From positions 76,479-114,492 of the forward strand of contig WQXJ01000001.1 in assembly GCA_009784895.1 (NCBI GenBank): 38,014 bases of DNA. Direction: 5' to 3'. The notes under the pieces are model-generated. The model did no database searches. It was not told where the DNA came from and saw nothing but the letters and a program-made list of their open reading frames with translations. The DNA is from Micrococcales bacterium. GTDB lineage: Bacteria > Actinomycetota > Actinomycetes > Actinomycetales > WQXJ01. Below, piece by piece: positions 1 to 38,014 of this stretch. A program made the position numbers and the translations under genes. Every line of letters starts with the position of its first letter. The first letter of the stretch is position 1.

Positions 1-100
1 CTTTGGCCAATTCGGCCACGTGGACGCCAGCACCGCCGTAGATGTGCGGGGGGTATTCGCGGGTAAGTAGGTCAACTCTTGGTTTGGTCGTATCAGCCAC
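1..100 (-). CDS. glgA: GlgA-type glycogen synthase / glucosyltransferase, N-terminal fragment
   Basis: Read on the minus strand from a GTG at 100, this frame stays open to the window edge. It gives a short leader followed by [10 protein letters not shown] and then [12 protein letters not shown]. The REYPP...GGAGVHV segment is the N-terminal nucleotide-sugar-binding signature of actinobacterial GlgA/GlgM, a GT4-family enzyme that uses ADP-glucose (and in mycobacteria makes maltose-1-phosphate). An in-frame TAG at 110-112 lies just upstream, so GTG 100 is the only likely start. The gene is divergent from glgC, which makes its ADP-glucose donor, and that supports the call. Only about 33 codons are visible; the rest lies left of the window. 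Confidence 0.85.
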
Positions 101-106
101 ACTAAT

Positions 107-112
107 AGGCTA
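107..112 (-). promoter_or_regulatory. candidate -10 element for leaderless glgA
   Basis: TAGCCT on the minus strand ends six bases before the glgA GTG, the distance expected between a -10 hexamer and a transcript start. No Shine-Dalgarno is visible at a usable distance. Leaderless mRNAs are common in actinobacteria. The TANNNT pattern is weak on its own and I see no clear -35. Confidence 0.3.
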
Positions 113-141
113 GTCTTCCCGCCGACTGCTCGCGATGTCTG

Positions 142-147
142 TAGGTT
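142..147 (+). promoter_or_regulatory. candidate -10 element for leaderless glgC
   Basis: TAGGTT is followed by seven bases and then the glgC ATG at 155, so transcription would begin at or next to the start codon. There is no purine-rich Shine-Dalgarno in front of the ATG. The same hexamer precedes the nucS start at a similar distance. Confidence 0.35.
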
Positions 148-154
148 AATAGTC

Positions 155-1396
155 ATGGCCACACCGAAAGTTCTATCCATCGTCCTGGCGGGTGGCGAAG
201 GCCGCCGCCTAATGCCACTGACCGTAGAGCGGGCCAAACCTGCCGTCCCCTTTGGGGGCATCTACCGTCTGATTGATTTCCCGCTGTCCAACCTGGTCAA
301 CTCTGGCTATCACCAAATTGTCGTATTGACCCAGTACAAGTCGCATTCGCTCGACCGTCACATCGCCGCGACCTGGCACTTGTCTTCGCTGCTGCACCAA
401 TACGTGGCACCGGTGCCGGCGCAGCAACGCAAAGGCAAGAACTGGTTCTTGGGCTCAGCGGACGCCATCTACCAATCCCTTAACCTGATCGAAGACGAAC
501 GCCCTGACATTGTCGTGGTGTTGGGGGCAGACCATGTCTATCGCATGGACGTTGGCGAAATGGTTCGCTACCACGTTGCCTCCGGCGCCGGCCTGACCGT
601 AGCTGGAATCCGCCAGCCGATCGAACTGGCCGACCAGTTTGGTGTGCTTGAGGCTGATACCTCACGTCCCGGCTTCATCAACCGCTTCAGGGAAAAGCCC
701 GACGACGCCGTTGGGCTCGAAGACGACCCCCAGTCGATCCTGGCATCGATGGGCAACTATGTCTTCGACGCGGCTGCCCTAATTGATGCCGTGCAAGCCG
801 ACGCCGCCAAAGTCTCATCCAAACACGATATGGGTGGCGACATTGTGCCGGCCTTTGTCGAGCGGGGCGATGCCGGTTACTTCGACTTCAACCTGGCCTC
901 GGTGCCAGGCGCAACCGAACGTGACGCGGCCTATTGGCGCGATGTCGGCACCCTTGATGTCTACTTCGAGTCCCATATGGACTTGATTTCGACCGTGCCG
1001 ATCTTCAACCTCTACAACCGGCAATGGCCGCTGATGACGTCAAACACCGGTTTGCCTCCGGCCAAGTTCACTCACGCCGAGCCCGGCCGGATTGGTCAAG
1101 CCACCCGGTCGCTGGTCTCACCTGGCGTGATTGTCTCCGGTGCTGAGGTATCCAATTCGGTTATTTCGCCCGGTGGGCAACTGCACTCCTGGTCTCAGGT
1201 CAATGACGCGGTCTTGCTGGACGGAGTTGAGATTCAACGCCACGCCCAGGTCTCAAACGCCATTTTGGACAAGAACGTCGTGGTTTTGGAAGGCGCCACC
1301 GTTGGTGTCGACCAAGAGAAGGACACCGCTCGCGGCCTAGTTGTCACGGCCAACGGCATCACTGTGGTGCCTAAGGGCGAGGTCATCGAGCCATAG
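155..1396 (+). CDS. glgC: Glucose-1-phosphate adenylyltransferase (ADP-glucose pyrophosphorylase)
   Basis: Makes ADP-glucose and pyrophosphate from ATP and glucose-1-phosphate, the committed cytosolic step of bacterial glycogen synthesis. The 413-residue length is normal for actinobacterial GlgC. The nucleotidyltransferase signature [13 protein letters not shown] lies at residues 11-23, followed by AKPAVPFGG (27-35) and the DFPLSN motif (41-46). The metal/catalytic segment GADHVYRMD is at 124-132, and the glucose-1-phosphate-binding RFREKP lies near 178. The C-terminal third has the left-handed beta-helix pattern of the regulatory domain ([22 protein letters not shown]). The ATG at 155 has no Shine-Dalgarno and may be leaderless. 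It is divergent from glgA. Identification is secure. Confidence 0.97.
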
Positions 1397-1425
1397 AAGA
1401 GCACGTCTAACGACACCCTCAAAAC

Positions 1426-1444
1426 GTCTGTCCTTGTGACGGAC
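1426..1444. terminator. hairpin between convergent glgC and the thioredoxin/TPR gene
   Basis: Arms 1426-1432 (GTCTGTC) and 1438-1444 (GACGGAC) pair over seven positions with one G-T wobble and a five-base loop. It lies in the 50-base gap between two convergent stop codons. There is no T-tract, so termination efficiency is uncertain. Confidence 0.4.
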
Positions 1445-1446
1445 TG

Positions 1447-2337
1447 CTAGAACAGGGCCGCCGCCAGTTGGCGGCGGCCCTTGGCAACCGCCGGATCATC
1501 TGGCCCGGCCACCTCAAATAGTTCCAGCAACCGCAGTCGAATCGTTTCGCGGTCTTCGGGCGAGGCCAGCGGCAGGCGAGCCAGCAACCGCTCGTAGGCC
1601 GCCTCTCCTTGCCCCTGACCCAGCAGGGCATCGGCTGCGGCCATTTCGTCTTCGAGACTGCCACTGCCGTCTTCGGCCCGGGCTACGGCATCGGCCAAAT
1701 CTGGAGCGGCCAAACGCTCAAGCAAGTCGATCTGGGCCAGGGCTGCCTTGGCGGCCTGGTCAGCCGGCGACTGGGCTAGGGCCTGGCTGAAGGCCTGCCG
1801 AGCGGCGGCCATGTCGCCGCGCTCAAGGGCGTCAAAACCGCTTTGATGCAACGGCGGCAGCGGCACTTCGACTTCACCGCCATCGGTCACCTGGCCCGTG
1901 ACCCCGGCCTTTGAGGCCATCGTCAACAGCTCTGCCAGCACATCGGTGATCTGCTCTTCGGTTGGTAGGCCCTGGAACAGCGGCACCGGTTGGCCTTTAA
2001 CCAGTGCCACAGCTGTGGGCACAGCCTGGACCTGGAGGGCTTGGGCAATTCCCGGATTGGCTGTCAGGTCGACCGTGGCCATGACCAGGCGGCCTTGGTG
2101 GGCCTTGACCAGACGCTCGACCAATTCAGCCAGCTGCTGGGAGGGCTGGGAGGCCGGCGCTGTCAGTACCAGCACCACCGGCACCTCATTGGAGCGAGCT
2201 ACGACTTCGCCAAACGAGGCTTCGTCGCATGGCATCACAACTGGCCGATCGTCGTCTGCTTTGCCCCCGGCCAAATCAGGCAGCGAAGAGTTGGCGAAGC
2301 GGTCTGACCCTGGCGTGGGCGATTCGGTCTGGCTCAT
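1447..2337 (-). CDS. Thioredoxin-fold/TPR protein, YbbN (CnoX)-like
   Basis: A 296-residue cytosolic protein with an N-terminal thioredoxin-like domain (about 36-140) and a helical TPR-like C-terminal half (about 165-296, Ala/Leu-rich repeats such as ALERGDMAAARQAF). The position of the usual WCGPC active site reads APASQPS (60-66), so both redox cysteines are missing. The cis-proline loop QAVPTAV is kept near 107. This architecture matches YbbN/CnoX, which in E. coli is a holdase that hands clients to chaperonins and also lacks a thioredoxin-type CXXC. The ATG overlaps the upstream DUF1015 stop as ATGA, so translation is coupled. The partner and client proteins are inferred from the family only. 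Confidence 0.8.
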   Translation of the reverse strand: MSQTESPTPGSDRFANSSLPDLAGGKADDDRPVVMPCDEASFGEVVARSNEVPVVLVLTAPASQPSQQLAELVERLVKAHQGRLVMATVDLTANPGIAQALQVQAVPTAVALVKGQPVPLFQGLPTEEQITDVLAELLTMASKAGVTGQVTDGGEVEVPLPPLHQSGFDALERGDMAAARQAFSQALAQSPADQAAKAALAQIDLLERLAAPDLADAVARAEDGSGSLEDEMAAADALLGQGQGEAAYERLLARLPLASPEDRETIRLRLLELFEVAGPDDPAVAKGRRQLAAALF

Positions 2338-3572
2338 GCGACGTCCTTCTGGTCTTGGCCCGGCACGGCTTCAGTTGGGCGCAAAACCCAGCCGGTCAGC
2401 AATTTGGGTGTGAAGAAAGTCGATTTGGGCGGCATCAGCAGTCCTTCTCGCGCCGTGCGGCGAATCTCACGAATTGAGGTGGGACGGATCAGCACCCCGG
2501 CGGTGTAGTCGCCGCTGGCCAAACACTGGGCCATTTCAGCCAAACCGTGTTGGTAGGTCACCTGGGCGCCAATGTCTTCCAGAGCCGTCTCCAACCAGGC
2601 GCCATCAAGCGCCCTGACACCGTCAAAGGCTCCGGCCCGGGCAGTCAACCATTCGGCTTTGCCGCCCGGCCATAAGATGACCAAGCGCCCTTGGTTGGCC
2701 ATCTGCGCCAGTAGCGCAGCCTCGACCGGCCGGTGAACCTGGGACAACTCAAAGTACCGCGCCAGCCCCTGGCGCAGCATCTCAGCTGACACACCGGCGT
2801 AGAGCCGATGGATGGCTTCTATCGACAGCTGGTCTTCAATCAACTCAGAAACAAATGCCAGGGTTTGTTCAGCCGGGCTGTCGCTGCGGCCAGTGGCGGC
2901 GCGAACCTGGTCCCGGTAGATCCGCGAGACCCCGTAACGATGGTGACCGTCAGCGATTAGAACATCGTCTGCGGCCATAATCTCTTGGATGTCCCTAATC
3001 CGGACCGGATCACAGATGCGCTCAACGCTGTGCTTAACCCCTTCGATTTCAACGCCACCCAGCGGCTCAGCCGGCGCCTGCAAGGCAGCGGCCAGCCCAC
3101 TGGCCAAAGACAATCCCCAGACCGGCGAGGTGTTGGCGGCCGTCGCCCGCATTAGGTCCAGCCGGTCGGTGGTGGCCTTAGGCGTGGTCCGTTCATGCGG
3201 TAGCACCGTGGACGAACCGGACTTGCTAGGAGCCTGGCCTGACGGGGCGTCGGCTACTTCGAGTCCACCCAGCACTCCGGCAATCTCGCGCTTGGCTCCG
3301 GTGGCGTCGACAAAGCCAAGCCGATAGATGGTGAGACTAGGGCAGTCATCGATTCGCAACACACCACTGCCCAGCCAGGCCCGCATCAGCTGGGCGGCCT
3401 GGTCGTAACCGGCCTTGGCCGGGACATCAATGTGGGTGATGTTGTACTGGTCTCGCCGGTGCAGGGCGGCGACATCCTTAGTTGAAAGGACATCGTAGGG
3501 CGGGGCTAGGACGGCATCCAGGTCGGTCCCTGGGGCAAAACGCAGCGCTGGAAACGGCTCAAAACCCGGCAT
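2334..3572 (-). CDS. DUF1015 family protein
   Basis: A 412-residue soluble protein with family landmarks: APPYDV at 23-28, a conserved segment beginning LPHERTTPKA near 124, and ADGHHRY at 207-213. No signal peptide or membrane segment is visible. DUF1015 is widespread in bacteria and its biochemical role is not one I can state with confidence. It starts 19 bases after the lipoprotein stop and overlaps the next gene by four bases (ATGA), so it is the third cistron of a four-gene minus-strand operon. The ATG at 3572 has no clear Shine-Dalgarno and may depend on coupling. Residues 108-122 are a Gly/Ser/Pro-rich linker. Family assignment is firm, function unknown. Confidence 0.85.
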   Translation of the reverse strand: MPGFEPFPALRFAPGTDLDAVLAPPYDVLSTKDVAALHRRDQYNITHIDVPAKAGYDQAAQLMRAWLGSGVLRIDDCPSLTIYRLGFVDATGAKREIAGVLGGLEVADAPSGQAPSKSGSSTVLPHERTTPKATTDRLDLMRATAANTSPVWGLSLASGLAAALQAPAEPLGGVEIEGVKHSVERICDPVRIRDIQEIMAADDVLIADGHHRYGVSRIYRDQVRAATGRSDSPAEQTLAFVSELIEDQLSIEAIHRLYAGVSAEMLRQGLARYFELSQVHRPVEAALLAQMANQGRLVILWPGGKAEWLTARAGAFDGVRALDGAWLETALEDIGAQVTYQHGLAEMAQCLASGDYTAGVLIRPTSIREIRRTAREGLLMPPKSTFFTPKLLTGWVLRPTEAVPGQDQKDVA

Positions 3573-3591
3573 GGCTTAGAGAGTATCCGAT

Positions 3592-4626
3592 CTACGAACC
3601 TGAGGCCTTGACTGTGGTCTGCGCCACCGCGATGACTCGGACCGGACCGTCGGTGCCTTCTGGTCCAATCGCCAAGACCACTGTTTGGAGGTACTCAATA
3701 TGCATTGATTGGGTGAATTCGGCCGGGGCGCCCAGTGGCACTAGGCCCTTATCGTTGGTCGCCTTTTGCCCCGGCGCCGGCGCCACTGTCACGTCCAACA
3801 CCGATGTCACTTGGCCAAAGACCAAAGCACCTGAATCGGCCGTGCGCAGCGCCATAATCGAGCCGTCAACGGGCTGAGACAGCACCTTGACCGCACCAGA
3901 CATTTGGCCGGCGGCATCGGCGTAGGCCTTGCGTGTGGCAGTCCAAAGGGCGCGCACCGGGTCGGTGTCTTTGGCCTTGTCGTCCTCAAGGGCGGTGTTA
4001 AAGTTGGCGGCTTCCTCACCAGCCGGGTCATCCTTGGCCTTAGCGTAGGAGGCCAGGGCAGCTGCCGGTGACATTTTCAGGCCGGTGGCCTCATCGGATT
4101 TGACCACGGGTGAGCCAACAGTGGCCTGGGCCGCCGCCGGTAGTTCTGAGCCCGGCAGCATCCGCGCCCAAGCCACCATCTTGTAGTTGGCCCTGGCTTC
4201 ACCTTGGGTCAGCTGGTACAAGAACCGAGCCTGGTTGGCAATCGGTTGGGTCACGGCTATGAACGAACGGGGCCAATTGTCTTGCTGAGCCACGATCTGA
4301 CCATCGACAAAACCGGTGCCGAGCACAGTCGTTTTAGCTTCAGCGTTGGCGGCCTTGACGGTCGACTCGGCAGTCAACATGGTCAGGGCGGCTCCGGCCA
4401 CCCGCCGCTTCAGCAAGGCCGGGTCATTGGCCTCCTGGCTTTCGGCCAGGGTCTCGCCTAGCGATTTCAGTATCCGGTCTACCTGCACCGCTTCGACCAC
4501 CGGCGGCGCCTGCTTGGGAATCGGATCGGGGTCCAGCGGCGGCGGACCTGAGGCACAGGCCGACAAGCTGATGGCCAGGGCCACCACGATGGCTGTGACC
4601 CCGGTGGGCTTGGCTTTACCGTTCAT
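3592..4626 (-). CDS. Putative lipoprotein, unknown function
   Basis: A 344-residue protein starting at ATG 4626, which forms an ATGA overlap with the upstream gene. A longer frame to 4665 exists but would put 13 residues before this coupled start. The N-terminus is a lipoprotein signal: short basic start, hydrophobic stretch, lipobox LSAC (Cys near residue 24), then a Pro/Asp-rich linker. The mature part is mostly helical and Ala-rich, with a C-terminal segment of beta character (FTQSMHIEYLQTVVLAIG). I do not recognise a catalytic motif. It should sit on the outer face of the membrane, where the upstream membrane protein also exposes a domain, so the two may act together. That is inference from coupling. 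Confidence 0.7.
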   Translation of the reverse strand: MNGKAKPTGVTAIVVALAISLSACASGPPPLDPDPIPKQAPPVVEAVQVDRILKSLGETLAESQEANDPALLKRRVAGAALTMLTAESTVKAANAEAKTTVLGTGFVDGQIVAQQDNWPRSFIAVTQPIANQARFLYQLTQGEARANYKMVAWARMLPGSELPAAAQATVGSPVVKSDEATGLKMSPAAALASYAKAKDDPAGEEAANFNTALEDDKAKDTDPVRALWTATRKAYADAAGQMSGAVKVLSQPVDGSIMALRTADSGALVFGQVTSVLDVTVAPAPGQKATNDKGLVPLGAPAEFTQSMHIEYLQTVVLAIGPEGTDGPVRVIAVAQTTVKASGS

Positions 4627-6575
4627 TGACCGTCCTGCCCAGTTTCGTCTTGCATGGCCACCCATTGCTGCGAGCTCACCGCCGGTAGCTCACCGGTGTT
4701 TTGGCCAGGCCTGGCCCGCAAGGCCTGGTGTGCGGCCTGCTCGGCTTCGCGGATCTGTCGCCGCGTCAAACCCGCGGTTGTGCCCTGGCCCTGGGCCGCG
4801 GCTACGGCGGCGGCAATGGTGGCGGCGGCTTGGGAACCGGTGCCATCGCGCTTGGCCCGCAGGGCTTCGATCTGTTGGGCGGCGGTTGGCTGTGCCCGGT
4901 CCGATGCCGTTGGTGCAGCTGGCCTGGGCATCTCAGCTGGGGTATGGCCCAGGTTCGGTCTAATGTTTGGCGGATCGGGCCAGGCTAACGGCTCCAACGG
5001 ACGCGGTTTGGGGCGCGCCCCTACCGGACCCAGCACCGGGTCGGGGCCAATAGGCGCCTGCGGGCCGGTTTCGACCAGTGACGGCTTGGCCGCCTCCCCC
5101 GCCTTGGGCCGGACTGCCTCGCTTTGGGCGAAACGTTCCCAATTCCGTGAAGGTGTTGCCCGGCCCAAGTCCAGGGCCGGTTCGGCGGTTTCTTCGACTA
5201 CCGGCGCCCTGGATTCGTCGTGAGGTGGGGCTTTGGCTGTTTTGGCCCGGCCAAACCATCGCCGTTTGGCCCTTGGTGCGGGCGCTTCGGCTAGATCGGC
5301 GACCCCCTGGTCTACCTCGGCCGGGGCCGGGTCGCCTTCAGTTGGGCCGGGGCCAGCCAAACCGGGCTGGGTTGGCGCCAAGTCAGCTTCTGCCTGGCCC
5401 GGCGCGCCTGGCTCGGCCGGGGCCAGTTCCGTTGCCGTCTGGGCTGGAGGCCGGGTGGTTGGTTCCGCCGGGGGCGGGGCCGGGGCCAGTTCCGCTGCCG
5501 TCTGGGCTGGAACTTGGGCGGCCGGCTCAGCCTCAGATGGTGGCGGACTTGGTGCCGCGACGCTGGCCGCGGCGGCCTCTTTCTCGGCCCGTCTGGCCGC
5601 CCGGCGCTCGGCTCTGGCTTCTTTGGCCTTGGCCGCCTCGGCTTTGGCCGCCTCGGCTCTAGCCTCCTTGGCCTTAGCCGCCTCGGCTCTGGCTTCTTTA
5701 GCCTTGGCCGCCTCGGCTTTAGCTTCCTTGGCCTTAACCGCCTCGGCTTTGGCCGCTGGCGTGGTTACCTCTTCGGCTGGTTCCGGCACCGGCGGGGCCG
5801 TGCCGCCCGGTTCGAGTTCCGGGGCCTGGTTGTCCTTCACCGGCGCCATTACCGACGTCTCATCGACTTCACGGTCGCGGCGGGTAATCTCCGGGCCAGC
5901 TTCGCGTTGCCGACCGGCTTCCCGGGCTTGGCGACGGTCCTCCTGACGCGCTAGGCGCCGGCGGCGGCGGATTGACCAGACTGCCACCACCGTGGCCACC
6001 ACCAGCAGCACGATCCCTAGCGCCAGACCCGGCCATAAGTACGGAGTGGTGACAGTTTGTGGCCAGGTCATCTCGATCTTGGTGCCAGTGATCGGGCTGA
6101 GCTCGCCGTTCTCTGCCGGCAACGGAGCCAACAGCATTGACCAGCGCCCAGGCCGTTTCGACCATTCGTAGCTTTGGGTCTTGCCCACCTCACGCGAAGT
6201 CACCCAAAGGTCAGAGCCCTTGGCGTTGGCCAGTTCTTCATCCGAGCCGGCCGCACTGACTTTGAAAGTCTCCCGGCTGGCCAGACCGGTTAGGTGCTCA
6301 GAGGGAGTGTCTCCGACCCAGCGAAGGACGTCGTTTTCCCGGCCCACGGCCATCAACACGCCGGGTCCTGGGCCGGCCGTCACCCGAATAGTGACAGCCT
6401 CTCCTTGAGCCTCCAAGACACCTGGATCTGTCACCAAATAGGCCGTTTCGCTACCGACTTGATGGACGGCGGTGTAGTGATCTGGTGGCCGCCATACGGT
6501 CGCTGAGGCAACCGACAGAGCCACCGCGACCAGGCCTAACACGCCTATGGCGGGTGCCAAGAAACGCTTGATCAA
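4623..6575 (-). CDS. Bitopic membrane protein with long Ala/Lys/Pro-rich cytoplasmic tail, unknown
   Basis: A 650-residue protein, first gene of the minus-strand operon. Residues 5-26 form an N-terminal membrane segment or signal anchor, followed by a predicted extracellular domain of about 150 residues rich in Val/Thr/Trp. A second membrane helix lies at about 179-201 and ends in SIRRRRR, a stop-transfer signal that puts the C-terminus inside. The tail is charged to about 240. Residues 275-322 are 10-residue repeats of the type AKAEAAKAKE. These are followed by Pro/Ala/Glu-rich low-complexity sequence and a more ordered Gln/Ala-rich end. The repeat recalls TolA-like helical linkers. No enzyme motif is visible. 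The ATGA overlap with the lipoprotein gene implies co-production. Confidence 0.7.
   Translation of the reverse strand: MIKRFLAPAIGVLGLVAVALSVASATVWRPPDHYTAVHQVGSETAYLVTDPGVLEAQGEAVTIRVTAGPGPGVLMAVGRENDVLRWVGDTPSEHLTGLASRETFKVSAAGSDEELANAKGSDLWVTSREVGKTQSYEWSKRPGRWSMLLAPLPAENGELSPITGTKIEMTWPQTVTTPYLWPGLALGIVLLVVATVVAVWSIRRRRRLARQEDRRQAREAGRQREAGPEITRRDREVDETSVMAPVKDNQAPELEPGGTAPPVPEPAEEVTTPAAKAEAVKAKEAKAEAAKAKEARAEAAKAKEARAEAAKAEAAKAKEARAERRAARRAEKEAAAASVAAPSPPPSEAEPAAQVPAQTAAELAPAPPPAEPTTRPPAQTATELAPAEPGAPGQAEADLAPTQPGLAGPGPTEGDPAPAEVDQGVADLAEAPAPRAKRRWFGRAKTAKAPPHDESRAPVVEETAEPALDLGRATPSRNWERFAQSEAVRPKAGEAAKPSLVETGPQAPIGPDPVLGPVGARPKPRPLEPLAWPDPPNIRPNLGHTPAEMPRPAAPTASDRAQPTAAQQIEALRAKRDGTGSQAAATIAAAVAAAQGQGTTAGLTRRQIREAEQAAHQALRARPGQNTGELPAVSSQQWVAMQDETGQDGQ
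5415..5511. repeat. 34-bp direct repeat pair (5415-5448, 5478-5511)
   Basis: The two copies differ at one base, with 63-base periodicity. They encode the duplicated Pro/Ala segment ending TELAPA / AELAPA in the cytoplasmic tail of the membrane protein. Confidence 0.8.
5608..5754. repeat. 30-bp tandem repeats encoding AKAEAAKAKE units
   Basis: About four to five imperfect 30-base units encode the 10-residue Ala/Lys/Glu repeat at residues 275-322. The codons vary between copies, so the protein pattern is conserved more strongly than the DNA. Confidence 0.75.
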
Positions 6576-6796
6576 CTAGTTATCCTCACCGTCGCAGTGG
6601 CCGCACCGTTCAATACAGGGTAGCCGCCCTTGGCTCGCAGGCAAGACTGGCCGGGATCTCGGCTGCTGCCCAATTCTCCCCTCCGATCGGTCGAGGTTGA
6701 CCGTGCCATTCCCCGAAAGGCCGTTGACCCATTAGGCTTACCGTGCGCACCTTCAACTAAGGTGTGCTGCGTTGCGCAAGTCTATTGGAGGTTCCA

Positions 6797-8713
6797 GTGC
6801 CTGAGAACGGCTTTCCCACCGCCGTGCGTGGATACGAACGACAAGCCGTCGACCAACACTTAACGACCCTTGAGCAGTCTCTGGCCGAAGCCCACGGCCA
6901 GGTCGAAGAGCTTGATGGCCGGGTCGCTTCGTTATCAACCGAACTAAACGAGGCTCATCGCCAGTTGCGAGAGGCTGAGCGTCCCAGCTATTCCGGCCTT
7001 GGCGCCCGGATTGAGCAGCTCATGCGATCAGCTGAGGAACAGTCGATGGACGTGCTCAATCAGGCCCGTTCACAGTCTTCGGCGCTGATGGCCAGGACCA
7101 AACTTGAAACGGACCAGCTCAAGGCCAGCGCCGAGAACGAGGTGGCCGAAATGCTGGCCACGGCTCGGCGCGAGGCCGAGGAAATGCAGGCTGCCGCCAT
7201 GGCTGAGGCCGAGGCAGAGCTGACCAATGCCTCCAGGCGAGCCGAAGAAGTAGTTGGTTCAGCCGAGCGCGAAGCTGCCCGAGTAATGGGCTCTATTGCC
7301 TCAGAAGAGGCCGAGCGCCGCGCCGCGCTCGAGCGCGAAGTGGCGGCCCTAACCGCCTCGGTCGAACGCGAGACAACTGAGCTGAGGGTGACAGCCGAGC
7401 GCGAAGCCTCCGAGCTGCGTGCGGCCGTTTCGGTGGAGGTCGCCACGCAACGCGAGGACGCTGAGCGCTACGCCACCCAGCTGCGCTCAGCCGCCGAACA
7501 AGAGACCGCCGCCCTGCGTTCGACCACCGACCAAGAGACCACCCAGTTGCGGGTTGAAGCCGAGGAGTATTCCGCCCAAACTCGTTCAACGGTTCAGCGT
7601 GAGGTCTCCGAACTGCGCTCTGCAGCAGAGTCCGAGGCTTCAGAGAGGCGCAGTGCGGCTGACCAATACGCCCAGCAGGTCCGTTCAAACGCCGACCAAT
7701 ACGCCGGGCAGCTCAGATCTGACGCTGAGCAATACGCTCTCCAAATCAGGTCCGAGGCCGAGACATACGCTCAACAGACCAGGTCAGATGCCGAACAGTT
7801 CGAGACCACTACTCGCGGCACAGCCGAATTGGCCGCCCAAGAGATGCGCAACTCGGCAGAGCGTGAGGCCACCGAGTTGCTTTCGACCACTTCGCGTGAG
7901 GCCATCGAGCTAAAGGAATCGGCTGACCGCTACGCCTCGCAAACCCGCTCTGAGGCTGAGCGGGCCGCCGCTGACCTATATGAAGAGGCCCGTTCCAAGG
8001 CCGAGGATCTGACCACCCGATCCGAGCGGGAAGCCTCAACCCTACTGGCTGAGGCCAAGAAGCAGGCTGCCGCCTTGACCGAAAGGGCGGAGGAATGGAA
8101 GGCCGAGGCTGAGATCGAGATCGCCCAGCGGATTGAGGCGGCCGAGGCAGCCAACGCCGAGCGCTTCGAATCCTCCAAGACCAAGGCTGACCGCCTCATC
8201 GCTGAGGCCAACGCCCGTGCCGAGGAAGCCGAAGAGCGTGTCGCTCAAGCTCTGGCCCGGGCCGAGAAGCTGCGCCACGACGCCGATTCTCAGGCCGCCG
8301 AGCTATTGGCCAACGCCAGGCGCAACGCTGACCGGGTGCTCCAAGATGCTCGTTCCTTTGCCGATAGGACCCTGTCCGAGGCGGTCGAAGAGGCTGAGCG
8401 CGAGCGGATCGCGGTTCAGCGTCAGGTCGATGACCTTAACCGCCAGCGTGAGTCGATCACCGGTTACCTTGAGGAACTGCGTGGTCTGCTCGGTGGCGCC
8501 CCGATTCCCAACCTCGAAGCGGTTCTGGCCCCAGAGGCCAGCGCCGCACCGGCCTTCGAAGCCGAAGACCAACTCCCGGCCTTTGAGGCCGCAGCCATGG
8601 CACCAGCCGAGCCGGTGGCGCAGGAACTGGCCTTTGGCTTCGATCAAGAACTCAGCCAGCCTGAGGTTTACGCCGATGAGGCGGACGACCTGTCCGAGGA
8701 TGAGCGGTCCTAG
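6797..8713 (+). CDS. DivIVA/Scy-like hendecad coiled-coil protein
   Basis: 638 residues from GTG 6797, preceded by a perfect GGAGG at 6787-6791. A frame-open ATG at 6764 is rejected because it has no Shine-Dalgarno and adds 11 unconserved residues. The start (FPTAVRGYERQAVDQHL) matches the DivIVA N-terminal pattern, a short membrane-curvature-binding module. Residues about 88-529 are close to forty consecutive 11-residue units, for example SNADQYAGQLR, SDAEQYALQIR, SEAETYAQQTR. Hendecad repeats make right-handed coiled coils, as in the Streptomyces Scy/FilP scaffolds. The end has a conserved DLNRQRESITGYLEELRGLL and an acidic tail (YADEADDLSEDE). It is followed 36 bases later by a paralogue. 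Likely a cytoskeletal or polarity scaffold; the exact role is inferred. Confidence 0.75.
   Translation: MPENGFPTAVRGYERQAVDQHLTTLEQSLAEAHGQVEELDGRVASLSTELNEAHRQLREAERPSYSGLGARIEQLMRSAEEQSMDVLNQARSQSSALMARTKLETDQLKASAENEVAEMLATARREAEEMQAAAMAEAEAELTNASRRAEEVVGSAEREAARVMGSIASEEAERRAALEREVAALTASVERETTELRVTAEREASELRAAVSVEVATQREDAERYATQLRSAAEQETAALRSTTDQETTQLRVEAEEYSAQTRSTVQREVSELRSAAESEASERRSAADQYAQQVRSNADQYAGQLRSDAEQYALQIRSEAETYAQQTRSDAEQFETTTRGTAELAAQEMRNSAEREATELLSTTSREAIELKESADRYASQTRSEAERAAADLYEEARSKAEDLTTRSEREASTLLAEAKKQAAALTERAEEWKAEAEIEIAQRIEAAEAANAERFESSKTKADRLIAEANARAEEAEERVAQALARAEKLRHDADSQAAELLANARRNADRVLQDARSFADRTLSEAVEEAERERIAVQRQVDDLNRQRESITGYLEELRGLLGGAPIPNLEAVLAPEASAAPAFEAEDQLPAFEAAAMAPAEPVAQELAFGFDQELSQPEVYADEADDLSEDERS
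7652..7816 (+). repeat. 33-bp tandem repeats in the coiled-coil gene
   Basis: Five consecutive 33-base units encode the most regular hendecads, each built around a (D/E)QY or related core and ending in Arg. Codons differ between units, so selection appears to act on the protein period. Confidence 0.8.
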
Positions 8714-8749
8714 ACCGCTGCGACCGAGGACCTGAGGGACTGGTAAACA

Positions 8750-10483
8750 GTGGTAGCCCAAGGGCCGCCCCTGACCCCAGGTGGCGATCCGGCATCGAGG
8801 GCCGCACGGCTGGAGGCGGCCCTGGCCGATACGCGCGCCAGAGCCGCTGCCCTGACCGCCCGTGGCCAGGCCTTGGCCAAAGAACTAGAGCAGGTCAGGG
8901 GGGCCTTAGCCGATCTAGCGTGGCGCCAACCCGGCCGCCGGCAAGGCCAGGTCAACGAATACGCTGAAGCCCTAGAGTCTGAGGTTTCGGACCGCTTAGA
9001 CCGAATCCTGGGACGGGCCGAAACGATGCTGGCTGACGGTGACACAGCGGCCAAACGGGAGCGTGACACAGCCCTAAGCTCCCATCAGACCCTTGTCTCC
9101 CTAGCCGCCAAAGAGGTGGCTGAGCTCAAAGCCACAACTCAAGCCCAGGCTCGGGTCTACCGGCAACAGACCCAAGCCCAATGCGACTCGATCACGGCCG
9201 AGGCCAACGCCCGGGCGGAAGAGTTGCGCTCGACGGCCAACCGGGCCGCGCTTGAACGCCGTCAAGTCGTAGTGGCCGAGTCAACGGCCCTGTCCGAGTC
9301 AGCTCGGCGCGAAATCGACACCATGAGGGCAGTGGCCGAGCGTGAGGTCAACGAAGTCCTCGGTGGCGCCAAGCGTGAGGCTGACGAACTCATGCACTCC
9401 ACCAATACCGAATTGGATCAGGTTATTGGCGACCTCCAGGCTGAGGTCGCAGCCTATCGCGAGGCCACTTTGGATGAAGCCGAGCAGGTTCTGGTGGCCG
9501 CACGCCTGGAGGCTGACGACATCCGCTCCCAAGCCGACCTAGAGGCCACAATGGCGTTGGAGAGCGCCCGGGAGGACTACGACGCGACCATGGCTGAGGT
9601 CGATGCCTACGGCCTTGAGCAGCGCAATATGGCCGCCGCTGAGGCTGGTCAAGTCAGGTCTGCCGTCCAAGGTGAGACCCGCGTTATGCGGGCGGACGCC
9701 GAATCCTATTCCCGCTCTTTGCGCGAGCAGGCTGATACCGAAGCCTCGGTCAGGCGGGCCGATGCCTTGACCCACGCCGCAGCCGTGCGCGAACAAGCTG
9801 AACAAGACGCCGCTTCGCTAACCGCCAAGGCCAGGATGGAAGGCGCCCAGATCCGGGCTGAAGCCTCGGCCAATTCGACCACTGTTCGCCGCACGGCCGA
9901 GGAAGAAGCGGCCCAGGCCACGGCCGACGCCCGCTTGGCGGCCGAACAGGTTCTAACTGCGGCGCGCCAGGTCTCTGCCAGCCGGCTAGAGGATGCCAGG
10001 ATCGAAGCCGACCAATTGGTCTCTCAAGCTCGCCAAGCCATGGAGCGGATGGAGACGACTATTGCCCAGCGCACTGAGACCAATCTGGCTCGCCTCAGTG
10101 AGGACCATGAGCGATCAGTCAGGGATGCCGAGCGATTGATCGCCGGGCCGGCCGAGCAGCGCTCCCAGGCCACCCAGCAACTACTTGAGGCCCAGGAACA
10201 GGCCAGCCAGGTCATCTCCCACGCCGATGACTACGTCGAAGTGCTAATGCTGGGGGCCCGTGAAGAGGCGGACTCAATCCTGGCCGAGGCCAACGCCACG
10301 GCCCAGGCCACGATGGACCAGGCCATTGCCGAGGCCTCAGAGCACCGCCAGCGCCAGCAACTTGAGATTGACCGTTTGCAGGGCCAGCGCCAGGCGCTCG
10401 ACTCCTACCTGACGCGCCTGCGCCGCTTGTTGTCACGTGACCTGGGACGCCCAGGCAAATCCAGCAAGAGGCCCGGGCCCTAG
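8750..10483 (+). CDS. Second hendecad coiled-coil protein, paralogue of the upstream gene
   Basis: 577 residues from GTG 8750, with a purine-rich GAGGGA at 8734-8739. The N-terminal 110 residues are an ordinary Ala/Arg/Leu-rich helix with no DivIVA-type module. From about residue 183 to 435 the sequence divides into some 23 consecutive 11-residue units (VAEREVNEVLG, GAKREADELMH, QAEQDAASLTA). The end, IDRLQGQRQALDSYLTRLRR, aligns with the end of the upstream protein. Both genes therefore derive from one ancestor, and this copy lacks the membrane-targeting start. Likely a partner filament or scaffold. Its stop overlaps the stop of the convergent hydrolase gene in a shared CTAG. Confidence 0.72.
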   Translation: MVAQGPPLTPGGDPASRAARLEAALADTRARAAALTARGQALAKELEQVRGALADLAWRQPGRRQGQVNEYAEALESEVSDRLDRILGRAETMLADGDTAAKRERDTALSSHQTLVSLAAKEVAELKATTQAQARVYRQQTQAQCDSITAEANARAEELRSTANRAALERRQVVVAESTALSESARREIDTMRAVAEREVNEVLGGAKREADELMHSTNTELDQVIGDLQAEVAAYREATLDEAEQVLVAARLEADDIRSQADLEATMALESAREDYDATMAEVDAYGLEQRNMAAAEAGQVRSAVQGETRVMRADAESYSRSLREQADTEASVRRADALTHAAAVREQAEQDAASLTAKARMEGAQIRAEASANSTTVRRTAEEEAAQATADARLAAEQVLTAARQVSASRLEDARIEADQLVSQARQAMERMETTIAQRTETNLARLSEDHERSVRDAERLIAGPAEQRSQATQQLLEAQEQASQVISHADDYVEVLMLGAREEADSILAEANATAQATMDQAIAEASEHRQRQQLEIDRLQGQRQALDSYLTRLRRLLSRDLGRPGKSSKRPGP

Positions 10484-11307
10484 TTCATCTGGCGATAGGC
10501 CTCGCGCAGCAAGCCGGCTGCCAGATCTGGGGCCTCAACCGGGCTGAGATGGGCCACATCGCTTACCACCACCAATTTGGCCTGCACGCCCAAGGCCTCG
10601 ACCATGGCCTCGGCTGCGCTGGTTGGCACCAAGGGATCTTCGGCTCCGCTAACCACCGTGGCCGGCAGTCCCCACCGGCGCAAAGTGCCAAAGGAGTCAG
10701 GCCGCGCTGCCATGGCTGTTTGAGCCCAAGCCACACCTGGGGGGTTGGCTGCCCCAATCCAAGCCCTCACCTGGGCCAGGCGGTCGGGGTGTTGGCTGGC
10801 CGTGGTGGTCGAAACCATTTGGTCCGCCAACGGCACTAAGGAGGCCACCGAGTTTTCCTCTGTCACCCGCCGCGCCACCGCCAGCCGGCTCTGCCGCGCG
10901 GCGGTGGCATCGGCCTCGGCCTTGGTGTGCATTAGCACCACACCGGCCAACAGCTCCGGGTGGTGTCGCATCAGGGCCATGGTGACGTAGCCACCCATCG
11001 ACACTCCCGCCACCACCGCCTGGTTCACCCCAAGCCGCCGCAAGCTCTGAGCCACCAGATCTGCCGCCGCTTCGACCGTGGCCTGGGCACAAATGGGCGA
11101 CTGGCCCTGCCCTGGCAAATCGATCAAAACGATTGGGACCGAAGTCATGACCCCGGTCAAGGCGGTAAACATAGTCGAATCAAAGGGGTAGGCGTGCAGT
11201 AGCACCAGCGGTACCACCCCGGCTTCGAGTTCGACCACCTGTTGGCACAAGGCCGGTGGCTCGAACGGCCCAAACCGCCCGGTCAAACCAATCGCCAACG
11301 GCGTCAT
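10480..11307 (-). CDS. Alpha/beta hydrolase
   Basis: 275 residues from ATG 11307, which overlaps the upstream hydrolase stop as ATGA; the frame is open for 42 more codons upstream but the coupled start is preferred. An alpha/beta-hydrolase fold is clear: LLHAYPFD near 37-43 (oxyanion loop), DLPGQGQS at 63-70, nucleophile elbow GVSMGG with Ser103, acid GAEDPLVP with Asp224, and base VAHLSPVEAP with His253. Spacing fits the 260-290-residue esterase/peroxidase-like group. The substrate cannot be read from sequence. No signal peptide, so cytosolic. It follows a second hydrolase of another subfamily in the same operon. Confidence 0.85.
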   Translation of the reverse strand: MTPLAIGLTGRFGPFEPPALCQQVVELEAGVVPLVLLHAYPFDSTMFTALTGVMTSVPIVLIDLPGQGQSPICAQATVEAAADLVAQSLRRLGVNQAVVAGVSMGGYVTMALMRHHPELLAGVVLMHTKAEADATAARQSRLAVARRVTEENSVASLVPLADQMVSTTTASQHPDRLAQVRAWIGAANPPGVAWAQTAMAARPDSFGTLRRWGLPATVVSGAEDPLVPTSAAEAMVEALGVQAKLVVVSDVAHLSPVEAPDLAAGLLREAYRQMN

Positions 11308-12071
11308 GGCGTCTCCTTCTTGGCGTAGGTCTGATAGGGGCCAAGCCAAGTCTCCGGCAGGGGCATATCCGTCACACCGGTCGACATGGCCAAATTGCCC
11401 AAGGCCCAATGCACCGCCCGTTCGCCAATCCAAAGATGACCAAAGCCCTTGCCTGGGACCACCTTGGCCTGACTAACCATGGCGAAACGGAGCTTGGCCG
11501 GTGCCGGAGGCAGGAACTGGTCGCGCTCGGGCACCAAGGCGACTAGCGGTTTGCGACTGGCGGCCCAAGCCAGCAGGTGAGCTGAACCGGTCCGCTTTAG
11601 CGGAGGCGACAGCAAAACCGCCCCTTCGATCGGCAAAGTGGCTCCGTGCATTAGGACAACTTCGCTGCCAAAGGACCAACCAACTAACCAAGGCGAACCC
11701 AAGCCATGGTCTAGGACCCAAGCCAAAGCCGCTTCGGCATCGTGCCGCTCCCCTACCCCGCCTTCGAACACGCCGCTGGAGCGCCCCAGCGAGGATTCGG
11801 TACCACGCGAGTTGAACCGCAACACCGCCAGCCCGGTCAGTGCCGGCAGGCGCCAGGCGGCCTTGCGGAATAGATGCGAGTCCATCGAGCCGCCCTCTGT
11901 TGGCAAGGGATGGAGCAAGACGACTGTCGCCTTGGGCGGCTGGTCCTCCGGTAATGCCAGCTCACCGACCAGTTCCAAACCATCAGCTGTATGGATCGCG
12001 ACAACCTCACGCCTGGCCGGCAAAATAGTGTGGGCCCCAAGCTTTACCCGGGTGGCGGTCGGTTGGCTCAC
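11304..12071 (-). CDS. Alpha/beta hydrolase, dienelactone-hydrolase/YfbB-like
   Basis: 255 residues with a beta-rich start, a LHPLPTEGGSMDS segment near 53-65 (oxyanion region), FNSRGTESS at 86-94, nucleophile elbow GWSFGS with Ser133, acid PERDQFLPP with Asp184, and base FGHLWIGE with His212. The RFNSRGTESS segment is typical of the KANL3/Tex30-type and dienelactone-hydrolase-like hydrolases that act on small esters or lipids. The substrate is unknown. It is the first gene of a two-gene minus-strand unit and its 5' region holds the structured element at 12149-12246, so expression may be attenuated there. Confidence 0.8.
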   Translation of the reverse strand: MSQPTATRVKLGAHTILPARREVVAIHTADGLELVGELALPEDQPPKATVVLLHPLPTEGGSMDSHLFRKAAWRLPALTGLAVLRFNSRGTESSLGRSSGVFEGGVGERHDAEAALAWVLDHGLGSPWLVGWSFGSEVVLMHGATLPIEGAVLLSPPLKRTGSAHLLAWAASRKPLVALVPERDQFLPPAPAKLRFAMVSQAKVVPGKGFGHLWIGERAVHWALGNLAMSTGVTDMPLPETWLGPYQTYAKKETP

Positions 12072-12148
12072 GCCTTTGAGCTTAGATCACTTGGTGTCGC
12101 CTGGGGGCGACCGCAGCCGGCGGGAATTGTTCACCAGCCCCCTGGGTG

Positions 12149-12246
12149 GAAAAGAAAAAGCCGGCTGGCCCGACCGAATAACGCCCAATCATTGGCGCCC
12201 TTTGAGGGCGGCGGGGCGAAACTGCCTCACGGTCAAGCCAGCCGGC
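12149..12246 (-). terminator. Intrinsic terminator-like stem of the candidate RNA
   Basis: Arms 12230-12246 and 12160-12176 form an uninterrupted 17-bp stem in minus-strand RNA, including two G-U pairs, followed by a ten-base U-rich tract with one C. The loop is long (53 bases) and itself contains a GCGCCAAT/ATTGGGCG hairpin at about 12183-12199, so it could also act as a regulated attenuator of the hydrolase operon. Confidence 0.55.
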
Positions 12247-12314
12247 GGCTAAGGCGCGACCAGCGGGACCAGGTGTAAGCCGCCGCTCCTTAGGCTGGAG
12301 CTACCGGGAGCTGC
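12149..12314 (-). ncRNA. Candidate structured small RNA or 5' leader
   Basis: A gene-free region between nucS and the hydrolase pair folds well as minus-strand RNA. From the 5' side: a small hairpin (GGAGC/GCTCC arms near 12284-12300), a hairpin with arms GGCGGCT/AGCCGCC (about 12243-12286), then a 17-bp closing stem (12230-12246 with 12160-12176) enclosing a 53-base multi-hairpin loop and followed by a U-rich tract at 12149-12159. The two non-Watson-Crick positions in the long stem are G-U pairs only on the minus strand, where the U-tract also lies. A TGTATAGT element sits just upstream. It does not match any RNA family I can recall (not RNase P, tmRNA, SRP or 6S). Confidence 0.5.
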
Positions 12315-12320
12315 TTCCGC

Positions 12321-12328
12321 ACTATACA
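12321..12328 (-). promoter_or_regulatory. extended -10 (TGTATAGT) for the candidate RNA
   Basis: TGTATAGT on the minus strand is a near-consensus extended -10 and would start a transcript at about 12314. A second identical octamer lies 48 bases upstream at 12369-12376. No convincing -35 is seen for either. Confidence 0.4.
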
Positions 12329-12433
12329 CCGGCCGCCACCGGGTCTCGCCTCGCCAGACCCGCCAGGGACTATACAAGAGAGGCGCTACCCCCCTACCTC
12401 TGACGCGGATTGGCCAAATTCTTGACCAAGGCC

Positions 12434-13129
12434 TCAAAAAAGCCTTTCGTCTGGTTTGTCCAGACCCCTCAACGCGTCGTAATCGATGACTACGCAACGG
12501 TGGCCTCGATCCTGGGCTAGAACCCTGGCTTGTGGCCTGATCACCTGGGCAGCCAGCAAACCAGTCACCGGCCCAAGGGAGGCGTCCCGGTTGAGCATTT
12601 CGACGTAGCGACTGAGCTGTTCAACACCGTCGATTTCACCTCGCCGCTTAACTTCAACCGCAACCGAACCACCGCCTAAATGCCGCAGTAGCAAATCAAC
12701 CGGTCCCAGCGGGGTCGGGTATTCGCGCCTGACCAGTTGCAGATCCTGACCTAGCAGCTCAACCCTTTGAGCCAACAACTCCTGCAAATGAGCCTCAACC
12801 CCGTCTTTGACCAGACCCGGATCCCGACCTAGTTCATGGGCGATTTCCTCGATCACTTCAAAAACAACGATCCGCAGGCGGTCATCGGTTTTGAGGTGAT
12901 CGACCTGCCAGATTTGCCTGGCCCCGGCCTGCCGTTCAGCGGCAGTTGGCTCGGTTTGACTTAGCCGGCAAGGCGGATTCATCCAGTTCAACGGTTTGTA
13001 CGAACCGCCGTCAGAGTGGATCAGGACAGAGCCATCGGCTTTTATCAGTACAAGCCTGACAGCTGGGTCCAAATGAGCCTCAAGCCGCCCGGAGTAGTCA
13101 ACGGCGCAGCGCAGGATAATCGCTCGCAC
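12434..13129 (-). CDS. nucS: Mismatch-specific endonuclease NucS/EndoMS
   Basis: 231 residues from GTG 13129. NucS performs non-canonical mismatch repair in actinobacteria and archaea that lack MutS/MutL, cutting both strands at G-T, G-G and T-T mismatches. Motifs of the PD-(D/E)XK nuclease domain are present: GPVDLL with Asp145, AVEVKRRG with Glu159 and Lys161, and QLSRYVE with Gln171. The N-terminal half is the beta-rich DNA-binding/dimerisation domain (YSGRLEAHL near 12-20). The C-terminal ERLF resembles the beta-clamp-binding tail described for this family. The start lies six bases after a TAGGTT element with no Shine-Dalgarno, so the mRNA may be leaderless. It is divergent from the adenosyltransferase gene. 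Identification is secure. Confidence 0.96.
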
Positions 13130-13135
13130 CGACCC

Positions 13136-13141
13136 AACCTA
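13136..13141 (-). promoter_or_regulatory. candidate -10 element for leaderless nucS
   Basis: TAGGTT on the minus strand is followed by six bases and then the nucS GTG. No Shine-Dalgarno is visible. It is the same hexamer found before glgC. Confidence 0.38.
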
Positions 13142-13170
13142 CCGTGTTGCTGCCCGGTGCCAGCCGCCTA

Positions 13171-13184
13171 GCGCACTAGTGTGC
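13171..13184. promoter_or_regulatory. 14-bp near-palindrome with overlapping -10 elements
   Basis: GCGCACTAGTGTGC is self-complementary except for one symmetrical C/T pair, centred on CTAG. It contains TAGTGT at 13177-13182, ending six bases before the adenosyltransferase ATG at 13189, which again suggests a leaderless start. The symmetry could also serve a dimeric repressor; I see no regulator gene nearby. Confidence 0.33.
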
Positions 13185-13188
13185 CGAC

Positions 13189-13800
13189 ATGGTCACAATC
13201 TCTCGCCTCTACACCGGCCGTGGTGACTTAGGTCAAACTGACCTGGCCAACGGCGCGCGGGTGGCCAAAACCGACTGGCGCATCGTGGCGCTGGGGGCCT
13301 TGAGCGAAGCCAACGCGACGCTGGGTTTGGCTTTGGCCGCTGGCGCCGGCCCGGCAGAAGCCATCGAGGCACTGCAGCAAGAGCTCTTTGACCTTGGGGC
13401 TGATATTGCCATGCCTTTGCCTTTGGCCGATGCCGCCTGCCGGGCACCCGGCCCAGGGGCGACTTCGGCTGGGGCGCCAAGGATTTCGCCAGAGCAAGTC
13501 AAGGCCATAGAAACCCAAATCGATGGCCTTAGCGCCTCCTTGCCACCTTTGCATTCGTTTGTCTTGCCAGGCGGCGGCGAGGTGGCAGTCAGGCTGCATC
13601 TGGCGGCGACGGTCCTGCGGCGGGCGGAACGCGCCGCCTGGGCGGCCGCGGAGCGGTTTGGCACTGATTGTGCCGGTGGGCTGAATTCGCTCGCCCTGAG
13701 CTACCTCAACCGCCTCTCAGACCTGGTTTTTGCTTTGGCACGTGTCGCTAGTCAAGGCCAAGAGACCCTCTGGCGGTCGAAGGCTGAACGGGCCGGTTAA
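13189..13800 (+). CDS. PduO-type cob(I)alamin adenosyltransferase, divergent active site
   Basis: 203 residues. The family transfers adenosyl from ATP to cob(I)alamin to make coenzyme B12 in the cytosol. Support: the N-terminal TGRGDLGQTDLANGARVAKT (aligning with the usual TGDDGTTGL..G.RV.K), FVLPGGGEVAVRLHLAA, RRAERAAWAA and YLNRLSDLVFALARV near the C-terminus, which are hallmark segments. Changes: the usual (V/C)DE(L/A)N reads LSEAN, losing the Asp, and the phosphate-binding GTT reads GQT with an inserted Arg upstream. Family assignment is good, full activity less certain. The ATG has no Shine-Dalgarno and lies six bases after TAGTGT. It is convergent with the atp operon. No B12-dependent enzyme is seen in the window. 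Confidence 0.85.
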   Translation: MVTISRLYTGRGDLGQTDLANGARVAKTDWRIVALGALSEANATLGLALAAGAGPAEAIEALQQELFDLGADIAMPLPLADAACRAPGPGATSAGAPRISPEQVKAIETQIDGLSASLPPLHSFVLPGGGEVAVRLHLAATVLRRAERAAWAAAERFGTDCAGGLNSLALSYLNRLSDLVFALARVASQGQETLWRSKAERAG

Positions 13801-13805
13801 AGCCA

Positions 13806-13834
13806 TCGGGGCCTGGCTTTCGACCAGACCCCGA
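13806..13834 (-). terminator. Terminator hairpin of the atp operon
   Basis: Arms 13806-13816 and 13824-13834 pair over 11 positions with a seven-base loop. The single non-standard position is G-U on the minus strand but C-A on the plus strand, so the stem is perfect only for transcripts coming from atpC, which ends 17 bases away. A short T-rich stretch follows. Confidence 0.6.
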
Positions 13835-13850
13835 GGCAATAGAGACGTTC

Positions 13851-14123
13851 CTAGGCAGCTAGTGAACCCTCGTCTGTGGCGATAGTGACTTGGTCGGAGT
13901 CAACCGAGACGAAGCCGCCAATAACTTGAGCGTGAATCTCACCGCCGCCTGCTTTTTCAACCTTGACCTCGCCATCGGCCAAAATCGCCAACAGCGGCTG
14001 GTGCTGAGGGTAGATCCCCAGGGGCCCGCCAGCGGTGGGCACCAGCACGAACTTGCCGTCACCTCGCCAAACCGTCCCCGAATAGTCGACGATTTGAACC
14101 GCTAAAGTCAGGTCGCTGGCCAT
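13851..14123 (-). CDS. atpC: ATP synthase epsilon subunit, short form
   Basis: 90 residues from ATG 14123, one base after the atpD stop; a frame-open start further upstream would overlap atpD by 59 bases and is rejected. It is part of the F1 central stalk, linking gamma to the c-ring. The beta-sandwich domain is complete (LAVQIVDYSGTVWRG, GPLGIYPQHQPLLAIL, GGFVSVDSDQVTIATDEG). The usual C-terminal two-helix domain, which inhibits ATP hydrolysis in many bacteria, is absent: the protein stops at about residue 90 against 120-140 in most. Short epsilons occur in some actinobacteria, so this is probably normal for the lineage. It is the last gene of the operon. Confidence 0.93.
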   Translation of the reverse strand: MASDLTLAVQIVDYSGTVWRGDGKFVLVPTAGGPLGIYPQHQPLLAILADGEVKVEKAGGGEIHAQVIGGFVSVDSDQVTIATDEGSLAA

Positions 14124-14124
14124 G

Positions 14125-16586
<2,462 letters not shown>

Positions 16587-16592
16587 TTGGTG

Positions 16593-18221
<1,629 letters not shown>

Positions 18222-18264
18222 GGTGTTCTTTCCTTGGTAGTTGTATGCCTCAGCGGTGCGGTAG

Positions 18265-19077
18265 TTATGCGGCGATAGCTCGTTTCAGATCAACAAAGCG
18301 GGCCACGACGGTGCCATCGACCACGTCGTCACCAACTCGGATCCTCAGGCCGCCCACCATGTCAGGGTCAACGGCCACGTTGATTTGGATTGCTTGACCG
18401 TACTCGTTTTCGAGTAGGGCACTCAATTTGTCGATTTGGGCTTGGCTCAGGGCCTTGGCCGTGGTGACCACTGCCACCAGTCGGTTGCGGCGGGCCGCCA
18501 CCAAGTCACCGAGGTGACCGAGTGAAGTGCGGATGCCCTTGCCCCGCGGATGGGTTGAGGCCCGGCGCACCAATAGCAGGGTCTCGGGTAACACCTGTCC
18601 GTCAAAGACTTGGTCAACCAGCACCAGCCGAGCCTGACTGGGCGCGACTATGTCCCCCAGGGCGGTGCGCAGGTCGCGGTTGGACACGAGCATGACATCA
18701 AGTTCGAATAGCTCGGATTCAACCTGCTTCAGCAGGCCCTTGAGCTGCGCCCCCAATAGGACAGCGTCGTAGCCAAGTTGCTCCAGCGCGTCGGCTAGAT
18801 CAGCATCATGGCTCCACCGCTGGGAGACAACAAAGGCTGCTAGTTCAACCGCCTTGGCCGGAAAGGACTCCAACGACTGCCGCAGCACCTGCTCACGCGA
18901 GGCCGCGTCCCGGTTTGGGTTGGCCAGCGCCCTCACCAGTGCTGGTGACTTGTCAAGCGCGTAGACCAAGGCAAACAAGGTCTGCGAAACCTGCTCGGCC
19001 GTGGCCGCGTCATCGCCAACCACCTGGTCGAGGCGGTCGGTGCATTGATTCAGCGCAGCGAGCGATCCTCCAAGCAT
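18265..19077 (-). CDS. atpH: ATP synthase delta subunit
   Basis: 270 residues, the peripheral-stalk cap (OSCP-type) that joins the b dimer to the top of F1. The N-terminal helical domain ends near 105 and the C-terminal domain carries [20 protein letters not shown], the conserved G...DGS.......L end. It is longer than E. coli delta (177) but normal for actinobacteria. It is a separate gene, unlike the b-delta fusion of mycobacteria. The ATG directly follows the atpF TAA with no spacer, indicating coupling. Confidence 0.94.
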
Positions 19078-19635
19078 TTAGCTCTCCTTGGCCGCTGTGG
19101 CCTGCTCGTTCGTTTCAAGATCGGCTAGGAAGCGGTCGATCACGCGGCCCGCCAGGGCCGAGTCCTTCAACGCCTCGCCGACAATTCGCTCGGCCAGTTC
19201 GGTAGCCAAGGCGCCAACATCTTGGCGCAGCGCCACCTGGGCAGACTTATGCTCGGATTCGATCTGGCGCTGGGCCGCTGCCAAAATGGCACCAGCCTCA
19301 TCCTTGGCCTTGGTCCGGGAATCGGCTTGAATCGCCGCGGCGTCAGCCTTGGCTTCCTCCCTGATGCGGGCAGCCTCAACCCTGGCCTGTTCGATCTCAT
19401 CGCCCAAGCCGGACCGGACCTGGTCAATTTCATCTTGGGCGGCTTCGGCTCGCTTCAGCCCACCTTCGATTAGGTCCGCCCGTTCATCGAGCATCTTGAG
19501 GTAGCGCGGTACGCCGTACTTGGCCACCGCCAAGGCGATCAGAACTAGGCAGATGGCCGACAAAATGACCTCGTCCCACGGGGGGACGAACATCAAGATG
19601 CCGTCCGGCACCAAGCTCTCTTCTGCCAACCACAT
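19078..19635 (-). CDS. atpF: ATP synthase b subunit
   Basis: 185 residues, membrane-anchored peripheral stalk. One membrane helix at about 22-40 (EVILSAICLVLIALAVAKYG), the conserved PRYLKMLDERADLIEGGL at its end, then a long charged helix with right-handed coiled-coil character (RVEAARIREEAKADAAAI). ATG 19635 lies five bases before the atpE stop region in the usual c-b order; a second ATG at codon 15 would remove part of the periplasmic start. Standard operon position between atpE and atpH. Confidence 0.94.
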   Translation of the reverse strand: MWLAEESLVPDGILMFVPPWDEVILSAICLVLIALAVAKYGVPRYLKMLDERADLIEGGLKRAEAAQDEIDQVRSGLGDEIEQARVEAARIREEAKADAAAIQADSRTKAKDEAGAILAAAQRQIESEHKSAQVALRQDVGALATELAERIVGEALKDSALAGRVIDRFLADLETNEQATAAKES

Positions 19636-19640
19636 GATCG

Positions 19641-19922
<282 letters not shown>

Positions 19923-19925
19923 TCA

Positions 19926-20768
19926 TCAGTGCCCTTCCATTGAGAGCCCGATGTAAACAGAGGTCAGCAAAGAGAAAATGAAGGCCTGTAGGCCGGCAAC
20001 AAAGATCTCAAAGCAGGTGAAGATGAAGGCGGCCAAGAAGGTCACCACGCCCACGCCTTTCAGCGCCGGGCCGGCTTCCATCACCAGGTAACTGGTCATG
20101 ACGAAGAAAACCGCTAGCAAGAAGTGGCCGGCGATCATATTGCCCATAAGCCGGATGGTCAGCGTGACTGGCCGCAAGATGAAGGTTGAGACCAGTTCGA
20201 TTGGCGCCAGCAGGATGTACATAACCTTCGGTGCGCCCTTGGGGAAGAGGTTGTCGGCCAGGAAATGGCCAACGCCATGGGTTTGGACGCCTCGCACGAT
20301 GAACGCCACCCAAGCGCAGAGCGCCAAGAGCAGTGGCACCGCCACCAATGCGTTAGACGAGACGTTAATAAACGGGATAATGCCCGTCAGGTTCAAGCCG
20401 AGCACGCCGAAGAAAATGGTGGCGATGAACGGCAGATACTTGCGCACCATATGCGCCGGCATCGCCACAGCCACAATCTGGTTCTGGACAAAGCCCACCG
20501 CCATCTCCCAGGTCGATTGTCCACGACCGGGCACCAGCTTCATCCGCCGGGCGGCCAGGACAACTAGGAGTACCACCACCACGGTGGCGATAAATCGCGC
20601 TAGGTCGAGGCGGCCAATGGCGAACCAGCCCCACTCGACGAATGGCTTTGGGTAAAGCTCATTCATTGTTGGATAGTGAATGCCGCCGCCCTCTTCAGCC
20701 AGAATCCCGGGGCTGGCACATAGGGTGCTGCCGAACAACTTGGTTGCCACGACGCCGATGCCTGTCAA
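19926..20768 (-). CDS. atpB: ATP synthase a subunit
   Basis: 280 residues from TTG 20768, chosen because a perfect AGGAGG (20776-20781) sits seven bases upstream; an in-frame GTG at 20813 has no such site, and an internal ATG near codon 35 would also be open. Integral membrane proton channel of Fo. The essential arginine is Arg206 in LTIRLMGNMIAGH, facing the c-ring. Several hydrophobic helices follow the usual pattern (LNLTGIIPFINVSSNALVAV, FIFTCFEIFVAGLQAFIFSLL). The Phe usually found after that Arg-Leu is Met here. Expected to work with atpE. Confidence 0.94.
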   Translation of the reverse strand: MTGIGVVATKLFGSTLCASPGILAEEGGGIHYPTMNELYPKPFVEWGWFAIGRLDLARFIATVVVVLLVVLAARRMKLVPGRGQSTWEMAVGFVQNQIVAVAMPAHMVRKYLPFIATIFFGVLGLNLTGIIPFINVSSNALVAVPLLLALCAWVAFIVRGVQTHGVGHFLADNLFPKGAPKVMYILLAPIELVSTFILRPVTLTIRLMGNMIAGHFLLAVFFVMTSYLVMEAGPALKGVGVVTFLAAFIFTCFEIFVAGLQAFIFSLLTSVYIGLSMEGH

Positions 20769-20858
20769 CCTGGGCCCTCCTGCCACGGTCACCCCGGGCC
20801 AGTTGCCACGCACGTCGCTGTCGGTCTGGCTGGGGTTTAGCTCACTAGGTCGTCACTA

Positions 20859-20864
20859 ACCTAG
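20859..20864 (-). promoter_or_regulatory. possible -10 element upstream of atpB
   Basis: TAGGTT on the minus strand lies about 90 bases before the atpB start, within the 250-base gap after atpI. A TTG-containing -35 is only loosely placed. This gap is the longest in the atp block and a likely place for an internal promoter. Confidence 0.28.
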
Positions 20865-21021
20865 CACAAGGCGCGCCAATTTCAGCGCAAACTAATCAAC
20901 CACCCAGCGAGGGCTTTTCTGGGTTCTGTCAGTCGAGGTCAAGCCGGGAATTTGACGAAATGCTGAGGCCGCGGGATGAGCGGGACCTTAGGCCCCCGGC
21001 ATCGGCCAATCAAAGCGCTAG

Positions 21022-21444
21022 TTAGACGCCACCACTGGGCGGCACCCGGGCTCCAACTATGGCCCGCCATTCCAGCATAAGAGAACCGATGACGCCGGCC
21101 AAGATGGTGGCCGCGAAGATCTTGGGGTTCATCCAGGTGGCCTGGCCCAAAACGAAGATCAAGCCAAATAGCGAGATGATCTTGATGGCGAAGGAGATGA
21201 CCTGGTTACGAATCTGAGTCACAGGGGGCTGACCCTGGCTCTTCAGCATGACCACAGCCGAGACAGTAAAGAAAATCGCGATGACACCGGCGCCAATTAA
21301 GGCGCCCCAGAGCCCATTAGTGCCATCAACCAGGTAGCCCATCACCACAGCCAGCCCACCGAGCACGGCCGCGAAGAGGAACACTTGCTGGATGATGCGT
21401 CGGTAGACCTGGGCGTAGTTGGTCGGTTTACCGGTGGTTCCCAC
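21022..21444 (-). CDS. atpI: AtpI-like membrane protein
   Basis: 140 residues with four predicted membrane helices (FLFAAVLGGLAVVMGYLV, WGALIGAGVIAIFFTVSAVV, FAIKIISLFGLIFVL, IFAATILAGVIGSLMLEW). Position directly before atpB and after wecA matches the atpI/Rv1303 slot. AtpI proteins assist c-ring assembly or ion supply; the sequence family is weakly conserved, so the call rests mainly on topology and position. GTG 21444 has a strong AGGAGGGA Shine-Dalgarno that overlaps the wecA stop. A 250-base gap separates it from atpB. Confidence 0.8.
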   Translation of the reverse strand: MGTTGKPTNYAQVYRRIIQQVFLFAAVLGGLAVVMGYLVDGTNGLWGALIGAGVIAIFFTVSAVVMLKSQGQPPVTQIRNQVISFAIKIISLFGLIFVLGQATWMNPKIFAATILAGVIGSLMLEWRAIVGARVPPSGGV

Positions 21445-21452
21445 TGTCCCTC

Positions 21453-22589
21453 CTAGATTCGGTGGCTCGGTCCGCGCGCCCGCTGGCGCGAGCGTTCGCC
21501 CAGATGGCTTGGGACAACGGTCAAGACGAAGGCCAAAACCAAACCGACGCCAACCCCAATGCCGACCTGCCGGGCCGGAAGGACCGCTAGTGCCGCCGCC
21601 CCAAAGGCCAAGACCGCAGTCCAGCAGTACATTATCACCACAGCCCGGCGGTGGGTGTGGCCCAGTCGGAGCAGGCGATGGTGCAGGTGCATGCGGTCGG
21701 CGTGGAAGGGGGAGAGTCCGGCTCGCATTCGCCTCGAGATCGCCATCAGCATGTCTAGCAAGGGCAAGGCCAGTACGGCGAAGGGTAACAGGATGGGCAG
21801 GAAAGCACCCCAGGCCTGACCTTGCGTAATGTCTCCGGCCGCACCGGGGTCAACTTGGCCAGTGACCGCGATAGTAGCGGCGGCGAACATCAACCCAAGC
21901 AGCATTGAGCCGCTATCCCCCATGAAAATCGAGGCCGGGTGGAAGTTGTGGGGCAAGAAACCGAGGCAGGCGCCCACGGTAACCGCCAGCAGCAGGGTCG
22001 ACAACGAGGCGTAGTCGGCCATGCCCATCTCCCGGGAGAGGAAATAGGAGTAGACAAAAAAGGCGCCACAGCCGATGGCGGTTATCCCGGCCGCCAGCCC
22101 GTCTAGACCGTCAACAAAGTTGATGGCGTTGATGGCGGCTACCACCACCACGATCGATACCACCAGTGACAGCCTTGATGAGACAATTGTCAGCCCGGCA
22201 ATCGGGAAGGTCACCAGCTGGACCCCTTGCCAGGCCAAGATGCCTGCGGCTAAGGCTTGACCGGCCAGTTTGGTCCACCAACTGAGGTCAAACCAGTCAT
22301 CGGCCGCCCCGAGCAGACAAACCAGTGCGGCTGCGCCCAAAACACCCCAAACGGCGTGCGAGGATGAGAAAACCGGGGAAAGGAAACTCAGCTGCGAGGC
22401 CACGCCCAGGCCGGCCGCAATGCCAAGGACCATGGCCAGCCCACCCAGGCGTGGGGTGGGCCTGTCATGCACGTCGCGTGGGCGCACCGGTGTGATGGCC
22501 CCGGTCCAGGTGGCTAGGCGTCGCACCGGCCAGACCGCCAGGTAGGTCACGATGGCGGCAATGGCGCATAGCAGCAGGTGTACCCTCAC
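21453..22589 (-). CDS. wecA: Undecaprenyl-phosphate sugar-1-phosphate transferase (WecA/MraY family)
   Basis: 378 residues with about ten membrane helices. It moves a HexNAc-1-phosphate from a UDP-sugar to undecaprenyl (or decaprenyl) phosphate, starting surface glycan assembly at the inner membrane face. Family motifs: DRPTPRLGG at 42-50, the Asp pair at 97-98 (GAADDWFDL), NFVDGLDGL at 157-165, MGDSGS near 223-228, and HLHHRLLRLGH at 301-311, the WecA/TagO-type His motif. GTG 22589 overlaps the tsaC stop as GTGA. Its place before atpI is conserved in mycobacteria (rfe). Nearby polysaccharide genes suggest it primes their product too; the exact sugar is not readable. Confidence 0.92.
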   Translation of the reverse strand: MRVHLLLCAIAAIVTYLAVWPVRRLATWTGAITPVRPRDVHDRPTPRLGGLAMVLGIAAGLGVASQLSFLSPVFSSSHAVWGVLGAAALVCLLGAADDWFDLSWWTKLAGQALAAGILAWQGVQLVTFPIAGLTIVSSRLSLVVSIVVVVAAINAINFVDGLDGLAAGITAIGCGAFFVYSYFLSREMGMADYASLSTLLLAVTVGACLGFLPHNFHPASIFMGDSGSMLLGLMFAAATIAVTGQVDPGAAGDITQGQAWGAFLPILLPFAVLALPLLDMLMAISRRMRAGLSPFHADRMHLHHRLLRLGHTHRRAVVIMYCWTAVLAFGAAALAVLPARQVGIGVGVGLVLAFVLTVVPSHLGERSRQRARGPSHRI

Positions 22590-23221
22590 CTGGTCCCGCT
22601 CCCCCGCTTGGCCCTGGGCAAGAGTTGGTCGGCGCCAATTGGCCCTGGCCGCAGTAGCCCAGGCGCCAGGCCGGTTAGATCCAGCACAGACGAGGCCTGT
22701 CCGCCCCTGGCCGGTCCGGCGTCAACGTAGACCGCTACTTGCTGGCCCAATTTAGCCAGGGACTCGCTGGCGTCCAAGGCAGGTACGTCCCCGCTGCGAT
22801 TGGCCGAGCTGACGGCTAGCGGCCCGGCCAAGTCCAATAGCTCAAGGCAGGTTTCGTCTCTCGGTTGCCTGAGCGCGATGGTGCCACCACGTTGGCCCAG
22901 ATCCCAGGTCACTGCATCTTTGGCTGGGAGAACCAGGGTCAAGGCACCTGGCCAGTGGGCCGCTATTAGACCTCGGGCTTGATCGGACAGTTCTGCCAGT
23001 TTTTCTGCCTGCGCAAGATTGGCCACCAGGACCGGCACCGGCTGGCGCCGGTCACGGCCCTTGGCGGCAAACAAGGCCGCCACTGCCGGCGCCAAATCCG
23101 GCTTGGCCGCCACACCGTAGACAGTGTCAGTAGGGGTTACAACCAGTTGACCACGCTTCAGGGCCTGAACTGCCCGGGCCAATCCGGCCCTGTCAGGCCC
23201 TACAACAGCTGGATTCGTCAT
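22586..23221 (-). CDS. tsaC: L-threonylcarbamoyladenylate synthase (YrdC/Sua5 domain)
   Basis: 211 residues from ATG 23221 (an in-frame TTG lies two codons upstream). It makes threonylcarbamoyl-AMP from threonine, bicarbonate and ATP for the t6A modification of ANN-decoding tRNAs. Motifs: TPTDTVYGVAAKPD near 30-43, the KGRDRRQPVPVLV segment, HWPGALTLVLPA near 85-96, and RQPRD...PLAVSSANRSG. It has only the YrdC domain, without the extra Sua5 C-terminal domain. In the reference actinobacterial order it follows prmC directly; here the polysaccharide locus intervenes. Confidence 0.93.
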   Translation of the reverse strand: MTNPAVVGPDRAGLARAVQALKRGQLVVTPTDTVYGVAAKPDLAPAVAALFAAKGRDRRQPVPVLVANLAQAEKLAELSDQARGLIAAHWPGALTLVLPAKDAVTWDLGQRGGTIALRQPRDETCLELLDLAGPLAVSSANRSGDVPALDASESLAKLGQQVAVYVDAGPARGGQASSVLDLTGLAPGLLRPGPIGADQLLPRAKRGSGTR

Positions 23222-23255
23222 TGGCAAGCATCATAACGACCGGCGGCCGCGACCC

Positions 23256-23846
23256 CTAGAGCAGGGACCGCAGGGCGGCAGCACCGGCAATAACGGCCGG
23301 TCTGATCTGGCCAGCCGAGGCTTCAAACGCCTCCAAACCTAGGCCATAGGGGTCCATGACATCGTCATCGGCTGCGACGGCGGGAACAGGCGCCCGGCCG
23401 CGCTGCGCCACCACCAGCGTGACCGCCTGGCGCAAGCGGTCGACTGACTGAGCCCCACTTTCGCGCCCCGGCCAAGCGGCATCGGACTGGGCTGGCCCGG
23501 CCAGCCGGGCAAATTCACGCAGCGTCATGGCCCGGCGCATCAAGGCCGGATAGGCCTCAACCAGGCGGGCGCGGTGGTCCCGGGTGGCGGTCAAGATCAG
23601 GTCAGCCTCCGCCACCATTGGCTTGGTCACCTGCCTGGCCCGGTGGCCGGCGGCGGCCTTGGCCAGGCCCATGCCCTTTAGCACCCGAAGGGCGTCCGGC
23701 TCAATCGGGTAGCCCACCATCGCGGCCGTACCGGCAGAGGTAACTTCAACCTGTTCCTTGGGCAGCGCGGCAGCCAGAATGAACTGGGCCATGGGCGAGC
23801 GGCAGATGTTGCCCGTGCAGACAACCAGGACTCTAAAGGGTTCCAC
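23256..23846 (-). CDS. Low-molecular-weight protein tyrosine phosphatase (Wzb-like)
   Basis: 196 residues. The P-loop CTGNICRSP at residues 10-18 carries the catalytic Cys10 and Arg16, and the general-acid loop is DDDVMDPYG in the C-terminal part. It should dephosphorylate the tyrosine cluster of the adjacent BY-kinase, the usual Wzb/Wzc pairing that cycles capsule or exopolysaccharide assembly. GTG 23846 follows the kinase TAG with no spacer, so the two are translated together. About 40 residues longer than E. coli Wzb, with an insertion around 115-150 (SGAQSVDRLRQAVTL). Confidence 0.9.
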   Translation of the reverse strand: MEPFRVLVVCTGNICRSPMAQFILAAALPKEQVEVTSAGTAAMVGYPIEPDALRVLKGMGLAKAAAGHRARQVTKPMVAEADLILTATRDHRARLVEAYPALMRRAMTLREFARLAGPAQSDAAWPGRESGAQSVDRLRQAVTLVVAQRGRAPVPAVAADDDVMDPYGLGLEAFEASAGQIRPAVIAGAAALRSLL

Positions 23847-25562
23847 CTAGTGGGCCGACTTGTCAGGGCCAACCGGGCTCCAGGGCGGCGCACCGTTGGA
23901 GGCAGGCCACTCCACCGGCCAGGATGGCTCCTCGCCCTCGGCTGGCCGCGGCGATGTGCCTTTGGCACCTTGGCCTGGTGGATAGCCTTCACCGGTGACA
24001 ACGGCTGCCCACGAGGCTTGTTGCGGCTGGCGGCTGGGGCCAGCCTGCCGAGGCCGGGCCGGCCGCTTGATGCCTGCTCCTTGTTCAGGCGAGGCCGGGC
24101 TAGTGGCTCGAGCCTGGGTCCGGATCTGCTCCCGGGCCAGCTGGGCCTGCTTCTTGGCGGCTTGCCGCCGCTTGCGGCCACGCAGGCCTGGTCCGCCATG
24201 CCTATAGGCGTAGCCGTAGTTGTAATCGCCGTAGCCGTAGACATCCATGGTCTTAGTTGGCGCCATGGTCAAGATCAGGCCAAGCACCTGGGCGTCGACC
24301 GTCTCCAGGGCCGCCAACGCCGCCGAAATACTACGTTTGCGAGTGGTACCCATGGCCCCAACCAGGACCACTTCTGATTCGACCGTGCGTGACAGCACAA
24401 CCGCGTCGGTGGTTAGCAGCAGCGGCGGCGAATCAAGCAAGACAAAGTCGTATTGCCTGGCCAGCGCCTGGTGTAGTCCCTGCATGGCCGAGCTACCGAG
24501 CAAGCGGCTGGGATTGGGCGGCAACCGTCCCGCGGCCAAGACATAAAGCTGATCGTTGCCCCAACGTTGGGTGACTTCCTCAACTGTGGCCCGTCCAATC
24601 AGAACATCGGTCAAACCGGCACCACCTTCAAGGCCCATATACGTGGCGATTCGCGGCCGGTGCAGGTCACAGTCCACTAGCAGAACTTTGAAGCCCGAAT
24701 CGGCCAGCGAAATGGACAAATTGGCGGCCGTGACGGTCTTGCCTTCGGATGGGCCAGGCGAAGTCACAATGATGGTGTTGGCCGAGCCTTCTATGTTGGA
24801 AAACATCAGCGATGCGCGGATGCGCCGGTAGGCCTCTGCCCTTGGGTCAAGGGTGTCAGAGTCGAGCAAGAGCGAGCGCTTCTTCGGATCGGAATCGCGC
24901 GCGGTCAAACCGAGTATCGGCTTGTCTGAAAGCCGTTCGATGTCCTCCCGCGAGCGAATCCGGGTCTCGGTGGCGTTGCGCAACAGGGCCGCACCGGCCC
25001 CAAAAGCCAGCCCAACCAGGATGCTCAACGCCAGGTTCTGGCTGACCCGTGGCGCGGCCGCGCGACTCGGCGCCGCCGCCGGTGAAACCACTGTCACCCG
25101 AACCGGGCTGGAACCTTCGACTGGCCGGTCGAGCTCGTTTGCGACAACGTCAGTGAAGACCTGAGCCACCGAATTGGCCAGTTCTGCCGCCATTTGGGGA
25201 TTGGGATCCCTCAACGTGATGTTGATCAAGACACTGTTGGCAGGAGACTGGGCCGATATCTTGCTGGCCAGCTGGCCGGTACTTAGGTCGAGGCCCAGAT
25301 CCTCGATAACCTGATCCAACACCAGCTTGCTCTTGACCACATCGACATAGCTGGTAACGGCCTGCCTGGCGTAGTTGGTGCCCTGCAACATGTCAGTGGC
25401 GCTGTCGGTACCCCTAACCGAAACGTAGAGCTTGGCAGTAGCGTCGTATTGCTTGGTAGCCAGTAACGAGTAGGTCATACCGGTCGCGGTGCTGAGCACC
25501 AGAAGGATGAACACAATCAGCCAATGCCGACGGATGATGTCTAGGTAGTCCTTTATCTGCAC
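23847..25562 (-). CDS. Wzz/BY-kinase: polysaccharide co-polymerase and tyrosine autokinase
   Basis: 571 residues. Residues 1-200 are a Wzz-type chain-length domain with membrane helices at about 13-33 and 177-195. Residues 260-435 are the BY-kinase: Walker A SPGPSEGKT (268-276), Walker A' LLVDCDLHRPR (294-304), Walker B FVLLDSPP (373-380). A tyrosine cluster with six Tyr lies at 442-453. Unlike most, it is not at the end: a basic, Gln/Pro-rich tail of about 118 residues follows. Oligomerisation and phosphorylation control polymer length and export. GTG 25562 has AGGAG at 25571-25575, eight bases away, inside an inverted repeat. It is coupled to the phosphatase gene. Confidence 0.92.
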   Translation of the reverse strand: MQIKDYLDIIRRHWLIVFILLVLSTATGMTYSLLATKQYDATAKLYVSVRGTDSATDMLQGTNYARQAVTSYVDVVKSKLVLDQVIEDLGLDLSTGQLASKISAQSPANSVLINITLRDPNPQMAAELANSVAQVFTDVVANELDRPVEGSSPVRVTVVSPAAAPSRAAAPRVSQNLALSILVGLAFGAGAALLRNATETRIRSREDIERLSDKPILGLTARDSDPKKRSLLLDSDTLDPRAEAYRRIRASLMFSNIEGSANTIIVTSPGPSEGKTVTAANLSISLADSGFKVLLVDCDLHRPRIATYMGLEGGAGLTDVLIGRATVEEVTQRWGNDQLYVLAAGRLPPNPSRLLGSSAMQGLHQALARQYDFVLLDSPPLLLTTDAVVLSRTVESEVVLVGAMGTTRKRSISAALAALETVDAQVLGLILTMAPTKTMDVYGYGDYNYGYAYRHGGPGLRGRKRRQAAKKQAQLAREQIRTQARATSPASPEQGAGIKRPARPRQAGPSRQPQQASWAAVVTGEGYPPGQGAKGTSPRPAEGEEPSWPVEWPASNGAPPWSPVGPDKSAH

Positions 25563-25566
25563 CTTT

Positions 25567-25701
25567 GTCGCTCCTGGGGCGTTGGGCGGTACCCCGTGCC
25601 TCTGTCATATGCCTCAACCCGTCGGGTCACTTTGAGCCGACAGGCCACCATACTAGACGGACCGCTAATTGGCTTGTCCCAGGCGCGCTGCCAGGAGCGA
25701 C
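25567..25701 (-). promoter_or_regulatory. 11-bp inverted repeat that can sequester the BY-kinase Shine-Dalgarno
   Basis: Arms 25691-25701 (minus: GTCGCTCCTGG) and 25567-25577 (minus: CCAGGAGCGAC) are exact complements, 113 bases apart. The 5' arm starts two bases after the LCP stop codon; the 3' arm contains the AGGAG of the kinase start. Folding in the mRNA would hide that site, so translation could depend on RNA structure, ribosome stalling at the LCP end or a factor. Confidence 0.55.
25650..25655 (-). promoter_or_regulatory. possible -10 element before the BY-kinase gene
   Basis: TAGTAT on the minus strand lies about 90 bases before the kinase GTG in the LCP-kinase gap. No clear -35. A transcript from here would lack the 5' arm of the inverted repeat and escape sequestration. 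Confidence 0.28.
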
Positions 25702-25703
25702 GT

Positions 25704-27170
25704 CTAGTTGCCCGCCAGGACTTGATCGATCTTCGTCTTGGCCGCGTCTACGGTCTTCTGGTCAGGCACCATGACATAGAGCTTCATCGATCCCATTGAG
25801 TAAGTCGGTTCTGAAGCACCGGCGCCGTCTACGCTGATGCTTTCGACTTGCCATCCCCGCATTGAACTGAGTTGGGCGTCAACTAGTGCTCGGATTCGAG
25901 TAGTCGTCACATTGGTGCCGATTGTCCCCTCTAGGGCGGTCAGGATCTCGTTGTAGCGCAACAGGTTAGGTCGCTCGGTCAGCTTCCTAATAAGGGCATC
26001 AATGACGGCCTGTTGGTGCTTGCCACGCTGCCGGTCACCCTCAGCAAAGTTCTTCCTGGCCCGCGAAAAGGCAAGCGCTTGGGTGCCGTTCATTTCGTTC
26101 CAGCCTTTGACGAAGTGGTGCTGGCCCGTGGTGAAGTCGTAGTCCGAGTTGACCTGAATCGGGCCTACGGTGTCGACCAAGGTGACCATCGATGAGAAAT
26201 TGAGCCTGACGTAGTAGTCGATTTCCACCCCATAGACGTCCTGGAGGGTGTTGATCGACATGTCAATTCCATAGATACCTGCGTGAGTCAGCTTGTCTTT
26301 CGTCCCCTGGGTGCCATGCAGTTGGACGTAGTAGTCGCGCGGCGTATTAACCAGCAGAACCTTGTGAGTGGTTGGGTTGACCACCATAAGCATATTGACA
26401 TCGCTTCGGGACACTGTCGTCAGCGGACCAGCCACGTCGATACCGCTGATGTAGACAATGAAGCCTTCTTTGGGATCCCGGTCGCGTGCCTGCAAGTCGC
26501 CGAGCGGCTGGGTGATTTCGAACTGGTAAATGACCTTTAGGTCGCCAGCCCGCCCGGGATCGTTCTCTTCAAACACTTGCCAAATGTTCAAGTTAATGGC
26601 TGCCGCGTCAATGTTTCCGGCGACCACTGCCTGGGTCGCCTTGGTGATGTCCCCGGTGGCGGCCATAGTTATCTCTACCCGCGAAGTCAGGTGGGCTCTG
26701 ACCCGGTCAACGTTCGGGTCGTTAGGGATAAAGCCGACCACCTCGCCACCAAGTGATTCCACGCCATCCGGGTGATCGGGCGGAGCCACCACCACGTAGG
26801 TCACCGATGGAGGGACAGAGTTTTGAATCCGGCCCACGAATCCGGCCACGTCAAGGTTAACCAACGCCAGCACAACCGACACTGCTGCACCGATGGCTGC
26901 AAGGGTGACCAGCGCGCCAAAACGCACCTTGTGGCGCCTGGCCTTGGTCCGCCAAAGCCCAGCCGCGACCACACCCACCAGGCAGGCTCCGCAGGCGGCC
27001 GCAACCAGCAGTTTGTTTCTAGGGACAACCCCAACACCCCATGCTACGGCCACTGACACCAGGTAGATGGCCACGAAGATCACACTGAGAATGCGCCCGG
27101 CGCCTCGACCACCTCTTCGTCGAGAATGGCGTCGCCGAAAACTGCCACGAGCGGAAGATGGTTCGCTCAC
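25704..27170 (-). CDS. LytR-CpsA-Psr (LCP) family glycopolymer ligase
   Basis: 488 residues from GTG 27170; the frame is open to 27278 but the upstream part has no convincing start. The N-terminus is basic (RRRHSRRRGGRG), followed by three membrane helices. The large extracellular part has the LCP signatures: YISGIDVAG, SDVNMLMVVNP, LLVNTPRDYYVQ, DKLTHAG, and ALAFSRARKNFAEGDRQRGKHQQAV with the Arg pairs that bind the pyrophosphate lipid. LCP enzymes transfer glycopolymer from the lipid carrier to peptidoglycan or other acceptors. The three-helix start resembles CpsA/BrpA-type members. It is the first gene of the minus-strand run into the kinase, phosphatase, tsaC and wecA. Confidence 0.9.
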   Translation of the reverse strand: MSEPSSARGSFRRRHSRRRGGRGAGRILSVIFVAIYLVSVAVAWGVGVVPRNKLLVAAACGACLVGVVAAGLWRTKARRHKVRFGALVTLAAIGAAVSVVLALVNLDVAGFVGRIQNSVPPSVTYVVVAPPDHPDGVESLGGEVVGFIPNDPNVDRVRAHLTSRVEITMAATGDITKATQAVVAGNIDAAAINLNIWQVFEENDPGRAGDLKVIYQFEITQPLGDLQARDRDPKEGFIVYISGIDVAGPLTTVSRSDVNMLMVVNPTTHKVLLVNTPRDYYVQLHGTQGTKDKLTHAGIYGIDMSINTLQDVYGVEIDYYVRLNFSSMVTLVDTVGPIQVNSDYDFTTGQHHFVKGWNEMNGTQALAFSRARKNFAEGDRQRGKHQQAVIDALIRKLTERPNLLRYNEILTALEGTIGTNVTTTRIRALVDAQLSSMRGWQVESISVDGAGASEPTYSMGSMKLYVMVPDQKTVDAAKTKIDQVLAGN

Positions 27171-27373
27171 AAACGCGCCGCCGGGTCCTCTCGGCGATGA
27201 CTCTTCACGGGTAACAAGGCTACACGGCGCCCAGCCCCAACACCCGGCAACGCCGCGCCCCAGAGGACACACCACCACCCCGTCCAGCTCCCCCGTGATA
27301 CGGTGCCACAGCGCCCGGATACCACCTCGCGCCAGGTCAGACAGGCCGATCCCGGGCTAGCAAGAAGGGTTCA

Positions 27374-28549
27374 ATGGAGATACTAATCGTGTCGCCGTAC
27401 TTCGCCCCTTACGCCGGAGTAGGAGCCCTTCGGATGACCAGCCTTGCTAGACACCTACAAGCAAATGACCACAACGTTACGGTTATGCGCAACTCACCGG
27501 CACAAACTACGAGTACCGAGACTCCCGCGCATACCGGCACTCAAACCGACTTCATCAACGTCCGCTCTGCCACTGGCGGACTTCCAGGCTTGAAGGACTA
27601 CCGGACCTGTCTGAAGAGTCTGCTTCGGGTCAGGCGGTTTCACGTCGTTGTCTTCTCTTGCGGCCCGTTCTATGCCATCAGGCTCGGCCCCTGGATCCGG
27701 CGCAAGTATGCCCAGGAATACATCATTGAGCAGCGTGATCTCTGGCTATTCAGGCAGCTGTTGCAACCGAAACCAGTGTACTACCGGGTGCTGCGACGTT
27801 TGGCGCATTTTGGGCGTCTTCCTGCGGAGCACCACGCACTAACCAGGGCTCTCGGAATGGTCGTCGTGTGTCCACCGGATCAACAAGTAATGCGCAGGCG
27901 ATATCCCCGCAGCGCAAACAAAATTCACTGCATACTCAACGGCTACGACGAGTTGGGCCTAGGCGCGGATGTTTCCAGCCGCTCGGAATCACCCTACCTT
28001 GCGTACTTCGGTAAATTCTCGTACTACGGACTCAAGCATGTCCGCCAGGTATTGGAGGGCCTAGGCGATGTTATCCAGTCAGGCCAAGAGATTCGCCTCC
28101 TTCACATCGGTGAACCCGAGGGCGCGGTCGAGCAAATCGCGGCTGAAGTCGGATTGCCGCCCGGCACCGTACTCAATACCGGTTATGTCGACTACGCCGT
28201 TGGGATGGCCCTGGTAGCAGGGTCTATAGCCGGAATCGTGAGCGGTTCCTATATGAACGCATACGGAACCAAGGTCTTCGACTATATCGGCGCCAATGTG
28301 CCCATTATTGCCAGTGTTGAGCCAAATAGTGGTCTGGCCCGGTTCATCGAGAAAGCCAACGGCGGATGGCTTTGCCACAGCCGGGAAGATGTGAAGACCG
28401 CCGTCCTCAAAGCTCTCAGGCAGGACACCACTGAACTGGGTTTGTCCAACCGCCAACAATACTCCCGGCGTGCAGCCAATCAACAATATGAACGCCTGAT
28501 AGTCCGCCTTGTCCAACGCGGTCCCTCGCCTTCGAACCACGAGACATAG
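27374..28549 (+). CDS. Glycosyltransferase, GT4-like (surface polysaccharide)
   Basis: 391 residues from ATG 27374 with AAGAAGGG four bases upstream. The start (EILIVSPYFAPYAGVGALRM) and the C-terminal Rossmann segments (LAYFGKFSYYGLKHV, LLHIGEPEGAVEQIAAEV, GTKVFDYIGANVPIIASV) fit the GT-B fold of the GT4-like group, retaining enzymes that use nucleotide sugars at the membrane's inner face. No signal peptide. It is on the plus strand, divergent from the LCP gene. Its GC content is visibly lower than that of the atp genes, suggesting acquisition. The donor and acceptor sugars cannot be read. Confidence 0.78.
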   Translation: MEILIVSPYFAPYAGVGALRMTSLARHLQANDHNVTVMRNSPAQTTSTETPAHTGTQTDFINVRSATGGLPGLKDYRTCLKSLLRVRRFHVVVFSCGPFYAIRLGPWIRRKYAQEYIIEQRDLWLFRQLLQPKPVYYRVLRRLAHFGRLPAEHHALTRALGMVVVCPPDQQVMRRRYPRSANKIHCILNGYDELGLGADVSSRSESPYLAYFGKFSYYGLKHVRQVLEGLGDVIQSGQEIRLLHIGEPEGAVEQIAAEVGLPPGTVLNTGYVDYAVGMALVAGSIAGIVSGSYMNAYGTKVFDYIGANVPIIASVEPNSGLARFIEKANGGWLCHSREDVKTAVLKALRQDTTELGLSNRQQYSRRAANQQYERLIVRLVQRGPSPSNHET

Positions 28550-28598
28550 TAGCCAGTGTCTCTCCTGAATCTCCGGTGAAGCCCCGAGCTCAAACCCT

Positions 28599-28618
28599 GA
28601 CTTCGCCTAAGGCAAGTC
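28599..28618. terminator. hairpin between convergent glycosyltransferase and polymerase genes
   Basis: GACTTCGCC and GGCAAGTC arms pair around a three-base loop with one mismatch. It lies between two convergent stops. No T-tract, so it is only a possible bidirectional terminator. Confidence 0.35.
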
Positions 28619-28635
28619 TCCACGCCCTATCGGCC

Positions 28636-29979
28636 CTACGGAGCCCTTGGGCGTTCCCCTTCGACCGGCTTTATCCTCAAAAGCAGCGCGGGAATAACAA
28701 ACATCAACAATAGACTCACGTGAAAGCACGACAATGGGTTGAACATGGCCATAATACCGAATGTTACTACCATCGGCAACACCAACAAACCAGGGGCCGC
28801 CTCCCGGATTCTCCGATAGCACCGCCAAAACACTATCGCCAAGAGGATAAACCCGATTAACCCGTACATCGCCAACGTATCAAACAACTCCGAATGGTTG
28901 CCAAAAGCCACTTCCATCTTTGCGACAGCTGCGTTGTTCCCAAATCGATGTCCCACTCCGAACACTGGGTAGTCAAGGAACACCCTAATTGAGCGTACGT
29001 ACGTTGCGTTGCGAGCATCTAGGCCGTGACCGCTCGTCTCGCCATACATTATCAATTCGCCCAACTCTCGAAGGCGAACCGCAACTGCGCCACTGGAGTC
29101 AGTTTGCGAGTCAAGAATGAATTTCCCAACCGACTGCCTGATCAAAGAAAAGAACACCATAACCACCGCTACAAAGAAGACCGTAACCAGTCTGTTACGG
29201 CTGAATAGGACTAGGCTCAAGACAATTCCAGCCGCCATGGCTACCATGGTAATGGTTGATCCCGTTAGATACACGACCAGCACGCATACTACAAGGATAG
29301 ACGCATAGGCGAACCTGTGAATCTGGCGTTTTGTTGCGTGGTATCGCCACAACGCCAGCAGGAATGGGCAAGCCAGGGCCGCAGCATAGGCTGCATAATA
29401 GGCCGAACCGAGGATGGTCGCGTAGGGTAGTGAGCGGCTGGCCAACACCCGGCCGATGCCGGGGTTCTTGATAAGAAACGCCAAATAGGCAACGCCGTAG
29501 GCGGCAAGGATCCACGATGCAGCGGTTCCAAGTGTTTTCAATTCCTCTAGGTTCCTGTTGAAGTAGAATTGATACATTAGCAGCGGGGAATAGACGAGCA
29601 AATGTGCCCCGACGTGAGGAATGACGTAGGATGGAGTCTCGCCCATCAGACCGGTTACCGCGTAATACCCGAGAAAAGCTGCCAGGGCGATGACCGCGCC
29701 ATCGTGCAGGGTGTTGGTTTGAATGGCCCGTGAAGTTGGTCGCCAGGGGGCCGGAATTATTGACACCACCCACAGGCCAAACAAAGCGATGCCAATGTAC
29801 CCATACCAGGAATACGTTGCTCCGCTTGTGTAGACAGCGATGAATACCAGCGCAAAAGCCCCTGAGACGGAAACCCTGCCCCCTGATGGTGCCGCCAGGT
29901 CTGCCTCGAGCCCGGCTTGGCGCCTTGGGGACCTTCGGCCGAGGCCAAGCGACAGGTGGCCTGAGACTCTCTCGGCCAT
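28636..29979 (-). CDS. O-antigen/polysaccharide polymerase or ligase (Wzy-like)
   Basis: 447 residues with about ten to twelve membrane helices and a large loop in the second half. The loop contains GVGHRFGNNAAVAKMEVAFG followed by NHSELFDTLAMYGLIGFILL, the pattern of the O-antigen ligase/polymerase domain (a His-containing HN/HS motif next to the last helices). Wzy enzymes join flipped lipid-linked repeat units on the outer face. Sequence conservation in this group is low, so topology and context with the Wzx-like and GT genes carry weight. Two sampled 60-base lines are about 48% GC against about 63% in atpD, which suggests transfer. Confidence 0.78.
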   Translation of the reverse strand: MAERVSGHLSLGLGRRSPRRQAGLEADLAAPSGGRVSVSGAFALVFIAVYTSGATYSWYGYIGIALFGLWVVSIIPAPWRPTSRAIQTNTLHDGAVIALAAFLGYYAVTGLMGETPSYVIPHVGAHLLVYSPLLMYQFYFNRNLEELKTLGTAASWILAAYGVAYLAFLIKNPGIGRVLASRSLPYATILGSAYYAAYAAALACPFLLALWRYHATKRQIHRFAYASILVVCVLVVYLTGSTITMVAMAAGIVLSLVLFSRNRLVTVFFVAVVMVFFSLIRQSVGKFILDSQTDSSGAVAVRLRELGELIMYGETSGHGLDARNATYVRSIRVFLDYPVFGVGHRFGNNAAVAKMEVAFGNHSELFDTLAMYGLIGFILLAIVFWRCYRRIREAAPGLLVLPMVVTFGIMAMFNPLSCFHVSLLLMFVIPALLLRIKPVEGERPRAP

Positions 29980-30495
29980 TAGAGGCTCGCCGGCTTGATA
30001 CTAGTCACAAGGTCGAGGCCTTTCTCAGGGGGCCGATGCCGTGGGCAGCAACTGTAGCACCGCTCGGTTGGATACCCCGGCTTTCGATCCGCCTGTCAGC
30101 AGCCTGACGCCGCCGGCAGGCCCAGCCGGCAATTGATAACCTGAACCGACGCCGCCAGTGCTGCTGCAGCCTGCGGGGTCGCTTTTGTCCACGGCACTTG
30201 TCAAGTAGTCTTCTAAGGATTCAGTTGTTCCCAGAGGGTGGACCAGGCACGCGACGGGCCAGACTCCATAGTTGCGGCCCGGGAGGCGCCTGCGGCCCGG
30301 AGGGTTGGTTACAGTGCACGTTGACGGCGGGGATCGGGGCTAGGTGGCGCATCGCAGGGTAGAGGTCGGCCCAGCGGCGGGAGCCAACGGCCGGTGGCCG
30401 CACGGCGGGCCAGACCAGGCCGTCAGTGGCTCTCTCGCTCAGTCGGGGCAAACCTACGTTGGGCCGCGCCCACGCCAGAGGGACACGCGATAGCG
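29980..30495. other. 516-base gap without a convincing gene
   Basis: It lies between the divergent polymerase and flippase starts. A minus-strand frame of about 100 codons (30221-30532) crosses the flippase start and has no recognisable domain; its Pro/Trp/Arg-rich composition looks like chance coding in GC-rich DNA. It may be a decayed remnant or promoter region. I see no tRNA, repeat or clear promoter. Confidence 0.5.
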
Positions 30496-31797
30496 ATGAA
30501 GCTAAAAGGATCGCTAGGCGGAGTCGCGACAATTGCCAGTGGCACGGTAGCGAGCCAAGCGATTATCGTCTTGATGGCGCCGGTTGTATCCAGGCTCTAT
30601 TCGACCGGAGAATTCGGTCGGTATTCGGCCCTCATTGCCGCTACGGCGGTCATCATCCCCGCTGCGGCGTTCCGCTTCGAATTCTCAGTTGTCCTGCCCG
30701 AAGACCTAGACCAGGCCCGAAGGCTAGTCCGTATCGCCCTTGGGGCAGTGGTCTTGTCTTCCGTGCTCTCCGCCATCGCCGTCGGTGTGGTTTGGGTTGC
30801 ATGGCCAGGTACTCCTTGGGCGGCCGTTCCCCTGGCACCGTTGTGGGCTGGACTTCTAGTCTTTTTGGGCGGCACTTTCACCGTACTGACCCAAGCCGCC
30901 CTGCGCTTTAGGGCCTACAAGGTCGTGGCCAAGAGAGCTCCCATCCAGTCCGCCGCGACGGCGATAACCCAAGTCGGGTTCGCTGCCTTGTCGCGCTCGT
31001 CGGTCAGTCTCGTCGCGGCGCAGGTCGTTGGCCGCGCCTTTGGCCTGACCGCCCTGCTCAAGACCATCCGGCCTCTTCTGGTCCGCCCGCGCGGCGGTAG
31101 CTACGCCGCCACCGTTAGGCAATACTGGCGCTTTCCGGTCATTCTGGCGCCATCGGCACTGCTTAACTCCCTAGGCATCCAGCTACCGCTGCTCCTAATG
31201 GCGGCCTGGTTTGGCGCCACCACCGCAGGTGAACTAGGGATGGCCCAGCGTCTCGTGATTCTGCCCGGCTCCGTGATTGGGGGCGCCATCGCCCAGGTCT
31301 TTGGTGCCGAGACCGCCAGAAGGCTACGCGAACGCAGTGGCGGTTGTCGGCGCTATTACTTGCGCACGTCTCTCGCCACTGGCGGGTTGGCGCTCGTCGT
31401 TCTGGTTGCCTTCGTTCTGCTCAGCCCTTGGGCCTTTCCATTCTTCCTTGGTTCGCAGTGGCAAAACAGCGGTACCCTGGCGCAGGCTCTGGCGCTCTCT
31501 GCGGCTTGCGCCCTCGTGGTCGCACCGGTCAGCACGGTTTATCTGCTATTTCAGTCGGCCGCCACCCTTGTCATGGATCTGTCACGTGTTGCCCTCATCT
31601 GCGCCGTCGCCGTTTTCATCCAGCTCAATTCCTATGGTCCCCTCGAGGCATGTTGGTTCCTTGTGGCGGCACAGGTGATCTACTACGTTGCCCTGTGGTC
31701 CTATGGACTAAGGATCGTCACCCGGGAGGAACGCGCGCGGGCGAATGCCCCCGACCCAGATCCAAGCCACGGCGCCAATGGTCACCCGACCGAATAG
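30496..31797 (+). CDS. Wzx-like polysaccharide flippase (MOP superfamily)
   Basis: 433 residues from ATG 30496 with AGAGGGA about 12 bases upstream; the longer frame to 30394 adds 34 Arg-rich residues and is not preferred. About twelve membrane helices fill the protein. The N-terminal half has the pattern of the Wzx group: SRLYSTGEFGRYSALIA, FRFEFSVVLPEDLDQARRL. Such proteins flip undecaprenyl-linked repeat units across the membrane. It stands between the polymerase and a run of glycosyltransferases, as in Wzx/Wzy clusters. The C-terminal tail is short, basic and Pro-rich. Its end is 16 bases from the convergent glycosyltransferase. Confidence 0.82.
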   Translation: MKLKGSLGGVATIASGTVASQAIIVLMAPVVSRLYSTGEFGRYSALIAATAVIIPAAAFRFEFSVVLPEDLDQARRLVRIALGAVVLSSVLSAIAVGVVWVAWPGTPWAAVPLAPLWAGLLVFLGGTFTVLTQAALRFRAYKVVAKRAPIQSAATAITQVGFAALSRSSVSLVAAQVVGRAFGLTALLKTIRPLLVRPRGGSYAATVRQYWRFPVILAPSALLNSLGIQLPLLLMAAWFGATTAGELGMAQRLVILPGSVIGGAIAQVFGAETARRLRERSGGCRRYYLRTSLATGGLALVVLVAFVLLSPWAFPFFLGSQWQNSGTLAQALALSAACALVVAPVSTVYLLFQSAATLVMDLSRVALICAVAVFIQLNSYGPLEACWFLVAAQVIYYVALWSYGLRIVTREERARANAPDPDPSHGANGHPTE

Positions 31798-31813
31798 AGA
31801 GCCAGCATCGCTT

Positions 31814-32893
31814 TCAGGCAATGCTCTCCTCATAAAGCTCTTCAACCCGGCGGAAACAGGATGACAGTTCGAAATTACCGCTGACGAATCGCCTGCCAGC
31901 CGCACCCATTGCAGCTCTAATACCGGCATCCAGGTACAGCGTTTCCATCGCCAGGGCCAGCCCATTCACCTCTGCGCCATTTACCACAATGCTGCTCGTT
32001 CCGGGTGCAGTCGACTCGAGAAGTCCCGGAGCGTCGCTTACGATTACCGGGCGGGCGCAGGCCTGTGCCTCGATCGCTGACACGCCAAAGCTCTCTCGCA
32101 GACTTGGAATGACGGCGATGTCCATGTTGGCCCACTCCTTCACTGCCGCCTCTTGAGATATCTGGCCAAGCCAACACGTTCGACCGGCAAGCCCCAACTC
32201 GTGGCACAAAGCCTTCAATTCAGCTTCTTCTCGCCCACGCCCCGCAATTCTTATCTTCAGCGGTACATCCGGATTTCTGTCGAGCAGCAGCCTGCTCGCT
32301 CTCAGCAATCGGTCAATACCGTAACCTCGCGTCAAGGTCTTCACAGTACCGACCACGAACTGCCCGTCACCCCGAATTCGGTCCCGCGCCGCCGGGGAGA
32401 AGAGATTCATATCCACCCCAAACGGCGTAATTCCAAATGGGCGGCTGGTGTACTTGCTAGCCTCTTTCGCCATCGCGCGGCTTGTGGACAACAGAAAGCC
32501 GGCCTTCGCCAGTGACCGCGATATTAGTGCTCTGTGTAGTGGGCTGGACCCCGGGAAACTATAGATGTCAGATCCCCAGACTGACAAGAAGTGTCCGCTC
32601 AGGCCTGCCGCAGCGCAGGCTGCACCGTAGCTTGACGCGTAGTGTGCGTGAACTATTTCCGGGGCAATCCGTGCTATCAGTTGTCTAATAGAGCGCCCTT
32701 GGACTAGGTATTTCAGTTTGGTGAATTGACTTCCATGTGGGTCTACCGGCCAAGGCAATTCGTGGCACCTGGCGTGTCCATTCGAGCCTGGCCAAAACGT
32801 GACCACGTGGACTTCATGGCCCCTATCCGAGAAGTACCTACACCATTTTCGCGTGTGGGCGCTGCCTGAATCAGCCAGAAAGCAGATCCTCAT
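31814..32893 (-). CDS. Glycosyltransferase, GT4 family
   Basis: 359 residues from ATG 32893, which overlaps the upstream GT stop as ATGA and has GGGAGAGGGG in front. The N-terminal Rossmann domain starts RICFLADSGSAHTRKWCRYF. The acceptor loop contains HAHYASSYGAACAAAGL, and FVVGTVKTLTRGYGIDRLL opens the C-terminal domain. The nucleotide-sugar motif with the paired Glu is RESFGVSAIEAQACARPVI, the E-x7-E of GT4. A retaining transferase acting on a lipid-linked glycan is likely. The sugar specificity is unknown. Confidence 0.85.
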   Translation of the reverse strand: MRICFLADSGSAHTRKWCRYFSDRGHEVHVVTFWPGSNGHARCHELPWPVDPHGSQFTKLKYLVQGRSIRQLIARIAPEIVHAHYASSYGAACAAAGLSGHFLSVWGSDIYSFPGSSPLHRALISRSLAKAGFLLSTSRAMAKEASKYTSRPFGITPFGVDMNLFSPAARDRIRGDGQFVVGTVKTLTRGYGIDRLLRASRLLLDRNPDVPLKIRIAGRGREEAELKALCHELGLAGRTCWLGQISQEAAVKEWANMDIAVIPSLRESFGVSAIEAQACARPVIVSDAPGLLESTAPGTSSIVVNGAEVNGLALAMETLYLDAGIRAAMGAAGRRFVSGNFELSSCFRRVEELYEESIA

Positions 32894-34185
32894 GTCGCCC
32901 CTCTCCCTTGACCTGGCGATACTGATTGCAGTGCGGTTGCCAGTCGCCCCGCCAGTGCCGCATAGGTGTAGTGATCCGTAACGTAATCACGGCCACGCGC
33001 TCCCATTTCATTGAGGTGTTCAGGGCTCATACTCCGCAAGGCGGCCATTGCATCGGCCAGTGCACCTTTGTCATCTGGCTCGACAACCAGTCCGCAGTTT
33101 GCCGCTATGACCGGGCTTTCCGATGCGCCGCCGGCCAAAATGATTGGCCGTCCAGCCAGCATGTAGTCAAACAGCTTGTTTGGGCTGACGCCATAGCGAT
33201 AGACCGGCAGATCCCGGAACGTGACGACAAGGCAATCGGCCCGGCGACTTCTGCGAATCGCCTCACGCCTGGGAACCCGGGCTTCGAAGCGGATCCTGTC
33301 GCGCGAGGCAAGCCTGGTGCTCTGCTCAATCAGAGATGGCTTCAACGGGCCGTCGCCAATCAGCGTCAATGTTGAAGTGGTGTCTTTCGACCGCCGGCAG
33401 TACTCATCAAATCCATCAAGCAACCCGTCAAGCGCGTTGGCGTTACCGTGAGACCCAAGGTAGCCAAACGAGAACCCCTTTCCGTCGCCTGCAACGGTCC
33501 TGGAGGCGGCTTCTGCCTCCACGCCGTTCGGGATCCAGAAGAATGGAGTGTCTGAAAACCCGCGCTCGTCCAGGTATTTCCGCAGGCCCGGCAACGGCGA
33601 TACCACTGCGGCGGCGCTGGCGCACAAAGTGGTGAACAACCCGGCCATGGCCTTGTCCAACAGGCCGCCTGACCGGAGTTTCCCCAGGTCAACCAGCGTT
33701 TCAGGCCAAACATCGCGAATTTCGAAGACGAATGGCACCTTCTTGCGCCGGGCCAGCCGCGAGGCAGCCCAGGCGGCAAATGGATGGACGGTGCTACCGA
33801 CAATGACGGCAGGGTGAGGCATGCCCTTGGTCAACCCGGGTGCGAGAACACTTATCGTGAACACGGCCATGTTTACCGCCCGCATGACCCCGGAGTTGCC
33901 GTCGTACTTGGGCGTCCGTATCCATTGGCAGCGCACGCCTTGCTCGATTGTCCGTCGCCTGAGCGCCGGCCCAGAGATCGCCTGGGTGCCCGCAGGATGC
34001 CTCGTACTGGCGACAAACAAGGTTGCCGTCCAGCCATGGTTGGCCAGATGCCGGGCCAACCCAAGATGCCTGCCCTCACCGCCGTCCTTGGAGGGAATCG
34101 CAGCGTAGTGGTTGACGATCCAGACATGGCGGGTCTTCGCCGAAACCTTCGGCCCTCTCCCCTCCTCGCCCGTCATTTCATTCAT
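32890..34185 (-). CDS. Glycosyltransferase, GT4 family, WbuB-like
   Basis: 431 residues. The N-terminus HVWIVNHYAAIPSKDGGEGRH and the middle segment FVFEIRDVWPETLVDLGKL (the DxWPE pattern) are typical of the WbuB-like GT4 group that adds deoxyamino sugars in O-antigen and capsule synthesis. GVSPNKLFDYMLAGRPIILAGG holds the donor-binding Asp/Lys region. Residues 1-18 are charged and unlike the fold; no better start codon is seen. The downstream GT4 gene overlaps by four bases, so the two are coupled and probably add consecutive sugars. The dehydratase gene upstream may supply one of the donors; this is inference. Confidence 0.84.
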   Translation of the reverse strand: MNEMTGEEGRGPKVSAKTRHVWIVNHYAAIPSKDGGEGRHLGLARHLANHGWTATLFVASTRHPAGTQAISGPALRRRTIEQGVRCQWIRTPKYDGNSGVMRAVNMAVFTISVLAPGLTKGMPHPAVIVGSTVHPFAAWAASRLARRKKVPFVFEIRDVWPETLVDLGKLRSGGLLDKAMAGLFTTLCASAAAVVSPLPGLRKYLDERGFSDTPFFWIPNGVEAEAASRTVAGDGKGFSFGYLGSHGNANALDGLLDGFDEYCRRSKDTTSTLTLIGDGPLKPSLIEQSTRLASRDRIRFEARVPRREAIRRSRRADCLVVTFRDLPVYRYGVSPNKLFDYMLAGRPIILAGGASESPVIAANCGLVVEPDDKGALADAMAALRSMSPEHLNEMGARGRDYVTDHYTYAALAGRLATALQSVSPGQGRGAT

Positions 34186-34351
34186 GTGGGCGCCGACTCT
34201 TGTTCATATTGGATCGGCCGGGGCGGGCCGACTCAACCGCCACTTAGGTGCAGCAACCAGGGCTTGTTCTGGGAGTTGCGCTCGACGCCCTGGATAACCA
34301 GCGGACCGGATTGGCGGCGCGCCTGAGAAGCCTGCGACAGCCACAAGCTGC

Positions 34352-36193
34352 CTATCGGGCGCTCTTGGACGCCGCCGGCAAAGGCGTGCCTGGCGCTGGG
34401 GCGGACACAGGCCAGGGCCTGGCCTCAAGCGCCGTTGGCGACAGTGGTTCGGCCGGGGTGTGCGATATCAGCGGGTGGAACGGTCTGGCAGCGCTTTCGT
34501 CCCGGCTAATCAGGGTCTCGTGCAGTTTTTCACCAGGTCTGAGACCGGTGTAGACAATATCTATGTCCCGGCCGGACAAGTCGATCATGCGCCGGGCGAT
34601 GTCGTCGATCTTGACCGGCTCACCCATGTCAAGCACCAGCACCTCGCCGGCCCGACCTATGCCACCGGCCTGCAGCACCAATTGGCAGGCTTCGGGGATG
34701 GTCATGAAATAGCGCGTGGCCTCTGGGTCGGTCACGGTCACAGGACCGCCCTTTTCAATCATCTTGTTAAACACCGGCAGCATCGAACCGCGGCTACCCA
34801 GGACGTTGCCAAAGCGAACTGAAAGGTAGACGCCACCGTTTTGCTTTGCCATCCAGGCTGTCAATCGCTCTGCTTGGAGTTTCGACTGGCCCAGCACAGA
34901 GGTCGGATCAGCCGCTTTGTCGGTTGAAACATTGACAAAAACCTCCACCCCAACCACATGCGCCGCTTTGAGAACGTTAAGCGTTCCAAGCACATTTGTC
35001 TTCCAGGCTTCCTCAGGAAAGCGCTGGAGCATGGGCAGGTGCTTGAGCGCCGCGGCGTGAAAGACAACCTGCGGCCGGTAGTGCTCAAAAACTTCTGTCA
35101 AAGCCGTCTCGTCACGGATGTCCAGCAGCACTGTGGCCGGCGTGTTGAGCAGTCCGTTGCCGTGCAGGTCCATGTCAACACCCTGCAGGGCCGTCTCATC
35201 GCGGTCCAGCATGATCAGCTGAGACGGTCCAAAACGGTTGATTTGGGCGCAAAGCTCCCGGCCGATGGAGCCACCCGCGCCGGTCACCAGCACACGTTGG
35301 GATGACAAATAGCCTGAAGTTTGTTCAACGTCGATCTTGACTGGCCGGCGGCCAACCACGTCCTCTATCGAGAGATCACGCAGGTCAATTTGCCGAGCGG
35401 CCCCGGTTAGGATCCGGTCGAGCGGGGGCACCACTTTCACGACGATGCCGGTCTTGTCAGCCACGTTGGCGACTCGCTGCATCAGCTCGGCATCGGCCGC
35501 CGCTATCGCCACCAGCAGGGCCTTGGCTCCAGTCTTTGCGGCCACCGCCGGCAGATCATCCAGCGCCCCCATGACTGAGACGTTGCCAATGCGGGCTTTG
35601 GCCTTGCTTGGGTCGTCGTCAAGCAGGGCAACTGGGCGGTAAGGCGACTGATTATCACCTGTGACGTGACGCACCAGCACGCCGCCCAGAAAACCGGCCC
35701 CGTAGATCACGGCCGGGTCCCGGTCAACCTGCTTGAGGTGGCGCTGTTCACTAACAAGGCGCCGTAAGTAGCGCAAACACAGCATCAGCACTACGGCCAA
35801 GGGAAAGGTCATAAGTAGGGTTGATCTAGGAATCCCGTGTTCCGAACCGATCAGCAAAACTGGTACACCAACCACCAGGCCACAAGCCAAACCGGCCCCC
35901 GTCACGGCCCTGGCTTCTTCAAAGGATCCGCTAACGTGCCGCCGGCTGTACAAGCGGGCCGGCCAGGCGCAACACAGCCACACGACCATGACCACGCCAA
36001 TCAGAATGGCCGTCGGCAACAGGCTTATGCGCGAGACTTCCAGGTCGTAGCGCAATACTTCCGCCACGACCACCGCCAAAGCCCAACAGGCGACATCAAG
36101 CACGGCCCAACGAGCAGACAGCCGGCTCACGCCAATTGTCGGGTCGGTCCCATTTACCTGGGCCCGGCCTGATGGGTATTCAGCAGTTTCCAT
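34352..36193 (-). CDS. CapD/WbpM-type UDP-sugar 4,6-dehydratase, membrane form
   Basis: 613 residues. Four or five N-terminal membrane helices (about 28-140) precede a first Rossmann domain with GAGFLG at 165-170, then the catalytic SDR domain with TGAGGSIG at 304-311 (NAD(P) binding). FHAAALKHLPMLQ is near 378-390, and the active-site segment STDKAADPTSVLGQSK at 423-438 has Lys but no Tyr in the usual YxxxK slot, as in WbpM/PglF. FGNVLGSRGSMLPVF follows. It makes 4-keto-6-deoxy sugar from UDP-GlcNAc or a relative, the precursor of QuiNAc, FucNAc or bacillosamine-type sugars. The C-terminal 30 residues are Pro/Ala-rich. A consensus CRP/GlxR site lies 130 bases upstream. Confidence 0.9.
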   Translation of the reverse strand: METAEYPSGRAQVNGTDPTIGVSRLSARWAVLDVACWALAVVVAEVLRYDLEVSRISLLPTAILIGVVMVVWLCCAWPARLYSRRHVSGSFEEARAVTGAGLACGLVVGVPVLLIGSEHGIPRSTLLMTFPLAVVLMLCLRYLRRLVSEQRHLKQVDRDPAVIYGAGFLGGVLVRHVTGDNQSPYRPVALLDDDPSKAKARIGNVSVMGALDDLPAVAAKTGAKALLVAIAAADAELMQRVANVADKTGIVVKVVPPLDRILTGAARQIDLRDLSIEDVVGRRPVKIDVEQTSGYLSSQRVLVTGAGGSIGRELCAQINRFGPSQLIMLDRDETALQGVDMDLHGNGLLNTPATVLLDIRDETALTEVFEHYRPQVVFHAAALKHLPMLQRFPEEAWKTNVLGTLNVLKAAHVVGVEVFVNVSTDKAADPTSVLGQSKLQAERLTAWMAKQNGGVYLSVRFGNVLGSRGSMLPVFNKMIEKGGPVTVTDPEATRYFMTIPEACQLVLQAGGIGRAGEVLVLDMGEPVKIDDIARRMIDLSGRDIDIVYTGLRPGEKLHETLISRDESAARPFHPLISHTPAEPLSPTALEARPWPVSAPAPGTPLPAASKSAR

Positions 36194-36619
36194 TACCGAG
36201 AATTAGCCTTTAACCCGCGTCCTGGGGTGCATATCTAGCGACCCACCCGCCAAATTAGGCGGCTCGATCACAGTAACGCTGTCCCAGCCCATGGCCGGCT
36301 TCCCCCTTTTTTCGGTTCCACTGTGACGGCTGTCACATGGCCCTATCTGGTCGACTCTGAGCCACTTTAGGGCCAGCTGTAACCAGTGGCAAGAGCGGCG
36401 CGCCGGGCAACAGCCCATGTCACAGGGCCAGCCAGCCGAGCCGAATGGCATCCAGCGGCCCAGGGAACCGGCTGTAGAAATACCCAGCTGCCTGAGCAGC
36501 GTTGATGCCTCAATCCCGCATGTGAATTCTCCGCGGAGCTGCCACTTGGTTGCCAGTGTCGCCTTGGCCTACCCGGCTTGGCCACAAGCGAACGGCCTCA
36601 AAGCTTCAAGGACTTCTAC
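36194..36619. other. 426-base intergenic region upstream of the dehydratase
   Basis: No convincing gene on either strand. It separates the polysaccharide locus from prmC. It holds a CRP/GlxR-type site (36322-36337), a CCGCC/GGCGG inverted repeat (36246-36261) and a TAGATA element (minus strand) between them and the dehydratase ATG. Short frames here have no recognisable motif. Confidence 0.6.
36322..36337. promoter_or_regulatory. CRP/GlxR-type operator
   Basis: TGTGACGGCTGTCACA matches the cAMP-receptor consensus TGTGA-N6-TCACA at all ten fixed positions, and its arms are complementary for six bases. It is 129 bases upstream of the dehydratase ATG. Actinobacterial Crp/GlxR proteins use this same consensus. 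Confidence 0.65.
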
Positions 36620-37483
36620 CTAGCCGACGCCCAGTTCAGCCAGCCCAGCCTGGAGAATGCGGGTCCGTCCAACTAGGTCCGGTTTCGTTGTCACCTGTTC
36701 GAACCCAATTGAACTGGCCCAGGATCGTAAAGCCCCAGCCTGGGAGGGGTCGAGCTCGAATAACGCCCATCCGCCAGGGCCCAGCAGCCGACGGGCAGTG
36801 TTGAGGAAAGCCCGCGGCAACTCCAGGCCACGCTCTCCCCCACCCCATAAGGCCAAATCAGGCTCGTATCCGGCGGCCGCCCCTTCCAGCGGCGTGCCCT
36901 GGGGCAAATACGGCGGATTAGCCACCACCAACCCCACTTGACCATCTAAGTTGGCCAAGGTTTGCCCGCAGGTGGCATCGCCCTCAACTAGCTCCACTGC
37001 CAGGCCGGCAGTGTTCAGCTCGGCGTAACCCAAAGCCACCGTTGAGACCTCTACCGCCACCACTCGCAGATCCGGGCAGGCCGTCGCCAAAGCCGCGGCC
37101 AGCGCCCCACAGCCGGTCCCCAGATCGACCACCAGGTCTAGTTCACGGCTTATGGCAAGGTTGATGGCCTCTTCGGCCAACAATTCTGTCTCCGGTCGTG
37201 GTACAAAAACCCCTGGGCCCACGGCCAGGTCCAGTCCAAGAAAAGCCGCCTTGCCAGTGATGTACTGCAGCGGCTCACCGGCCAATCGCCGCGAGATGGC
37301 GGCCTCGAAGCTAGCAGGCAGTTTCAGGTTCCCAGTCAGGGCCAAGGCTCTAAGCCGTCCAGGGCTCACAGCCAGCAGGTCAGCCGCCAACAGCTCGGCC
37401 TCTAACTGGCCGTTGCCCCCACCGCTGCCCTCAAGCCGGTCAGCGGCGCACCCAAGCCGGCAGGCGGCATCGGCGCTTTTCAC
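36620..37483 (-). CDS. prmC: Peptide chain release factor N5-glutamine methyltransferase
   Basis: 287 residues from GTG 37483, one base after the prfA TGA; the open frame to 37552 would overlap prfA and starts with unlikely Arg/Pro-rich sequence. It methylates the Gln of the GGQ motif of release factors, using S-adenosylmethionine. The N-terminal helical domain ends near 75. FVPRPETELL is at 93-102, DLGTGCGALAAALA at 120-133 (SAM binding), and the catalytic NPPY at 189-192. The prfA-prmC pair is the universal arrangement and places enzyme and substrate in one transcript. Confidence 0.94.
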   Translation of the reverse strand: MKSADAACRLGCAADRLEGSGGGNGQLEAELLAADLLAVSPGRLRALALTGNLKLPASFEAAISRRLAGEPLQYITGKAAFLGLDLAVGPGVFVPRPETELLAEEAINLAISRELDLVVDLGTGCGALAAALATACPDLRVVAVEVSTVALGYAELNTAGLAVELVEGDATCGQTLANLDGQVGLVVANPPYLPQGTPLEGAAAGYEPDLALWGGGERGLELPRAFLNTARRLLGPGGWALFELDPSQAGALRSWASSIGFEQVTTKPDLVGRTRILQAGLAELGVG

Positions 37484-37484
37484 G

Positions 37485-38014
37485 TCAACTGGCGGTCCCG
37501 GCCAAACGGGCCGCCGCCTCCGCCTCAATGGCTGAGGCCACCACCGGACCAAGTTCGCCGGCCAGCACCCGGTCTAGGTTGTAGGCCTTGAAACCGGTGC
37601 GGTGGTCGGCGACCCGGTTTTCCGGGAAATTGTAGGTTCTAATCCGCTCCGAGCGATCAACTGTGCGCACCTGCGAACGCCGCGATTCGGCCGCGGCGGC
37701 CGCGGCCGCCTCTGCTGCTATCTGCAACAAGCGCGAACGCAACACCCGCAGGGCCTGTTCGCGGTTTTGCAGCTGGGACTTTTCGTTTTGGCACGAAACC
37801 ACCAGGCCGGTCGGCAGGTGGGTAATCCTGACGGCCGAGTCAGTCGTGTTGACAGACTGCCCGCCTGGCCCAGAAGACCGGTAGACGTCAATCTTCAGGT
37901 CGTGCGCGTCGATCTCGAGTTCGGTTGGATCGTCCGCCTCCGGCATCACCAGCACCCCCGCAGCTGAGGTGTGGACCCGGCCTTGCGACTCAGTCACCGG
38001 GACTCGCTGAACTC
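37485..38014 (-). CDS. prfA: Peptide chain release factor 1, C-terminal part
   Basis: The frame runs open to the right edge; the visible 176 codons are the C-terminal half of RF1. [20 protein letters not shown] is the classic segment just before the GGQ domain, and [20 protein letters not shown] holds the GGQ that triggers peptidyl-tRNA hydrolysis. [21 protein letters not shown] and the [13 protein letters not shown] segment follow, as in all class I factors. An apparent GTG at 37997 is internal, not the start. RF1 reads UAA and UAG. It is followed directly by prmC. Confidence 0.97.

Follow-up and report, generated by a model that had tools for sequence, protein, structure and literature searches.

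The gap between nucS and a pair of alpha/beta hydrolase genes contains a hairpin (12160-12246) and an adjoining U-tract that together very probably form a factor-independent (intrinsic) terminator on the minus strand, serving leftward transcription. The element is best read as ordinary in kind and specific to its lineage. All positions are those of the window, by which we mean the whole stretch of DNA that was analysed (38,014 nucleotides), taken from a 2.36-Mb assembly of 111 contigs.

The upstream gene, nucS (12434-13129, minus strand), encodes a mismatch-specific endonuclease identified by NF002876 (348 bits, above the cut-off), PF01939 and PF21003. Downstream of the terminator lies alpha/beta hydrolase 1 (11304-12071, minus strand), which has a weak match to PF00561, under the cut-off, and homologues in nine relatives; it is followed in the same direction by alpha/beta hydrolase 2 (10480-11433, minus strand), a PcaD-like protein matching PF00561 and PF12697. 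Thus the nucS and hydrolase genes that flank the stem are both on the minus strand. The gap itself had been given as 363 bases in the first-pass annotation; it is there, with a length of 362 bases (12072-12433). A Pfam scan assigned no family to the 82-aa open reading frame found in it (12249-12497, minus strand). Comparisons were made with 17 other genomes of the family and about 300 genomes of the order, the source genus being otherwise unrepresented. The five closest relatives of nucS in the named collection, at 66-69% identity, come from metagenome genomes titled Bifidobacteriaceae; Bifidobacteriaceae symbionts of the termite gut have been described (PMC11707648), and a termite-gut origin for the window as well would be a guess.

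Anatomy and strand of the hairpin

The anatomy of the hairpin and its strand are established. An inverted repeat search recovered two arms of 17 nt each (12160-12176 and 12230-12246), 53 nt apart, in agreement with the stem and 53-base loop originally described. Read on the minus strand, the stem (12246-12230 / 12176-12160) encloses a weakly folded apical region of 53 nt, and all 17 of its pairs form, two of them G-U. The segment 12149-12246 folds on this strand at -54.9 kcal/mol, compared with -36.7 for shuffled sequences (z -4.9; 0 of 200 shuffles), and so has the stable, GC-rich stem above chance that is expected of an intrinsic terminator. On this strand the stem is followed at once by the U-tract TTTTTCTTTT (12159-12150), the U-rich tail of the original description; nowhere else in the 38-kb window, on either strand, are 9 or more of 10 consecutive bases T. 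Folding at the same stem is strong on the plus strand as well (z -4.7); the minus-strand assignment holds because the two G-U pairs form there and the T run follows the stem on that strand alone. Since the plus-strand side has no T run, the signal is one-directional. Of the termination signals in Bifidobacterium breve, 54% are stem-plus-polyT terminators, and where these have no polyA side they may work on a single strand only (PMC5746004).

Such an arrangement is improbable by chance. Dinucleotide shuffling of the gap produced a 17-bp stem in 6 of 2000 trials and a 17-bp stem beside a 9/10 T run in none of 2000. A few other stems of 15-18 bp occur in the window, none with a comparable T run, and a terminator scan of 11900-13250 matched at this combination of stem and U-tract alone. 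The claim of at least two further hairpins in the gap fared less well: 12320-12376 folds modestly (z -1.7), and 12247-12320 shows no excess stability over shuffled sequence (z +1.3).

On the terminator reading, RNA polymerase that has passed leftward through nucS, or has started within the gap, would transcribe the 17-bp GC-rich stem, which would fold while leaving the enzyme; with UUUUUCUUUU following the stem, the complex would be released near 12150. Termination would thereby set nucS apart from the two hydrolase genes that begin 78 bases further on. We infer both termination in vivo and which transcript would end at the hairpin. Like intrinsic (rho-independent) terminators generally, the element has a GC-rich stem and then a U-tract, after a gene and on the coding strand. 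It differs from the usual form in its long 17-bp stem, in its loop and in its distance from the nucS stop codon, past which it begins by 187 nt (usually at most 80). A short loop and a nearby stop codon are typical rather than defining traits, but both departures are unusual: 53 nt is far larger than the customary loop, and 187 nt is a long way out for a plain terminator. Across 13 surveyed genomes, more than 97% of predicted terminators lay within 80 bases of a stop codon, and more than 90% had loops shorter than 13 nt (PMC8355165).

Comparison with relatives and known RNA families

The absence of the element from relatives is likewise established. Although nucS is present in all 17 of the other family genomes, the DNA after it differs in every one, and within up to 400 bases after the gene (one contig ends at 106 bases) no run exceeds 6 T in 10. 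BLAST, synteny and a covariance model all failed to reveal a homologue of the stem in these genomes; with the stem in 0 of 17 nucS-downstream regions, the first-pass candidate new structured RNA finds no support as a conserved one. A covariance model built from the single sequence detected, in its own genome, the locus itself and its plus-strand mirror fold, and gave matches in the other family genomes that were all at E above 0.1. The 228-base region (12149-12376) matched the genomes of the order in short stretches only, and the phage and plasmid collections not at all. BLAST also gave matches of 20-45 bases in relatives (E 1e-4 to 1e-2); these were scattered over the query and were treated as chance.

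No Rfam family matched anywhere in the window at the gathering threshold; at a permissive threshold the best match in the region had an E value of 2.2. The small SRP RNA and RNase P RNA of bacteria are likewise structured intergenic RNAs, but both were located elsewhere in this genome, so the locus is no stand-in for either. Covariation cannot be counted because no relative carries the stem, and since no homologue exists its absence is a lack of data and not a disproof of structure. On comparison, a conserved new structured RNA family is not supported.

Homologues of hydrolase 1 occur in nine of the 17 family genomes, usually with hydrolase 2 nearby, but do not adjoin nucS within the stretches read. 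Since the flank of nucS differs in relatives and the hydrolase lies elsewhere, the junction between nucS and the hydrolases is peculiar to this genome, which alone within the family has nucS beside the hydrolase pair (10480-13129). In genome G004, of another genus, a homologue of hydrolase 2 lies about 40 bases after nucS.

The TGTATAGT sites and other readings of the gap

A terminator is compatible with a free small RNA ending at it, in which case the stretch upstream becomes the product. Such an RNA would measure about 165 or 213 nt and begin at one or both of two -10-like TGTATAGT sites, and we regard it as possible but doubtful. Both copies of TGTATAGT noted at first pass are present, on the minus strand and 48 bp apart. 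Copy 1 (12369-12376), as a candidate -10 box, would direct a start near 12362 and a transcript of about 213 nt; copy 2 (12321-12328, TATAGT), another candidate -10 box, would direct a start near 12314 and a transcript of about 165 nt. The motif occurs only three times in the 2.36-Mb genome, so that two of its copies are here, on the appropriate strand. In the third (locus L157, motif at 1501), TATAGT stands 7 nt before the ATG of a putative argC-like open reading frame, named by eye from MVFSVAVAGASGYAGGEVLRLL, which is where a leaderless mRNA would have its -10 box. Open reading frames of over 400 codons follow two other TATAGT sites, and TAnnnT is the mapped -10 motif of another actinobacterium, Propionibacterium acnes (PMC3848588). 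The unusual distance from the nucS stop also favours a separate transcript over a plain terminator.

Against this, the two TATAGT boxes that might serve as the RNA's own promoter have no -35 element near them by eye, a promoter scan of 11900-13250 gave no match, and the pattern TATAGT-N4-8-RTG is not enriched genome-wide (6, against 24 in a reversed control). Much of the 5' half is the chance-level stretch 12247-12320, and neither the 17 family genomes nor the roughly 300 genomes of the order hold a homologue. The locus resembles terminator-ended small RNAs in being intergenic, with a terminator at one end and candidate -10 boxes 165-215 nt upstream, but differs from them in having no homologue and a 5' part that is not structured above chance. 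The fuller proposal, in which an uncultured lineage of actinobacteria akin to the metagenome 'Bifidobacteriaceae' makes a lineage-specific small RNA of about 165-213 nt from tandem TGTATAGT promoters, with a long branched terminator at its end, is somewhat less likely still. TGTATAGT may be a -10 box or perhaps an operator. Its duplication as the target site of a 40-bp insert was considered and rejected, the intervening stretch having no inverted ends by eye. Elsewhere in the genome (C10:18239-18275; loci L167/L168), a TATAGTAGATAGTGCGCGTAGGG-type repeat of about 23 bp precedes a 437-codon open reading frame with a GAKGVGKT motif and is possibly a duplicated promoter.

The first-pass suggestion of a leader attenuating the hydrolase genes, here through a terminator/antiterminator switch, is very unlikely. 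The terminator does lie 78 bases upstream of hydrolase 1, with possible promoters upstream of it in turn, but the reading is disfavoured because the best terminator-free folds from three assumed starts are weaker by 10.9-18.2 kcal/mol; there is no sign of a competing fold, that is, of a mutually exclusive antiterminator of comparable stability. In addition, no Rfam riboswitch was matched, and nothing comparable to the stem or a leader was found upstream of the hydrolase homologues in relatives. For leader peptides, the scope was the list of open reading frames of at least 20 aa.

The adjacent foldback repeat

Between the U-tract and hydrolase 1, and separate from the terminator, lies an isolated right end of a foldback element (12098-12146), which is dispersed through the genome and was recognised from its other copies there. 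This segment matches about seven other places in its own genome at 86-100% identity, together with weaker partial copies. Full copies measure 169-170 bp and fold over their whole length into one hairpin (z -9.4, computed on one copy); they have inverted ends of about 20 bp, with TA beside both ends in most. Variants include a 255-bp form, an 86-bp deletion form and solo right ends. The element is common to two genera, with copies at L140, L142 and L146 in the source genome and at L017 and L019 in G004, and in its sequence it resembles a MITE. That its end directly adjoins the stem and U-tract might suggest that the stem was left behind by a mobile or palindromic repeat and is not a selected terminator, but this is very unlikely, given that the stem is single-copy in the genome, that 12098-12148 is the only part of the gap to match copies of the element, and that the U-tract suits a terminator.

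As a terminator, the hairpin would mark the boundary between nucS and the hydrolases in one lineage; proof of a short RNA ending at it would raise its importance. The foldback repeat, which another genus also carries, is perhaps of more interest than the hairpin itself and may tell more about how such gaps evolve.

Follow-up and report, generated by a model that had tools for sequence, protein, structure and literature searches.

Predicted long-range pairing over the Shine-Dalgarno sequence of a Wzz-kinase gene and its possible coupling to the upstream LCP gene

The locus described here raises the question of how translation of a fused Wzz/tyrosine autokinase gene is set when its Shine-Dalgarno (SD) sequence is able to pair with a distant segment of the messenger that lies directly behind the stop codon of the preceding gene. 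The window analyzed in the present study, i.e., the whole stretch of 38,014 nucleotides from a Micrococcales bacterium (GenBank assembly GCA_009784895.1), carries on its minus strand, at 21453-27278, genes for an LCP-family protein, the Wzz-kinase fusion, a tyrosine phosphatase, a Sua5/YrdC-family protein, and a WecA-like sugar-phosphate transferase, in that order (Table 1). It is a polysaccharide cluster, within which the Sua5/YrdC-family gene sits between the phosphatase and WecA-like genes. Regarding the phosphatase, our crude gene caller favoured a start at 23792 over that of the longest open reading frame. The LCP and kinase genes are co-oriented neighbours, with the LCP stop codon TAG at 25706-25704 on the minus (coding) strand and a gap of 141 nt between the two genes.

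An exact 11-bp inverted repeat had been reported across this gap in the original prediction, with one arm just past the LCP stop and the other carrying the AGGAG placed eight bases before the kinase GTG. The sequence bore this out at each point; the two arms are 11 nt each, 100% complementary, and separated by 113 nt, two bases lie between the TAG and arm 1, and the positions of AGGAG and GTG were confirmed. A second, imperfect anti-SD stretch in the gap is a weaker alternative partner, with a predicted duplex energy of -15.9 kcal/mol versus -21.6 kcal/mol for the main arms.

Table 1. Features of the LCP-kinase region, numbered from the first base of the window.
Feature	Position	Strand	Remark
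LCP-family (LytR-CpsA-Psr) transferase gene	25704-27278	-	Start uncertain
Arm 1, mRNA sense GTCGCTCCTGG	25691-25701	-	Begins two bases past the LCP stop
Second, imperfect anti-SD stretch	25678-25687	-	9/10 complementary to 25569-25578; weaker alternative partner
Partner of 25701-25708 (8-bp helix across the LCP stop)	25652-25659	-	From repeat search and prefix folds
TAGTAT, candidate -10 word	25650-25655	-	Alone in the gap apart from one overlapping word; putative promoter
Arm 2, mRNA sense CCAGGAGCGAC	25567-25577	-	Includes the kinase SD
Kinase Shine-Dalgarno sequence, AGGAG	25571-25575	-	Eight bases 5' of the GTG at 25562
Fused Wzz/tyrosine autokinase gene	23847-25562	-	GTG start
Low-molecular-weight tyrosine phosphatase gene	23256-23846	-	First base of the longest ORF directly 3' of the kinase stop

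The fate of the SD was predicted by folding, the figures of which are equilibrium predictions that take in neither kinetics nor proteins. On read-through mRNAs of 181, 201, 241, 391, and 601 nt, the arms paired with a probability of at least 0.994, leaving the SD 0.04-0.07% unpaired and the kinase start codon 17-20% unpaired, and the cost of opening the SD was 7.2-11.5 kcal/mol, falling to 7.2-7.4 kcal/mol in the two longest contexts. When arm 1 was held open, to mimic a ribosome stationed at the LCP stop with an assumed footprint of 9-18 nt beyond it, the SD became 23-34% unpaired, and scrambling arm 1 gave 31% (the mean of 60 scrambles). Transcripts assumed to begin at 25645-25636 had the SD 58-70% unpaired and the start codon 3-18% unpaired. 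In growing prefixes of the transcript, arm 1 was partly free or, at some lengths, largely held by an 8-bp helix over the LCP stop; this helix was predicted at intermediate lengths and lost once arm 2 had been made, at which point arm 1 switched partner to arm 2. An RNA thermometer was ruled out, with the predicted helix remaining at a probability of at least 0.99 across 15 to 55°C.

Our preferred reading, which we hold tentatively and at somewhat less than an even chance, is that the gap acts as a cis-acting translational gate, namely ribosome-gated coupling of the RNA-unfolding kind. On a messenger reading through from LCP, arm 1 would bind arm 2 and bury the kinase SD, and kinase translation, perhaps also that of the phosphatase behind it, would be poor. 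A ribosome arriving at the LCP stop would mask arm 1, break the helix, and expose the downstream SD, such that kinase translation may track LCP translation through RNA unfolding, not reinitiation. What we infer here is a messenger spanning both genes, formation of the helix in the cell ahead of ribosome binding, and a change in protein output. Because the upstream arm lies directly after the stop, only ribosomes at or near termination would be able to open the helix. In support of this reading, the 141-nt gap has room for two ribosomes, and the SD-blocking structure is present by folding prediction. Given the position of arm 1 and the release predicted for the assumed footprints, a terminating ribosome may reach the blocking element. 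Membership of the locus in RNA-unfolding translational coupling is accordingly graded as predicted, its structural features being present by prediction. Reinitiation by the LCP ribosome is disfavoured by the distance; in the part of the source consulted, reinitiation needs short distances and is near-completely lost at about 20 nt (PMC10666635), and it is therefore unlikely over 141 nt.

The known system that this arrangement would resemble most closely is the Min Jou long-distance interaction between the coat and replicase genes of phage MS2, which, in the excerpt available, involves 7-nt arms at 1427-1433 and 1738-1744 (PMC11339067). In both cases a distant upstream arm hides a downstream ribosome-binding site, as a prediction here, and the breaking of the pairing and opening of the site by translation of the upstream gene, as described in that excerpt for MS2, is what we propose for the present locus. 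They differ in that the upstream arm of MS2 lies inside the coat gene and is 7 nt long, whereas the arm in the present study lies directly past the stop and is 11 nt long, and in that the MS2 effect was demonstrated experimentally and ours is a prediction (PMC11339067). A similar likeness holds for the operon examples of RNA-unfolding coupling that are given in the consulted part of another source, i.e., Escherichia coli rpmI-rplT at +52 nt, phage f1 VII-IX, and MS2 coat-lysis (PMC12548453), which share an inhibitory structure at the downstream ribosome-binding site, relief by upstream translation, and a spacing that fits two ribosomes; these cases are backed by experiment, whereas the present one is predicted. 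According to the same excerpt, shifting the upstream stop of phage f1 well ahead of the hairpin (+89 nt) abolished coupling (PMC12548453); in contrast to f1 and the other examples, the distance here is +141 nt, and the arm would be maskable only by ribosomes at or near the stop. A literature search combining BY-kinases and capsule operons with the structure and translation of mRNA listed a paper on capsule thermoregulation in Streptococcus pyogenes, and no paper on this kind of coupling was found within the topic searched.

If ribosome-gated coupling is correct, the level of a polysaccharide tyrosine kinase would follow the level of the LCP transferase synthesized immediately ahead of it, and the link would act through an arm outside the upstream gene, which would provide a simple natural case for how distant from the stop codon a terminating ribosome still gates the next gene. 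Even so, this coupling is a further example of an already-known kind and is ordinary in kind. Its present basis is the sequence of a single genome together with folding predictions.

Related genomes were compared at the levels of the gap, the gene order, and the kinase starts. In the genome lists used, the genome of the window is alone in its genus, and its family contains 17 further genomes. As a DNA query against 99 genomes, including this one, the gap gave only short partial matches elsewhere, the best outside this genome being 26 nt (E 8.6e-4) at a locus that matches neither protein, and the two loci returned by a kinase search of genome contigs, under the titles Bacillus and Bacteroidia, were distant and unusable for the gap. 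Within the family, identity is approximately 34-47% for full-length kinase relatives and approximately 41-52% for the closest LCP relatives, and the two are not adjacent. There was no LCP match at E 1e-4 in flanks of up to 1.5 kb around 36 kinase loci (30 distinct). For the remaining kinase matches, 19 upstream stretches were taken, each up to 3 kb long apart from one that the start of its contig limits to 200 nt, and 0 of 19 contained an LCP match; no kinase match was found in the ten stretches downstream of LCP relatives, where one contig ends inside LCP. LCP relatives were sought within the family only and kinase relatives within 49 genomes, and several relatives are fragmented drafts with some neighbours off the contig. 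Across the 140 loci compared, both genes occurred together only at the window's own locus, which is present in three copies, and the LCP-kinase order was seen in none of the relatives examined. In many genomes of the family the two genes lie apart, and the polysaccharide locus has therefore been rearranged across the family; on the family contigs L040, L042, and L044, among others, LCP and the kinase are on separate contigs or far from each other. In an independent check of kinase starts in the 30 distinct loci, with six duplicate loci and weak kinase matches that have no locus excluded, two gave no match, four had no N-terminus, ten had no SD, and 14 had an SD by our own rule. None of these 14 SD sequences was sequestered (exact helix of at most 7 bp and opening cost of at most 5.3 kcal/mol), and sequestration is thus not a habit of the kinase family, a result that does not decide for or against a lineage-specific device.

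The close rival to ribosome-gated coupling is chance complementarity in a GC-rich gap, which we regard as a serious contender at roughly one chance in three; the helix may form in this case, without selection or an effect on kinase output. How unusual the repeat is bears directly on this rival. When 6000 stretches of 141 nt were sampled at random from the window and 20 further pieces of its genome, 36 of them (0.6%) held a perfect repeat of at least 11 bp; the original prediction had put the chance at well under once in a hundred gaps, of which the order of magnitude stands and the "well under" was generous. The repeat is uncommon, not extreme. When the part upstream of the kinase was dinucleotide-shuffled, an SD-covering helix of at least 11 bp arose in 12 of 20000 trials; the same procedure gave 0 of 7920 across all 198 SD-bearing starts that our own crude gene caller found in a 434-kb sample of the genome (434,492 of 2,355,854 bases). 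For the window with its 18 SD starts, such a helix is roughly a 1% event, which speaks against chance; on the other hand, extrapolation to the approximately 1070 SD starts of the genome gives an expectation of up to about 0.4-0.6, and one arising somewhere by chance would not be unlikely. Also against chance, the kinase ranked top of the 198 starts by the longest exact upstream helix overlapping at least 4 nt of the SD (11 bp, followed by 9 and 8), 100 of these starts having no exact SD helix of at least 4 bp, although four exceeded the kinase when G-U pairs were allowed. With 150 nt upstream and 45 nt downstream, its SD opening cost of 9.8 kcal/mol was the third-highest of the 198 (mean 3.5), its SD accessibility was the second-lowest, and the cost was matched by 1 of 500 shuffles. 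Less favourably for the coupling, the cost drops in longer contexts, and 7.4 kcal/mol was reached by 16 of 500 shuffles in the 195-nt context. In favour of chance, the whole stretch folds with unexceptional stability, at a z of just -1.66 and with 15 of 200 shuffles equally or more stable, and the absence of sequestration in the 14 related genes points the same way. Two crude gene starts, L093:8909-10903 and L102:695-4000, had SD opening costs above that of the kinase (13.7 and 10.1 kcal/mol), and the latter has a 20-bp SD helix when G-U pairs are allowed.

The remaining alternatives place the cause elsewhere in the gap. An unlikely one is that a promoter between the arms yields the main kinase transcript, which would be devoid of arm 1 and have a free SD, with the helix only silencing read-through mRNA. 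The original prediction, which is partly supported, was that pairing would hide the SD and that kinase translation may be governed by ribosomes finishing LCP or by a promoter in the gap; folding agreed with a hidden SD on read-through mRNA and with its release in either case, including the free SD of the assumed short transcripts. A scan of 25400-25850 returned no sigma-70-type promoter, nor any intrinsic terminator or terminator-like site. The candidate word TAGTAT remains in favour of a promoter, but the coding strand of the gap has only two TANNNT words, which overlap, at 25655 and 25652, and we estimate that chance alone would supply one in 141 nt. Same-strand gaps have a median of 36 nt, which this one exceeds, yet 60 of 235 gaps are as long, and the low accessibility of the start codon on the assumed transcripts counts against this alternative. 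Quite unlikely in our estimation is a combination of both modes, in which mRNA from the LCP promoter would give the kinase only while LCP is being finished, because the arm behind the stop, over 100 nt away from the SD, has to be masked by a ribosome there, and a promoter between the arms would give it freely. The transient LCP-stop helix would partly hold arm 1 until arm 2 has been made, and the kinase-to-LCP ratio would be set by promoter choice. It is very improbable that a regulator binds the two arms as DNA sites and loops the gap between them; the inverted arms do flank a possible promoter, but the 11-mer occurs six times in the genome including both arms (two for the reversed control), which is no clear enrichment, with up to two mismatches the window has 21 copies versus 19.3 expected, and the four other exact copies lie in open frames of at least 200 codons. 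A shared regulator site was disfavoured on these counts and positions. We give as little credence to a 32-codon ORF in the gap (25651-25553) being translated and handing ribosomes to the kinase by reinitiation. Its 10-base overlap with the kinase start, with the stop just inside, provides the short distance that reinitiation requires according to the excerpt consulted (PMC10666635); however, by eye its ATG has no SD-like sequence upstream, and short ORFs are common in GC-rich DNA.

A search of the whole window against Rfam 15 at the gathering score gave no matches. Directly downstream of the -10-like word, a strong local hairpin at 25618-25645 on the minus strand (approximately CCTGTCGG/CCGACGGG) was present in most prefix folds; it has no T-tract and is possibly an operator or a stabiliser of a transcript end.
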